64,000 nucleotides of DNA from Cognaticolwellia sediminilitoris. Lineage in GTDB: Bacteria > Pseudomonadota > Gammaproteobacteria > Enterobacterales > Alteromonadaceae. The position numbers were made by a program, and so were the translations under genes. The notes under the pieces are model-generated. The model searched no databases and was not told the DNA's origin. It saw nothing but the letters and a program-made list of their open reading frames with translations. The DNA is taken from NCBI GenBank assembly GCA_002104535.1, contig NBOG01000005.1:186001-250000 (forward strand), read 5' to 3'. Below, one piece after another: positions 1 through 64,000 of the stretch. Position 1 is the first letter of the stretch. Each line of letters starts with the position of its first letter.

Positions 1-305
1 ACCACGATTTCAGTAGTATATTGATCTTGCCCTTGTTGGTTTTGCCACTTACGAGTTTGCAAAGCACCTTCAATATAAACTTTAGAACCTTTCTTTAAAT
101 ATTCACCAGCGATTTCAGCTAGTTTTCCGAACATTACCACACGGTGCCATTCTGTTTTTTCTTTTTGTTCACCCGTTTGCTTGTCTTTCCAGCTTTCAGA
201 CGTTGCAATAGTGAGGTTAGCTACACCGCCACCATTAGGCATGAAACGCACCTCAGGATCTTTACCTAAGTTACCTAAAATTATTACTTTATTGACACCA
301 GCCAT
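1..305 (-). CDS. ssb: Single-stranded DNA-binding protein SSB (5' part; runs off the window)
   Basis: The complement of 305..1 translates from ATG into about 101 residues without a stop, beginning [20 protein letters not shown]. This is the N-terminal OB-fold of bacterial SSB, including the W-H-R-V strand ([14 protein letters not shown]) and the [12 protein letters not shown] loop. The family coats single-stranded DNA as a tetramer during replication, recombination and repair. The acidic C-terminal tip that recruits partner proteins lies outside the window. I see no clear LexA operator in the 175 bases upstream. In related genomes ssb sits close to uvrA; here about 8.7 kb separates their starts. 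Confidence 0.96.
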
Positions 306-480
306 GAACAAAATCCTATAATTGCAGTAAAACTAAACTTTACTGATTTAACACTTTCCAAGCATCAGCTTGCTCAGAATATTTATTTTTTATAACAGTT
401 GAGAGATTCTATCACTACAACTAAAAAATTACGCTAGGTTTACACTATTTTTATAAAATATTTTATCGCTAAAAAGTAAA

Positions 481-882
481 TTAGATTTCAGCAGAAAATA
501 AGTGTTTTTCCATTTCAACTTTAAGGTCTGCAGGTATTTTTAAAGAGCTTTGATTTTGAAAACAAAAATGCACCATAACCGCTGTGCCAGACGCGCACTT
601 GATGTCGTTTTGCCATAACTCTTGATAAACATCGAATGATGATCCCCCGATACGACCAATGTAAGTTCGAAGCTCGATCTCTTTGCCATAATATATTTGC
701 GCATGAAAGGTTACATCGATTTTCGCGAGTATTAATTGCCATTGTTTGACATCTAATTCTGGCATAAACCATTTAAAAACCGGATCTCTAGCGCCTTCAA
801 ACCATACCGGCACCATAGTATTATTAATATGTCCAAGTGCATCGGTGTCACAAAATCGGGTAGTAATCTTTTGACTAAACAT
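481..882 (-). CDS. Acyl-CoA thioesterase of the hotdog (4HBT/YbgC-like) family
   Basis: A 133-residue single-domain protein. The N-terminal motif DTDALGHINN (about residues 13-22) is the active-site loop of 4-hydroxybenzoyl-CoA/YbgC-type thioesterases, with Asp in the catalytic position. The rest has the alternating hydrophobic strands of a hotdog fold, and the length is usual for the family. These cytoplasmic enzymes hydrolyse acyl-CoA thioesters. The substrate cannot be read from sequence. The gene stands alone, with divergent neighbours, between ssb and a 2OG oxygenase. Confidence 0.85.
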   Translation of the reverse strand: MFSQKITTRFCDTDALGHINNTMVPVWFEGARDPVFKWFMPELDVKQWQLILAKIDVTFHAQIYYGKEIELRTYIGRIGGSSFDVYQELWQNDIKCASGTAVMVHFCFQNQSSLKIPADLKVEMEKHLFSAEI

Positions 883-1041
883 AAAAGCCCTTCGTAAAGA
901 AAAATAATCTGCACATTCTACAGAGATTTTTCAACAAGGAAATTAAATTAGTCTCATCCCAATTCATTACTTTAATTGGTATCAGTTTGTTGTATGCTGA
1001 AGCCAGACGAATAAATTAACCAAATCACAGACTTTAGAACT

Positions 1042-1740
1042 ATGACAGATTTTATTGAAGTATACCCAAACGCCTTAAGCCCAGAATTTTGTAAAAAATT
1101 TATCATGGATTTTGACAATAGCCCACATCAAGTTTCGGGTAGAACTGGCAACGGCGTTGATACCACAAAAAAACTCAGCCAAGATATATACCTTAACCAA
1201 CATGCTGAGTTCCAACCGGCCTTGCAAACTATATTACAGACCTGCGGCGATCACATTACCGACTATATTGGTAAATACTTCTTTAGCTTGATCAGTGGAA
1301 TTTCGCTCACCGTTCAGCATCCTGTGACTAAAGAACCGGTGGTATTAACCGTTGATAATTTTGAAGAAGTTGGAAAACCAAATTTATTTAACCTGGTAAG
1401 GTACTTATTCAACTTAGCGCCAATTAACGCCCAACGTTATGAACAAGGTAAAGGTAATTATGGCTACTGGCACTCCGAAATATATCCTCAGCTAGGTGGT
1501 AACAAAGCGCTACACCGTATGTTGCTTTTTATCATTTATTTGAATGATGTTGAAGAAGGTGGCGAAACAGATTTTTACTATCAAGATAAAAGTATTCAAC
1601 CAAAAGCTGGTACTATGATTATCGCGCCTTGCGGCTTTACCCATACTCATAGAGGTAACATTCCTATTTCTTCAAATAAATATGTATTAACCTCTTGGGT
1701 AAGCTTTAATCCCGCTGAGCAAATATATACCCAAAGTTAG
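1042..1740 (+). CDS. 2-oxoglutarate/Fe(II)-dependent oxygenase (prolyl-4-hydroxylase-like)
   Basis: A 232-residue protein whose C-terminal half has the double-stranded beta-helix signature. H144-x-E146 (in YWHSEIYP) and a His at 201 or 203 (FTHTHRG) form the likely iron triad. K213 (SNKYVLTSW) is a candidate 2-oxoglutarate ligand. The segment LNDVEEGGETDFYY is characteristic of P4H-type enzymes. Glu replaces the more common Asp in the HxD/E motif, which family members tolerate. Such enzymes hydroxylate protein or small-molecule substrates; the substrate here is unknown. It is a single-gene unit and the next gene starts 155 bases downstream. Confidence 0.85.
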   Translation: MTDFIEVYPNALSPEFCKKFIMDFDNSPHQVSGRTGNGVDTTKKLSQDIYLNQHAEFQPALQTILQTCGDHITDYIGKYFFSLISGISLTVQHPVTKEPVVLTVDNFEEVGKPNLFNLVRYLFNLAPINAQRYEQGKGNYGYWHSEIYPQLGGNKALHRMLLFIIYLNDVEEGGETDFYYQDKSIQPKAGTMIIAPCGFTHTHRGNIPISSNKYVLTSWVSFNPAEQIYTQS

Positions 1741-1895
1741 AGAGAAAATGGAAGTTACAGCAAGTTTCTGCCCTAAAAGTACCTGAAAGGATGAGGTTTT
1801 AAGTTTCAAAGTATAGCCATAAAAAAATATGTATTTTTTAATCTAAGGTAATTATAGATAAACTGCTAAACTGATTTACACGGAGGTCTGATAAG

Positions 1896-2636
1896 TTGTT
1901 TATGTTTAAAAATATCATCATCATATTAGCGTTATTTATGGGCCAGTGCATAGCTGCCCAGCCCTTACCGCTATTAAAAGTTGTTACTGAAGAGTGGACT
2001 GATTATACCAATGCTGATGGAACGGGCACCTATTGGGATATCGTTAGAGCAGTATATGGTGAAAAATACCAATTAGAGTTGATTACAACTACTTGGAGTC
2101 GTGCGCTAAATCTAGTCGAAAACGGCCGTGCTGATGTGCTTGTTGGTAGCGTTAAAAGCGTTAATAAGAAATTAATTTTTCCACAACATCACCTTGATAT
2201 CGAATATCCGGTGTATGTGATTTTTGATAAAAACATTCATACTATCAATACAGTTAAGGATCTAGCGGGGTTAACAGTAGCGGGTAGAAAAGAATATGGC
2301 TTTGCCAAATTTTTGCCAAGCTCAAGTCACTTTTATGGCGTAGAATTTATAGGTGATGTGGCTAAGCTAATTGAAAAAAAACGCGTTGATGTCGCTCTTG
2401 CTTATCAGGTCAATTTAGCTTTAGCCGATCCTTCCAACCGTTTCACCCATAAGTCGATTGGACCAGAAGAGCGATTATACTTAGCCTTTACCCATTCAGA
2501 TCAAGGGAAAAAGCTTAGAGAACAATACGAAAAAGCATTAATCGCGCTAATTAGGGATGATAAGTTAAAGCAATATTTTGCTAGCGATCAGGAGTACCAA
2601 CATGCAAAACTCGACGAATTATTACCCTGCCCGTAA
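1896..2636 (+). CDS. Periplasmic solute-binding protein, SBP_bac_3 type (orphan)
   Basis: A 246-residue protein with an N-terminal signal peptide (hydrophobic residues 6-20, cleavage probably near AAQP) and a type-II periplasmic binding fold similar to amino-acid binding proteins (YWDIVRAVYGEKY, GRADVLVGSVKS, DLAGLTVAGRKEYG). No ABC permease or ATPase lies nearby, so it is an orphan. Many Alteromonadales carry such orphans, whose ligands are unknown. Start choice: a GGAGG at 1882-1886 sits 9 bases before a TTG at 1896 but 15 before the ATG at 1902, so the TTG start is favoured. The signal peptide is intact from either start. Confidence 0.8.
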   Translation: MFMFKNIIIILALFMGQCIAAQPLPLLKVVTEEWTDYTNADGTGTYWDIVRAVYGEKYQLELITTTWSRALNLVENGRADVLVGSVKSVNKKLIFPQHHLDIEYPVYVIFDKNIHTINTVKDLAGLTVAGRKEYGFAKFLPSSSHFYGVEFIGDVAKLIEKKRVDVALAYQVNLALADPSNRFTHKSIGPEERLYLAFTHSDQGKKLREQYEKALIALIRDDKLKQYFASDQEYQHAKLDELLPCP

Positions 2637-2680
2637 GACAAAAATCACCTATGCTGATTAAATATTACTGCGCTTAAGAA

Positions 2681-2708
2681 AAAAGCATAAAGAAATCTTT
2701 ATGCTTTT
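2681..2708. terminator. Bidirectional intrinsic terminator
   Basis: A 13 bp inverted repeat, AAAAGCATAAAGA and its complement, lies between two convergent genes. A-runs and T-runs flank it on the appropriate sides for both directions. It can end the solute-binding-protein transcript (+) and the pssA transcript (-). Confidence 0.8.
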
Positions 2709-2760
2709 CTCTTCACTAATAGGTTGTCAGACTTACTAAATCAAACATTAGATAGAACAT

Positions 2761-4092
2761 CTAAAGAAAGCGTTTTAATAGCCTATCGATTTGTGTCATG
2801 CGTAATTTCTTTAACAACTTCCGTGGCTTATCAGGGTAACTCTGCACACTTTCAATATCAGAGGCTTTGGTTATTTTAGTGGTATGTTGAGTAATACGTT
2901 GCAATTCAGCGCTAAATTTCTCGGCTAAGTTGCCTTTGACATCATCAAGTAAAACGCCATTTTCTAAATCTAATGCCCATGCTCTTGGGTTTAAGTTACT
3001 GCCCGTTAACATGTGGTATCGCTGATCAACTACCAAGCCTTTTAAATGGAAACTGTTGTTTTCATGCTGCCATAACCTAAGGGTTAAAGTACCTTTATCT
3101 AAATGCTTTTGTCGACCTGATAAAAATTTCGCTAACAAACGCTCGTAAATATAAGGCACTATTTCAACAGTTGAAAATGTGGCTTCATCGGCATTATAAA
3201 AGTCATTCGCTTTTTTATCGCCAACAATTAAAGTCACTTTAACACCGCGCTTTAGCGCTGCATCTAAGTCTCTTAGTAATGGTTTTGGCAAATTAAAATA
3301 AGGGGTAAATATAATTAAAGTGTCACGGCTGCTGCGAACCAAATCTCTAATAACGCGGTTAAGTTGATTACCTCGTCGACCACAGCCAACAAACATAGAG
3401 GCCTGAATATCAGATTTATCATCAGCAGTACTATCGATATTAAACGGGCGATATTGAGACGATTTTAGTAACTTTGTTAAACGCATAATATTACGTTTCA
3501 TTACTTTATTATCTGGTAACTCACCTTGGTTTAATAATGGTGCCAAACCTGATTCGACAAAAAAGTGCTGCAAATATTGACAAAAATTATTAGCTAAAGC
3601 TTTGCTTGGTAATCGATAGTAGCGGTCAAGGCGGTAACGCTGCGTTTGTTGCAAATAAATATCATTAATACTGGCGCCGGTATAAAGCAATACATCGTCG
3701 ATAACCATGCCTTTTAAATGTAAAACGCCTAGCAATTCTTTACGCTTTACAGGCACGCCATAAATGTTAATTGATTCTTGATGTTGCGCTGTTAGCGCTA
3801 AATAAAGTTCACGATTACCACCATGCGCTTTATCACCAATTAAGCCACGTTGGGCACGATGAAAATCAACAAATAGGCAAATATCTAAAGTTGGATTTTG
3901 TTTTTTTGCAGCATAAAGCGCTGAAAGAATTTCTCTTCCTGCGGTATCGTCTTGAATATAAAGAGCGGAAATATAGATACGTACTTTTGCATTGGAAATT
4001 TCGTCCAATAACATTTGCTTAAAGTCAGCAGCTGAACTGGCAATATCGATTTCTTTTGCGACTAGTCCCGTTGTAGAATTTACGGCAACCAT
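2761..4092 (-). CDS. pssA: CDP-diacylglycerol--serine O-phosphatidyltransferase (PssA, phospholipase D type)
   Basis: 443 residues, close to the 451 of E. coli PssA. There are two HKD-type motifs: HLKGMVIDD at about residues 124-132, followed by LYTGASINDIYL, and HLKGLVVDQ at about 349-357, followed by TGSNLNPRAW. The segment VDFHRAQRG is a PssA hallmark. The enzyme makes phosphatidylserine from CDP-diacylglycerol and serine, the first step to phosphatidylethanolamine, and is usually associated with ribosomes or membrane. The C-terminus is Lys/Arg-rich. It is monocistronic on the reverse strand, with a terminator just downstream. Confidence 0.95.
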   Translation of the reverse strand: MVAVNSTTGLVAKEIDIASSAADFKQMLLDEISNAKVRIYISALYIQDDTAGREILSALYAAKKQNPTLDICLFVDFHRAQRGLIGDKAHGGNRELYLALTAQHQESINIYGVPVKRKELLGVLHLKGMVIDDVLLYTGASINDIYLQQTQRYRLDRYYRLPSKALANNFCQYLQHFFVESGLAPLLNQGELPDNKVMKRNIMRLTKLLKSSQYRPFNIDSTADDKSDIQASMFVGCGRRGNQLNRVIRDLVRSSRDTLIIFTPYFNLPKPLLRDLDAALKRGVKVTLIVGDKKANDFYNADEATFSTVEIVPYIYERLLAKFLSGRQKHLDKGTLTLRLWQHENNSFHLKGLVVDQRYHMLTGSNLNPRAWALDLENGVLLDDVKGNLAEKFSAELQRITQHTTKITKASDIESVQSYPDKPRKLLKKLRMTQIDRLLKRFL

Positions 4093-4483
4093 CTTAGTAA
4101 TTGCTCACAGCGGTAGTGGTAAAATTAATTATTTTTTTATTATCCATGAAAGCTATATTATTAATTTTTTATAGTAAACTGCGCTGATTGTAACGCAAGA
4201 TCTCCACAGAGTTGAGAAAAATTACACATCCCCAGAAAAACCCAAGTCATTAAGTGTATTTATTCACCGCTGTCACAATAATATTTAAAACAAAAGTTAA
4301 AAATAAAACTTTAAATATTAAAAGCTTATATAACCAACACCTAAGGTTAATTTATTATTATCAACATTACGTGTGCCGAATTATCGCTGGCAATTACCCT
4401 TTTTTAGCTAAGGGTAATGCATTATAAAACTATAATAGCGGCACAACGCAACCTTGATTAAAGCTTAAAGTTAACCGTAAACA
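4093..4483. other. Intergenic region between fadH and pssA
   Basis: 391 bases of AT-rich sequence without a credible ORF. It should hold the pssA promoter (reverse strand) and the fadH 3' end. The one clear structure is a 9 bp inverted repeat (ATTACCCTT and complement, 4393-4401 and 4410-4418). It may act as a weak terminator or 3' stabiliser for fadH but has no U-tract on the reverse strand. Confidence 0.5.
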
Positions 4484-6520
<2,037 letters not shown>

Positions 6521-6569
6521 TCACTTTTTGTGTTGTCATGTTATATGGTATTTAAAGCTAGTTCATATT

Positions 6570-6586
6570 TTTTGGTCGAACCAGTT
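6570..6586 (-). promoter_or_regulatory. FadR-like operator upstream of fadH
   Basis: On the reverse strand the sequence reads AACTGGTTCGACCAAAA. It matches the core TGGT..GACCA of the gammaproteobacterial FadR operator (AACTGGTCNGACCAGTT) and diverges only in the distal right flank and one central base. It lies 56-72 bases upstream of the fadH ATG, a plausible promoter position. FadR is a GntR-family acyl-CoA-responsive regulator known to control fad genes. Binding here is inference. Confidence 0.65.
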
Positions 6587-6788
6587 AATGTCTAAAATAT
6601 CTGCTTGTAAGGTAAAACTCAAGCTTTATTTTGACACCTGTCAGATAGATACCATAACCTTCAATATATTTATCAATGTGTACTGGCAGTTTATTTTTTA
6701 TAAATTAACCTTATTCAACAACATAGCGATATACTTGCAACTTATTAGTGATGCTATCTGGAGACTTATTATAAACATCGATAAAAAC

Positions 6789-7271
6789 ATGATAATTGTT
6801 GAAGTAACGACACAGCTACAACAAGAGTTAGCGTTAGCTTTAGAGGCCGCTAATAATGCTCATAAAGCCGCCACTGACGATCAATCGGTAGCAGAAACTC
6901 AATATGATACGTTAGCGATTGAACAAAGTTATTTAGCCGAAGGGCAATCTAGGCGAGTAGATGAAATAAAATACGCCATCAAAAATTTAACAGACTTTCC
7001 TTGGAAATTATCGCAAGGTAAGTCTCAAGTTGTGGTGGGATCGTTAGTACAAATGGAAAAAGATTTGGCAAAGCAGCATTGGTATTTTATTGCCCCTGCC
7101 GCCGGTGGTTATCGTTGTAAATTTGCACAAGATAAAGTCATGGTCAATATCACCGTAATTACGCCACACTCTCCAATGGGTGCGGCATTACTTGGCAAAG
7201 AATTTGATGATGAAGTTATTTTAACTGTCGGTAACAATAAAATGGCAGACTACATTATTGCTATCGAGTAA
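6789..7271 (+). CDS. GreA/GreB-like transcription elongation factor homologue (divergent)
   Basis: 160 residues from ATG 6789; an open frame continues upstream to 6447 but would overlap fadH antisense, so this start is preferred. Residues 8-68 form an acidic helical hairpin (coiled-coil like). The C-terminus SPMGAALLGKEFDDEVIL resembles the GreA/GreB C-terminal FKBP-like domain (SPIxRxLLGKxxGDEV). In my alignment the GreA tip motif DLKENAEY corresponds to SVAETQYD: the tip Asp is replaced by Ser while a Glu is kept. It may bind the RNA polymerase secondary channel with altered or no cleavage activity. It is not the housekeeping greA, which is normally linked to carAB. Confidence 0.7.
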   Translation: MIIVEVTTQLQQELALALEAANNAHKAATDDQSVAETQYDTLAIEQSYLAEGQSRRVDEIKYAIKNLTDFPWKLSQGKSQVVVGSLVQMEKDLAKQHWYFIAPAAGGYRCKFAQDKVMVNITVITPHSPMGAALLGKEFDDEVILTVGNNKMADYIIAIE

Positions 7272-7307
7272 CTTAACTACGCCCAGTCCGATAAGCCCAA
7301 TAAGCTT

Positions 7308-8687
7308 TTAGTTTATTTGCGGCTCGCTATTGAGTAAGGCTTTGATACTGACTAAATCAACAATTTTCTCATCAACCTTTAAATACGCAACCGCTTCCTC
7401 GTGCATAATAGTGGCTTCAATAACGCCCGGCATTTCACTCAATTTTTCCGCAATTTCACGCGCTTTTTCATCACTAATAATACCGGTCGCAAAACTATAA
7501 GCTTTAGATTTTTTCAGCGGTTTCATCCCTAAGGTCAACAGCAACCAAAGTAAGCCAAATATTGCCATAACCAAAAATATTGTTTGTTCGCCAAATTCAC
7601 CAGCAATAAAACCACCGAGAATACCGCCAGCAAAAGCACCTAAAAACTGGCTACTCGAATAAATTCCCATCACGCTACCTTTAACGCCAGCAGGAGCAAT
7701 GCGTGACAAAATTGACGGCATTGTCGCTTCTAAATAATTAAAAGCGGTAAAAAACATCATCACTAAAGCCACTAAGGTAGTAATGCTGCTAGGCAAGTAC
7801 CACAGCAATAGCAACGCAAGCGTTAACAATGCCACAGCGGCACTGAACATTTGCGTTTCTTTTTGCTTTTTCATCGCAAGGATCATAAATGGCACCATTA
7901 AGAAAAATGAGCCAAATAACGTCGGTAGATAAAGCTGCCAATGATGCTCAAGTGCTAAGCCGTTAGCAACAAACTGCTTAGGTAAAGTCACAAAACACGC
8001 GGTCAGCGCCATATGCAGAATAAATACGCCCCAATTAAGACGGGATAATTGACCATCGACAATTAAGCTTTTCAACTTTGAAGGCAGTGCCACGCTGTCA
8101 CCTTTAGGCGCGGTATTAATAGAGTTAGGTACGACAAAGGCAATAGTGAACATGGCAAAAATAGTTAATATTGCGATAAACCAGAATAATCCACTCAAAC
8201 CAAATGCCTGTGCGACAATAGGGCCGATGATCATGGCGATGGTAAAAGACAGTCCGATAAACATACCAATGGTCGCCATCACTTTAGGCCGTTGCTCCTC
8301 ACGGCTTAAATCAGCCGCTAAAGCTAATATTGCACTCGCTATAGCGCCCATGCCTTGTAAAGCTCGACCAAGTACTACGCCGTATATTGTTTCTGACATG
8401 GCAGCAACAACACTACCCAATAGAAAAACCACTAAACCTGCTAAAATAACCGGTTTGCGGCCAAACTTATCAGACAAAATACCCATAGGTATTTGTAGCA
8501 TTGCTTGTGTTAGACCATAAGCACCTATAGCTAAACCCAGCCAAATTGGGCTGTAACCGATAAGAGTTTCACCATAAATGGCAAAAACCGGCAAGATCAT
8601 AAACAGGCCCAGCATACGAAGGCCGAATACGGAGGCTAACGAAAATGCGGCCTTTTTCTCAATACTATTTAAACCGGTTGCGCTCAT
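7308..8687 (-). CDS. MFS transporter, YajR-like, with C-terminal YAM-type domain
   Basis: 459 residues with twelve predicted membrane segments (about 20-390). A motif-A loop GILSDKFGRKP lies between segments 2 and 3, and LSDKFGRK followed by RALQGMGA is typical of drug/proton antiporters. After the last segment, residues 400-459 form a small soluble ferredoxin-like domain (ISDEKAREIAEKL, GVIEATI), the YAM domain described in YajR. Length agrees with YajR (454). It is an inner-membrane exporter of unknown substrate. It is divergent from uvrA. In Shewanella-type genomes a related MFS gene sits directly between uvrA and ssb; here about 6.8 kb lies between it and ssb. Confidence 0.85.
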   Translation of the reverse strand: MSATGLNSIEKKAAFSLASVFGLRMLGLFMILPVFAIYGETLIGYSPIWLGLAIGAYGLTQAMLQIPMGILSDKFGRKPVILAGLVVFLLGSVVAAMSETIYGVVLGRALQGMGAIASAILALAADLSREEQRPKVMATIGMFIGLSFTIAMIIGPIVAQAFGLSGLFWFIAILTIFAMFTIAFVVPNSINTAPKGDSVALPSKLKSLIVDGQLSRLNWGVFILHMALTACFVTLPKQFVANGLALEHHWQLYLPTLFGSFFLMVPFMILAMKKQKETQMFSAAVALLTLALLLLWYLPSSITTLVALVMMFFTAFNYLEATMPSILSRIAPAGVKGSVMGIYSSSQFLGAFAGGILGGFIAGEFGEQTIFLVMAIFGLLWLLLTLGMKPLKKSKAYSFATGIISDEKAREIAEKLSEMPGVIEATIMHEEAVAYLKVDEKIVDLVSIKALLNSEPQIN

Positions 8688-9002
8688 GAAAATGTTAACT
8701 CTTAATTAAACTTGTTACTGACTAGGAAAATACTGGCTAGAAAAACGGGCATATCTTAGCACGACCACCGAATGAACAAAAACAGAGATTTAAGATGAAT
8801 TTGGATTAAAAAATGTGCGATAATATTCGGTCCTAACTTAATGTTTAGGGTTCAACAACACTTAAAGTAATTTACCGCTAAAACAACGCTGTATTAGCGT
8901 ATAAAGATTAAGTTAATTGTTGAAATAGTGGAAGGTAATTTTTCATTCAGCCAAACAATTTTCACTAGAATTGTCAGGCAATAAACTGGTCACAATGTCA
9001 TT
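8688..9002. other. Divergent intergenic region MFS/uvrA
   Basis: 315 bases carrying the promoters of the divergent MFS and uvrA genes. The best LexA-like string, CTGTATTAGCGTATAA near 8890, has a good left half only, so I do not call an SOS box. A short inverted repeat CGCT...AGCG overlaps it. No ORF or RNA gene is seen. Confidence 0.5.
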
Positions 9003-11849
9003 ATGAAGAAAATTGAAGTCAGGGGTGCTCGCACTCATAACTTGAAAAATATTAGTTTAGATATTCCTCGCGACAAGTTAATTGTTATTACTGGGCTTTC
9101 TGGCTCTGGCAAATCTTCATTAGCGTTTGATACATTATACGCAGAAGGACAAAGACGTTATGTTGAGTCACTTTCTGCTTATGCTCGTCAGTTTTTATCT
9201 TTAATGGAAAAACCAGACGTTGATCATATTGAAGGTTTATCACCTGCTATTTCTATTGAGCAAAAATCAACGTCTCATAATCCGCGTTCCACCGTTGGTA
9301 CCATCACCGAAATTTATGATTATTTACGTTTGCTTTATGCCCGCGTCGGCGAACCACGTTGTCCTGAACATCACCAACCGCTTGCCGCCCAAACAATATC
9401 GCAAATGGTTGATCGCGTTTTAGCACTCGAAGAAGGCACCAAGGTCATGGTATTAGCGCCGGTGCTGCAAGACCGTAAAGGCGAGCATATCAAGTTACTA
9501 GATAACTTAGCGGCTCAAGGTTATATTCGTGCCCGTATTGATGGCGAAGTATGTGACCTTTCAGATCCACCAACATTAGAACTACATAAAAAGCATACTA
9601 TTGAGGTGGTTGTCGATCGCCTTAAAGTTCGCGAAGACATTCAATTACGCCTTTCTGAGTCATTCGAAACAGCATTATCTCTTACCTCAGGTACCGTGAA
9701 AGTTGCTTTCATGGATGAGCCTAAAAAAGAAGAACTGATTTTCTCGGCTAACTTTGCCTGCCCAATGTGTGGCTATAGTATGCAAGAGTTAGAGCCACGT
9801 TTGTTCTCATTCAACAACCCTGCTGGCGCATGTCAAACTTGTGATGGCTTAGGTAATCAACAATATTTTGACTCTAATCGCGTTATTGCAAACGCAGAGC
9901 TGAGTTTAGCTGGTGGCGCTATTCGTGGCTGGGACAAGCGTAATTTTTATTATTTTCAAATGCTACAAGCTTTGGCTGAGCATTATAAATTTCCGCTAGA
10001 CTTAGCTTTTAACGAATTGGACGAAAAAATTCAAAACGTTATTTTAAAAGGTAGCGGCAAGCAAGAAATTGAATTTAAGTACATGAATGATCGTGGTGAT
10101 ATTGTTATTCGCAAACACCCGTTTGAAGGTATTTTAAATAATATGGAACGACGCTACCGTGAAACTGAGTCAAACGCGGTACGTGAAGAATTAGCTAAAT
10201 ACCTGAATAGCCAAAGCTGTCCTGACTGTAAAGGCAGCCGCTTACGCCTAGAAGCGCGTAACGTATTTGTTGCTGACACACCATTAAATGATATTGCTGA
10301 ATATGCCATTGCCGATGCCTTAGCATTTTTCCAAGGTCTTGAGCTAACCGGTCAAAAAGGTCAAGTGGCAGAAAAAATTCTCAAAGAAATTAACGACCGT
10401 CTTGGCTTCTTAGTCAATGTAGGTTTGAATTACCTTAACTTATCGCGTGGTGCTGACACTTTATCAGGCGGCGAAGCACAACGTATTCGCTTGGCCAGTC
10501 AAATAGGCGCAGGGTTAGTTGGGGTAATGTATGTTTTAGATGAACCTTCAATTGGTTTGCATCAACGTGATAACGAACGTTTATTAGAAACCTTGATTCA
10601 TTTACGTGATTTAGGCAACACCGTTATTGTGGTTGAGCACGACGAAGATGCCATCCGCGCGGCCGATCATGTTATCGATATTGGCCCAGGAGCTGGTGTT
10701 CATGGCGGTAGAATTATCGCCGAAGGTAATGTAGACGATATATTAGCGTGTGAAGACTCACTTACCGGACAATACCTTTCAGGTAGAGAACGCATTGAAA
10801 TACCAAAAGTCAGAGTACCCTTTGATAAAGACAATGTTGTCGAATTAAAAGGCTGTACTGGCAATAACCTGAAAAATGTCGACTTAGTCATTCCTAACGG
10901 TTTAATGACCTGTATTACTGGCGTTTCTGGCTCAGGTAAATCGACCTTAATTAATGACACGTTATACAAGCTTGCTCATATCGAATTAAACGGTGCCACC
11001 ACACAAGAGCCTGCGCCTCATAAAGAGATTATTGGCTTAGAGTTACTCGATAAGGTTATCGACATTGATCAAAGTCCGATTGGCCGAACGCCACGTTCAA
11101 ATCCTGCGACTTACACCGGTATTTTTACTGCTGTGAGGGAAATTTTTGCTGCCACACAAGAGTCACGTTCAAGAGGTTATAAACCAGGTCGCTTTAGCTT
11201 CAATGTTAAAGGTGGTCGTTGTGAAGCTTGCCAAGGTGATGGCTTAATCAAGGTTGAAATGCACTTTTTACCCGATGTTTACGTCCCGTGTGATGTGTGT
11301 AAAAGTAAACGGTATAACCGCGAAACCCTAGAAGTTAAATACAAGGGTAAAAGCATTCATGAAGTGTTAGATATGACCATTGAAGATGCTTTTGATTTTT
11401 TTGCGCCAATTCCTGCGGTAAAGCGTAAATTACAAACCTTAATGGACGTTGGCCTAAGCTATATAAAACTTGGTCAATCAGCAACAACCCTCTCAGGTGG
11501 TGAAGCGCAGCGAGTTAAACTGTCAAAAGAATTGTCTAAGCGCGATACGGGTAAAACTTTATATATTTTAGATGAACCAACAACAGGCCTGCACTTTCAC
11601 GACATTAAGCAATTACTGCAAGTTATCCATCGCCTACGTGACCATGGCAATACTATTGTGGTTATTGAGCATAATTTAGATGTAGTAAAAACTGCTGACT
11701 GGATTGTCGATTTAGGCCCTGAAGGTGGTTCTGGCGGTGGCGAAATATTGGTGACCGGTACGCCTGAACAAGTAGCTGAACATAAGGGATCGCATACTGC
11801 GCGTTTCTTAAAACCATTACTGGCAGATGCTAAAGCTAAGCATGGATAA
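9003..11849 (+). CDS. uvrA: Excinuclease ABC subunit A (UvrA)
   Basis: 948 residues, full length for the family (about 940). There are two ABC ATPase modules: Walker [10 protein letters not shown] at 31-39 and GVSGSGKST near 640, and signatures LSGGEAQR near 488 and 832. Zinc-binding CxxC pairs include CPMC near 253, CPDC near 405 and CEAC near 740. UvrA dimers detect bulky DNA lesions and load UvrB in nucleotide excision repair in the cytoplasm. It is monocistronic, followed by a hairpin at 11867-11901. No convincing LexA box is seen upstream, although uvrA is SOS-regulated in many relatives. Confidence 0.98.
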
Positions 11850-11866
11850 CTAATAAAAATACTTTG

Positions 11867-11901
11867 GCTAGCATATAAAAACTTTCCTTTTATATGCTAG
11901 C
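11867..11901 (+). terminator. Stem-loop after uvrA
   Basis: A perfect 14 bp inverted repeat (GCTAGCATATAAAA and complement) with a 7 nt loop, 18 bases after the uvrA stop. No long T-run follows, so it may act as an imperfect terminator or 3' end stabiliser. Confidence 0.6.
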
Positions 11902-11967
11902 TTCCTGATTAGCTTAAGTTTATGATGATTTGTCTCTTAAACACTTTTAACCATAAGTAGCAGCACA

Positions 11968-12636
11968 ATGACTGAAACAGTTTCTGTAAAATGGCAAAAT
12001 CCATTAATTTATTTATTAGCTTTTAGCAGCGGCTTTTGCATTATGGGCATTGAGCTTCTAGGAGGTAGAATTTTAGCGCCATTTTTTGGTAGTAGTGTCC
12101 ATATTTGGGGCAGCATCATTACCGTATTTATGCTGAGTTTATCCTTTGGTTATTTAGCTGGTGGGAAGCTTTCAACAAAAGCGGCCTCATTAAATCGCTA
12201 CGGTTTAATTTTCATTTTTGCAGGCATAGCTGTTTTACCGGTAGCATTTTCTTCTCAGTGGATAATGGAAGCTATTTTCCTTGCTATTGAAGATACTCGA
12301 TATGGTTCATTGTTGGCTTCAATGGCGTTATTTTTTGTGCCAACAGTAATACTCGGAATGATCTCACCTTATTCTGTACGTTTATTAGTTACCGATAAAG
12401 ACAAAAGTGGTCAAGTGGCTGGCTTTCTTTATTTTGTATCAACGCTCGGTAGTGCATTAGGTACTATTATCACCTCGTTTTATTTAGTATTACTGTTTGA
12501 AGTAAACGACATTATTATGGTGTTTAGTGCAACATTGTTGCTACTAGGAATCTCAGCGATGGTTTTTAATCGCCTGAATCAGCAAACATTAAATACCACC
12601 CAAATTGCTAATCAATCAGGTACCGCTCATGAATAG
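11968..12636 (+). CDS. Membrane subunit of a split MFS/spermidine-synthase-like pair
   Basis: 222 residues with about six to seven predicted transmembrane helices. The start (FSSGFCIMGIELLGGRILAPFFG) is characteristic of the membrane half of fused MFS/spermidine synthase proteins, which keep the GxELLxGRxLAPxxG signature. The soluble methyltransferase-like half is encoded immediately downstream, overlapping by 8 bases. The two therefore look like a split version of the fused architecture, probably translationally coupled. The transported or modified compound is unknown. Confidence 0.75.
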   Translation: MTETVSVKWQNPLIYLLAFSSGFCIMGIELLGGRILAPFFGSSVHIWGSIITVFMLSLSFGYLAGGKLSTKAASLNRYGLIFIFAGIAVLPVAFSSQWIMEAIFLAIEDTRYGSLLASMALFFVPTVILGMISPYSVRLLVTDKDKSGQVAGFLYFVSTLGSALGTIITSFYLVLLFEVNDIIMVFSATLLLLGISAMVFNRLNQQTLNTTQIANQSGTAHE

Positions 12637-13549
12637 ATTATTTAGCACCTTAATAGTTGGCTTACTGCTAACTCTGATTGTTAGTTTATCAGTGAGTACA
12701 ACGGTTAAAGCAAAAACTATTCATAGTGAGCGTTCACTATATCGCAATATTTTAGTCGAAGAAAAAAATCGCTTACGGTGCTTAAAATTCAACGTTAAAA
12801 GCTCGAAAACACAGCAGAGCTGCATGCTAATGGATGACCCTCAACGCTTAGTATTCAATTATACGAAAATGTTGTTTTCTAGTTTATTGATCAACCCGAA
12901 TCCTGAGCGAATTTTGATTATCGGTTTGGGCGGCGGCACAATGTCAAATACCTTACATCAAATATTTCCTGACGCGGTGATCACCAATGTCGAAATTGAC
13001 CCTGCTGTCATCAAAGTTGCGCGTAATTATTTTAACTTTTTTGAAAATGAAAAAATAACAGCCGTTGCGCAAGATGGACGTATTTTTATTAAACGTGCTT
13101 TAATCAAAAAACAACAATACGACTGGATAATTCTTGATGCCTTCAATGGTGACTACATCCCAGAGCATTTACTGACAAAGGAATTTTTACAGGAAACTCA
13201 ACAACTTTTGAGTAACAACGGAGTTTTAGCGTCTAATACTTTTTCAGTAAGTGAGTTATATAATTACGAATCAGCAACTTATAAAGCGGTGTTTGGTGAC
13301 TTTTTCAATGTTAGCAATAATAAAAACAGTAACCGCATAATATTAACCAGTGCACAGGCTTTACCTAATTCGCAAGTTATCGCTGAGCGGGCAACAGCTT
13401 TAAATAAAGTATTATTGCCTTTTAATGTCGATATCAAAGCAATTGCCAAGCAAATGATATCAACAGCGACTAAGCAAGACTGGCCAGAAGAAACACCGTT
13501 ATTAACCGACCAATATTCGCCAGCTAATTTATTAAATTTAAAAAATTAA
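12629..13549 (+). CDS. Spermidine-synthase-like methyltransferase-fold protein, membrane anchored
   Basis: 306 residues from ATG 12629; an in-frame TTG at 12605 would extend deep into the preceding gene and is disfavoured. Residues 5-28 form a hydrophobic segment (signal peptide or anchor). Then comes a Rossmann methyltransferase core with GLGGG (near 99-103), an acidic residue after strand beta-2 (NVEIDP) and LDAFNGDYIP, the spermidine-synthase-like D-A-[FY] segment. Classical polyamine synthases lack such an N-terminal anchor. The anchor and the membrane partner suggest a periplasmic or membrane-side role rather than cytosolic spermidine synthesis. Confidence 0.75.
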   Translation: MNRLFSTLIVGLLLTLIVSLSVSTTVKAKTIHSERSLYRNILVEEKNRLRCLKFNVKSSKTQQSCMLMDDPQRLVFNYTKMLFSSLLINPNPERILIIGLGGGTMSNTLHQIFPDAVITNVEIDPAVIKVARNYFNFFENEKITAVAQDGRIFIKRALIKKQQYDWIILDAFNGDYIPEHLLTKEFLQETQQLLSNNGVLASNTFSVSELYNYESATYKAVFGDFFNVSNNKNSNRIILTSAQALPNSQVIAERATALNKVLLPFNVDIKAIAKQMISTATKQDWPEETPLLTDQYSPANLLNLKN

Positions 13550-14067
13550 AAAAACATAGCTGAAAGCTGTCAGTTTTAAGCTTTCAGCAGTAATTAAGAC
13601 CACTCGTGTGGTGTTTGTTTTAACTGATAGCTGACAGCTTTGAACTTATAACTTCACTGACGATTCAATTCAGGCTTGTACCACGGCGAATAAATTCGCC
13701 CCTACAGTAAGAAAACATAGCTATAAGTTTTTAGTTTTGAGCTATCAGCAGTAGCAAAACCACTAGTGTGGTGTTTGTTTTAACTGATAGCTGACAGCTT
13801 TGAACTTATAACTTCACTGTCGATTCAATTCAGACTTGTACCAAGGCGAATAAATTCGCCCCTACGGTAGAGAAGAAAACATAGCTGAAAGCTTTGAACT
13901 TAAAACTTCACTGTCGATTTAATTCAGGCTTGTACCACGGCGAATAAATTCGCCCCTACATTAGGAAAAATAGCTGTCAGTTTTGAGCTATCAGCATTAC
14001 CAAAACCACTCGTGTGGTGTTTGTTTTAACTGATAGCTGAAAGCTTTGAACTTAAAACTTCTTCTTA
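13550..14067. repeat. Cluster of degenerate ~163 bp intergenic repeats
   Basis: Four head-to-tail copies fill the space between the methyltransferase-like gene and rluF. Two are near full length (about 13550-13711 and 13712-13875). One is internally deleted (about 13876-13965) and one lacks its right part (about 13966-14067). Each full copy holds AAAACATAGCT, a CCACTCGTGTGG hairpin, ACTGATAGCTGACAGCTTTG, and the palindromic GGCGAATAAATTCGCC next to CCTACA. The last copy reaches the 3' end of rluF. There is no ORF inside. The palindromes suggest a MITE-like or REP-like mobile repeat family or folded RNA. Confidence 0.85.
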
Positions 14068-15009
14068 AGGCTTTTTCTTCAGGCTTAAACGTTTTTTACC
14101 AGTTGAACTTGTCACGGTTTTCTTCACATCAATGCGAGTCAGCTTTCGCGTGAATTTACCATCAGCTTTCGAGTCGATGGTTTTATTAGCATGCTTAATA
14201 TCAGCAATTGCCACCTTTTGTGTTGTTTCTTCTGCTAGGGTATCCGCTGGCTCTACTTCTGTATAATTATCATCAAGTGCTGTTTTGCGAGAACCTGCAA
14301 CAGCTGCATTAATTTCAGCCATTTCACTTGCGGTTAAATCACGCCACTGCCCTGGGCGCAAGTTATCCAACTTAACATTCATGATCCGAGAGCGCTGTAA
14401 TTTAGTCACTTCATAATCAAGATATTCACACATCCGGCGAATTTGTCGGTTTAAGCCTTGGGTTAAAATAATTCTAAAAACATATTTACTGACCGGTATT
14501 ACAGTACACGGTTTAGTAATAGTACCTAAGATAGGTACTCCTTTTGACATACGCTCAATGAAGCGCTCACTAATCGGTGTATCTACGGTGACGATATACT
14601 CTTTATCATGGGCGTTCTCAGCTCGTAATATTTTATTAACAATGTCGCCATCACTGGTAAGAAAAATTAAACCTTCAGACGGTTTATCTAAGCGGCCAAT
14701 GGGAAATATGCGTTTAGTATGACCGATAGCATCAATTATATTGCCCTTGACGTGGCGCTCAGTAGTACAGGTAATCCCGATAGGTTTGTTGTAAGCGATA
14801 TAAATACGATCGGTGTGATTACTTGCACTGGCTTTAATTTCATTACCATCGACACACACTTTGTCGCCTGCAAGTACTTTAGTACCGAGCTCTGGAACCT
14901 TGCCATTAATAGTCACGCGATTATTTTCGATTAACTTATCGGCAAATCGGCGTGAACAATAACCTGAGTCACTAATATATTTGTTGAGACGTTTTTCGTA
15001 ACTTGACAC
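14065..15009 (-). CDS. rluF: 23S rRNA pseudouridine(2604) synthase RluF
   Basis: 314 residues from a GTG at 15009, preceded by AGGA six bases upstream; an in-frame ATG at 15072 would add 21 residues that E. coli RluF lacks. An S4 RNA-binding domain ([15 protein letters not shown]) comes first. The catalytic motif [12 protein letters not shown] carries the nucleophilic Asp, and [14 protein letters not shown] follows. The order and sequence fit RluF better than RluB or RsuA. The tail after about residue 230 is Lys/Ala/Thr-rich and low complexity, as in the family. It isomerises a uridine in 23S rRNA. Its stop lies at the edge of the repeat cluster. Confidence 0.9.
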
Positions 15010-15226
15010 TGGCTGTCCTAAATTGAGCAAAAATAACAATAATGGCGGTATTTTACCTAAATTTTGCCACACTGTAGAGTAATGTTATTAAAAGCGATTA
15101 AAAATTAACTAAATCAAAGATATTGCCTGTATATCGATAAGTGACTTAAGCATTAAAAATAAGTTTACGCGCAGTTCAAAAACTAGCACACTGGCATTAA
15201 TTAATTCCAAATAAAAAGGCATAGTC

Positions 15227-15772
15227 ATGAAAGTAATCGCATTTGGCGCCAGTTCAAGCTCAACATCTATTAACAAGCAACTTGCTAGCTACGCCGCGAA
15301 CTTAGCCACTGCAGTTAACGCTAGTGTTGAGGTAGAAGTACTAGATTTGAACGATTTTGAATTACCACTTTTTAGCGAAGATAAAGAGCAAGAATTAGGT
15401 CAGCCCGAAGCCGCAAAAGCATTCTTCAAAAAACTTGGCGAAAGTGATGCCATTATTATTTCATTTGCTGAGCATAACGGCAGTTATACAGCCGCTTATA
15501 AAAACCTTTTTGACTGGACATCTCGCATTAACCAAAAGGTTTTTCAAAACAAATCTGTGCTATTTTTATCGACATCACCCGGCCCTGGTGGTGCAAGTAG
15601 CGTATTAGCTGCAGCTTCAAGCTCGGCATTTTACTTTGCAGGTGAAGTTATCGCGTCGATTTCTGTGCCTAGTTTCTTTGATAATTTTGATGTTGATAAT
15701 GCGAAGTTAAAAAATGAAGAATTACAGCAAAAGTTGTTGTCAGCGGTTAACGACTTATTAGCCAGTAAATAA
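15227..15772 (+). CDS. NADPH-dependent FMN reductase family protein
   Basis: 181 residues with the flavodoxin-like fold of NADPH-dependent FMN/quinone reductases. It opens with the GASSSSTSINKQL phosphate-binding loop, then EHNGSYTAAYKNLFDW (about 83-98) and STSPGPGGA (about 117-125), both flavin-contacting segments of the family. The product is cytosolic and likely transfers electrons from NADPH to FMN or quinones; the physiological substrate is not evident. It is a single gene ending at a bidirectional terminator. Confidence 0.88.
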   Translation: MKVIAFGASSSSTSINKQLASYAANLATAVNASVEVEVLDLNDFELPLFSEDKEQELGQPEAAKAFFKKLGESDAIIISFAEHNGSYTAAYKNLFDWTSRINQKVFQNKSVLFLSTSPGPGGASSVLAAASSSAFYFAGEVIASISVPSFFDNFDVDNAKLKNEELQQKLLSAVNDLLASK

Positions 15773-15787
15773 CTATCGTTCTTTGGG

Positions 15788-15820
15788 AAAACCTAAGACT
15801 ACACAAAGTGCTTAGGTTTT
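15788..15820. terminator. Bidirectional intrinsic terminator
   Basis: A 10 bp stem (AAAACCTAAG and complement) with a 13 nt loop and flanking A/T runs, between the FMN reductase gene (+) and a small lipoprotein gene (-). It overlaps the stop codon of the latter. Confidence 0.75.
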
Positions 15821-15994
15821 TTCTGCGCTTGAAGTAGCTTTTTCATTCCCGTTAACAATCACATTCGGTTGCTTGGGTTTAGAATCTACCTTGATGGATC
15901 CGGCTTTGTTGCTCAAAGTAAATGAACTGCAAGCGCTGTTAGTTAACATTACTGTGAGCAATAATATTAACCCTGTATGTTTATTTACATTCAT
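15812..15994 (-). CDS. Small putative lipoprotein, unknown function
   Basis: 60 residues. Residues 7-21 are hydrophobic and end in TNSACSS, a plausible but non-canonical lipobox because Asn holds the -3 position. The remaining 38 residues are polar and Lys/Ser-rich without a recognisable domain. The reading frame fits the gap between two terminated units and has a fair ribosome-binding region. I do not recognise the family. Confidence 0.5.
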   Translation of the reverse strand: MNVNKHTGLILLLTVMLTNSACSSFTLSNKAGSIKVDSKPKQPNVIVNGNEKATSSAEKT

Positions 15995-16058
15995 CTTTAA
16001 TTTTAACCTTCATCTGATTCTTCCCTATTAATTAGATATTGACCATGAACTCATTAAT

Positions 16059-16427
16059 TTACAGGGCTGTAAAAATAATATAACTACCAAAAAAAGCAGA
16101 AAAAATACCTGCAATGCGAAACATAGGACAAAACTTTTTAGCTGACCACAATGCAAATTCTTTATGCTTGTTTACACCGATTATGACCAAAATAATTGCC
16201 GACACTATCATCAAACAACCAAACACTAAATTGGTAAAGTGGCCTTGAGTTAACGGTGCATAAATAACGAAAATAACACCAGAAAGCAGTCGACTTAATA
16301 CTTCAAAACTATGAAAATACCTCTGGTGGCTAAAATTAACAATACCCTGTGAAAAAGCTTGAGGACTTATCATCATCCACAAACTTAGCAATACCATTAA
16401 TAAACCAAACAAAATAATAAATATCAA
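16059..16427 (-). CDS. Small integral membrane protein, unknown function
   Basis: 122 residues with about four hydrophobic stretches: 2-20, 45-60, 65-85 and 103-120. A basic cytoplasmic loop HKEFALWSAKKFC lies between the third and fourth. No domain is recognised. It is the last gene of a reverse-strand run with an ABM-domain protein, 25 bases downstream of it, and may belong to the same transcript. Confidence 0.65.
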   Translation of the reverse strand: MIFIILFGLLMVLLSLWMMISPQAFSQGIVNFSHQRYFHSFEVLSRLLSGVIFVIYAPLTQGHFTNLVFGCLMIVSAIILVIIGVNKHKEFALWSAKKFCPMFRIAGIFSAFFGSYIIFTAL

Positions 16428-16452
16428 AGCCTACCCCTTGCTTGCTTTACGG

Positions 16453-16731
16453 TTACTTGTAATAACTTCCTTTAGGCGGCGAACCAAATAGGCTCATCGC
16501 TGCTTGCATATCTTCTTGAGGGTAATTGGTAATAGCAAGTTGGTGACTCTCGATACAATCCCAACGCTCAATCATCATAAAATGGTCAGCATGCTCTTGA
16601 TGCTTTAATAATTCGCAACTTAAGCAGCCTGTTGACCCTGAGATATAGGGTACTAACGTTTGTAAAAAAGTAAAAAGCTCAGCTGACTTGCCTTCTGCTG
16701 CAACAAATTCATTTACTCGGACTATGCTCAT
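16453..16731 (-). CDS. Antibiotic biosynthesis monooxygenase (ABM) domain protein
   Basis: 92 residues covering one complete ABM ferredoxin-like domain: a start like VRVNEFVAAEGK, a middle TGCLSCELLKHQEHADHFMMIERWD and an end with the SHQLAI helix. Such small dimeric proteins include quinol monooxygenases (YgiN-like), haem-degrading enzymes and proteins of unknown activity. The ATG overlaps the end of the upstream formyltransferase gene by 4 bases (ATGA-type coupling), so the two are probably co-translated. Confidence 0.82.
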   Translation of the reverse strand: MSIVRVNEFVAAEGKSAELFTFLQTLVPYISGSTGCLSCELLKHQEHADHFMMIERWDCIESHQLAITNYPQEDMQAAMSLFGSPPKGSYYK

Positions 16732-17543
16732 GGTAAATTCCTATATTGGTTAATTAACTCGATTACTTCTTGTTGTTGGTATAGTGCACCACACTTTTGG
16801 GTGAATCTGCTAATTTCTTCAGCTCTTGGAAAAGTGTAGTACTTTCCCTCATCTGTTTGCTCTGTTGTCAGTAAATCACCCTCTTGTGATAACGTCTTCA
16901 GCGCCTGCTCTATTAATCGACAACCACCAACATACAACTTGAGCACATGCCAAAGGTAAGACTTATTTCGATCAACAGAGATTGTAGAATGAGCAATAAT
17001 ACCGCCTGTATCAATGGTACTGTCAGCAATAAAATGTAAGCTCGTCGACAATTGCTCATCACCATTAAGTAAGGCCCAAAACGTCGCCATTACACCACGA
17101 TAATCAGGTAGCATACCTGAGTGTAAATTAATAACGCCATGTTTTGCCAACTCTATAACCGGATTTTTTAGGATAACGCCAAAGCGAATAGAGATAATCA
17201 AATCAGGCGTAAGCGCTTTTATTCTAGTGATTCCTGCGGGGCTGTTTATCTCATTTAAAACATCGATTGCGATACCACTTTCCTGAATAATTTCTGCATA
17301 AGTTCTGAAGTTATTCGCATTTTCAATTAGCTTATCAGCAGCCCTGCTTTCTTGTGTAAGCGCTTGATACACGCCTTGTTGCTCAAACCTTGCTAGTTCT
17401 TTTAAGGCGTCTGGTTTAGTACTATTACCACCAACTTTACTCGATAGAAAAACCTGAATGCTATGCGCTTTTAATGAAGGCAATAATAAATTTAGCGCAA
17501 AATTGCTAGCAATATCATTATTAAGTAATAAAACAATATTCAT
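16728..17543 (-). CDS. Formyltransferase-fold protein (stand-alone, substrate unknown)
   Basis: 271 residues. The core NLHSGMLPDYRG (139-150) and STIDTGG (175-181) supply the N139-H141-D178 triad of formyltetrahydrofolate-dependent formyltransferases. There is no Met-tRNA formyltransferase C-terminal domain and no ACT domain, so it is neither Fmt nor PurU. Stand-alone members act in sugar-nucleotide or peptide formylation; no glycan genes lie nearby. It is translationally coupled to the ABM gene. Confidence 0.8.
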   Translation of the reverse strand: MNIVLLLNNDIASNFALNLLLPSLKAHSIQVFLSSKVGGNSTKPDALKELARFEQQGVYQALTQESRAADKLIENANNFRTYAEIIQESGIAIDVLNEINSPAGITRIKALTPDLIISIRFGVILKNPVIELAKHGVINLHSGMLPDYRGVMATFWALLNGDEQLSTSLHFIADSTIDTGGIIAHSTISVDRNKSYLWHVLKLYVGGCRLIEQALKTLSQEGDLLTTEQTDEGKYYTFPRAEEISRFTQKCGALYQQQEVIELINQYRNLP

Positions 17544-17598
17544 ATAAATACTCGGCTATTTAGCCATTTGGACTTTTGAAGCAATAACGGCAACCTAC

Positions 17599-18021
17599 TT
17601 ATTTTAATCGGCTCGGCTCAAATGTTAAATGATGAGGTAAATCAGCCGTCATATTTTCCCAATTAGCTTTCGAGTCAATAAAGTTATGTGCAATTGGGCG
17701 TTCACTGATGTCAGAATCAAATATCCCTAATCGTACTCTAACTCTTAGCTGATCTTGATTGTTACTGCTATATACTGGGCAACCACAGTATTGACAAAAA
17801 TAACGTGTTTTCCCTGGTTTTAATGAGAAAGCAGATAACTCATTTCTTCCTTTTACGACAGTAAAGTCAGCTTTGTCGACAAAGCCATTAGTGGCATAGG
17901 CAGTACCGGAATTTTTCCTACAAAGCGAGCAATGACAATGAATAATATCGCTTATTTCCCCTTTAACGGTAATCGCCACTGCGCCACACAAACATTTACC
18001 TACATACATATTTTTATCCAA
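17599..18021 (-). CDS. GFA-family (glutathione-dependent formaldehyde-activating-like) zinc protein
   Basis: 140 residues with the GFA zinc pattern: C10-x-C12, then C29-x-C31-x2-C34 (HCHCSLCRK), then C76-x2-C79-x-C81 (YFCQYCGCP). The family binds two zinc ions. It is named for a Paracoccus protein linked to S-hydroxymethylglutathione formation, but most members have no proven activity. It lies between a formyltransferase-like gene and a GNAT gene on the same strand, with 55 and 34 base gaps, so co-transcription is possible. Confidence 0.88.
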   Translation of the reverse strand: MDKNMYVGKCLCGAVAITVKGEISDIIHCHCSLCRKNSGTAYATNGFVDKADFTVVKGRNELSAFSLKPGKTRYFCQYCGCPVYSSNNQDQLRVRVRLGIFDSDISERPIAHNFIDSKANWENMTADLPHHLTFEPSRLK

Positions 18022-18055
18022 TAAAGCCGTTTAAATTTAACAAAACTTTCTGCTG

Positions 18056-18478
18056 TCACTGGCTAGTTAACTGCTTCATCATATAATATCGACAACCGGT
18101 TTTTGGGTACCCCTGCTGCATCCATTGCACTTGATAACCATGTTTTTCATAAAATGGCTTGGCTTGAAAATTCAAGGTGTCGAGTAAAGCTTTATTGCAA
18201 CCTCTAGCCTTGGCCGCTACTTCCATTTTATCTAAAAGCTGACTACCAACGTTTTGGCCTCTTAACGACTCTGCGACCCATAAGGTATTTATCATCAACC
18301 AATCACCGAAAGTTCGCCCAGCAGCGCCAGCGATAACTTGACCATTTTCATCGCACAATTTTACCGCTAACGCTTTACGTTCACTGACTTCCCAATGCGC
18401 CCAATTAAATTCAGCAATTTTTTCATCAAGAAACGACACCAACTCTGATTCTGGGTTATCTACTACTTCAATATTCAA
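18056..18478 (-). CDS. GNAT-family N-acetyltransferase
   Basis: 140 residues. The acetyl-CoA binding motif is LWVAESLRGQNVGSQLLDKM (R/QxxGxG/A type, here RGQNVG), followed by ARGCNKALLDTLNFQAKPFYEKHGYQ, the classical beta5-alpha4 end of GNAT domains. The substrate is unknown. It is the first gene of the reverse-strand run down to 16059. Confidence 0.88.
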   Translation of the reverse strand: MNIEVVDNPESELVSFLDEKIAEFNWAHWEVSERKALAVKLCDENGQVIAGAAGRTFGDWLMINTLWVAESLRGQNVGSQLLDKMEVAAKARGCNKALLDTLNFQAKPFYEKHGYQVQWMQQGYPKTGCRYYMMKQLTSQ

Positions 18479-18646
18479 GGTAAGTCCTATAACAAGTTGA
18501 TTTTACAAGGTTGAGTATAACGAGTTTTGAATTGTTTGATCTAGAGAAAAACATTAACCAGTGTGACTTAGTTACTTTTACTGCTACATTTATAATTACA
18601 TGTGGGATAGAATAATTAATAAAGTTCGAAGGCATATAATAATATT

Positions 18647-19693
18647 ATGACAACGTCATTGAGTAGTGAACAAGTAATTAGGCGACTATATCAAATCACG
18701 AGTGATCATCAAAAGGGGCTGAATCTGCAAATCCTCGATTTGCTTGCCATGGGCCTTGATGGTTTTGGTTTAGATATTGCTATTTTATCTAAGATTGAGC
18801 AAAACACTTATAGCGTAGAACTCTGCATTACCCCTGACGATGTAGAAATGAACTCAGGCGATCAATTTGATTTCGCGGCAACCTTTTGCGATATCACCTG
18901 CAAAGCTGAAGGACCTGTAGCACTAGAACATGTTGGTGAGCATCATGAGTATTCTTCACACCCTGCCTATCAGGCATTTGGGCTTGAATCCTATATTGGC
19001 ATTCCGATTCACGTCAATGGTACGCTTTATGGCACGTTAAATTTCTCAAGCCATAAACCTTTCCCGCGAAAATTTCGTGAAATAGATATTGAAGCGCTGA
19101 CACTGATGGCATCATGGATAGAAGTTGAATTAACACGAAGAGAGCAAGAGCTGAATCTTAATGCACTAAATTATAAGCTCGAGCAACAAGCTAATTACGA
19201 TAGCCTAACAAATATTCTTAATCGCCGAGGCATGTATACTCAGTTACGACAAAGCTTAAACCAGATAAGTAGGAAAAGTTCTGATTGCGTTGTTGCTATT
19301 ATCGATATCGATCATTTCAAAAAGTTAAATGACACTTATGGACATCAAAAAGGTGATGAAGCGCTCATTAAAATAGCCAAAAATATTAGCGACACCTTAC
19401 GAAACTATGAATTTATTGCTCGTATTGGCGGAGAAGAATTCCTTGTTTGGCTGCCTAATACAGACCAAGAAGGCAGCGCTGCCGTATTGCAAAGAATTAT
19501 GGATACGGTATCAGACGTTTCAATATCAACGGGTAAAATTACCATTTCAATAGGCGCATATTATTTTAGTTCTAGTCAGAAACAATCAACAGACTTTACG
19601 GTACTAATTGATGAGCTTATCGCGAAAGCCGATAGCGCACTCTATGAAGCTAAAAACCAAGGCCGAAATCGCTATGTTTACTATTCTGAATAA
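18647..19693 (+). CDS. Diguanylate cyclase with N-terminal GAF sensor domain
   Basis: 348 residues. Residues 15-165 form a GAF domain (ESYIGIPIHVNGTLYGTLNF). A short coiled linker leads to a GGDEF domain (185-345) with DIDHFKKLNDTYGHQKGDEAL and the active-site signature GGEEF. It should make cyclic di-GMP from two GTP. The position of the RxxD inhibitory site holds RNYE, so product feedback is probably absent or weak. There is no signal peptide or membrane segment, so it is cytosolic, with a small-molecule or redox input likely at the GAF domain. Confidence 0.92.
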   Translation: MTTSLSSEQVIRRLYQITSDHQKGLNLQILDLLAMGLDGFGLDIAILSKIEQNTYSVELCITPDDVEMNSGDQFDFAATFCDITCKAEGPVALEHVGEHHEYSSHPAYQAFGLESYIGIPIHVNGTLYGTLNFSSHKPFPRKFREIDIEALTLMASWIEVELTRREQELNLNALNYKLEQQANYDSLTNILNRRGMYTQLRQSLNQISRKSSDCVVAIIDIDHFKKLNDTYGHQKGDEALIKIAKNISDTLRNYEFIARIGGEEFLVWLPNTDQEGSAAVLQRIMDTVSDVSISTGKITISIGAYYFSSSQKQSTDFTVLIDELIAKADSALYEAKNQGRNRYVYYSE

Positions 19694-19747
19694 AAAATAA
19701 TCACGACAAAAAATATTTAGTTGTACCTGACCCTACTTTAAAAACAA

Positions 19748-19777
19748 AAAAAACCTTTGTAAATTCAAAGGTTTTTT
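19748..19777. terminator. Bidirectional intrinsic terminator
   Basis: A perfect 12 bp stem (AAAAAACCTTTG and complement) with a 6 nt loop, between the GAF-GGDEF gene (+) and a lipoprotein gene (-). A- and T-runs suit both directions. Confidence 0.88.
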
Positions 19778-19800
19778 AAATTCAAACTAAAAGTTGAACG

Positions 19801-20355
19801 TTATGGTGTTTCAACTTTTAGCACAGAAATGAAATCTTCATCTTCGAATAATTTTTTGATTAGCTTTTGCACTAAATGTACATAACTTGCTTGACCATTC
19901 GGAATGGCAATAGCGCCGATAAATGACGACTCAAAGGTATGGTTTACCGAAATGATTTTTTCAAACACCTCTTTATTGTCTCTGGTTACTTTGAACTTGA
20001 CCGAAGCTACCCCTATTCCTTTAGAAACACCCGTGACATCGATATCATTAGTTAAAAACTCACCCGTGATCACTGTATCAGAAATAGCTGACCACGCTTT
20101 AGCTAATTTTAATTCTTCTTCTAGCGCTTTGGCGAGATAGGCTCCATACGATTTATTAACAGGTGAAACCATCTTAGAGCCACGCATAGAAATTTTATTC
20201 AACTCATTGCTCGATACAACATCGCCTACTTTAATTTTTTGTATTTTATTAGTTTTTATTGTCTGAACATTCTCAATAGATACTTGATATGGTGGGGCTT
20301 GCATTGAACATGCCGTCACTAAAAAACTTAAACAAACTATTATTACTTTAAACAT
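19801..20355 (-). CDS. Lipoprotein of unknown function (second of a pair)
   Basis: 184 residues with a lipoprotein signal peptide ending in the lipobox LVTAC (C16). The mature part holds MRGSKMVSPVNKSYGAYLAKALEEEL, then a beta-rich segment (VITGEFLTNDIDV) and a C-terminal helix. I do not recognise a named family; similar small lipoproteins in other proteobacteria carry a comparable RGS.MVSP stretch. It starts 7 bases after the preceding lipoprotein gene, so the two form an operon and may work as a complex. Confidence 0.72.
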   Translation of the reverse strand: MFKVIIVCLSFLVTACSMQAPPYQVSIENVQTIKTNKIQKIKVGDVVSSNELNKISMRGSKMVSPVNKSYGAYLAKALEEELKLAKAWSAISDTVITGEFLTNDIDVTGVSKGIGVASVKFKVTRDNKEVFEKIISVNHTFESSFIGAIAIPNGQASYVHLVQKLIKKLFEDEDFISVLKVETP

Positions 20356-20362
20356 TATTTAT

Positions 20363-20956
20363 TTACTCCGTTAAATCCAAAGACGTGACTTCCTGTTTAA
20401 TATCTTCCGCCAACTGGAGAAAAACTTGTTCTGCAGCTCTTCTTGCAGATAATGAAAAATCGTTTTTAAATTCGTCAAATTCAGCTTCCCCTGTTTTTTC
20501 AATAGTTTTTTGCCAAGCAATATCACCATTAGACTTCATGGCTTTCACGGTTAAATTAATAACAAATTTTGTCGGCGGCCAAGTAAATGGGCTACTAGAA
20601 CTTGATTGTGTTGTTATTTCAGGAACAAAGATAAGTTTAATATTGTTGTCAGTAATGAAAGATTCATCATCCAATGATTTAACTAAAAATACATCTTTAA
20701 ATGTATTTGATAACACGGTAAATAATACTGATTCTGTATCTTTATAAGGGGTATAGGTAACTTTATCTCCACCTCCACCGGGTGTCGTTACTTTCTTCAA
20801 ACGATCTGCGTCTGAAATATGGTAACCAACAACGGTGTCAATTTTTTTGTCTGCTTCAACAAGTAAATCCGTATTAGGATTCAATTGTATTTGGTGAGCA
20901 CACCCTGAAGCGACAGTAATAACTAAAAATGCTAAAACATATTTAAATTTATTCAT
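20363..20956 (-). CDS. Lipoprotein of unknown function (first of a pair)
   Basis: 197 residues. The signal peptide ends in VASGC (C19). The mature protein contains a conserved-looking stretch with TTPGGGGDKVTYTPY and a later helix SARRAAEQVFLQLAEDI. An AAAGGA ribosome-binding site lies 7 bases before the ATG. No known domain is recognised. Paired with the following lipoprotein gene, it is probably inserted in the outer or inner membrane facing the periplasm. Confidence 0.72.
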   Translation of the reverse strand: MNKFKYVLAFLVITVASGCAHQIQLNPNTDLLVEADKKIDTVVGYHISDADRLKKVTTPGGGGDKVTYTPYKDTESVLFTVLSNTFKDVFLVKSLDDESFITDNNIKLIFVPEITTQSSSSSPFTWPPTKFVINLTVKAMKSNGDIAWQKTIEKTGEAEFDEFKNDFSLSARRAAEQVFLQLAEDIKQEVTSLDLTE

Positions 20957-21168
20957 TTTTATTCCTTTAATTTTATTTATTTTATTTATTTTTTTAAATC
21001 TGAATACGACGCGTTACTATGCCATCCAAAATAGTGTCAAGCAATACTAAAGCTACATTCTGTATTTGTAGTAGTTACAATGTCGATTCTAGCGAGTAAT
21101 TTCATTAGCTTATTAAAATCCCGCCATATCTAGGGTAAATAATATTGATTTGAGTCGCTCACAAACAA

Positions 21169-21192
21169 AAAACCCGGATAAATCCGGGTTTT
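21169..21192 (-). terminator. Intrinsic terminator after the propeller-amidohydrolase gene
   Basis: AAAACCCGGAT and its complement form a GC-containing hairpin 25 bases beyond the stop of the reverse-strand amidohydrolase gene. The reverse strand continues with T-rich sequence. Confidence 0.85.
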
Positions 21193-21216
21193 ATTTAAGT
21201 TACTTTTTAATAACCA

Positions 21217-24200
21217 TTATTTTTCAAAATAGAATTTTGCACGTTTATTGTCGTAGTTACCTACTTCGTTCATCGTGTCAGCATCATACAAACGGCCATT
21301 TACCATGGTATAAACCACTTTATCTGATAAACGGATATCTGTACTTACATCGCCATCAACCACTAAAATATCAGCAAGCTTGCCCGCCTTTAGTGAGCCT
21401 AATTGACTATCTAAGCCTAAAGTATGTGCTGGTGCTATTGTTGCCGTACGGATCGCTTGCAACGGCGTCATGCCGCCTTGAGCCATCATCCACATTTCCC
21501 AATGCATAGCTAAACCTTCACGCTGACCATGGCCACCGGCATTAACCACAACACCTAAGTCTTGCAGCTCTTTTGCTACTTTAGCGACATTAATGTGGTT
21601 GTAATGATGATGTGGTGCTTTTGTACGACGCATTGAACGTGGGTCTAAAAACTCACTAGGTACATATTTACTTAAGCGTGGATGTTTCCATACCTCGGTC
21701 GTGTCATACCAAAAGTGTTCGCCTGAAATACCGCCGTAAGCTACGCCCATCGTTGGTGTGTAAGCCATTTCAGATTGTGACCATAATTGTTTTATGTCGT
21801 CATAAATTTTCGCAGTTGAAATTGAATGCTCCAACGTTGTGTGACCATCAATAATCATCGACAGGTTATGCTGAAGCAGTGAACCGCCTTCTGGTACCAC
21901 TAATATTTCGGCTTCACGTGCGGCTTGTACCATTTGTTGACGCTGGTTACGACGCGGTTGGTTATAACTTTTAACACTAAACACGCCGGCTTTTTTCAAA
22001 CGTTCAATATGAAATTTAGCATCATCTAAACTATCAACATGTGAGGTATAACCGGCCGCTGTTGCGCCGTATAAAATACTGCCGGTTGAGAATAAACGTG
22101 GACCGACTATGTCGCCAGCTCTTTGCATTTCACTGGCAGCAAAAAACTCAGTAGTATCATTCGAAGGATCATGTACTGTCGTTACCCCTAACGCTAAGCC
22201 AGCATAGTTTTTCCAGTTTTGCTGAGGAATAATTTCATTACTGCCTTGAGGGCCATGAGCATGGGCATCAATTAGGCCTGGCATTATTGATTTTCCGGTA
22301 ATATCAATTACTTTAGCGTCAGACGGAATATCGACATTATCACGTTGGCCAACGGCAATAATTTTATTACCTTCAACTACAACAACGCCGTTTTCGATAA
22401 TCTGCTCACCTTCCATAGTAATCACTTTACCACCAACAAAGGCAACACGCCCCGAAGGTTTATCTGCTTTTGCTTTAAAGCCTAAGTAAGTTTTTAATGG
22501 TGTTGGCGTTTGCTCGTCTTTGACTTTTTCATCAGCTTCTACTGCTGCGATATCAAATAAACCAGCAACACTTGCTTGGTATAAATCAGGACCTAAGCTC
22601 CAGTAAAGTTCATTTGATTTGCCATTCCAGTTAATGCTTTCGCCAGCTCGAGCTGACAGTTTTTTCACTGGTAGGTTTTTAGCTGAAGGACCGATATCAA
22701 TAACCTGACCACGTTCAACAAACGGCGTTACAAACACTTTAAAACGCTCAGCAAAGGCTAAGTATTTACCATCAGGTGAGACTTTATATTCTGTCGCGAA
22801 CTTACCTTGATAAAGTGGCTGTTCTTTCGCTGATGTTGCTGAACTGTCTAAATTAACTTTCACTAATTGTGGAGTTTCACCATTACGTAAAACATAAATG
22901 CGGTCGTTATGAGCGCCAAAGTGTGGAAATAATCCAGATTCTGTCACCAATTTGGGTGCACTGCCTTTGGTACTTACCGTATAAACTCCAGGGTTTAGGC
23001 CCCAGGTTGGGTCGGTGATATAACCACCTGAAACCTTACGATACACCACTGTTTTTCCATCTGGTGAGAAGCTCGGCTCAATGTATTTTCCTGGCTCGCT
23101 AGTTAAAACTTTGCTTTTACCGCCACGGACAGACACCATGCGAATATCACCTAACTCTTTATCATCCCAAGAGCTATAAACAACATATTTGCCATCACGA
23201 GAAAAGCTTGGGTTTAACTCAAAGTGAGATTTTTGTTTAGTTAAACGCTTAGCTTTACCTTTTGCTTTACCATCACTAATACTGCGCAGGTAAATATGTC
23301 CCATTGATTCATAAACCACCTTGCGGCCATCAGGCGATACTTCAACATCACGCAGCATTTTCACATCAAAGTTGTCTTGATCAATATCTTGTTGAAAACG
23401 CAATGCGGTTTGAATTTTCTTTTCAGTTTTGACATGAAAGGGGATCACTGAGGTTTTTTTGCTTGCTAAATTCAGCTTATTGATTTGGCCACCTGACCAA
23501 AACACCATACCTTCACTGTTAGGTAACCACGCCATGTTCGGATAAACACCATGGATAGCCCAAGTTTCTTGCATGTCACGATCTAGGTTTTCAAAAACCA
23601 AACTTTCTTGACCGCTTTTTAAATCGTAAAGATAAAGATTAGATTGAAAATCATCACGGCTAATATAAGCCAAGTATTTTCCATCTGGTGATGGTACTGG
23701 ACGAATAGCACCACCTTTACCCGAAACCACAACTTTTATTTCGCCAGTCGCAAGTTCAAGGCGCTTAATTTTATAAATGCCTTTTTCAGAATCTTTACTG
23801 TAATGGAAAGTTTTACCTGGCGTCGCATCTTGCGAGAAGTAAACATATTTACCGTCATGAGAAAATGCCGGCTCACCTAAATCTTTTTGTTCATTTGGTC
23901 GCTTAGTTAGCATCACGCCGTTGCCACCGGTTTTATGGTACATCCACACTTCGCCCGCGCCTAACGAACGAGAACCGGTAAAGTGTTTACGACCGACAAG
24001 ATAGTCACCATCTAGCGACCATGCTGGGCTGTTTAATAAACGAAAAGTTTCTGAACTAACGGCTTTACCGCCAGTACCATCAGCATTCATGATCCATAAA
24101 TTATCGCCACCATCTTCATCAGACGTAAACGCGATATACTTGCCATCAGGACTAAAGCGTGGCTGCATTTGCCAAGCAATATCGGTCATTAACGCAGTTG

Positions 24201-24480
24201 CTTCACCACCTTCAATTGGCAAAGTGTAAATATCACCTAATAAATCAAAAACAACGGTTTTACCGTCTGGGGAAATATCCACATTCATCCAAGTACCTTG
24301 GCGAACATCAATTTTAGCCGTAGTAAATTCACCTTGTGGATTATTTACCGACCACTTTTCAACCGTTGACTCTTCAGTTTTTTTAGTAATATTTTCATCT
24401 GCTAAAACACTATGGCTAGTACCTAAAACGAGAGCAACACCAAGTGTGAGCGACGAAATTCGAGACTTAAATTTAGACAT
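21217..24480 (-). CDS. Exported TolB-like beta-propeller fused to an amidohydrolase
   Basis: 1087 residues with a signal peptide (cleavage near VLADE, about 28). Residues 45-640 hold many PD40/WD40-like repeats, each with SPDGK or SRDGK motifs. Residues 670-1087 are an amidohydrolase with GLIDAHAHG (HxH near 738) and downstream His candidates (DGHTTLEHS), ending in ATIAPAHTLGLDSQLGSLKAGKLADILV. Where many amidohydrolases keep a metal-binding Asp, this reads NAGGHGQ. Such fusions occur in marine bacteria and are thought to be periplasmic or secreted hydrolases of cyclic amides or peptides. It is monocistronic, with a terminator downstream. Confidence 0.88.
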   Translation of the reverse strand: MSKFKSRISSLTLGVALVLGTSHSVLADENITKKTEESTVEKWSVNNPQGEFTTAKIDVRQGTWMNVDISPDGKTVVFDLLGDIYTLPIEGGEATALMTDIAWQMQPRFSPDGKYIAFTSDEDGGDNLWIMNADGTGGKAVSSETFRLLNSPAWSLDGDYLVGRKHFTGSRSLGAGEVWMYHKTGGNGVMLTKRPNEQKDLGEPAFSHDGKYVYFSQDATPGKTFHYSKDSEKGIYKIKRLELATGEIKVVVSGKGGAIRPVPSPDGKYLAYISRDDFQSNLYLYDLKSGQESLVFENLDRDMQETWAIHGVYPNMAWLPNSEGMVFWSGGQINKLNLASKKTSVIPFHVKTEKKIQTALRFQQDIDQDNFDVKMLRDVEVSPDGRKVVYESMGHIYLRSISDGKAKGKAKRLTKQKSHFELNPSFSRDGKYVVYSSWDDKELGDIRMVSVRGGKSKVLTSEPGKYIEPSFSPDGKTVVYRKVSGGYITDPTWGLNPGVYTVSTKGSAPKLVTESGLFPHFGAHNDRIYVLRNGETPQLVKVNLDSSATSAKEQPLYQGKFATEYKVSPDGKYLAFAERFKVFVTPFVERGQVIDIGPSAKNLPVKKLSARAGESINWNGKSNELYWSLGPDLYQASVAGLFDIAAVEADEKVKDEQTPTPLKTYLGFKAKADKPSGRVAFVGGKVITMEGEQIIENGVVVVEGNKIIAVGQRDNVDIPSDAKVIDITGKSIMPGLIDAHAHGPQGSNEIIPQQNWKNYAGLALGVTTVHDPSNDTTEFFAASEMQRAGDIVGPRLFSTGSILYGATAAGYTSHVDSLDDAKFHIERLKKAGVFSVKSYNQPRRNQRQQMVQAAREAEILVVPEGGSLLQHNLSMIIDGHTTLEHSISTAKIYDDIKQLWSQSEMAYTPTMGVAYGGISGEHFWYDTTEVWKHPRLSKYVPSEFLDPRSMRRTKAPHHHYNHINVAKVAKELQDLGVVVNAGGHGQREGLAMHWEMWMMAQGGMTPLQAIRTATIAPAHTLGLDSQLGSLKAGKLADILVVDGDVSTDIRLSDKVVYTMVNGRLYDADTMNEVGNYDNKRAKFYFEK

Positions 24481-24770
24481 GACAGTAAACCTAAACAGTT
24501 ATTATTATGTTGATACTAGAACACATCGGCATTTAAAATTTAAGTACTATGCGACAAATAGCTGTTATTTACCGTTCAGTGTCAATTCTTCACAAATTCC
24601 GACTTGTTATTTCATTTTCAATAATCTGCGGAAAAAATAGACAATTTATTATTTTTCAGTATGGTATAGAAACAAGGTTTATAAATTACTTAGCAAAACA
24701 CGTTTAAGTGCTTGAGAGTTTATTAACCTTGGTGGTTAACAAACAATAAAAAAAACGAGGATGGATTTCT

Positions 24771-25067
24771 GTGGAAAGACTAAAAGAAGCGCAAGCAAGT
24801 TTAATTGCAACCTACTCACTCTATAACGCCGCTAGTGAAAAAAAATTACCGGCCATTGATCCTGACGACACCAATACCTTAAAAGCGTTATTGGAAGTTA
24901 TTCAAAATCGTGAAGCTATCGCTTACGTACAAAAAGTCAAAAAAAGCATTCCCACAGAAGTGAGTGAACTGAAAAGGTTGCTGGCCGATGTAATGCTGCT
25001 ACTTGACGGAGTCGATATCAAAGCAATTAAAGCAAAAAATAATAAAGTACCAACTAACGCTGATTAA
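24771..25067 (+). CDS. Small helical protein, unknown function
   Basis: 98 residues from GTG, with a GAGG ribosome-binding site 10 bases upstream. An ATG ten bases earlier is in another frame. The sequence is predicted mostly helical, Lys/Glu-rich, with no signal peptide or cysteine. I do not recognise the family. It is convergent with ubiX and lies alone, upstream of a weak AT-rich hairpin. Confidence 0.6.
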   Translation: MERLKEAQASLIATYSLYNAASEKKLPAIDPDDTNTLKALLEVIQNREAIAYVQKVKKSIPTEVSELKRLLADVMLLLDGVDIKAIKAKNNKVPTNAD

Positions 25068-25140
25068 AATTTGATAACGTTAGCTGTAAATACTAGTACT
25101 AAAAAGTCTTTTAATAAGCTTTTTAGCGTAATCCTTTAGG

Positions 25141-25827
25141 TTATTTTTTGCCGTGGTTCATCGCTTGATAACCCCAGCGTGGCATTATAGATTGTGCAAT
25201 ATTCAAATGGTCGAGCAGTCGCCCAACCATAAAATCAATTAAGTCATTTATCGACTCAGGTTGGTGATAAAAGCCTGGTGATGCTGGCATAATAGTGACG
25301 CCCATTTGTGACAACGACAGCATGTTTTGCAAATGAATAGTAGAAAATGGTGTTTCGCGTGGCACTAAAATCAATTGTCCTCGCTCTTTAATTACCACGT
25401 CAGCCGCTCGTTCAATCAGGTTATCACTCATACCTTGGCTTATTGCCGCCAGAGTTCCTGTAGAGCATGGACAAACCACCATTGTTTTTGGCGCTGCCGA
25501 ACCTGATGCAACGGGCGAGAACCACTGCTCTTTACCAAAAACAATAATTTGCTCAGGCTTAGCGTTAAATTTTTCTGTGAAAAACTGACTTGCAGCATCC
25601 GGAGAGCTTGGTAGCTTTAAGCCAACTTCAGTGTCAAATACCACCCGCGCTGCACTGGAGCATAGTAAATACACTTGATAGTTTGCCGCGACTAAACACT
25701 CTAATAGCCTGAGCGCATAGGCAGAGCCTGACGCACCGGTGATTGCTAACGTTATTTTTTTATCAAACTCATCGCTATTATTAATTGTTACTGATTGATT
25801 TTGCACGCATTCACCTGAATTAACCAA
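25141..25827 (-). CDS. ubiX: Flavin prenyltransferase UbiX
   Basis: 228 residues. The FMN-binding start [15 protein letters not shown] is diagnostic, followed by [15 protein letters not shown] and [23 protein letters not shown], the conserved dimethylallyl-phosphate site. UbiX prenylates FMN to give the cofactor of the UbiD decarboxylase in ubiquinone synthesis. About 25 extra polar residues precede the core, so a later start is possible. It lies 74 bases downstream of mpl on the same strand, a common gammaproteobacterial order. Confidence 0.94.
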
Positions 25828-25901
25828 AAGTTACTTTACTGATATTTATTATACTAGCTGAACTAATCAATTGCTCATTCAACCGGTTTTAGCAATAGCT
25901 A

Positions 25902-27266
25902 TTATTTAGCAAGTGCCGATAAAAGTTTATCATGAATACCACCAAAACCACCGTTACTCATCACAACAAGCGTGTCGCCGGCCTGTGTTTTAGCAACGAT
26001 ATCTGCCACCATTTGCTCAATATTTTCATTAACAAAACACGGTTGCTGGCAATCAGCAATTAAAGCGTCAACAGACCATTTAACTTGCTCGCCTTGATAG
26101 ACAAACACCAAATCAGCTTCAGCAAGCGATTTTGCTAAAGTGTCTTTATGTACACCAGATTTCATGGTGTTTGATCTTGGCTCTAAAATCGCTATAACCC
26201 GTTTATTGCCAACATTCGCTCGCATACCAGCTAATGTTTTAGCAATAGCCGTAGGATGATGGGCAAAATCGTCAAAAACACGAACCTGATTCACCTCACC
26301 TTTAAGCTCTAATCTACGTTTGGTATTAACAAAGGTTGCCAGCGCCTCTATTGCTACTGCGGAAGTTACGCCGGCATGGCGCGCTGCAGCAATTGCCATT
26401 AAGCCGTTTTCAATATTAAAGTCGCCGATAAGAGCCCACTTTACTCGCCCTTGAACTTCACCTTTAAAGCTGACAATAAATTCACTACCATCAGCAATGC
26501 ACTTTTCAGCATGCCATCCGTTCAGCTTATCTTCATTATCAACGCTATATTCGTTTGGCGTCCAACACCCCATCGCTAGGGTTTCATTGATCGCTGTTTC
26601 ACTTTTTGGTGATAAAATAAGACCGTTACTTGGCACCATGCGAATAAGGTGATGAAACTGGCGTTGAATATCGCTTAAGTCATTAAAAATATCTGCGTGA
26701 TCAAATTCCAAATTATTGATCACTAACGTATTCGGACGATAATGAACAAACTTAGAGCGTTTATCAAAAAATGCCGTATCGTATTCATCAGCTTCGATGA
26801 CAAAAAATGGTGCATTACCTAGTCGCGCCGAGCAATCAAAATTTTGTGGTACACCGCCAATTAAAAAGCCTGGCTCCATACCGGCATATTGCAATATCCA
26901 CGTCAGCATTGAACTCGTCGTTGTTTTGCCATGCGTTCCCGACACGGCCAATACCCAACGGTCTTTTAAAACATTATCTAATAACCATTGTGGGCCTGAG
27001 ATATAAGGGATTTTTCTATCCAGTAAGTGCTCAACCATAACATTACCGCGCGCCATGGCATTACCGACAATGACTAAGTCTGGTTCATCGTTTAAATGCT
27101 CAACGAAATAGCCTTGTTTTAACTCGATACCCAGTTGTTCAAGTTGTGTACTCATAGGCGGATAAACGTTAGCGTCGCAGCCAGAAACTCGAAAACCCAT
27201 TTGTTTGGCAATAGCGGCTATTCCGCCCATAAAAGTGCCACAAATACCTAATATATGAAGATGCAT
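25902..27266 (-). CDS. mpl: UDP-N-acetylmuramate:L-Ala-gamma-D-Glu-meso-DAP ligase Mpl
   Basis: 454 residues, standard for Mpl. The start MHLHILGICGTFMGGIA is Mpl-specific, the ATP loop is SGTHGKTTT at about 109-117, and EADEYDTAFFDKRSKF is a Mpl/MurC signature. The C-terminal ligase domain has FDDFAHHPTAIA. Mpl reattaches recycled murein tripeptide to UDP-MurNAc in the cytoplasm. It is the first gene of mpl-ubiX and is divergent from ycbX. Confidence 0.96.
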   Translation of the reverse strand: MHLHILGICGTFMGGIAAIAKQMGFRVSGCDANVYPPMSTQLEQLGIELKQGYFVEHLNDEPDLVIVGNAMARGNVMVEHLLDRKIPYISGPQWLLDNVLKDRWVLAVSGTHGKTTTSSMLTWILQYAGMEPGFLIGGVPQNFDCSARLGNAPFFVIEADEYDTAFFDKRSKFVHYRPNTLVINNLEFDHADIFNDLSDIQRQFHHLIRMVPSNGLILSPKSETAINETLAMGCWTPNEYSVDNEDKLNGWHAEKCIADGSEFIVSFKGEVQGRVKWALIGDFNIENGLMAIAAARHAGVTSAVAIEALATFVNTKRRLELKGEVNQVRVFDDFAHHPTAIAKTLAGMRANVGNKRVIAILEPRSNTMKSGVHKDTLAKSLAEADLVFVYQGEQVKWSVDALIADCQQPCFVNENIEQMVADIVAKTQAGDTLVVMSNGGFGGIHDKLLSALAK

Positions 27267-27449
27267 AAAAACTCAATTTTTTCGCGCGCTTACGGATAAC
27301 GCCGACTTGCGCTTTGGTTTAACTTACAATGGCCTCAATATACCTTAAACTGGCAAAAATACATATTGCAAAATCGTAGCTTTTTGCTCAGTATCGAGTG
27401 ATAAAACAATGGCTACAGCAACCCTCGTTAGTAATATTTAAGGAATTTA

Positions 27450-28625
27450 ATGTCTCAGGCTATTTTACAAAACATTCATGTATATCCGATAAAATCGAGT
27501 GCTGGCATTGAATTGTCTAATAGTTGGGTTGGCGAACATGGACTAGCAATGGATAGGCGATTTGTTATCGCTAGCCCTGATGGCGAGTTTATTACCGCGC
27601 GTACCCAGCCAACTTTGTGTTTAATTCAAGCAAATATTACCGCAACTGGTTTAATTGTTACCGCACCGAATATGCTGCCATTGGTTATTGACTATAATGC
27701 ATTGCTTGCAAGTTATGTTGATGTTCGTGTTTGGAACGACACTATTAGTGCCCAGCAATGTACAGATGACATTAATCAATGGTTCAGTCAATATTTACAG
27801 CGTCCATGCCAATTACTGTTTTTTGGTGCTGCATCAGAACGTTTTGTTAAAAATAAAAAAAGCCAAGTTGGTTTTGCTGATGGCTATCCGTTACTACTGA
27901 TTTCTCAAGCGTCACTAGATAGTTTAAACACCCGTTATAGCTCTGAAGACAATCCCATTTCGATGGCGCAATTTAGACCTAATATTGTTATCGATAATTG
28001 TGATGCATTTGCCGAAGACACTTGGCAGCATATTCGAATTGGTAACGTTGAGTTTGAATTAACAAAACCATGTTCTCGCTGTATTTTTACCACGGTTGAT
28101 CCGTTAACCGCTCAAAAGCATCCGCAACAAGAACCATTAAAAACTTTAAAAAACTATCGCCAGTTAGCCAATGGCGACATTTTATTTGGCCAAAACTTAG
28201 TCGCGCTTAATCAAGGTCAAATAAAACAAGGTGACAGCGTGGAAGTATTAAAGCGCCAAACAGCTCCGACATTTAGCATACCAAACGAGCCAGTAGAGAA
28301 TACAATGCTTAAAGACACGGTTAAAAAAAGTAAGCCTTTACTTACCTTTAGTAGCTTTAATAAAACCTTCACAGGAAATAATAGCGAAACACTGCTTGAA
28401 CAAGGTGAAAACGCTGGTTTAATTCTACCTTACTCATGCCGAGGTGGTATGTGTGGCAGCTGCAAAGTTAAATTAGAACAAGGGCAAGTCGAGCAACACT
28501 GCAGCGACGGCTTATCCGATGAAGAACAACAACAAGGTTATGTTTTAAGCTGCAGTTGTACGCCGCTAACCGATGTTGTTATCAGTCACCCTGAACGCAA
28601 ACGTCGCAACAGAAACAATGATTAA
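27450..28625 (+). CDS. ycbX: YcbX-like MOSC protein with C-terminal 2Fe-2S ferredoxin domain
   Basis: 391 residues. A MOSC N-terminal beta-barrel (VYPIKSSAGIEL, LAMDRRFVIA) and a MOSC core (about 100-265, with KPCSRCIFTTVDP, its likely Cys for the molybdenum cofactor) come first. From about residue 300 there is a plant-type ferredoxin with C-x4-C-x2-C spacing (SCRGGMCGSC) and a fourth Cys later. The architecture matches YcbX, which with molybdenum cofactor reduces N-hydroxylated bases. The stop is only 12 bases before pxpA, so it may head a ycbX-pxpABC transcript. Confidence 0.9.
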   Translation: MSQAILQNIHVYPIKSSAGIELSNSWVGEHGLAMDRRFVIASPDGEFITARTQPTLCLIQANITATGLIVTAPNMLPLVIDYNALLASYVDVRVWNDTISAQQCTDDINQWFSQYLQRPCQLLFFGAASERFVKNKKSQVGFADGYPLLLISQASLDSLNTRYSSEDNPISMAQFRPNIVIDNCDAFAEDTWQHIRIGNVEFELTKPCSRCIFTTVDPLTAQKHPQQEPLKTLKNYRQLANGDILFGQNLVALNQGQIKQGDSVEVLKRQTAPTFSIPNEPVENTMLKDTVKKSKPLLTFSSFNKTFTGNNSETLLEQGENAGLILPYSCRGGMCGSCKVKLEQGQVEQHCSDGLSDEEQQQGYVLSCSCTPLTDVVISHPERKRRNRNND

Positions 28626-28637
28626 AAGGCAAAAACC

Positions 28638-29375
28638 ATGAAATTAAACTGTGACTTGGGTGAGTTTGCCAATAATAATGATGCTGAGATTATGCCATGG
28701 ATTGATATGGCCAATATTGCCTGCGGCTTTCATGGCTCAACCCCACTAACGATTAAGAACACCGTTAAACTCGCAAAGCAACATCAAGTTACCATTGGCG
28801 CGCACCCAAGTTATCCCGATGTTGAGAACTTTGGTCGCCAGACAATGCAATTGCCAAAAAGTGAATTAATCGCCTGTATTCAATATCAAATTGGCGCTTT
28901 GCAAGGCCTTTGCAGGGCTGAAAATGCCCAAGTAGAGTACGTAAAACCACACGGCGCTCTTTATAACGACATGATGAAAAATCTAAACTTATTTGAAGAT
29001 ATTTGTGTCGCCATTGCCGAGTTGAACCAAAGCTGTCAACACTCGCTCGCGTTAATGATACAAGCTTTAGCTGACAACCAAGCTTTTGATGATATTGCGA
29101 AAAAGCATGACATTGAGCTCTATTATGAAGCCTTTGCCGACCGCGCATATTTAGATAATGGCTTTTTGGTGCCTCGTAACGAAACAGGTGCGGTTTTGGC
29201 AGATAATCAAGCAGTAGTTGAACGCTGCCAAGCATTATTAAATCAACAACCCTTGCTCAGCATTAATCAACAGCCACTAACATTCCAACTTGATGCTTTG
29301 TGTGTCCATGGCGATACACCAAATGCCTTAGCGATGCTGAAAGCCTTACGTCAAACCATTAATGCAACAAAGTAA
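28638..29375 (+). CDS. pxpA: 5-oxoprolinase subunit PxpA (LamB/YcsF family)
   Basis: 245 residues. The start LNCDLGE, then ANIACGFHGS, VTIGAHPSYPD and VKPHGALYNDM are hallmarks of the family, with metal-binding His and Asp residues within them. With PxpB and PxpC it forms the ATP-dependent enzyme that opens 5-oxoproline (pyroglutamate) to glutamate in the cytoplasm. It is 12 bases after ycbX and 8 before pxpB. Confidence 0.95.
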   Translation: MKLNCDLGEFANNNDAEIMPWIDMANIACGFHGSTPLTIKNTVKLAKQHQVTIGAHPSYPDVENFGRQTMQLPKSELIACIQYQIGALQGLCRAENAQVEYVKPHGALYNDMMKNLNLFEDICVAIAELNQSCQHSLALMIQALADNQAFDDIAKKHDIELYYEAFADRAYLDNGFLVPRNETGAVLADNQAVVERCQALLNQQPLLSINQQPLTFQLDALCVHGDTPNALAMLKALRQTINATK

Positions 29376-29383
29376 GGATTAGC

Positions 29384-30121
29384 ATGCCGAGTCATAATAG
29401 CCCTACTTCACAAAGTAATACTAAATACACTATCGATGTTGTCGCAGAAAACGCGTTATTACTGAGTTGGCCAGCCCAGATATCACTGTCACAGCACGAT
29501 GAAATTTTAAACTTACAAGCACTACTTAAACAGCAACTGCATGAGGTAATTGTTGAAACCGTTGCGAGTTATCATTGTTTAATGATTTATTTCGCTTTTC
29601 AACATGTCACCAGTGAGCAATTAATCGAAGACATTAAAAAATTAGCTAACAATGAACACCGTCAACTAGCAAACCTAAAAAGCGCCGACGACTGTATTAA
29701 AATTCCGGTGTATTACGATACTGAACAGCAATGGGACTTGGTTGAAGTTGCTAAGCACTGTCAGTTGTCAATAGACGAGGTAATTCAGCAGCACAGTAGT
29801 CATGTTTATCACGGTTATGCTTTAGGTTTTACCCCTGGTTTTTGTTATTTAGCGAGTTTACCAAAAAGCCTGCATTTACCTCGTAAATCATCGCCAAGAG
29901 TAAAGGTACCTAAAGGCGCGGTTGCCATTGCAGAGCAACAAAGTGCGGTTTATCCAAGTGAAAGCCCTGGCGGCTGGCATATTATCGGCCAAACCCCAGT
30001 GCCCATGTATCAAAGTAATAATGGTCAATTCAAAGCGACGATTAATGTCGGGCAAAATGTACAGTTTTATGCCATTTCAAAAACCGAGTATATTGAACTA
30101 CAGCGGGGCGTTAACGCATGA
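29384..30121 (+). CDS. pxpB: 5-oxoprolinase subunit PxpB (allophanate hydrolase subunit 1 family)
   Basis: 245 residues. The family core HVYHGYALGFTPGFCYLASL (about 145-164) and PRKSSPRVKVPKGAVAIAE with ESPGGWHIIGQTP are present. An AAGGA ribosome-binding site precedes the ATG. PxpB forms the ATPase half with PxpC. Its stop overlaps the pxpC ATG by 4 bases. Confidence 0.94.
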   Translation: MPSHNSPTSQSNTKYTIDVVAENALLLSWPAQISLSQHDEILNLQALLKQQLHEVIVETVASYHCLMIYFAFQHVTSEQLIEDIKKLANNEHRQLANLKSADDCIKIPVYYDTEQQWDLVEVAKHCQLSIDEVIQQHSSHVYHGYALGFTPGFCYLASLPKSLHLPRKSSPRVKVPKGAVAIAEQQSAVYPSESPGGWHIIGQTPVPMYQSNNGQFKATINVGQNVQFYAISKTEYIELQRGVNA

Positions 30122-31176
30122 GTAAACCTTACTTAGAAATTATTAGCTGCAATGGTCAAGCAAGCATTCAAGATCTTGGCCGACCAAATGCTCAACACTT
30201 AGGCTTTAGCGTTAGTGGCGCTGCTGATGAATATGCATTTTTAACGGCCAATAACCTCATCGCTCAGCAGCAAAATCTTTCTCACATCCAACACACGCAA
30301 AGCGCCTGCGCCGCAATAGAAATTACCTTAGGACAAATAGCATTTAAAGCTCACTCTGCTTGCACTATTGCGATCACGGGCGCAGATTGCCAAGCCACCA
30401 TCAATAATGTGCTCGTAAGTAACTGGCAAAGTCACACCTTAAAAGCGGGCGATATCCTTGACTTTTCGATGCCCAAAGTTGGGTTACACAGTTATTTAGC
30501 AGTATTAGGCGGCTTTACTGGCGAAATATCACAGCAGCCTTGGCTAGGCAGCTTTTCACAAACAAAAAATGAAATGGCACTTGGCTTTACTGGCGAGAAA
30601 TTAACTGTGGGTAGTAAGCTTTATTTTAATATTCGAACTCAAGCTCAAACTCAAGTTGAGCCTAAAGTAGCCTCATTCAACACCAGCCAATTGCGGAACA
30701 GACCTACACCGGCCACACAATTTTATGCTCGCGATAAGCTAACTTTACGCTTTATCGCCAGTACAATTTTTGCAAAAATGAGTGTTGCACAGCAAACACA
30801 GTTTTTAGCTACAGAATATGTCATTTCAGCAGATAGCAATCGCATGGGTTATCGCCTCAACACTGTGCAGCAAGCAAGGTCGACTTCAGAGCAGAAAATA
30901 TTACTTGAGATTTTACGCCAGCAGTGTTCATTATCAATGCCGGTAACTTACGGCATGATACAGTTTCCGGCAAACGAGCAAACGATTGTATTAATGAAGG
31001 AGCGACAAACCATGGGCGGTTATCCTGTGCTTGGCACCGTGATGCAAACTGATTTATTTCGCTTGAGCCAAATGCGACCTGGCGAGAAGGTAAATTTTAC
31101 TTTAATTAGTCATAAACAAGCTCAACAACAATTAAACGCTTTTCAGAATAAACTCAACTTCAGCGTTGTTTATTAG
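30118..31176 (+). CDS. pxpC: 5-oxoprolinase subunit PxpC (allophanate hydrolase subunit 2 family)
   Basis: 352 residues. Motifs SIQDLGRPNAQHLGFSVSGA at the start, then DSNRMGYRL and PVTYGMIQFPANEQ, are typical of the carboxyltransferase-like subunit 2 fold. The ATG overlaps the pxpB stop (ATGA), so the two are translationally coupled. The last ~15 residues are divergent. A short hairpin with an A/T-rich stem (31203-31220) follows but is too weak to call a terminator. Confidence 0.93.
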   Translation: MSKPYLEIISCNGQASIQDLGRPNAQHLGFSVSGAADEYAFLTANNLIAQQQNLSHIQHTQSACAAIEITLGQIAFKAHSACTIAITGADCQATINNVLVSNWQSHTLKAGDILDFSMPKVGLHSYLAVLGGFTGEISQQPWLGSFSQTKNEMALGFTGEKLTVGSKLYFNIRTQAQTQVEPKVASFNTSQLRNRPTPATQFYARDKLTLRFIASTIFAKMSVAQQTQFLATEYVISADSNRMGYRLNTVQQARSTSEQKILLEILRQQCSLSMPVTYGMIQFPANEQTIVLMKERQTMGGYPVLGTVMQTDLFRLSQMRPGEKVNFTLISHKQAQQQLNAFQNKLNFSVVY

Positions 31177-31446
31177 CCAAGAACTTTTAACCAAATCACT
31201 AGATAAAACCTCGGTTTTATTGCTCTAGATCATCTTAACTGTATTCTTCTTTGTTATTTTATCTTTTGTATTTCTCATACATCCAAAGTAATGATAATTT
31301 CAAGCCATTGAAAAAGTCGTGGGTATTTTTACCTCTGTAAACAATGAATTGTTCTACACGAAACTATCATCGACATTTGTATAAAACTTCCTCATTAAGT
31401 AGATCTGTACTGCGAACTCAACGTTAAAATTATTAAGGTTAATATC

Positions 31447-32649
31447 ATGAAACATAACATCAAGCATTTATCTCTGGCACTGCTATCAACAACATTATTA
31501 ACTACGCCTTTAGCGTTTGCGGAAGAAACATCTATTGCTTCAGGAATCCAAAAAGCACTGTCTGATAGCACCGTTAAATTAAGTTTTCGTGCACGCTACG
31601 AAGGAGTTGAACAAGACGGTATCGATGAGAACGCCAGTGCATTAACGTTAAAAAGTCGTATCACAGTGAACACAGGCAGTTTTGAAGGCTTTGCCGTAGC
31701 AGTAGAAGTGGATAATGTTACAGATATTATCGATAACTACAACAGCACAACCAACGGTGAAACGCAGTACCCTGTGGTTGTCGATCCAACGGGCACGGAC
31801 GTAAATCAATTCTACCTAAAATATAGTGCTGATAGTTTTTCAGTGGTAGCGGGTCGACAACGTATTTTACATAATAATCAACGTTTTGTTGGCGGTGTCG
31901 GCTGGAGACAAAACGAACAAACGTATGACGGGTATCGTTTGCAATTAACACCTACTAAAGGCTTTTCAGCAGACTATAGCTATGTATATAACATCAATCG
32001 TATTTTTGGTCCAAACGGTGCTAACGCAGACTTACATGGTCAATTTCATTTACTGAGCTCTGCTTACAAAATCAATAACGATCATAAGATCAACGCTTAT
32101 GCTTATTTACTTGATTTTGATAGTAAATCTGGTTTATCAACTGATACATATGGCTTGAGCTACAACGGTAACTTTGGTGCTTTATTGGTTAATGTTGCCT
32201 ACGCGACACAGAGTGATGCTGGTGATAACACGGCAAACTTCAGCGCTGATTATTATAATGTTGAAGTCAGTACAAACCTTAGCTCTGTAACCTTGGCAGC
32301 AGGTATTGAATCGTTAGGCAGCGATAACGGCATTGGTTTTTCAACACCTTTAGCGACCCTACATAAATTCCAAGGCTTTACCGATAAGTTTTTAGCTACT
32401 CCAGGTCAAGGCGTCGAAGATCTTTACCTAACAGTTAACACTAAAATTAAAGACATTAATTTTTCAGCTACCTATCATGATTTATCTTCAGATGTTGACG
32501 GTATTGACTACGGCTCTGAAATCGATATTTCTGCGGCTTATGCATTGAACAAAAACACTAGCATATTAGTTAAGTTTGCTCATTACAACGCCGATGATTA
32601 TGCCAGTGACACTGACAAGCTTTGGCTACAAGTTGCCGCTAACTTCTAA
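31447..32649 (+). CDS. Outer-membrane porin-like beta-barrel protein
   Basis: 400 residues with a signal peptide (cleavage near AFAEE, about 25). Amphipathic strands follow throughout and the C-terminus LQVAANF ends in the Phe required for BAM recognition. Alternating motifs such as KLSFRARYEG, SVVAGRQRI and SFSADYSYVYN suit a monomeric or trimeric sugar/alginate-type porin. The substrate is not evident. It follows the pxp operon by 270 bases, suggesting but not proving a link to oxoproline uptake. Confidence 0.78.
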   Translation: MKHNIKHLSLALLSTTLLTTPLAFAEETSIASGIQKALSDSTVKLSFRARYEGVEQDGIDENASALTLKSRITVNTGSFEGFAVAVEVDNVTDIIDNYNSTTNGETQYPVVVDPTGTDVNQFYLKYSADSFSVVAGRQRILHNNQRFVGGVGWRQNEQTYDGYRLQLTPTKGFSADYSYVYNINRIFGPNGANADLHGQFHLLSSAYKINNDHKINAYAYLLDFDSKSGLSTDTYGLSYNGNFGALLVNVAYATQSDAGDNTANFSADYYNVEVSTNLSSVTLAAGIESLGSDNGIGFSTPLATLHKFQGFTDKFLATPGQGVEDLYLTVNTKIKDINFSATYHDLSSDVDGIDYGSEIDISAAYALNKNTSILVKFAHYNADDYASDTDKLWLQVAANF

Positions 32650-32692
32650 GCTTTATCCATAATATAAAGCTACCACTTTGAATAAAAACAGT

Positions 32693-32726
32693 AAGGGTTT
32701 AAACATTGATGTTTACACCCTTTTTT
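32693..32726 (+). terminator. Intrinsic terminator after the porin gene
   Basis: AAGGGTTTAAACAT pairs with ATGTTTACACCCTT with one mismatch (a T opposite C). A T6 run follows. Confidence 0.85.
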
Positions 32727-32848
32727 GCATTTATAAATACTGATTAACCGCCGCTTAGACCCAATTCAAAATCAAGGGGTAGCATGGATATAGATTAAAG
32801 CTTAGAATAGCGCCGGATTTACGACTTGAAATTTATACAGGTGCTTCT

Positions 32849-33430
32849 TTGTTATTAATGATCGACAACTATGACTCGTTTACTTTTAATCTTGTGCATT
32901 ATTTTCAAGCGCTTGGTCAAGAAGTAAAAGTCTTTAGAAACGACGAAATTAACTTAGCGGAAATAGAAGCATTAGCGCCGCAGTATATCGTGATATCTCC
33001 AGGGCCATGCGATCCTGATGCGGCAGGATTATCATTAGCGATAATCGAAAAGTTTAAAGGCCTGATCCCAATATTAGGTGTGTGCTTAGGGCATCAATGC
33101 ATTGCTCAGCACTTTGGCGCTAGCATCATCAAAGCCAATCAAGTCATGCATGGTAAAACCAGTGTTATCAACCACACTGGACAAGGATTATTTAACTCGT
33201 TAACACAACCATTAACAGTGACCCGATATCATTCATTAATTGTCGACGAAAATACCTTGCCTGATGAACTAGAAATTACCGCTTGGCTTATGGAGAATCA
33301 GCAAAAAGTTATCATGGCTTTGCAACATAAGTATTTACCACTTTCAAGCGTGCAGTTTCATCCGGAATCAGTGTTAACTGAACAAGGTCATCAATTGCTA
33401 AAAAACTTTCTTGAGCTATATGACAATTAA
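32849..33430 (+). CDS. pabA: Aminodeoxychorismate/anthranilate synthase glutamine amidotransferase (PabA/TrpG)
   Basis: 193 residues starting at TTG ([11 protein letters not shown]), which matches the universal N-terminus; the next Met would remove the first strand. A CAGGTG lies about 7 bases upstream. Class-I GATase nucleophile: GVCLGHQ (Cys near 76); catalytic HPE pair: FHPES. It gives ammonia for 4-amino-4-deoxychorismate and possibly anthranilate. No trp genes are nearby and an HDOD gene follows, so the para-aminobenzoate role is more likely. Confidence 0.93.
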
Positions 33431-33567
33431 ATAAACCGATATTGATGCTTATATTATTGCAGTCAAACATGTAAGCAGGACTAACTAATGAAATAATAGA
33501 GTAAGTCGATAACAAAACAAACCTAAAAAATTGTAAACTGATAATAATCAACGATAATTAAGCTCTG

Positions 33568-34713
33568 ATGCAAATATTTGAAAATAACAAACAAGTTTTC
33601 CCTATCTATAGTCGCGCGCTTAGCCTTGCGATTAGCAAAGATTTTGCCCATAAACAAAAGGGTAAAGTCGGCGTTGCCGAACATCAAGACAGTGAACAAT
33701 TCAACAGAAGACGTGAACTATTACCAGTAGAAGAAGAAACACACAAAAATAAAATTATACAAATACACGGTCAAGAGCACTTTAAAGCACAAGTCATGAG
33801 GCAGTTTTTTGGCCGTGTTAGCGCCAAAGTTAATCATGTATTTGAAAATAAAGAAAATCTTTATATGAATGTACTTAGGATAGAGGATTCAGCACCTTCT
33901 ATAATGGAAATATTGGCGCTAAAGTCCGCCAGTATCAAACGCATCACACCCTTAGCAAAGTCATTACCTTGGTTGTGTACCGATTTAATCAGCTTAGTTA
34001 ATAAGCCCCAGTATCGTAAACGTTCTGATGTACAAGTTACCGAACCCAACTTAGCACTTAGTTATGTTGGTTTAGATAACTTAAAATTGGTTATGCCAAC
34101 TTTTATGCTCAAGCATTGGCTACCCAACAGCACCTCGCCGTATCCTCTAATGAAGCGTAAACTTTGGAAAGATAGTTTATCGGTAGCATTAGCCGCACAA
34201 GCATTAGCAAAAGCACAAGGTTTAGATGAGTTTACTGCCTTTACTGCTGGCATGTTAAGTAACTTAGGCTTACTAGCTGTCACTCGTGGCTTTTTAAATA
34301 TTTATAACGAGCTTTATAATGAAGAGCTACGGGCAGCCTATGAAGTTAAAGATAAAAAATTACATGACGTGCTAATTAGTTTAGACGTTGCACCTGATTT
34401 GCTATTAGAGCAGTTAATACAGCGCAGCAGCGAAGTTGCCGCAGATATGGTTGAACTTATGCGCTTTGATCGCTTACAGATCACTGAAGCAATATTCGAC
34501 CTTGCCTATGCGACTGATCTTGATCAAATGTGCCCAATGGCGAAACTAGTGACCAAAGCTAAGGCATTTGTAGCTTATAGAAGCTTAGCGAAAGAAGGTC
34601 TTATCGAGCCTGACGAAGCAAAAGCACTGTTTTCTGCAGCTAAATTAACGAAACACGACATTACATTGTTAAAGAAAAGCGACATTGACCATATAAAATT
34701 AGTTTTTAATTAA
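33568..34713 (+). CDS. HDOD-domain signalling protein
   Basis: 381 residues. The region about 80-300 carries the HDOD pattern: SIMEILALKSASI, SYVGLDNLKLVMPTF, KRKLWKDSLSVALAAQALA and FTAGMLSNLGLLAV. HDOD is an HD-like domain lacking the metal-binding residues. Such proteins act as adaptors in cyclic-di-GMP or chemotaxis-like signalling. There is no signal peptide. It lies between pabA and the ast genes but has its own promoter-sized gap. Confidence 0.82.
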   Translation: MQIFENNKQVFPIYSRALSLAISKDFAHKQKGKVGVAEHQDSEQFNRRRELLPVEEETHKNKIIQIHGQEHFKAQVMRQFFGRVSAKVNHVFENKENLYMNVLRIEDSAPSIMEILALKSASIKRITPLAKSLPWLCTDLISLVNKPQYRKRSDVQVTEPNLALSYVGLDNLKLVMPTFMLKHWLPNSTSPYPLMKRKLWKDSLSVALAAQALAKAQGLDEFTAFTAGMLSNLGLLAVTRGFLNIYNELYNEELRAAYEVKDKKLHDVLISLDVAPDLLLEQLIQRSSEVAADMVELMRFDRLQITEAIFDLAYATDLDQMCPMAKLVTKAKAFVAYRSLAKEGLIEPDEAKALFSAAKLTKHDITLLKKSDIDHIKLVFN

Positions 34714-36263
<1,550 letters not shown>

Positions 36264-36280
36264 GCCAATTGATTATTAAA

Positions 36281-36315
36281 CAGTTAAATACCATATTAAT
36301 TAAGGTATTTAACTG
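36281..36315 (+). other. Perfect hairpin between astC and astA
   Basis: CAGTTAAATACC (36281-36292) and its complement (36304-36315) make a 12 bp stem with an 11 nt loop in the 70-base astC-astA gap. No T-run follows, so it may be an RNA stabiliser, processing or attenuation site rather than a terminator. It can set the astC:astA ratio. Confidence 0.6.
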
Positions 36316-36333
36316 TCTCACTGAGAGTTTTCT

Positions 36334-37350
36334 ATGATTATTATACGCCCTATTCAAGACAGTGATTACGATGCACTTCATCGCATTGCTGTTGAGTCAG
36401 GACACGGTTTTACATCACTACCGGTCAACGAAGAACTGCTGAAAAAACGCATTTCTCACGCTGAAGTATCTTTCAAAAGCTCGGTTACCGAGCCAGGTAA
36501 TGAAGGTTACCTATTTGTAATGGAAGATACTGAAACAGGTGCGGTAGTTGGCACCAGTGGTATTGAAGCCGCAGTTGGCCTAGATGATGCATTTTATCAT
36601 TACCATTTAGGTAAGGTTGTGCATAGCTCTCGTGAGCTTAATATTTACAATACAGTAGAAACATTGTCGTTATGTAATGACTACACTGGCGCTTCTGAAA
36701 TTTGTACTTTGTTTTTAAGTGAAAGCCATCGAAAAAATAGAAACGGACGCTTTTTATCGCGTTTCCGCTTTTTGTTTATGGCTGAGCATACTGAACGTTT
36801 TGCTGAAACTGTTATCGCTGAAATGCGCGGTGTTTCAGACGAAGACGGCTCTTCACCTTTCTGGAAATGGCTAGAAGACAACTTCTTCTCACTGGACTTT
36901 CCAACAGCTGATTACCTTACCGGAATCGGTAAAAAAGTCTTTATTGCTGAGTTAATGCCAAAGTATCCAATTTATGTCAATTTGTTGAGTCCAGAAGCAC
37001 AACGTGTGATCAACAAGGTACACCCAAAAACTGTACCGGCATTAAGATTACTTGAAGCAGAAGGTTTCTCTCGTCGTGGTTATGTTGATATTTTTGATGC
37101 TGGCCCAACCGTTGAAACGCAAACTGCTTCAGTTAAAACAGTTCGTCAAAGTCAAAAATGCCAAGTACTTATTGGTGCCGTTGAAAACGACAATAATTAT
37201 ATTGTTTGCAATAGCAAAGTAGCAGATTTTAGAGCAACACAAGCTCCGGTATTATTACGTGAAACAGCAAACCAAGTGGTAATTACACAAGCGGTTGCAG
37301 ATGCGCTAATGGTTAATGAAGGCGACTGGGTTCGCCTAGTATCAAATTAA
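36334..37350 (+). CDS. astA: Arginine N-succinyltransferase AstA
   Basis: 338 residues. The N-terminal motif IRPIQDSDYDALHRIAVESG and the HAEVSFKSSV segment are typical of the AstA family, as is the later FLSESHRKNRNGRFLSRFRF. The enzyme transfers succinyl from succinyl-CoA to arginine in the first step of arginine catabolism to glutamate. It is downstream of astC, with astD 58 bases after it. Confidence 0.94.
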   Translation: MIIIRPIQDSDYDALHRIAVESGHGFTSLPVNEELLKKRISHAEVSFKSSVTEPGNEGYLFVMEDTETGAVVGTSGIEAAVGLDDAFYHYHLGKVVHSSRELNIYNTVETLSLCNDYTGASEICTLFLSESHRKNRNGRFLSRFRFLFMAEHTERFAETVIAEMRGVSDEDGSSPFWKWLEDNFFSLDFPTADYLTGIGKKVFIAELMPKYPIYVNLLSPEAQRVINKVHPKTVPALRLLEAEGFSRRGYVDIFDAGPTVETQTASVKTVRQSQKCQVLIGAVENDNNYIVCNSKVADFRATQAPVLLRETANQVVITQAVADALMVNEGDWVRLVSN

Positions 37351-37366
37351 TTATCAAGCAAATTAA

Positions 37367-38881
<1,515 letters not shown>

Positions 38882-38921
38882 TTAACACTATCTTAATTTT
38901 AATGAAACTTTATTGCCCATT

Positions 38922-38952
38922 AAAAAAAGCTGGGATACGTCCCAGCTTTTTT
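38922..38952 (+). terminator. Intrinsic terminator after astD
   Basis: AAAAAAGCTGGGA and its complement form a near-perfect hairpin with loop TACG and a T-run, ending the ast unit. Confidence 0.9.
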
Positions 38953-39113
38953 AAAAATATCGATCAAATATAGTCACTTATCCTGAGTGGTTATAACACT
39001 TGCTGTCCAAAATATTCTTTCAAGCCTATTGAAAAGTACCTAAATAGCCCGACATACCACTCTGTTGATTTGAGATCTCGAACTAATTTTATTTATGTCT
39101 TTAGGAATTTAGC

Positions 39114-39908
39114 ATGACCCCGGTTAAAAATTTATTTAATAACATTTGGCAGAACTACCTTGAAGTTACCCCTTCAGCTGACAAAGTTCACCAGCTTTTA
39201 GGCACAGGAAACGACTTAATTAACGACCATGTTGCTTACCGCACGTTTAATATTGCGAAAGTAAATATTGAAAGAATATCAGCGCATTTAATTAATTTAG
39301 GCTACAAAGAATGTGGTGAATACCACTTTGAAGCAAAAAAACTATACGCAAAACATTTTGAACACAGCGATACTAGCTTACCAAAAGTTTTTATCAGTGA
39401 GTTATTAGTAGAGAAATTTTCTCCACGCGTGCAAGAAATAATCGAAAAAATGGTAGCTAATATCAATGAAGGCGACATTAACGTTGAAAGCTTTTTATAC
39501 TCAGGTACACATTGGAAAGTAAGTCATCAAGAATACTTAGACTTGCTAAGTGAGAGTGAATACGCAGCATGGGTTGCGGCATGGGGATATCGTGCTAACC
39601 ACTTTACTGTCAGCATCAACCACCTAGAAAACTACGACTCTATTGAAGCAGTTAATAATGCCGTTAAAGCGGGTGGTTTTACCTTAAACACCACAGGTGG
39701 TGAAATCAAAGGTGATGAAGCAGTCAAATTAGAACAATCATCTACCATGGCTGATCACGTTTTAGTTGAGTTCTCAGATAAAACCGTTGCTATTCCAAGC
39801 TGTTTTTACGAATTTGCCAAGCGTTACCCTATGGCCAATGGTGAACTTTACACCGGTTTTGTAGCAGCCTCTGCAGACAAAATTTTTGAAAGTACCAACG
39901 CTGCCTAG
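39114..39908 (+). CDS. DUF1338 family protein (2-oxoadipate dioxygenase/decarboxylase-like)
   Basis: 264 residues. The DUF1338 fold is suggested by NDHVAYRTFN near 36-45 and RANHFTVSINHLE, each with a candidate metal-binding His, and by the C-terminal YEFAKRYPM. Larger members convert 2-oxoadipate to D-2-hydroxyglutarate in lysine catabolism; whether the shorter members do is unknown. It is placed after the ast cluster with its own 232 base gap. Confidence 0.82.
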   Translation: MTPVKNLFNNIWQNYLEVTPSADKVHQLLGTGNDLINDHVAYRTFNIAKVNIERISAHLINLGYKECGEYHFEAKKLYAKHFEHSDTSLPKVFISELLVEKFSPRVQEIIEKMVANINEGDINVESFLYSGTHWKVSHQEYLDLLSESEYAAWVAAWGYRANHFTVSINHLENYDSIEAVNNAVKAGGFTLNTTGGEIKGDEAVKLEQSSTMADHVLVEFSDKTVAIPSCFYEFAKRYPMANGELYTGFVAASADKIFESTNAA

Positions 39909-39936
39909 ATAATTTATTAGTGATATTTAGCAAACA

Positions 39937-39971
39937 ATAGGCGCAAAAAACATTACGTTTTTTGCGCCTAT
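39937..39971. terminator. Bidirectional intrinsic terminator
   Basis: ATAGGCGCAAAAAAC pairs with its complement around loop ATTAC. It lies between the DUF1338 gene and a convergent small gene and suits both strands. Confidence 0.88.
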
Positions 39972-39999
39972 ATTAATTCAAATAATGATAAACAAATCA

Positions 40000-40332
40000 T
40001 CACTTAGCGATATGATTATTCGCTAAATCCGTAATTGATGTCGAGTGCCCTCTGCGATCAAACACTCGCAACATTGCATCTGCATTACTTCCATACCGCT
40101 GAACAAACGCTTGCAGACTAATACCATTACACTGTAAATTTTTCGCTATAAATGCTTTTGAGTAACCAGAAGCTTTAATGTTGTTATGCATAGCAGCACG
40201 ATTACCCGCTAATGCTGTCATACACAGTTGCGTAAAATTTGATTCATCTGCCGCCACGACTTCATTGGCATGGCTCATCAAAGAGGTTGCACCTGCAATT
40301 GTTAATGCTAAAACTAATTTTGTTGCCTTCAT
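40000..40332 (-). CDS. DUF3718-like exported protein
   Basis: 110 residues. A signal peptide (cleavage near SHANE) precedes a mature part with two cysteines 31 residues apart (LCMTAL and LQCNG) and a motif resembling the DUF3718 family of marine gammaproteobacteria. Function unknown; periplasmic. Monocistronic. Confidence 0.68.
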   Translation of the reverse strand: MKATKLVLALTIAGATSLMSHANEVVAADESNFTQLCMTALAGNRAAMHNNIKASGYSKAFIAKNLQCNGISLQAFVQRYGSNADAMLRVFDRRGHSTSITDLANNHIAK

Positions 40333-40577
40333 TTTTACTCTCCTAAAATAATTAAATACACACTAGTAAACCTTGTAAATAAATAGTGGCTTATATTTTC
40401 AGAAAAGTTGTAACAAGCAGGCGGGGAGATGTAAGTAAATAACAGGAATGTTTAAGCTACATTCAAGCCTTTTAGCTTAAAATACTGACTAACTGATTCA
40501 ATTAATGCTTATTTTTAATTAAGTGCTTACTCGACGGGTTAGTGACAACTTTTTACACTTAGTAAACTCTAGACATA

Positions 40578-40604
40578 AAAAAACCTCGCTAGGCGAGGTT
40601 TTTT
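40578..40604 (-). terminator. Intrinsic terminator after the TonB receptor gene
   Basis: AAAAAACCTCGC pairs with GCGAGGTTTTTT around a 3 nt loop, about 27 bases beyond the stop of the reverse-strand receptor gene. Confidence 0.85.
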
Positions 40605-40630
40605 AATTCAGGAAGTGACAGATCCCGCTA

Positions 40631-43600
40631 TTAGAAGTTCATTGTAGCTGTTAATTGAACATAACGTGGTGTTTGGAATGCTGTACGCACACCATAGTTA
40701 CGTGAATCAGTTTGAGCAAATGTACTTTCTGCACTTTCGTTTTGACGAACATGTGAATCAGCATTTAAGACGTTGAACACATCAATTTTAAACATAGTGT
40801 CCGCACCAAACATTTCTGTTTCATACATTAAGTTTAAATCTAAACGTGCTGTCCAAGGTGTACGACCCATGCTACCACGAGATACTTTATTATAATTATA
40901 AATCGTTGCACCTTCTGAATCTACTTCACCTGAATCAGTAGCTAAGTAGTACGTTTTACCGTAATCAACTTCGCCAATATCAGGGTGACCTAAACCAAAG
41001 GCATTAAGTGGACGACCTGACTCTAAGGTAAAATTATAGCCCATAGTTAAGCCTTCGATACCACCTAAAGCAACAGTTCCGTATACTTTGAACATATGGC
41101 GACGATCATTCGGTAAGTTACCGTATGCGCCATCCATTAGCTCAGGGAAATCAAAGTCTGTTGTTAAACCAGCATCATCTTGACCATTATCAGATTTAAC
41201 TAAACCTTCTGAGTTACCGTAACTTTTAGACCATGTGTAAGTCGCATTCAGTGACCATTCACCGTCGTAAGCTTTACGTACTTGTAAATCAATAGCTGAA
41301 TATTTACGAGTGGCAGAGTCATACTCTAATTCTTCTGGTGTAAAAGTTACCCAATCATCTACTGCTCCATCACAGTTAGTGTCTGAATAAACTTTCATGC
41401 TTTCGCCAGGATTACCCAATACATACTGATGAGGATGATAATCTTCACAGCCAAATTTAGACGCAATCGCATGATCAATGATCATATCGTCAATTGCACC
41501 ATTTAGCTCACGACGTGTTCCTTTAATACCCCAAGACCAGTCTTCGTTTAGCATACCTTCATAACCAAGAATAATCTCATCTTGGAACATAGCATCTAAT
41601 TCAGCATCAACAATACCACGAGTATCTGGAACTGAACCGTCTGAAAGCACTTCATCAGCACCAATTTGTGTACCTAACTGTGGAATGTTATATGCAACAC
41701 CGTTATAGTCAGCAGCGGTAAAACCGGCTAATTCATAATACTGACGCATATCACTTTCGTTACCAGCTAAACGAACGTTTGTGTTGTTAGCAACAGGTAG
41801 GAAATAACGACCAACGTTAACGAATACTTTAGAGTCTCCATCACCGTTAACATCCCAAGCTAAACCTAAACGAGGTGCCCACATATCTTTAACTTCAACA
41901 AAGGTATCGCCTTCGCCATTTTTGTTATCGAATTGTTCATTTCGAAGACCAAGAGTAGCTGTAAGATTTTCAGTCACATTCCAAATATCTTCTATATAAA
42001 AAGCTGAAGCTTCAGTTTCAAAAGTACCACCAACAGTACGAACACGGTTACGAATGTAGTCGGTTCCTTCTGTCATAACAACATCATTTACTGTTTCTCC
42101 AGCACTAGCTGGCCAGCTGATCCAATATGCGCCATTCGGGCCTGAATAATATTGGTTAGAGAATGATGAATTAACTTCATTATCCATACCGAAACGAACT
42201 AAATGGTCATCGTGAATTTGCCATTCAAAATCAACTCGCATTGCTTCACGTTTATCACTACCTTCTTCTAAGAAGTAGTTAGATGTTGTTGCACAACCAG
42301 CATTTGGCGTTCCGCCCAATGGCACATCAGACTCTGCACCATAGTAATAACGATAGTCTAGTACCAATTCACATGTCTGAGCAGAAGTTGAATCATTAGT
42401 TAGATCATATTCATTTTCACCGTATAATACTGACAACGTTAAGTCATCTGTAATATATCCAGTGTATTTAACTGACCAGTTATCACCACCAGAGTTGTCA
42501 AATGCTTTACCATTAAACTGAGTATCGCCTGCATCATTAGTAGTATATACGTCAGTAACAAGCTCATTTTTATCAGAGAATGCTAAATATTCTAAACGGT
42601 GATCTTCAGTGATATTCCAATCAATTTTAGCACCCCAGAAAGCATTATCTTGCTTCTCTTCAGTCAAACTTCCGTTTGATTGAGTACGGTCATATCGACC
42701 TTCTACATTACGAGGGTTGTAAATCGCGTAGAAAAACAATGTATCTTCAATAATTGCACCAGATGCATGTACATTGATATTTAAGTCACTACGTTCGTCA
42801 TTTTCACGATATGTATACCAAGTACCATCATTTGCACGAACTGACGGACTAGTTTCACGAAGTGCTTTTGGTTGATAGTAAGCACTTGCACCAAATTCAA
42901 ATTCATTTGAACCTGATTTAGTTACCGCATTAATCACACCACCAGTAGAGCGACCAAATTCAGCCGAATAACCACCTGTTTTAACTTGGAATTGGTCATA
43001 AAATTCATATGGAACATTTGAAAAGCCTAAACCATTACGGAAGTTAGTAACATTTAAACCATTAATGTACATAGAGTTTTCAGCAGCAGAGGAACCACCA
43101 AATGAAGCACCACCGAAACGGCTATCAGCTCTAGTAGTACCTGGCGCTAATAACGCTACAGACGTTACGTCACGTGGAACAGGTATACGCGATAATTCAA
43201 CAGCACTGATGTTCAAAGCAGACTCTGAAGATGAAACATCAACCATAGCTACAGATGAGCCGGTTATTTCAATTACTTCAGTTTGATCTTCAGATACCAT
43301 GTTGATATTAACATTAGTATCACTACCAATACCTACATTAACAGTACCAACAACAACTTCATCATAGCCATTGTAGCTAGACGTAATGCTGTAAACACCA
43401 ACAGGTAATGAACTTAAGCGGTAATTACCATTAGCGTCTGATGTTAACGTTTTTGTAAAACCAGTTTTAGGGTTAGTAACTTTGATTTTTGCGCCTGCAA
43501 TAACTTGTTGGTTAGCAGCATTTACAATTTTACCGGCTAAGCCACCATCGTTGTTACCAGCCATAACAGAGCTTGCGCTAAGTGCTAATGCTGTACCAAT

Positions 43601-43636
43601 CGCTGCAGCGACTAGTGATTGTTTAAGATTTCTCAT
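40631..43636 (-). CDS. TonB-dependent receptor, Oar-like, with carboxypeptidase-like regulatory domain
   Basis: 1001 residues. A signal peptide (cleavage near VMAGN) leads to an N-terminal carboxypeptidase-D-like beta domain (about 30-115: ITSSYNGYDEVVV), then a plug (IEITGSSVAMVDV; PRDVTSVALLAPGTT; FGRSTGGVINAVTKSGSN) and a ~22-strand barrel ending in LTATMNF. This matches Oar-type receptors that import peptides or other large substrates across the outer membrane with TonB energy. Three palindromes lie 109-196 bases upstream of its start. Confidence 0.93.
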   Translation of the reverse strand: MRNLKQSLVAAAIGTALALSASSVMAGNNDGGLAGKIVNAANQQVIAGAKIKVTNPKTGFTKTLTSDANGNYRLSSLPVGVYSITSSYNGYDEVVVGTVNVGIGSDTNVNINMVSEDQTEVIEITGSSVAMVDVSSSESALNISAVELSRIPVPRDVTSVALLAPGTTRADSRFGGASFGGSSAAENSMYINGLNVTNFRNGLGFSNVPYEFYDQFQVKTGGYSAEFGRSTGGVINAVTKSGSNEFEFGASAYYQPKALRETSPSVRANDGTWYTYRENDERSDLNINVHASGAIIEDTLFFYAIYNPRNVEGRYDRTQSNGSLTEEKQDNAFWGAKIDWNITEDHRLEYLAFSDKNELVTDVYTTNDAGDTQFNGKAFDNSGGDNWSVKYTGYITDDLTLSVLYGENEYDLTNDSTSAQTCELVLDYRYYYGAESDVPLGGTPNAGCATTSNYFLEEGSDKREAMRVDFEWQIHDDHLVRFGMDNEVNSSFSNQYYSGPNGAYWISWPASAGETVNDVVMTEGTDYIRNRVRTVGGTFETEASAFYIEDIWNVTENLTATLGLRNEQFDNKNGEGDTFVEVKDMWAPRLGLAWDVNGDGDSKVFVNVGRYFLPVANNTNVRLAGNESDMRQYYELAGFTAADYNGVAYNIPQLGTQIGADEVLSDGSVPDTRGIVDAELDAMFQDEIILGYEGMLNEDWSWGIKGTRRELNGAIDDMIIDHAIASKFGCEDYHPHQYVLGNPGESMKVYSDTNCDGAVDDWVTFTPEELEYDSATRKYSAIDLQVRKAYDGEWSLNATYTWSKSYGNSEGLVKSDNGQDDAGLTTDFDFPELMDGAYGNLPNDRRHMFKVYGTVALGGIEGLTMGYNFTLESGRPLNAFGLGHPDIGEVDYGKTYYLATDSGEVDSEGATIYNYNKVSRGSMGRTPWTARLDLNLMYETEMFGADTMFKIDVFNVLNADSHVRQNESAESTFAQTDSRNYGVRTAFQTPRYVQLTATMNF

Positions 43637-44096
43637 GTTTTTGTTTCTCTCCGAGCTTTATTTTGTTTTTATAGTATTAGGTTTTTATTTTAATAATGTT
43701 TCATAATGTTACTAGTAGTAACATTTTCCTTATCTTTACCTGAATTGTAAATATATACAAGTCTTAAATTGTTACATTGTATACAATATACGAAGCAGAA
43801 AAATTGAGTTAAAACAGTTTTGTAATATACAACAACTCACTATCGCAACATTTTTATAACACTGTTTAAAATTAATACAAAAAAACGTAGTCTAATATTT
43901 CTTTTATGCACGTTTTATGTGACTTATTTTGTGTCTAGTAGATACAAAAAACTAATTTACCCTTTAAAAGTGATTTTACATGGTCAAGTCGACAGTGCCT
44001 TTGCCAATTCGACGTATAAATCTAGTCAAAAGTCACTTGATCGAAACCTTAATTTACGAGTAAAGTAGGCTTACTGAAAATTACATAGATAAACCA
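43637..44096. promoter_or_regulatory. Regulatory region with three TTGTA..TACAA palindromes
   Basis: 460 bases without an ORF between the divergent TonB receptor and DUF3802 genes. Three inverted repeats share TTGTA and TACAA arms: 43745-43760 (6 nt apart), 43777-43786 (contiguous; the longer ATTGTATACAAT is a perfect palindrome at 43776-43787) and 43820-43832 (3 nt apart). They are candidate operators for the receptor. Differing spacers mean they may not be bound identically. Both promoters should lie here. Confidence 0.55.
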
Positions 44097-44450
44097 ATGG
44101 TTACCGATACTGAAGGCTATATTCATATTATTGAATATTTAACTGCCCATTTAAGCTTGTTTGAAAACAGTACTAATAGCCATAGTAGCAATCGTTCTAT
44201 TTTAGAAGTGATTGAGTACGAGATGAGCCAGCAGATAATTGATTTATGTGATCAAAATGAAGGGCTTACTTTTAATGATAGAAATACTATTGTTAGAGAA
44301 ATAGATGCCATTGTTTATGATTTAGAAGAATTGTTAGCTGGCATGGTGAACAACCCAGTAACTGAAGATCAAGTTGAGTTTATTAAAGAGTTTGCGATAT
44401 TAATTAAGAATTTATTTGATACCGAGATTCATTGCCGCATTATACTTTAA
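44097..44450 (+). CDS. DUF3802 family protein
   Basis: 117 residues, acidic and mostly helical, with no signal peptide. The N-terminus MVTDTEGYIHIIEYLTAHLS and the segment IVREIDAIVYDLEELL strongly resemble the DUF3802 family known from Shewanella and relatives. Function unknown. It has its own promoter region and is followed 120 bases later by an SSB-like gene. Confidence 0.78.
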   Translation: MVTDTEGYIHIIEYLTAHLSLFENSTNSHSSNRSILEVIEYEMSQQIIDLCDQNEGLTFNDRNTIVREIDAIVYDLEELLAGMVNNPVTEDQVEFIKEFAILIKNLFDTEIHCRIIL

Positions 44451-44570
44451 TCAGTAATTACACTTTAGTCGTTAATAGTTAACTTAATGTTTTTTGCAAT
44501 CATCTATATATAAGCAAAGCGATTTTTATCAATTGACTATTTCTATCCACTTAACACCAAAAGTTGCCAT

Positions 44571-45224
44571 ATGCTGTCAGAATCACCTCAAAATCATTTA
44601 TGTCGCGTAACGCTATTAGGGAATTTAGTTAATAAACCTGATATTCGTTACCAAGCAAATCCCGTGGTTGCTTTTGCTGAATTAACTTTAGCTACTCATA
44701 GTCGCTGGTTTGATAAAACAAGTAATAGCTTTAAAGAGTGGACGAGCTACCATACGGTAAAAGTGATTGGTGAAATTGTTGAACGCGCACTTATTTTTGC
44801 CAATAAAGGTGACATTATATTATTGCAGGGTCACTTAATTAATAGTAAAAAAAATAATAGAGAAATAATTCACGCAAGTTATGCCCAAACGTTTCCCAAG
44901 GGTTATGCACAATCCATTAATCAAATACATTACAGTGGTAACATTGTTGCTGATATTCAAGCCGTTACTACAGAGCATGACAAAGCTTTAGCGGAGGTTA
45001 TCGTTGAGTCTAAACAGCATATTTACTCCGCTATTACCCAACAAAGTTATGTAGTGACCATAAAGCGTCCGGTGCATGTATGGGGAAAACAGGCGCTTTA
45101 CATTGCCGAACATGGCAAAATAAATGATCAAATAATAGTTGACGGAAAATTAAGCTATCTTAATAATAAGAATAAAAATCAATTTATAGATGCGCACCAA
45201 GCTGTTTTACTAACTAAAAACTAA
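44571..45224 (+). CDS. SSB-like protein with two OB-fold-like halves and no acidic tip
   Basis: 217 residues. The first half (about 9-105) is clearly SSB-like: CRVTLLGNLVNKPDIRYQ parallels the canonical [14 protein letters not shown] strand. The second half (about 117-215) begins HYSGNIVADIQAV and contains VHVWGKQALYIAEHGKIND, which looks like a second divergent OB domain. The end, LLTKN, lacks the DDDIPF-type acidic tail. It may bind single strands as a specialised or monomeric SSB. The true SSB gene starts at 305 on the reverse strand. Confidence 0.72.
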   Translation: MLSESPQNHLCRVTLLGNLVNKPDIRYQANPVVAFAELTLATHSRWFDKTSNSFKEWTSYHTVKVIGEIVERALIFANKGDIILLQGHLINSKKNNREIIHASYAQTFPKGYAQSINQIHYSGNIVADIQAVTTEHDKALAEVIVESKQHIYSAITQQSYVVTIKRPVHVWGKQALYIAEHGKINDQIIVDGKLSYLNNKNKNQFIDAHQAVLLTKN

Positions 45225-45261
45225 GTATCATTTATCCAATATTAATGAAAGGACTCACCGC

Positions 45262-47358
45262 TTGATGGACATTAAATGCAGGTTTAATAAGATAAAGGCT
45301 ATTTTAATTGTTATCTGCTTAGTTTTGCAAAGTGCAGCGTTACATGCAGAAGACCATCCAGCAATTGAGCTAGAATTATCGCCGGTTGCAGACCTTGAAA
45401 GTGCCGCTTTAGAAAATGACAAATGGCACACCGTACTACCTGTTCTAGGTGATGAAAAGCAATACTTTATCGCTACAGTTGCCGGTAAAATTTATCAACT
45501 GCATGACAACGAAGTTGCCCAAAGTGCTTTTTTCGATTTAAAGGCGGCATTAGATAACCCTGATATTATAGCCTTAACGGCAATAGCCTTAGATCCAAGT
45601 TTTCATTACCGTGATCAGGACGGCTATCACACCTTTTATACTGCGCATACTGAAGCGAGCAAAAAATCAATCTCAAAGTTAAGTCCTAATAACAAAGCTG
45701 CAGCTCCCCCTTTTGATGCAGTTATTATGCGCTGGAAACTAGCTAGTATTAGCGCCCCAATAGCTAAAATCAACCAGCGCCATGAAGTAATGCGTATTGC
45801 CATTCAACAACCTCAAGAGTCTATACAACAACTGAGCTTTAATCCTTATATAGAACCATGGCATGATGATTTTGGATTGTTATTTATCTCTCTTGCTGTC
45901 AGTGAGACATTAAAAGATGATGCACTGTATGCTGGTTCTATTTTGCGTATTAAACCACAAAAGTATGGTTTGCAAAGCTATACCGTCCCTGCCGACAACC
46001 CCTATATCAAAACGAAAGATATTCCAAATGAAGTTGTTTTGATTACAGGGCAAAAAACCGAACACTTTGACTGGATAAAAAAAGGCTTTTTTAGCTTACT
46101 CATCCAATTTAACCAACAAGATACAATATTACTTGTAGAGGCAAAAATTGGAGACGATTGGCGTAATTCACTACCACAAACACGTATTACAAAGCGTTTA
46201 CCTGCAACTAAATCAAAACCTAAAACCTTACTATATCAAGGCAGAGAACTTAAAACTTTATGGGGAAAAGCGCTGCGGTTACAGGAAGTAGACAACAGTT
46301 GGCAGTTACAACCTATTGCATTATCTTCAACGGTCAGTTCTGAAGAAGGCTCTCAAGATGTACCGCATAAACTTATAAAAAATGACAATGATCAGCAGGC
46401 AAAATTTAGCTTACACTTGCGCCACAATGGTGAATTATTATTACTTGAGCATAATCAACAACGTTTATATGCAATTAAAAAACCTGAAATAAATAATAAT
46501 ATAGTGCCGAATGCCAAAGGACCTATAGCTGAGTCAAATAACAACAGTTCATTTGCGTTCATATTTTTTATGCTGTGTATTCTTTTAAGTTACTTTTGGT
46601 ATTTAAGACATAATGCCAGTAAAAATCAGCATTTTTTGCATGATGAATGGGCTAATTTCGACATTAACTTAAGCACAAAGTCACTCGAGCTTTATAAACG
46701 TCATGCTAAAATTGCTGAAAAAATTATTAAAATATCCTCAATAATACGTAGTGAATTATTATTAAATGGTGATGTCATTTCAACGGTCAGTGCCGAGGAA
46801 GCTCAAGCATTTTCTAATGAAATAGAAGATAGTACACTGACTATTTTCGCGAAAGAACATCGATTAAAAATGATTGATGAAAAGCAGCGTAAAATTCAAT
46901 TGTGCTTAACCGATGATCAAAAGAAGCGTTATCTTATTTGCCTTTACTTTAGAGTTGGCAACATCCGCCATACCAAACTTAAGTACAGTAAAGTCATCGA
47001 TAAAGCTATAGATTGGCAATGGCTATTTGCTCAGCACATTAACCCTAGTGCTACAAGCAAACGAAAGGTATTGGTTAAAACACAAAGTAAAAAGCCGATT
47101 CAGTCGCAAAAACCTTTTTCGTCAACTGAGGTTAATCCTAATTCTACACCCGCAGATAATTTAACTGAGCAGGTGAGTAGCACTGAAGATAATCTAAATC
47201 AAAAAGCTGTAGCAATTGAAGAGAGTACTAGCCATATAGACGCCGACCTTGTCGCAGCATTAGATAAACTTGTCGCTTTGAAAAAACAAGGTTTCTTAGA
47301 TGAAAATGAATTTGATACCGCAAAGGCAAAAATATTGAAAGATTTGACTAACAACTAA
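45262..47358 (+). CDS. Membrane protein with beta-propeller-like exported domain and C-terminal SHOCT domain
   Basis: 698 residues. Starts with TTG-ATG (45262/45265); AAAGGA lies 8 or 11 bases upstream. Residues 1-30 form a signal peptide or anchor. About 45-425 resemble glucose/sorbosone-dehydrogenase-like propellers (FIATVAGKIYQL, LTAIALDPSFHYRD). A membrane segment at about 430-450 (FAFIFFMLCILLSYFWYL) follows. A cytoplasmic helical part ends in a SHOCT motif (about 660-695: LVALKKQGFLDENEFDTAK). Function unknown. Confidence 0.7.
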   Translation: MMDIKCRFNKIKAILIVICLVLQSAALHAEDHPAIELELSPVADLESAALENDKWHTVLPVLGDEKQYFIATVAGKIYQLHDNEVAQSAFFDLKAALDNPDIIALTAIALDPSFHYRDQDGYHTFYTAHTEASKKSISKLSPNNKAAAPPFDAVIMRWKLASISAPIAKINQRHEVMRIAIQQPQESIQQLSFNPYIEPWHDDFGLLFISLAVSETLKDDALYAGSILRIKPQKYGLQSYTVPADNPYIKTKDIPNEVVLITGQKTEHFDWIKKGFFSLLIQFNQQDTILLVEAKIGDDWRNSLPQTRITKRLPATKSKPKTLLYQGRELKTLWGKALRLQEVDNSWQLQPIALSSTVSSEEGSQDVPHKLIKNDNDQQAKFSLHLRHNGELLLLEHNQQRLYAIKKPEINNNIVPNAKGPIAESNNNSSFAFIFFMLCILLSYFWYLRHNASKNQHFLHDEWANFDINLSTKSLELYKRHAKIAEKIIKISSIIRSELLLNGDVISTVSAEEAQAFSNEIEDSTLTIFAKEHRLKMIDEKQRKIQLCLTDDQKKRYLICLYFRVGNIRHTKLKYSKVIDKAIDWQWLFAQHINPSATSKRKVLVKTQSKKPIQSQKPFSSTEVNPNSTPADNLTEQVSSTEDNLNQKAVAIEESTSHIDADLVAALDKLVALKKQGFLDENEFDTAKAKILKDLTNN

Positions 47359-47634
47359 GGTTTTAAGGTTGTTTAATTTCATCACTAATGGTCAATAGTA
47401 ACGCCACTTGTATTCATAATATAAGCAGCGCAAAATTCCTGACATTTTTGTATTCGATTATGCAGTTAATGTTGTCGAGATTAATAGCAGTTTATTTAGA
47501 TTAAAATTTTAAAAACAAACACTAATGATAGCGATTTTTCATTAAACGTCTCTTGAAATCAATTGACTAGAAAAGTTGGTATCATTACAGCTAACCGAAT
47601 TAACAACGCCCCCACCTAGGATATAATAACGTCT

Positions 47635-48303
47635 GTGCTTAAAAATAATTCAGCAATGACCTTAACCCTTATTGCCACACTGCTTTCGGCTTTATTAGCC
47701 TTAACTTTAGCAACATTACTTCTAGGTACTCATGGTGATACCGTTCAGCACTATATTAACAGTGTAATACCCCGCACATTATCTGGTGCGGTAACATTTG
47801 TTTTAATTTTGACACCAGCGATGGCAATTGGTTTACCAAGACAAGTTGCCGCTTTGAGTGCTGGCTTTATATTTGGTGCCAGCTATGGGCTCATTTTAGC
47901 AACATTTTCTGCCGTTGTTGGCTGCGCAATTACCCTTTTTGTCGCGCGCAAGTTATTGGCCAAGCTAGTTGAGCGGCACTACCCAAAACCGTTAGCAAAA
48001 GTGAATAGTTTTTTCAGTCACAATACTTTTTTAAAGATATTAATTATTCGATTATTACCGGCTGGCTCAAACTTTTTAACGAATATACTTGCCGGTACTG
48101 CTCGTTCTCCAATTAAACCATACATGTTGGGTTCTACACTCGGTTTTGTCCCTCAAATGACGGTATTTTCTTTGATGGGTGCGGGTTTACAGGTTGATGG
48201 CCAGCAACAACTGATCTTTAGTTTGGCGCTATTGGTTGTCGCAATAGCTTTAAGTGCTTACTTGTATAAAAAAACCCGAAATAGTGCATACCATTATGAT
48301 TAA
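47635..48303 (+). CDS. TVP38/TMEM64 (DedA-like) membrane protein
   Basis: 222 residues with about five to six hydrophobic segments. The VTT/TVP38 signature is visible: AGFIFGASYGLILATFSAVVGC, then FLKILIIRLLPAGSNFLTNILAG. Members may scramble or flip lipids. A GTG start is used; an ATG at 47656 is a possible alternative. Confidence 0.85.
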   Translation: MLKNNSAMTLTLIATLLSALLALTLATLLLGTHGDTVQHYINSVIPRTLSGAVTFVLILTPAMAIGLPRQVAALSAGFIFGASYGLILATFSAVVGCAITLFVARKLLAKLVERHYPKPLAKVNSFFSHNTFLKILIIRLLPAGSNFLTNILAGTARSPIKPYMLGSTLGFVPQMTVFSLMGAGLQVDGQQQLIFSLALLVVAIALSAYLYKKTRNSAYHYD

Positions 48304-48338
48304 TTAGCTGTTTATTTTTTCTTAACTGGAAATTGAGC

Positions 48339-48369
48339 CAAAAAAAAGAGGCCGCAGCCTCTTTCCTTA
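48339..48369. terminator. Bidirectional intrinsic terminator
   Basis: AAAGAGGC and GCCTCTTT form a GC-rich stem with loop CGCA, flanked by A- and T-rich runs, between the TVP38 gene (+) and dsbA (-). Confidence 0.82.
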
Positions 48370-48390
48370 TTTTTTATAACACATTCAGCA

Positions 48391-49023
48391 TTATTTTAAT
48401 GTTAGTAAGTGATTTACTAAATTAATATAATCTTGCTCGAAGTTACTTCTGTCTAATCCTTTAACATCAACACGATACTTACCATTAACAATGACAGTTG
48501 GTACGCCGGTAAGTGCACCTTTTTTAGCAAAGTAGTCCTGTTGCTTCTTCATTGCTTTGGCTTTACTTACCACGCCAAAGCTTTTCATTAATTTATCGAA
48601 TTTTTCGCCATCGGCGCCGTTTAATACAAAAACATTACGGATATCTTTTTCAGAGGTAAAAACTGCTCGTTGTACATGAATATAATTAAATAAAGCGCCA
48701 ATAACTTTTTTATCTAAATCCATTTGTTGAGCAACAACAATCGCCTTGCTCAGCATTTGCTGTACTTTAGGAGATGCCGCACGTAAGAAATCTACATGGT
48801 TCATTTCAAACTTAACATCTTCTGGAATTGAAGTTTTTAATTTCGCCATAAATGGTTCAAATTGAAAACAGTGCGGACAATAAAAAGAGAAAAATTCACG
48901 TACTTCTGGTTTTGCCGTAATTTCTTCATTCACTTTAGTGTAATGCTCGCCTTCAGTATAATTTGCTGCGAATGCTAATACCGGTAAAAACATTAAAGCG
49001 AATAAACTCACTAATTTTTTCAT
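48391..49023 (-). CDS. dsbA: Thiol:disulfide interchange protein DsbA
   Basis: 210 residues from ATG 49023, the only start that gives a proper signal peptide (MKKLVSLFALMFLPVLAFA). Longer frames add 44 unconserved residues and overlap srkA. The active site CPHC is at 49-52, followed by QFEPF, with the cis-Pro loop GVPTVIVNGKY. It oxidises cysteine pairs of exported proteins in the periplasm. It lies 53 bases after srkA, the order conserved in E. coli (yihE-dsbA). Confidence 0.95.
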   Translation of the reverse strand: MKKLVSLFALMFLPVLAFAANYTEGEHYTKVNEEITAKPEVREFFSFYCPHCFQFEPFMAKLKTSIPEDVKFEMNHVDFLRAASPKVQQMLSKAIVVAQQMDLDKKVIGALFNYIHVQRAVFTSEKDIRNVFVLNGADGEKFDKLMKSFGVVSKAKAMKKQQDYFAKKGALTGVPTVIVNGKYRVDVKGLDRSNFEQDYINLVNHLLTLK

Positions 49024-49076
49024 AAAATTTAAATTCCTAATCATTAATAAATCAAAATCAATAGCGCCATACTGGT

Positions 49077-50054
49077 TTAATAAGGTGATAAACTCAGCGG
49101 TGGTTGTTGTAATGCAGACATTTGCTCTTTCAGCATTAGAATTTGCTGCTCCCAATATTTTTCAGTATTGAACCACGGAAAGTTATGTGGAAAAGCAGGA
49201 TCTTGCCAACGTTTACATAGCCATGCCATATAATTAACTACTCGCATAGTACGCAATGATTCAATTAAAGGCAATTGATTGGTCTCAAAGCTATGAAACT
49301 CTTCATAGCCGCTTAATATAGTATCAAGCTGTAATAGCTGCTGTTGACGGTCACCGCTGAGCATCATCCAAATGTCTTGAATTGCAGGTCCCATTCGACA
49401 ATCATCAAGATCAACAAAGTGCGGTCCTGCTTCTGTCCATAATATATTACCGGCATGACAATCGCCGTGTAAACGGATCTGCGACTTTGGTTGATATTGC
49501 TGGCTAGCGATACTAACTACCTGCTCTAAAATAGTAAAAAACGGTAAGGTTAAACTCTTAGGTACAAACATTGATTGCTCAATAATTTGTTGAGCTTCTT
49601 GAAGCATTTCCTCACTATTAAACGTAGGACGTTCAGTGAACTTCTTTTTAGCTGCCACGGCATGAATTCGACCTAAAAACCGTCCCATCCATTCGAGTTG
49701 ATCTAAGTTATCAACTTCAAAGATGCGTCCTCCACGACAAGGAAATATCGCAAAATGGTAACCTTTATATGAAAACAAAGACTCTCCGTCTATTTTCATT
49801 GGCGCCACTAACGGCAGCTCACTTTCGTCTAACTCAAAAGCAAAGTCGTGCTCTTCTCTTATCTGTGCTTCGCTCCATCGTTGCGGTCGATAAAATTTAG
49901 TAACGTACTTGGTTTTATCCATATCATGAAATTGGTAGACCCGATTTTCATAACTGTTTAATGCCAATAAACCACTATCAACAGTTAAACCTGTGCTTTC
50001 TAAACCATCAAGGATTAAATCAGGTGAAAGCGAAGTAAAATCAAAAACTGACAT
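49077..50054 (-). CDS. srkA: Stress-response serine/threonine kinase SrkA (YihE)
   Basis: 325 residues of the APH/RIO-like kinase fold. The catalytic loop RLHGDCHAGNILW is near 200-212 and the metal-binding segment VDLDDCRMGPAIQD is near 218-231. This matches E. coli SrkA (328), which counters MazEF-type death and oxidative stress. Its ATG shares a base with the TAA of ccoG, so the two are coupled, and dsbA follows. Confidence 0.93.
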   Translation of the reverse strand: MSVFDFTSLSPDLILDGLESTGLTVDSGLLALNSYENRVYQFHDMDKTKYVTKFYRPQRWSEAQIREEHDFAFELDESELPLVAPMKIDGESLFSYKGYHFAIFPCRGGRIFEVDNLDQLEWMGRFLGRIHAVAAKKKFTERPTFNSEEMLQEAQQIIEQSMFVPKSLTLPFFTILEQVVSIASQQYQPKSQIRLHGDCHAGNILWTEAGPHFVDLDDCRMGPAIQDIWMMLSGDRQQQLLQLDTILSGYEEFHSFETNQLPLIESLRTMRVVNYMAWLCKRWQDPAFPHNFPWFNTEKYWEQQILMLKEQMSALQQPPLSLSPY

Positions 50055-51547
50055 TAGCGCTTATTAAAGAAGCGGCTTTCATGTTCAAGCTTGACCTCAT
50101 CCGTTTCTGAAATTAATTCAACTACAAAGCTGATATCTGTCATATAACCTTCTAATTCGTATGGGTCGACTGAAATACTGATCGGTAAAGTATACACTTT
50201 AGCGGCTTCTACTAGTACTTCTTGTGCACCGTGCCACTTGGTATTATTAATACCCTTGACCGATAAACGATAACGGTTATCGGTTTGCGATTTATTTAAA
50301 ATTTTCAGCGTGTAAACATTTTCAATATCACCATTAAAGTTTTCTTTAGCTAACTCATTACGGTCTCTAATAATGTCTAAAGATACTGGCGCTCGATTTG
50401 CCATTTCTAAAACAAGCAAGCTGGTCATAACGATTAGAACCACACCGTATCCTATAAGTTTACCACGCAAAACGTGAACCTTCTTACCCTCTAACTCATG
50501 CTCTGTGGTATATCGAATTAAACCTCTATCGTACTTCATACGATCCATGACTTCGTCACACGCATCAACACAAGCGCCACAGTTAATACACTCGTATTGT
50601 AAGCCGTTACGAATATCAATACCGGTCGGACAAACCTGCACACATAAATTACAATCAATACAATCACCCAACTCGGTATCTTTAGGTTTTTGCTTTCTCG
50701 AACGCGGCCCTCTATTTTCACCACGCTTTGCATCGTAGGAAACAGTTAAGGTGTCTTTATCGAACATTGCTGATTGAAAGCGGGCATAAGGACACATATG
50801 CAAACACATAATTTCTCGCATCCAGCCTGCGTTACCGTAAGTACAAAAGGCAAAGAACCAAACAGTGGCTGCTAAGGCAAATGAGGCATTAAAGGTAAAA
50901 AAGTCGACAAAAACTTCCCGCATTGGGGCAAAGTACCCAGCGAAAGTCAGTGCAGTTAAAATAGAAAAGAAGCCCCAACAGAAATGTTTTAATGCTTTTC
51001 GCCAAAATTTGTTGCGATTAAGTGGCTGGCTGTCTAAAACTTTTCGCTGATTAGCCGTGCCTTCAATTTTCTCTTCAAACCAAATAAAAATAAAGGTCCA
51101 GACCGTTTGCGGACAGAGATAACCACACCAAACACGACCCAAAAATGTCGTGATAAAAAATAATAAAAACGCACTGAGTATGAAAATCCACGCTAATAGT
51201 GTTAAATCTTGCGGCCATAGAGTCACGCTCCATAACGTAAAGCGTTGTTCACTAATGTCAAACAATATGGCTTGGTGACCGTTATATTGCAGCCAAGGTA
51301 AAACCGCAAACAAAGCCAAAAAGAAGAAATTCATTTTTTGGCGTAAGCGCTGAAAAACCCCTTTAACTTTTCGAACATAAATTTGATCTCGCGGATTATA
51401 AGCATCATTTTTTACAGGTTGATGAATTTCAACATTTTTGATCGGGATATGATGACTAACTTTACTTTTGTGGTCTTCTGATTTCAAAGCGGATCCTTTA
51501 ATGCGGTAATGCCAGTCAATTATAACGGATTCAGCTTCAGTACCCAT
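50054..51547 (-). CDS. ccoG: Cytochrome c oxidase accessory protein CcoG (FixG/RdxA)
   Basis: 497 residues. Several transmembrane helices surround RVWCGYLCPQTVW. Two ferredoxin-type clusters, CIDCNLCVQVCP near 295 and CINCGACVDACD near 324, precede a last helix and a periplasmic Ig-like tail. CcoG acts in copper handling and assembly of cbb3 oxidase in the inner membrane. No ccoNOPQ genes are in the window. The first ~60 residues are variable, so the start is less certain. Confidence 0.93.
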   Translation of the reverse strand: MGTEAESVIIDWHYRIKGSALKSEDHKSKVSHHIPIKNVEIHQPVKNDAYNPRDQIYVRKVKGVFQRLRQKMNFFFLALFAVLPWLQYNGHQAILFDISEQRFTLWSVTLWPQDLTLLAWIFILSAFLLFFITTFLGRVWCGYLCPQTVWTFIFIWFEEKIEGTANQRKVLDSQPLNRNKFWRKALKHFCWGFFSILTALTFAGYFAPMREVFVDFFTFNASFALAATVWFFAFCTYGNAGWMREIMCLHMCPYARFQSAMFDKDTLTVSYDAKRGENRGPRSRKQKPKDTELGDCIDCNLCVQVCPTGIDIRNGLQYECINCGACVDACDEVMDRMKYDRGLIRYTTEHELEGKKVHVLRGKLIGYGVVLIVMTSLLVLEMANRAPVSLDIIRDRNELAKENFNGDIENVYTLKILNKSQTDNRYRLSVKGINNTKWHGAQEVLVEAAKVYTLPISISVDPYELEGYMTDISFVVELISETDEVKLEHESRFFNKR

Positions 51548-51710
51548 TAAAAAAATCGCAAAATATTGCTTTGTTAGTGCAAAATTGATTACCCTAGAGC
51601 GATTCTCATGACATTTCGTCTAAAAAAACAATAATGTTAAGTGTTACCATTTAAATAACAGCAGATCATCAGGTGTTATATATAGGTACAACTTAATTAT
51701 AAGGCAGAGT

Positions 51711-52067
51711 ATGAAAAATTTATTGATCTTAATCGTGGCAGGAGCATTATATTTTCATTTTTATCCTAATGAAAAATTAAATAGCTGGTTATCAGAGCAA
51801 AAAACCTTTGTGTTGGGTTATTTTTCAGATGCTACTGATACTAAAGTACGGTTAAATTCAGATAAAATATATCAAGATTTATCCAAGGATTTTAACCAGT
51901 TCAGCAGTCAAGAGAAGGCGTTTATTAAGGAGATGACGAGCAGTCGTCAAAAAGTAAACGATTTCTACACTCAATATTGTCAGGCTAATAAGCAAACGCC
52001 TAAACTACATCGAGAAAATTTAATTAAAGTTTGTCGAACTATTACACAATACAGCAACTTATTATAA
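51711..52067 (+). CDS. Small protein with N-terminal membrane anchor, unknown function
   Basis: 118 residues. Residues 3-17 are hydrophobic (signal anchor). The rest is polar with a helical part (about 55-110) and two cysteines (QYCQANK, KVCRTITQ). No family recognised. It stands alone between divergent ccoG and convergent hutF. Confidence 0.6.
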   Translation: MKNLLILIVAGALYFHFYPNEKLNSWLSEQKTFVLGYFSDATDTKVRLNSDKIYQDLSKDFNQFSSQEKAFIKEMTSSRQKVNDFYTQYCQANKQTPKLHRENLIKVCRTITQYSNLL

Positions 52068-52131
52068 TGATGCCAGAGCTAATTAGTGAGGTGATAACCT
52101 TATTCACCACCTCACTGTTTCAATCTTAAGA

Positions 52132-53496
52132 CTAGGCTGAAATCCTCGCTAATAACTTAGCAAACCTATCGGCACTGACTTCTTCTAAAGCGTGCTCACC
52201 ATCTCTAATAACCCAATGGCCATTGACCATAACATCTTCAATTAAATTCTGCTGACTGGCAAAAATAACACTGTCGAGCAAATGCTTATCGTCATGGGCA
52301 AATAAGCGTAATTGGCTGTTATCTAAAACCAATAGATCTGCTTGCTTGCCCACGGCTAATGCACCTGTGTTACTGTTAGTGCTTTGCGCCCCACCAGCAG
52401 CGGCTTTTTGCCATAAGTTAAGTCCTACCGATTTTTGCTCACTTGACGCTAGCAGAGCACGTTGCTGTTTACTTAAGCGTTGGGCGTATTCAAGCCAGCG
52501 TAGCTCTTCAATTGGATTCACGGATATATGACTATCAGAGCCGATAGCAAAGGTGCCATTTTCGGCGAGAAACTCGTCAGTTGGGAAAATCCCATCACCG
52601 AGATTAGCTTCTGTTGTAGGGCAAATACCAGCAATAGCTTCACTAGCTACAATGCCTTGGCGCTCTTTTTCATCAATGTGCGTAGCATGGATTAAACACC
52701 AGTGCTTATCCAAATCTGCATTATCTAATAACCATTGCACTGGACGTTGACCGTAATGGGCTAAGCAATCGTCTACTTCTTTTTGCTGCTCGGCAATATG
52801 AATATGAATCGGTGCTTGTGCATCAAGTGAACGCACATGTTCAACAGCAGTTAGTAATGAACTTTTATCGACAGCACGTAGAGAGTGCGGCGCAATACCA
52901 ACATTACAATTAGCTTGTAAGTTAGCTAAGTTGAAACACTCAGTGACTAAGTCATTAAATTGTTCAACGCTGTTAATAAATCGCTTTTGACCATCGGTAG
53001 CTGCTTGAGGTCCAAAACCACTAAATCGGTATAAAACAGGTAATAACGTTAAACCGATGCCACTGTGCTTAGCAGCAGCAAAAATAGCTTGCGCCATGGC
53101 CGACAACTCAGTGTGATTATTACCGTCAATATCATGATGTAGGTAATGAAATTCAGCAACTCGGGTATAACCCATCTTCAACATTTCAATGTATAGCTGG
53201 CTAGCAATAACTTGCGCATCTTCAGCGCTTAATTGCCCCAAAAACTTATACATAATATTGCGCCAAGTCCAAAAGCTATCTTTACCTTCACTACCTTGCT
53301 CACTAAACCCAGCAAAAGCACGCTGAAACGCATGAGAATGGCAATTAACCATACCGGGTATAACCACACCTTTTACTTGTTCTGCACCCGATACATTGCC
53401 TGCAATAATGTCGGTTATGATACCTTGCTCAATGGTTATCGTTTGATCCTTTGCCCAGCCATCGGCTAACAATATTTTTTTAACAAAAAGTTTCAT
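52132..53496 (-). CDS. hutF: Formimidoylglutamate deiminase HutF
   Basis: 454 residues of the amidohydrolase superfamily. Metal motif H53-x-H55 (NCHSHAFQRAFAG) and later IHATHID, EANLGDGIFP and GSDSHISV are characteristic of HutF. It converts N-formimidoyl-L-glutamate to N-formyl-L-glutamate and ammonia in histidine breakdown (the five-step route with HutG). It is 18 bases downstream of hutG on the same strand. HutH, HutU and HutI are not in the window. Confidence 0.94.
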   Translation of the reverse strand: MKLFVKKILLADGWAKDQTITIEQGIITDIIAGNVSGAEQVKGVVIPGMVNCHSHAFQRAFAGFSEQGSEGKDSFWTWRNIMYKFLGQLSAEDAQVIASQLYIEMLKMGYTRVAEFHYLHHDIDGNNHTELSAMAQAIFAAAKHSGIGLTLLPVLYRFSGFGPQAATDGQKRFINSVEQFNDLVTECFNLANLQANCNVGIAPHSLRAVDKSSLLTAVEHVRSLDAQAPIHIHIAEQQKEVDDCLAHYGQRPVQWLLDNADLDKHWCLIHATHIDEKERQGIVASEAIAGICPTTEANLGDGIFPTDEFLAENGTFAIGSDSHISVNPIEELRWLEYAQRLSKQQRALLASSEQKSVGLNLWQKAAAGGAQSTNSNTGALAVGKQADLLVLDNSQLRLFAHDDKHLLDSVIFASQQNLIEDVMVNGHWVIRDGEHALEEVSADRFAKLLARISA

Positions 53497-53514
53497 GACT
53501 AAATCCCATTATCG

Positions 53515-54315
53515 TTAGGTATTACTGGGTAAAGTAGATGCAAAATCGATTAACGTTTCAACCAACAATTGAAGCTTAGGTTGAACTTGCTTGGCTAAGT
53601 TTTCGTTATAAGTAAGATCTTGCTCATTCATATAAGTAAATTGCGATAGCTCTAGCTGCACAGCATGAAAACTATTCGCTGGCTGACCAAAAGCGCGAGT
53701 GATATAGCCACCTTTAAAGCGACCATTGCACACCATAGTGTATGGCGAATAATCTAATTCAGCTAATGCAGACATTAGCTCTGGCGCACAACTTTTACCG
53801 TCAGCATTACCGAAATTAAAATCAGGTAACTTTCCTTCGAAAAAACGGGGTACCTGTGAGCGAATTGAATGTGCTTCAAGCAAAACGGCTTGGCCAAACT
53901 CGGTTTTTATTGCCTGCATGGTTGACGCTAAGGCTTGATGATAAGGTTGCCAATAGGTTTTTACACGCTGGTTTATTTGCTCTTTTGTCGGTTCGCAGCC
54001 TTCTTGATATAACGGCATTAAATCAAAAGCCGTTGTCGGGCAAAGCTCGGTATTATTCGCACCTGGGTATAAATCAACACCATCTGGGTCGCGGTTTAAG
54101 TCGATTACGTAACGGTTATACTTGGGGATCAAGATATAAGCGCCAAGAGCTTGGGCAAAGTCATACAACTTGTCCATGTACCAATCTGTGTCAGCAACTT
54201 CACGGCCTTTATCGGTCATAACTGCCGCAATGTCTGCCGGTAATTCTTCACAATTATGTGGCATGCTAATAAGTAAAGGTACTGAGCCTTTAATTAAGGT
54301 GTAACTCTCTGACAT
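53515..54315 (-). CDS. hutG: N-formylglutamate deformylase HutG
   Basis: 266 residues of the N-formylglutamate amidohydrolase family: SMPHNCEELP near the start, LLEAHSIRSQVPRFFEG, and a following Asn/Asp-rich stretch. It releases formate from N-formylglutamate, the last step of the HutF route. It is first in the hutG-hutF operon, with a HutC-like palindrome only 16 bases upstream of its ATG. Confidence 0.93.
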   Translation of the reverse strand: MSESYTLIKGSVPLLISMPHNCEELPADIAAVMTDKGREVADTDWYMDKLYDFAQALGAYILIPKYNRYVIDLNRDPDGVDLYPGANNTELCPTTAFDLMPLYQEGCEPTKEQINQRVKTYWQPYHQALASTMQAIKTEFGQAVLLEAHSIRSQVPRFFEGKLPDFNFGNADGKSCAPELMSALAELDYSPYTMVCNGRFKGGYITRAFGQPANSFHAVQLELSQFTYMNEQDLTYNENLAKQVQPKLQLLVETLIDFASTLPSNT

Positions 54316-54331
54316 TTCAACCCCTCAAATT

Positions 54332-54343
54332 GTATATACAACT
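54332..54343 (-). promoter_or_regulatory. HutC-type operator upstream of hutG
   Basis: TTGTATATACAA, a perfect 12 bp palindrome, lies 17-28 bases before the hutG ATG. It resembles the GntR-family HutC operator TGTATATACA reported for histidine-utilisation genes in gammaproteobacteria. Repression of hutGF relieved by urocanate is the expected consequence; this is inference. Confidence 0.75.
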
Positions 54344-54544
54344 TCATATATACTAATTTAGCATTTCGAGTATCAAACAGGAAATTATTTTTGTCTTTAA
54401 CATTACTTTAGTACTCAATACATTTTCAATCGCTTTTATCGATTATAAAGAACAATATTAATCACTTTATCAATTAGCGTTCCTGTTTGATAATAACGCC
54501 ATCGTCATTAAGACATTATTTTAGCAACAATACATGGAGCCATT

Positions 54545-55273
54545 ATGTTAGAAAATATAGAGCAACAAAAAGTACCTAACGTTACTTTTACATTACGAGC
54601 GAACGAAGAGTGGACAACACGCACTAGCGATGAAATTTTTGCTAATAAAACCGTAGTAGTTTTTTCACTACCTGGAGCATTTACCCCGACTTGTTCATCG
54701 TCACATTTACCACGCTATAACGAATTAGCACCGACTTTATTTAACAATGGTGTTGATGAAATTATTTGTATGTCAGTAAACGACACCTTTGTTATGAATG
54801 CTTGGGCACAAGACCAAGATGCAGACAACATTAGCTTTATTCCTGATGGCAACGGCCAATTTACAGACGCTATGGGTATGTTAGTTGATAAAGCTGATAT
54901 TGGCTTTGGCAAGCGCAGCTGGCGTTATTCGATGCTAGTGAAAAACGGCATCATTGAAAAAATGTTTATCGAACCTGACGTACCAGGCGACCCGTTCGAA
55001 GTATCAGATGCTGACACTATGTTAAAGCATATTAACCCAGCAGCTTGTCAAACTTCAGCTATCACAGTATTTAGCAAACCAACTTGCCCATACTGTAAAA
55101 AAGCTAAAGCGCTATTAACAGAGAAAGGCTTAACATTTGAGGAATTGGAAGTAGGTAAAGATGTTAATTTAACTATGTTTAAAGCAATTACGAATGCTGA
55201 TACTGTGCCGCAAGTTTTTATTGATGGTAAAAATATTGGCGGTAGTGAAGCATTAGCAGAACACCTTAGCTAA
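54545..55273 (+). CDS. Peroxiredoxin-glutaredoxin fusion (hybrid Prx5/Grx)
   Basis: 242 residues. A Prx5-type peroxiredoxin domain (1-160) holds the peroxidatic Cys C50 in PGAFTPTCSSSHLP. A glutaredoxin domain (172-242) has active site C181-PY-C184 and TVPQVFIDG. Such hybrids reduce hydroperoxides with glutathione as electron donor in the cytoplasm. Single gene followed by a terminator. Known from Haemophilus and Vibrio. Confidence 0.94.
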   Translation: MLENIEQQKVPNVTFTLRANEEWTTRTSDEIFANKTVVVFSLPGAFTPTCSSSHLPRYNELAPTLFNNGVDEIICMSVNDTFVMNAWAQDQDADNISFIPDGNGQFTDAMGMLVDKADIGFGKRSWRYSMLVKNGIIEKMFIEPDVPGDPFEVSDADTMLKHINPAACQTSAITVFSKPTCPYCKKAKALLTEKGLTFEELEVGKDVNLTMFKAITNADTVPQVFIDGKNIGGSEALAEHLS

Positions 55274-55295
55274 ATTTTACCTTTTCAAAACAATT

Positions 55296-55322
55296 AAAAA
55301 GCGACTTCAAACGTCGCTTTTT
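55296..55322 (+). terminator. Intrinsic terminator after the Prx/Grx gene
   Basis: AAAAAGCGAC and its complement form a 10 bp stem with loop TTCAAAC and a long T-run. Confidence 0.88.
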
Positions 55323-55393
55323 GTTTTTTATTTATTACACTGTGCCGTGGTAGAATAACTTCAAAGCTCTTTTTTAAGCGTCAGGCAAATAAT

Positions 55394-55636
55394 ATGGATA
55401 ACCAACCTTACAACCCTTTACATGGCGTAACGTTAAAAACTATCGTTACACAATTAGTTGATCACTTCGGTTTTGAACATCTTGGTAAAGAAATTAAAGT
55501 TCGTTGTTTTACCGACGATCCCAGTATCAACTCCAGCTTAAAATTTTTAAGAAAAACCCCATGGGCAAGAGAAAAAGTCGAAGCGCTTTATATCCTACAT
55601 AAAAGTAAACTCAGTGATGATACATCACAAAGCTAA
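55394..55636 (+). CDS. VF530-type (DUF2132) small DNA-binding protein
   Basis: 80 residues. The sequence PLHGVTLKTIVTQLVDHFGF, then RCFTDDPSINSSLKFLRKTPWAREKVE, covers the whole VF530 fold described from Vibrio fischeri as a likely DNA-binding domain. Physiological role unknown. Confidence 0.88.
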   Translation: MDNQPYNPLHGVTLKTIVTQLVDHFGFEHLGKEIKVRCFTDDPSINSSLKFLRKTPWAREKVEALYILHKSKLSDDTSQS

Positions 55637-55767
55637 ACAACTATGGCTAGCAATATAAGTCGCTTTAAGGCCAAGTTAAATCGCATTAGCATATAGCGCA
55701 AAAGTATTTATCAACAGATAAATAAAATGCCAAACTGGCAAGCTATAATCAAAATAAGTACATTTAC

Positions 55768-56628
55768 ATGATAAACGCTCATCATTATATTTTAACTTGG
55801 CAATGCCCTGATACCTCAGGTGTGTTGGCTAAAGTCACTCAATGTTTATTCAAACATGGCGCATTTATTACTGAAACTTGCCAGTACAGTGATCCTGATA
55901 CTGCCACGTTTTTTTCTCGACTTGCCTTTGATGATAGAGAGCTCAATGTCAGTTTTGCTGAATTAAGCCAAGCCATTAATTTACTGGCACAATCTTTAGA
56001 TATGCAATATCAGCTTAGAGAAAAAAATAATTTCCCTAATATTGTTATTGCGGTTTCAAAAGACGACCACTGCTTAGTATCGTTAATTACTAAATACAAA
56101 GCCGGTGTGTTACCGATCAATATCGTCGCAATTACCTCAAACCACCTTGATTGTCAGGCACTGGCACAATGGCATGACATACCTTTTCATCATCTGCCGG
56201 TTACAAAAGACAACAAAGCTGAACAAGAACAGGCATTATTAGCACTTTTCAAACAATACCAAGGTGACTTATTGGTTTTAGCACGTTATATGCAAATTTT
56301 GTCAGACGATCTTTGCCGCAGTTTACGAGGCCAAGCTATTAATATTCATCACTCATTTTTGCCGAGTTTTAAAGGTGCAAAGCCTTATCATCAGGCGCAT
56401 AAACGTGGTGTTAAAATTATTGGTGCTACTGCCCATTATGTCACTGCAGATCTTGATGAAGGACCGATTATTGTGCAAGAAGTCAAACCGATTAACCATG
56501 CTTACACCGTTGAAAATATGGTGCACCTTGGCCACGATTTAGAAGCAACAGCATTGTCTCATGCCGTAAAAATGCACGCTGAACAACGCATCTGCTTAAA
56601 TAAAGATAAAACCGTAATATTAAGTTAA
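55768..56628 (+). CDS. purU: Formyltetrahydrofolate deformylase PurU
   Basis: 286 residues. An N-terminal ACT domain (about 5-85; CPDTSGVLAKVTQCL) precedes a formyltransferase-fold hydrolase domain with NIHHSFLPSFKGA and DLDEGPII, holding the catalytic His and Asp. It hydrolyses 10-formyl-THF to formate and THF, balancing one-carbon units and feeding formate to PurT. Monocistronic. Confidence 0.95.
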   Translation: MINAHHYILTWQCPDTSGVLAKVTQCLFKHGAFITETCQYSDPDTATFFSRLAFDDRELNVSFAELSQAINLLAQSLDMQYQLREKNNFPNIVIAVSKDDHCLVSLITKYKAGVLPINIVAITSNHLDCQALAQWHDIPFHHLPVTKDNKAEQEQALLALFKQYQGDLLVLARYMQILSDDLCRSLRGQAINIHHSFLPSFKGAKPYHQAHKRGVKIIGATAHYVTADLDEGPIIVQEVKPINHAYTVENMVHLGHDLEATALSHAVKMHAEQRICLNKDKTVILS

Positions 56629-56695
56629 ATAACCAGTATTAAAATCGCTTTATCAGAGTTATTTTCAAGCTGTTTTATCGCGCTAACTCTGCTAC

Positions 56696-56734
56696 ATTGG
56701 AGCACAAATCACTTGTTAACATTTGTGCTCCAAT
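56696..56734 (+). promoter_or_regulatory. Perfect 14 bp hairpin abutting the M61 peptidase start codon
   Basis: ATTGGAGCACAAAT (56696-56709) and its exact complement (56721-56734) enclose an 11 nt loop, and the ATG follows at 56735. No separate ribosome-binding site is present. The hairpin could control translation or mark an operator over the promoter. The in-frame TTG at 56723 lies inside the right arm. Confidence 0.7.
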
Positions 56735-58528
56735 ATGATCCAATATCAAATTTCCCCACTCAACCCAAATAGTCACATATTTGAAGTTTTATTATCATTT
56801 AACACTTCGCCAAACCAAAGCTACACCTTAGCTTTACCCGCTTGGTTACCCGGCAGTTATATGATTCGAGATTTTGCTAAAAATATTACTGAAATTTCTG
56901 CCTATGACAGTAACAACCAAGTAATTGAGTTAACAAAAGTAGATAAACAAACTTGGTCATTGCAAGCAAATACTGAGCAGGTTCAAGTACGTTATCAAGT
57001 TTTCGCCTTTGATTTATCCGTACGCACTGCTTATCTCGATAGTCAGCGTGGCTTTTTTAATGGCAGTTCAACCTTTCTGCAAGTAGTAGAATTAGTCCAC
57101 CAGCCCTGCGAATTAATCATTGAACCTTCAACATTGGCTGAACATAAACACTGGCAAGTCGCGACGGGATTAACTCGAGCTAAAGAAACCGAAAAGTTTC
57201 AGTTTGGACGCTATATTGCTGAAGATTATCAACACTTAATTGACTGTCCGGTCGCTATAGGGCTTTTTGATTGTACTGAATTTACTATTGAGGGCGTGGT
57301 ACATCACCTCGTATTTACCAGTAAACATTACGGCGATACTCAAAGGTTGGCTGACGATATCAGTAAATTATGCCAACACCATATCAACATATTTGGCGAA
57401 GCTCCTTTTAAAGAGTATTGGTTTATAACGCATTTACAAGCAAATGGCTTTGGTGGTTTGGAACATAAAAATTCGACTATCCTTCAAGCCAGTCGTTTTG
57501 ATCTGCCAAACCCACAGCATAAAGCTAAAGAGTTATCTGAAGACTATAGAACCTTTCTAAGTTTATGTTCACATGAATACTTTCATGCTTGGAACGTCTG
57601 TAGGATCAAACCAAAAGAGTTTGTGCCTTATAATTTGCAACAAGAAAGTTATACCAAGCAACTTTGGGCCTATGAGGGCATTACCTCTTATTATGATGAC
57701 TTTTCACTTTTTAGAACGGGTTTAATAAACTTTGATGAGTACTTGGCGATTATTGCGAAAAATGCTACCCGTGTAAATCGTGGCGCTGGTGAATTAAAAC
57801 AAAGCATAACCGCTTCAAGTTTTGACGCTTGGACTAAGTTTTATAAACAAGGTCCAGATGCAGTAAACAATATCGTTAGCTACTACGCTAAAGGCGCCAT
57901 AATTGCTTTATGGTTAGACTTAACTATTAGAGATAAATCTAATAATCAGTACAGTTTAGACACTTTGATGCGTGAATTATGGATCCACTTCGGCCGAACT
58001 AACACCGGCACCACGGAAGAAGACTTCATCAATATTGCTAACCTATTATGCGGTGAGGATATAAGTTCAGCATTTAAACATCATCTGTATAGTGCTGAAC
58101 GTGTTGATTTAAGCCATGAGTTGGCAAAATATGGCGTTGAAATACAAAAGCAAAAATTTAAAAAACTCAACAGTTTAGACACCATATCTACGGATAATTA
58201 CCATGGCTATTTAGGCGCGCATTATAAGGCTCAACCTGCGGGATTAACTATCACACAAGTACTGGAAAATTCACCCGCAGCAAACGCAGGTTTGGCAGTT
58301 AACGATATACTGATTGCTGTTGACGACCTCAAAGTTACTGAGCAGTCTTTACAGGGTTTAGTTGATCATTTACCAGCAAACAGTGAAGTGACTTGTTATT
58401 ACTTTCGTGATGATCAACTGCTCAGTTCAACATTAACGGTTATTGATTCGCCTTTAGCTGGGATCGCTTATAAAGTCACCGATCAGGCTTTAGTGCAACG
58501 CTGGCAGAATATTATTCCGAATGGTTAG
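56735..58528 (+). CDS. M61 family (glycyl aminopeptidase-like) metallopeptidase with PDZ domain
   Basis: 597 residues from ATG 56735. N-terminal beta domain, zinc motif HEYFHAWN near 280-287, then a helical domain and a PDZ domain (about 500-590: YHGYLGAHYKAQPAGLTITQV, NSPAANAGLAVND). No signal peptide is obvious, so it is cytoplasmic or unusually exported. Family members remove N-terminal Gly/Ala residues from peptides. Confidence 0.9.
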   Translation: MIQYQISPLNPNSHIFEVLLSFNTSPNQSYTLALPAWLPGSYMIRDFAKNITEISAYDSNNQVIELTKVDKQTWSLQANTEQVQVRYQVFAFDLSVRTAYLDSQRGFFNGSSTFLQVVELVHQPCELIIEPSTLAEHKHWQVATGLTRAKETEKFQFGRYIAEDYQHLIDCPVAIGLFDCTEFTIEGVVHHLVFTSKHYGDTQRLADDISKLCQHHINIFGEAPFKEYWFITHLQANGFGGLEHKNSTILQASRFDLPNPQHKAKELSEDYRTFLSLCSHEYFHAWNVCRIKPKEFVPYNLQQESYTKQLWAYEGITSYYDDFSLFRTGLINFDEYLAIIAKNATRVNRGAGELKQSITASSFDAWTKFYKQGPDAVNNIVSYYAKGAIIALWLDLTIRDKSNNQYSLDTLMRELWIHFGRTNTGTTEEDFINIANLLCGEDISSAFKHHLYSAERVDLSHELAKYGVEIQKQKFKKLNSLDTISTDNYHGYLGAHYKAQPAGLTITQVLENSPAANAGLAVNDILIAVDDLKVTEQSLQGLVDHLPANSEVTCYYFRDDQLLSSTLTVIDSPLAGIAYKVTDQALVQRWQNIIPNG

Positions 58529-58666
58529 TGGCTGTAAACTAAACCGTACGTAATTGCTGACAACATTTACTAACTAAACTAGCCTTAAAATTAGGGGCTA
58601 TTATCGAGTTATGGTAAAAAATAGCCCATTCAAAACTCGCTTAACTTTAACTTAAGTAATAATACT

Positions 58667-59200
58667 ATGATTAATGTAAAACGCTTCCACCATGTGGCTT
58701 ACCGCTGTAAAGACGCTAAAGAAACAGTCGATTGGTATCAAAAACATTTAAATATGGAGCTTACTGTCGCTATCGCTGAAAATGAAGTGCCTTCGACAAA
58801 AGCACCCGACCCTTACATGCATATATTTCTAGATGCTGGCATGGGTAATGTTTTAGCCTTTTTTGAAATACCTAATTCTCCTGATATGGGTCGCGATGAA
58901 AACACCCCACAATGGGTACAACATATCGCCTTAGAAGTTGATGATCTAGATGCTTTGATTTCAGCCAAAAGTGATCTGCAAGCTAAAGGTGTCGATGTTT
59001 TAGGACCGGTTCATCATGGCGTATTTAAATCTATCTATTTCTTTGATCCTAATGGTCACCGCTTAGAACTAGCCGCAAACACTGGTACAGCTGAGCAATA
59101 TGCTGAATTAAAACGTGTAGCACCGCTAATGGTTGAAGAATGGTCTATAACCAAAAAAGCACCAACACATGCCGCTTGGTTACACCAAAAAGAAGATTAA
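58667..59200 (+). CDS. VOC (glyoxalase/bleomycin-resistance) family protein
   Basis: 177 residues with the two-fold VOC fold: RFHHVAYRCKDAKETVDWYQKHLNM, then WVQHIALEVDDLDALI, and SIYFFDPNGHRLELA, supplying His and Glu metal ligands. Members are extradiol dioxygenases, lyases or resistance proteins; the substrate is unknown. Single gene. Confidence 0.85.
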   Translation: MINVKRFHHVAYRCKDAKETVDWYQKHLNMELTVAIAENEVPSTKAPDPYMHIFLDAGMGNVLAFFEIPNSPDMGRDENTPQWVQHIALEVDDLDALISAKSDLQAKGVDVLGPVHHGVFKSIYFFDPNGHRLELAANTGTAEQYAELKRVAPLMVEEWSITKKAPTHAAWLHQKED

Positions 59201-59506
59201 ATAACAACATTTCACCGTCACTTAAGTTCACTTTAAGTGACGATTTCAAACAAAATAGTAAAGTAGATAATGTCTAAATATGATTTTTTTGATGCTATTT
59301 TCACGATAAATAAGCTAAATATTACAAATTCGATGATTACTTTTGTAAGACATTGACCATAGAAAGCGTAAATAACAAAATTAAATTACACTTTTTAACA
59401 ATTTAATTACATTTAAAAACAGCATCTTGCTGATTTGTGCAATTTTAAAGTGAAAATTATGGATAAAACGACTTGCTGCAATAAAAAAGTAACGTAAAGT
59501 ATGTTC
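59201..59506 (+). promoter_or_regulatory. Regulatory region upstream of the CsrC-like RNA
   Basis: AT-rich sequence with no ORF. A 59218-59242 hairpin (GTCACTTA and complement) follows the VOC gene. TGTAAG at 59344-59349 matches the left half of the UvrY/VarA/GacA box, but the right half (ACCATA) does not match CTTACA. A possible promoter is TTGCTG (59473-59478) and TAAAGT (59495-59500) with a 16 base spacer. Confidence 0.5.
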
Positions 59507-59842
59507 CAGCTAGTTGACTAGCACTAAACAAAACGGATTGAATAAGCACGGAAAGCAGTAAGCGTTTTATACGCAGCAAACTTTTAAAGCATGGATTGTT
59601 TACTAAAACTCAAGATGAGTACTTAAATATTACCCGATTGGGTATTACGGATAACCTAATAAAGCGTCAGGAAGACCGACAAAAATAAATTAAGCATGGA
59701 AGTAATAATAATAAGATTGGACACTGTCAAATAAACAGGGACTGTATCAATAAGCTAGGAAAGCTCATAAAGTATCGGAAGTAACATTGTTGGCTTATGC
59801 CACATTTTCTCCAAAAGCGACGTTAATAACGTCGCTTTTTTC
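59507..59842 (+). ncRNA. csrC: CsrB/CsrC-type regulatory RNA (CsrA antagonist), candidate
   Basis: About 336 bases without coding potential, ending in an intrinsic terminator. Ten GGA motifs lie between 59535 and 59779. Two are in loops of perfect small hairpins: GTC-AGGAA-GAC (59666-59676) and AGCT-AGGAA-AGCT (59753-59765). A third sits in TAT-TACGG-ATA. Repeated GGA in hairpin loops is the hallmark of RNAs that titrate CsrA. In E. coli csrC lies next to yihI, and yihI is the next gene here (59911). The 5' end is approximate. CsrA binding is inference. Confidence 0.82.
59813..59842 (+). terminator. Intrinsic terminator of the CsrC-like RNA
   Basis: AAAAGCGACGTT pairs with AACGTCGCTTTT around loop AAT, followed by a T-run. 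It separates the RNA from yihI. Confidence 0.92.
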
Positions 59843-59910
59843 TTTCTATCGCGGTTTAGCGTGGAATGTCGTAAAATACCCCCAATTGTTCATTTTATTA
59901 AGTTATTACT

Positions 59911-60492
59911 ATGTCTCGTACTAAAAAATCTCGCAAGCCTGGCACTGGCTCTAGTGGCGTCCTAAAGGATGACAAAAAGAAAGTCCTTGCTCCTGTTCCT
60001 CGAAAAGCTAAAAAGAAAAACGGCAAAGAAGCAGGCAATCGTCAAAAGGAAGCGAATCCTCAAATTATAAATGGACAAAATTCTTCGGCAAACAAAGACC
60101 CGCGTCTCGGTAGTAAAACCCCGATTGACCTAGGCAAACCTATTGCTGCGCCAATGAAAACTAAAACAGTAAAAGCGACTAAGAAACCGCAAGATAACTC
60201 ACCCATTGCTGCTATACGTGCTGTTGAAACCGGTGAAACACTAGCGGAACAATTAAGTCGTATCGAGCAAGACCCTAAGCTGCTTGAAATTTTAGAAAAA
60301 CAAGATGAAGACGCAGCACTAACCGCTGATGAAGTGAATTATTTTAATACCTTAATGGAACAGCATGAAAAAATCACTGCTGAATTAGGCCTTGAAGATG
60401 AAGACGAAGAAGTAGCACCTGCTCGTAAGTCAGACTCTGAAGATGATCTATGGGACAAGTTTGATAACAGCGATTTATCAAAATTTGAATAA
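59911..60492 (+). CDS. yihI: Der GTPase-activating protein YihI
   Basis: 193 residues. Basic N-terminus SRTKKSRKPG, then KDPRLGSKTPIDLG (as E. coli KDPRIGSKTPIPLG), a helical middle and an acidic tail (LEDEDEEVAPA). YihI stimulates the ribosome-assembly GTPase Der. It is 9 bases before a DUF2489 gene. Upstream is a CsrC-like RNA, as in E. coli. Confidence 0.92.
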   Translation: MSRTKKSRKPGTGSSGVLKDDKKKVLAPVPRKAKKKNGKEAGNRQKEANPQIINGQNSSANKDPRLGSKTPIDLGKPIAAPMKTKTVKATKKPQDNSPIAAIRAVETGETLAEQLSRIEQDPKLLEILEKQDEDAALTADEVNYFNTLMEQHEKITAELGLEDEDEEVAPARKSDSEDDLWDKFDNSDLSKFE

Positions 60493-60501
60493 GGTGGTGA
60501 C

Positions 60502-61002
60502 ATGTTTTCAAACCCTTGGATATATCTCGCTTTATTAGGTCTTGCAATTATTGTCGTGCTCGCGGCAATAGCGACTAAATTGCTTAGGCAATTAAAGCAA
60601 CAAACACTTGAGCAAGAAAAACAAAAGGCAGCACAACAAATAGCTTTGCAGCAACATGATCAAAAGATTATCGCCAGTGTCATTATTATTGTCCGTGCGA
60701 TGAAAGAAGAGCAATGCGATTTGGCCGAAGGCTGCTGGCGCTTAAGTGTATTACTTGATTCATTAAAGTTGAGTCAAGACTTGAATAAGCAGTTTCCTAC
60801 GGTATTTAAGTTTTATGAAGCGATCAAGCATATGCCAATTCTCGAGGCACGAAAGAAGCTAGATAAGCAATCACGCATGAAGCTCGATTTTGAACGGATG
60901 AAACTTGAAGCTGAACTCGCTGAAGACATTCGCAAAGATATTGAATTACTGCACCAATATGCCAACGAGCGCAAGAGCATGCTGAGCGATGCCGCCGCTT
61001 AA
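60502..61002 (+). CDS. DUF2489 membrane-anchored protein
   Basis: 166 residues. One N-terminal transmembrane helix (5-27: WIYLALLGLAIIVVLAAIA) and a helical cytoplasmic part with a coiled-coil start (QLKQQTLEQEKQKAAQQ). The DUF2489 family is found between yihI and hemN in many gammaproteobacteria. Function unknown. Confidence 0.85.
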   Translation: MFSNPWIYLALLGLAIIVVLAAIATKLLRQLKQQTLEQEKQKAAQQIALQQHDQKIIASVIIIVRAMKEEQCDLAEGCWRLSVLLDSLKLSQDLNKQFPTVFKFYEAIKHMPILEARKKLDKQSRMKLDFERMKLEAELAEDIRKDIELLHQYANERKSMLSDAAA

Positions 61003-61074
61003 TAAGACTTATAACATCGCCCTCAGTTAAAGCCAGTAGACAAAATAACTTAAGTTATACTAAAGCCGCCAGCA

Positions 61075-61088
61075 TTGAGCTTGATCAA
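61075..61088 (+). promoter_or_regulatory. FNR-type box upstream of hemN
   Basis: TTGAGCTTGATCAA matches the FNR consensus TTGAT-N4-ATCAA at 9 of 10 positions. A TATAAT -10 at 61110-61115 predicts a start near 61123, which puts the box centre (61081.5) at -41.5, the class II activator position. FNR control of hemN is known in E. coli. Confidence 0.8.
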
Positions 61089-61099
61089 TGTTTGCGCGG

Positions 61100-61136
61100 C
61101 CCGTTTATCTATAATACTCGTAGATAGATAAACGGG
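61100..61136 (+). other. Inverted repeat over the hemN -10 and ribosome-binding site
   Basis: CCCGTTTATCTA (61100-61111) and its exact complement (61125-61136) flank a 13 nt spacer. The left arm overlaps the -10 and the right arm the GGGAAG ribosome-binding site. Only read-through RNA would contain both arms. Confidence 0.65.
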
Positions 61137-61143
61137 AAGACTC

Positions 61144-62514
61144 ATGCAAGCAACTCAATTTTTCGATAAAGCACTGTTAAAAAAATATAATACTAGCGGC
61201 CCTCGGTACACTTCCTACCCAACTGCCTTAGAGTTTCACGATCAATTCAAGCATGATGATTTATTACAAGCGATTGAAACATCACCGAACCGTGAATTAT
61301 CTTTGTATGTGCATATACCTTTTTGTCATAGTCTTTGTTATTACTGCGGTTGTAATAAAGTTATCACTCGCCATCGCGATAAAGCGGATACATACCTTGA
61401 ATTTCTAGCAGAAGAAATTGCATCTCGAGCACCGTTATTTAAAAATTACACCGTTAAACAATTACATTGGGGTGGTGGTACGCCGAGTTTTTTACGCCAT
61501 GAACAAATGAGTAAACTCGTCGCCTTGTTGAAAGAAAAATTCAACTTTGCCGAACAAGTAGAAATGAGTATAGAAATTGACCCTCGCGAAATTGAAATGA
61601 ACCTCGCAGAGCACCTTTTCAGCTTAGGCTTTAACCGGTTAAGTATTGGTGTGCAAGATATTGATAAAAAAGTACAGCAAACCATTAATAGGGTGCAGTC
61701 CACTGAGTTCATCGAAAACTTTATTGCCCATGCAAAAAAGGTTGGCTTTAAGTCCATAAATATCGACTTAATTTACGGACTACCACATCAAAATATTGAT
61801 ACTTTTACTCGCACCCTCAATAAAGCGCATGAAATGGACGTTGATCGTATTTCACTGTTTAGCTACGCCCATATTCCATCTCGTTTTGCTGCTCAGCGGA
61901 AATTACGAGATGAGTGGCTACCCAGCGTTGATGAAAAGTTTGCCTTAATGAAACTGGCCATCGAAAAACTCTGCGACTTTGGCTACGACTTTATCGGTAT
62001 GGATCACTTTGCAAAACCTGAAGATGAACTTGCTATAGCGCAAAGAGCCGGTAAATTACACCGCAACTTTCAAGGCTACACGACCCAAGGAGGATGCGAT
62101 CTTTTAGGCTTAGGGGTGTCATCTATTAGCGCTATTGGTAATAGTTTTAGCCAAAACACCAAAGAACTACAAGATTATTACAAGGCGATTGATACACAAG
62201 CCCATGCCCACGTAAAAGGCGTAAGCTTAACTCAGGATGATATTATTCGTGCTGAAGTTATCCGTGAATTGATGTGTAATCTTTATCTCGACAAAAATAA
62301 AATTAGCCAGCAGTTTGCGATTAACTTTGATGACTACTTTGCAGAAGACTTACCTTTACTACAAACCTTCATTAATGACGGCTTAATGAGTAACAACGAT
62401 GATGAAATTCGCGTTGCTCAAAAAGCTAGGTTATTGATCCGTAATATTTGCATGAGCTTTGATGCTTACATGAAACAACACATTAATAAGCAACGCTTTT
62501 CACGAGTAATTTAA
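61144..62514 (+). CDS. hemN: Oxygen-independent coproporphyrinogen III oxidase HemN
   Basis: 456 residues, like the 457 of E. coli. The radical-SAM motif is C61-x3-C65-x2-C68-x-C70 in HIPFCHSLCYYCGC. SYPTALEF and HWGGGTPSFL follow as expected. It decarboxylates coproporphyrinogen III to protoporphyrinogen IX for haem under anoxia. The FNR-type promoter before it fits this role. Confidence 0.97.
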   Translation: MQATQFFDKALLKKYNTSGPRYTSYPTALEFHDQFKHDDLLQAIETSPNRELSLYVHIPFCHSLCYYCGCNKVITRHRDKADTYLEFLAEEIASRAPLFKNYTVKQLHWGGGTPSFLRHEQMSKLVALLKEKFNFAEQVEMSIEIDPREIEMNLAEHLFSLGFNRLSIGVQDIDKKVQQTINRVQSTEFIENFIAHAKKVGFKSINIDLIYGLPHQNIDTFTRTLNKAHEMDVDRISLFSYAHIPSRFAAQRKLRDEWLPSVDEKFALMKLAIEKLCDFGYDFIGMDHFAKPEDELAIAQRAGKLHRNFQGYTTQGGCDLLGLGVSSISAIGNSFSQNTKELQDYYKAIDTQAHAHVKGVSLTQDDIIRAEVIRELMCNLYLDKNKISQQFAINFDDYFAEDLPLLQTFINDGLMSNNDDEIRVAQKARLLIRNICMSFDAYMKQHINKQRFSRVI

Positions 62515-62579
62515 CCTTCATTAAAGAAAATGCGCTCATAACGAAAACGTCCTTATGAGGAAAACTATTAAAACAGGTT

Positions 62580-63134
62580 TTAAATCTGCCCTAAGCTACA
62601 CCTAGAACCGGCACTGAAAAACACTAATTCAGTGCCGTTTTTAGTTTCTTCTTCATGGGCTAAATCGGCCCATTGATAATAGACATTACGATGAATTTTA
62701 GCCGGTAAGTTGCGGCGAACGTTAACATATAAACTGCCATCTTGGCTTATCTCTAGCGGGTGTTCCGCATTTAAAATAAAGCTGTCATCTAAATTACTGG
62801 TTAACTGCATGGTCGTTTTCTGTTCATCAAGCCATTGCCATTGCGTGATCAAAAATGGCGCATCTTCAACCACAATACCGACCTTTTCAACCGGTGTAAC
62901 AAGAAAGTACTTTCCTTGCTCTTTTTTTAACACCGAGGCGAATAACTTAACCAAAGCCAGACGTTTAAATATTGTGCCATTATAAAACCAACTGCCATCC
63001 GATTTAATCTCCAAGTCAATATCACCACAAAAAGGTGGATCCCATAATTCAACCGGCGGCATTTTTTTCTCACTGCCGGCAGCGGTACTGGGTATTTGTG
63101 TAGAAATATTATCTAAAGACTTTTCTAATGACAT
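62580..63134 (-). CDS. DUF1285 family protein
   Basis: 184 residues. The typical core PPVELWDPPFCGDIDLEIKS, then DGSWFYNGTIFKRLALVKLF and YFLVTPVEKVGI, matches DUF1285. Function unknown. No signal peptide. Convergent with hemN; the hemN terminator lies inside its 3' coding part. Confidence 0.88.
   Translation of the reverse strand: MSLEKSLDNISTQIPSTAAGSEKKMPPVELWDPPFCGDIDLEIKSDGSWFYNGTIFKRLALVKLFASVLKKEQGKYFLVTPVEKVGIVVEDAPFLITQWQWLDEQKTTMQLTSNLDDSFILNAEHPLEISQDGSLYVNVRRNLPAKIHRNVYYQWADLAHEEETKNGTELVFFSAGSRCSLGQI
62609..62642 (+). terminator. hemN terminator inside the convergent DUF1285 gene
   Basis: CGGCACTGAA and its complement form a perfect 10 bp stem with a 9 nt loop, followed by five T. 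It lies about 95 bases after hemN and within the last 22 codons of the DUF1285 gene on the other strand. Confidence 0.8.
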
Positions 63135-63230
63135 AGTGTTAGCTTATCAGTGGTTTTATCTTATATTATAGCAAGTGAGTTCAGTTTACTCTTAACTCGA
63201 CATAAACAATTTAGCAGGAGCATAGCGGTA

Positions 63231-63704
63231 ATGAACAAAAAAGTTAAAACACTGTTAGTTGTTGCCCATGCCCCGTCTGAAAATACCCAATTAATGGTAA
63301 ATGCGGTCTTAAAAGGAGCGCAGCACCCTGACATTGAACAAGTACAAACGCGTTGGATCCCTCCCTTAGAAGCTACCCCTGAAGATGTACTAGCTTGCGA
63401 TGCGATAATTTTGGGTACCACTGAAAACCTTGCTTATATGAGCGGCGCGTTAAAAGATTTTTTTGACCGCTGCTATTACCCATGCTTGGAAGCTAAACAG
63501 GGTTTACCTTGTGCGTTATTTGTTCGTGCAGGCAGTGACGGAACCGGTACCTGTCGGGCTGTTGAAACTATTTGTACGGGCCTACGTTGGCAATGGGTTC
63601 AACCACCTTTAATTTGTCGTGGCGAATGGCAAACAGCTTTTCTTGAGCAATGCGAAGAGTTGGGAATGACGATAGCTGCCGGACTTGATGTTGGTATCTA
63701 TTAA
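63231..63704 (+). CDS. Flavodoxin-like NAD(P)H oxidoreductase family protein
   Basis: 157 residues from ATG 63231, which has AGGAG 10 bases upstream; an open frame from 63150 adds 27 unconserved residues. The flavin-binding start LVVAHAPSENTQLMVNAV, then GTTENLAYMSGALKDFFDR and RAGSDGTGTCRAVE, resemble the flavodoxin-like NAD(P)H oxidoreductase group. Substrate unknown. It is divergent from the DUF1285 gene and precedes the tRNA. Confidence 0.82.
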   Translation: MNKKVKTLLVVAHAPSENTQLMVNAVLKGAQHPDIEQVQTRWIPPLEATPEDVLACDAIILGTTENLAYMSGALKDFFDRCYYPCLEAKQGLPCALFVRAGSDGTGTCRAVETICTGLRWQWVQPPLICRGEWQTAFLEQCEELGMTIAAGLDVGIY

Positions 63705-63798
63705 CTAGAAATTTTCTGTAATGAATGGCATTTGATAGGCTAAAACCGGCTTACTCAGTAAAAATAATTTATAAATGCCCTCAAAAATGAAATTTTTC

Positions 63799-63828
63799 TT
63801 GGCAATCAATAGATAAATACAATATACT
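63799..63828 (+). promoter_or_regulatory. Stringent-type promoter of tRNA-His
   Basis: TTGGCA (63799-63804) and TATACT (63823-63828) with an 18 base spacer. The GC-rich discriminator CTCCGCGCC follows, typical of stable-RNA promoters. Confidence 0.65.
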
Positions 63829-63867
63829 CTCCGCGCCTTACCACAAGGCGTTCTAAGTAAGTTCAGT

Positions 63868-63944
63868 GGTGGCTATAGCTCAGTTGGTAGAGCCCCGGAT
63901 TGTGATTCCGGTTGTCGAGGGTTCAAGTCCCTTTAGCCACCCCA
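63868..63944 (+). tRNA. tRNA-His (anticodon GTG)
   Basis: The cloverleaf is complete: acceptor stem GTGGCTA with TAGCCAC, D-arm AGCTCAGTTGGTAGAGC, anticodon loop TTGTGAT, T-arm GTTCAAGTCC and an encoded CCA. A G precedes the first acceptor base and can pair with C73, the identity element of tRNA-His. It may head a longer tRNA operon beyond the window. Confidence 0.97.
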
Positions 63945-64000
63945 TTCTTTTTCTATGTAACAAACTCGACCGTAATCACCTGTGATTCCCCATTTCAAGT

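Follow-up and report, generated by a model that had tools for sequence, protein, structure and literature searches.

Does the GGA-rich stretch that precedes yihI in this Colwellia-type genome encode a CsrC-type RNA, and does the locus correspond to that of csrC in E. coli? The candidate region (59507–59842 of the window, i.e., the whole 64,000-nt stretch of DNA that was analyzed) is located between a glyoxalase-family gene (58667–59200) and yihI, which is followed by a DUF2489 gene and, two genes on, by a hemN-like gene. The initial annotation had described the region as non-coding, adjacent to yihI and closed by a strong terminator, and had read it as a CsrB/CsrC-type RNA. These descriptions were reproduced: yihI, identified by its Pfam domain, adjoins the candidate as it adjoins E. 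coli csrC; the longest listed ORF lying wholly within the RNA on the RNA strand had 30 codons; and a 12-pair stem followed by a T-run was found at the 3′ end (Table 1), in a scan of 58600–60900 that retrieved four such sites versus 2.0 expected. At the level of sequence, the locus has the form of a free non-coding RNA ending in an intrinsic terminator. The terminator stem is itself nearly self-complementary, with an A-run on one side and a T-run on the other, so transcription of the opposite strand may also stop there; the genus genomes matched it on both strands.

Table 1. Predicted features of the candidate csrC locus (window coordinates).
Feature	Position	Strand	Remarks
csrC-type UvrY-binding element TGTAAGACATTGACCATA (putative)	59344–59361	+	16/18 identical to Salmonella csrC, 15/18 to E. 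coli
-35-like TTGCTG	59473–59478	+	Weakly inferred from sequence; 16 nt before TAAAGT
-10-like TAAAGT within CGTAAAGTA (59493–59501)	59495–59500	+	As before E. coli csrC
csrC-type ncRNA (predicted transcript)	59508–59843 (~336 nt)	+	5′ end placed by analogy with E. coli csrC; 3′ end at the T-run
Hairpin GC-ACGGAAA-GC	59546–59556	+	GGA in loop; both pairs invariant in 17/17
Hairpin ACTC-AAGAT-GAGT	59608–59620	+	3/4 pairs changed on both sides; GGA of 15/17 alignment rows is AAGA here
Hairpin GTC-AGGAA-GAC	59666–59676	+	Pairs invariant in 17/17; also present before yihI in other genera
Hairpin ACA-GGGAC-TGT	59735–59745	+	Weaker: 92.2% of cells paired, 1/3 pairs changed on both sides; author-chosen, absent from RNAalifold prediction
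Hairpin AGCT-AGGAA-AGCT	59753–59765	+	2/4 pairs changed on both sides
Intrinsic terminator (stem 59813–59839) and T-run	59813–59843	+	Terminator scan; pairing in 98.5% of cells (17 members)
yihI	59911–60492	+	PF04220, 76.7 bits; neighbor marking the locus

The ten GGA motifs reported in the initial annotation are present in the region (with a single TCC), as are the two perfect hairpins that it named, GTC-AGGAA-GAC and AGCT-AGGAA-AGCT. Dinucleotide shuffles contained 4.2 GGA on average (sd 1.5), with 2 of 5000 reaching ten, and 27 of 5000 mononucleotide shuffles of the same bases contained at least ten. When the entire window was scanned in 12-base steps, 0.2% of the 336-base stretches on the plus strand (the candidate region included) and none on the minus strand reached this number. 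The predicted fold of the single window sequence was ordinary (z of -1.14, with 14 of 100 shuffles folding equally well), and the structural case therefore rests on the comparison of relatives.

Homologs of the region were sought with blastn using 59200–59910, and matches were obtained in 22 of 60 genomes, corresponding to all 17 genomes of the genus (own genome included) and five other members of the family. In the 16 genus genomes besides its own, the matches started at 59341–59343, just 5′ of TGTAAG, in ten, at 59377–59379 in five, and at 59465 in one. A separate yihI protein search yielded 11 loci titled Colwellia or Cognaticolwellia, which may overlap in part with the blastn genomes; nine of them matched the genus RNA profile at >296 bits and L072 scored 86 bits, while no profile match was reported for L071, where only 367 bases were present before yihI. 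Automatic intergenic boundaries contained spurious ORFs and were therefore left out of the counts. Ten GGA columns were conserved in 12–17 of the 17 genus members, each of which carried 8 to 13 GGA. The window has GGA at nine of these columns (its GGA at 59698 was split by alignment gaps and excluded from the column count), and the tenth reads AAGA at 59613; the stem of this conserved AGGA hairpin is retained, and one predicted CsrA site is thus lost in this strain.

The unguided RNAalifold prediction placed three AGGA and one ACGGA motifs in hairpin loops, with 12 of 48 pairs changed on both sides; the ACAGGGACTGT hairpin was added manually and is not part of that prediction. For the GGA hairpins, 97.4% of the cells of the 17 genus members could pair, and 6 of 16 pairs showed changes on both sides. 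Their covariation score was reached by none of 500 shuffles, and slid controls gave at most two pairs changed on both sides. Because the structure was partly derived from those same sequences, the slid control on cells paired favors it, and the both-side-change counts are the better measure. In the predicted ensembles, the unpaired probability was 0.57 for GGA (179 sites), 0.53 for all bases, and 0.42 for AGG/GAG controls (57 sites), so the GGA motifs are predicted to be only mildly more unpaired than average. The region contains many GGA motifs, a good part of them in hairpin loops, with a mild predicted gain in accessibility.

These comparisons also bear on the idea that the stretch is a small-protein gene or a chance GGA-rich spacer, to which we give almost no credence. 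Short ORFs do exist in it, as noted above, but the longest stop-free stretch ranges from 32 to 58 codons among the 17 members and the relatives differ by insertions and deletions of 1–2 bases; the coding reading was rejected on the variable stop-free length and the presence of short ORFs only. A chance spacer would have to account for the conservation of both the GGA columns and the pairs, besides a motif number that shuffling rarely attains.

The initial annotation had pointed to TGTAAG at 59344 as half of a UvrY box, and the sequence offers more than this, since the hexamer opens a whole 18-base csrC-type element. The UvrY-bound csrC element is TGTGAGACATTGCCGATA in E. coli and TGTGAGACATTGACCATT in Salmonella, as determined by ChIP-exo and footprinting in the excerpted text of PMC4682653. 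TGTAAGACATTGACCATA was the sole match to the Salmonella form in the window at up to three mismatches, and 7 of 100 shuffles contained such a match. The -10-like element reads TAAAGT in 14 of the 17 genus members and TACAGT in the other three, and the TTGCTG/TAAAGT promoter was absent from the list produced by the consensus promoter scan. The distance from the center of the UvrY element to TAAAGT was 142.5 nt in the window versus 146.5 nt in E. coli csrC, a spacing close to that of csrC. The center of the E. coli K-12 element precedes the RefSeq csrC start by 159.5 nt, and CGTAAAGTA stands immediately 5′ of that start; given the matching spacing and position, the RNA here probably starts near 59508, by analogy. 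Between the element and the promoter, an A+T-rich block (59380–59430), around TTAACAA...ATTACA...TAAAAACA, was strongly conserved in the genus and may be bound by a further factor, for example IHF.

The genome also encodes the proteins expected of a Csr circuit, i.e., one CsrA (91.4 bits), a 214-codon response regulator assigned by NCBIfam to the UvrY/SirA/GacA family (401.2 bits against a cut-off of 280), and a histidine kinase that received the name BarA (1171.2 bits against a cut-off of 890). Within the genus, bases 1–12 of the element were intact in 11 of 17 members and one base off in L017, and in the other five (L009, L013, L014, L016, and L018) the alignment, read by eye, showed the element degraded or absent. 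These five retain the GGA array, and the predicted CsrC of Shewanella oneidensis is transcribed and unaffected by the loss of BarA or UvrY in the excerpted text of PMC3171408; both facts would fit an RNA of the same CsrA-sequestering kind whose level is set in this lineage by a factor other than UvrY, the element being a remnant. We consider this unlikely, although it retains some weight, as the window element keeps 16 of 18 bases in common with Salmonella, TAAAGT follows at 142.5–143.5 nt in all 12 genus members with a placeable element, and both UvrY and BarA are encoded in the genome.

A CsrC-type RNA is supported by its position at yihI, the spacing of the UvrY element, GGA hairpins with changes on both sides, and the presence of genes for CsrA, UvrY, and BarA. 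Very probably, the region encodes an orthologue of csrC whose RNA sequesters CsrA and is controlled by BarA-UvrY; we infer that it is transcribed, depends on UvrY, and binds CsrA. A signal passing through BarA would lead to phosphorylated UvrY, which would bind 59344–59361 and turn on transcription of the RNA. The product would be an RNA of ~336 nt with a UvrY-controlled promoter of its own and the intrinsic terminator at its 3′ end. The GGA motifs, of which several lie in the loops of small hairpins, would bind several CsrA dimers and keep CsrA off mRNAs, such that induction of the RNA would lower free CsrA. CsrA acts on carbon flow or motility in other bacteria, and by analogy we infer that the RNA may affect carbon flow, metabolism, or motility here.

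The Rfam covariance models, proposed in the initial annotation as a check on its reading, did not bear it out: no CsrB or CsrC was found in the region, either at gathering scores or with E relaxed to 10. The window RNA was not listed for RF00084 (CsrC; gathering, 61 bits) at E up to 10, while E. coli csrC, used as a positive control, scored 278.7 bits with the same model. RF00018 (CsrB; gathering, 71 bits) had no match in the window, and 18 related loci gave no Rfam CsrC or CsrB match at E up to 0.1. The best weak Rfam match was sraA in antisense orientation (59805–59899; 29.8 bits versus a gathering score of 56), which covers the terminator hairpin and was set aside. Nor did the genus profile match the body of E. 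coli csrC by nhmmer (E up to 10), and in E. coli the promoter profile gave a weak match of 4.1 bits at the UvrY element. The negative Rfam outcome is a limit of the models, not an absence of the RNA. As the RNA body does not resemble that of E. coli csrC, the case for orthology is built on the position of the locus, the architecture of its promoter, and motifs in common.

The only RF00018 match in the genome itself lies outside the window, in a separate CsrB-like RNA (L001; G000:C29:123214–123504, minus strand; 25.7 bits). The matched stretch contains 15 GGA, with the palindromic UvrY-type box TGTAAGACATATCTCACA upstream, and is 83–87% identical over 326–426 bases to the sequences matched by RF00018 in four further genomes of the genus. 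A search with a stricter filter returned RF00018 matches in those 4 of the 17 genus genomes only, its own genome being unmatched. Searching the genome for TGTRAGNNNNNNCTYACA with at most one mismatch yielded 21 sites, compared with 11 when the motif was reversed as a control. Inspection of six of the 21 showed a GGA-rich stretch 3′ of the CsrB-like one only. Given this coverage, a third Csr RNA in the genome is possible. Also outside the window, TGTAAGACATATCTCAAA (L151; G000:C7:10441–10458) differs at one base from the L001 box and follows a GTPase-like ORF and precedes two small ORFs (~60 codons), with no GGA-rich stretch; it is possibly a direct UvrY target, or a chance occurrence.

How far the locus extends beyond the genus was assessed from both the element and yihI. 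Allowing one mismatch, the degenerate UvrY element had 71 matches in 62 of 295 genomes of the order versus 22 for the reversed control (hand count), so a good part of the single element matches is due to chance; in its own genome, the element matched at the 59344 site only. Thirty element loci were fetched, six of which (the window being one) had yihI in reach, and these contained 10 to 16 GGA per 300 bases on the same strand; in five of the six, TAAAGT or TACAGT lay 142–147 nt 3′ of the element. Among the remaining 24 loci, two (L082 and L083) reached ten GGA per 300 bases. Three genomes of one family (G109, G170, and G296) carried pairs of UvrY-type elements 733–736 bases apart on a single strand, which suggests tandem Csr RNAs, and a genome of another family (G043) had five RF00018 matches within ~2.5 kb.

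Among 16 yihI loci representing other genera in the family, 12 had a match to the genus profile upstream (E up to 0.01, within 1.5 kb of yihI), and all 12 matches were on the yihI strand; the controls gave 0 of 16 each for downstream, shuffled, and reversed sequences. Nine of those loci had a stretch covering the hairpin, six carrying AAAG(C/T)GTCAGGANGACC exactly and three a near form. The same upstream test in other families was positive in 1 of 13 loci. At six loci (L035, L038, L043, L044, L049, and L051), a methyltransferase-like gene separates yihI from the upstream GGA-rich region, three of them (L044, L049, and L051) having a profile match at E up to 0.01; all six proteins encoded in this position, which come from four families, were methyltransferase-like.

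Since the RNA region lies just 5′ of yihI on the same strand, it might instead be a 5′ untranslated leader or regulatory element of yihI. This is very improbable: the conserved 12-pair terminator and T-run would end the RNA 72 bases before yihI, and in other genera a methyltransferase gene intervenes between the profile match and yihI, and on these two grounds the leader reading was rejected. For the free csrC-type RNA, we lean toward a history in which the csrC locus at yihI did not arise within the enterobacteria but is ancient in the order as a whole, where the UvrY element, the 142–147 nt spacing to TAAAGT, and the GTCAGGANGAC hairpin would have been retained while the other RNA sequence drifted beyond the current RNA models, a methyltransferase gene was gained or lost before yihI, and some lineages have since become uncoupled from UvrY.

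Overall, the locus is very probably a csrC orthologue in Colwellia-type bacteria that was missed by automated RNA annotation, and the initial annotation called it correctly. Our literature search retrieved no title or abstract opening reporting this RNA in Colwellia; Kulkarni and others (2006), reportedly a published prediction of Csr RNAs, was outside its scope. The main interest is the apparently long persistence of the locus and of its promoter spacing. With this RNA, Colwellia-type marine bacteria would have a concrete upstream input to CsrA, which was upregulated in a Colwellia population under oil or dispersant treatments without added nutrients, according to the excerpted metatranscriptome report (PMC10516948). 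The Rfam CsrC model misses syntenic csrC outside enterobacteria, and the present alignment could seed a wider model.

CsrA-binding RNAs have already been described or proposed in related marine bacteria, and the biology is therefore expected. Aln1a-c of Alteromonas macleodii Te101 were proposed as CsrA-sequestering RNAs from dRNA-seq, where they are among the most expressed genes (PMC5864184, in excerpt); compared by description, they are likewise RNAs of a marine relative, but they form three near-identical copies in one 404-bp intergenic region, and yihI does not appear in their description. In Shewanella oneidensis, CsrB1 and CsrB2 are GGA-rich RNAs with UvrY boxes (PMC3171408, in excerpt), and the predicted CsrC, as described in the same excerpt, has four conserved motifs only, lies between mutM and SO_4727, and is independent of BarA/UvrY. 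CsrB, represented here by L001, resembles the window RNA in its richness in GGA, its terminator, and its upstream UvrY-type box, but L001 occupies a separate locus, its box is palindromic, its GGA number is higher, and its RF00018 match, albeit sub-threshold, has no counterpart in the window RNA. The closest parallel is CsrC of E. coli and Salmonella, which likewise precedes yihI and has the UvrY element, CGTAAAGTA at a near-equal distance, and an intrinsic terminator. E. coli csrC is similarly rich in GGA (14 motifs), and hairpin ACTCAGGATGAG is common to it and most genus relatives, with TGTCAGGAAGACA in E. coli csrC corresponding to CGTCAGGAAGACC in the window RNA. The RNA body here is too diverged for RF00084 to detect it and for the genus profile to match E. 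coli csrC; the 5′ neighbor is a glyoxalase-family gene instead of yihA; and, unlike in E. coli, yihI and hemN are separated by a DUF2489 gene.
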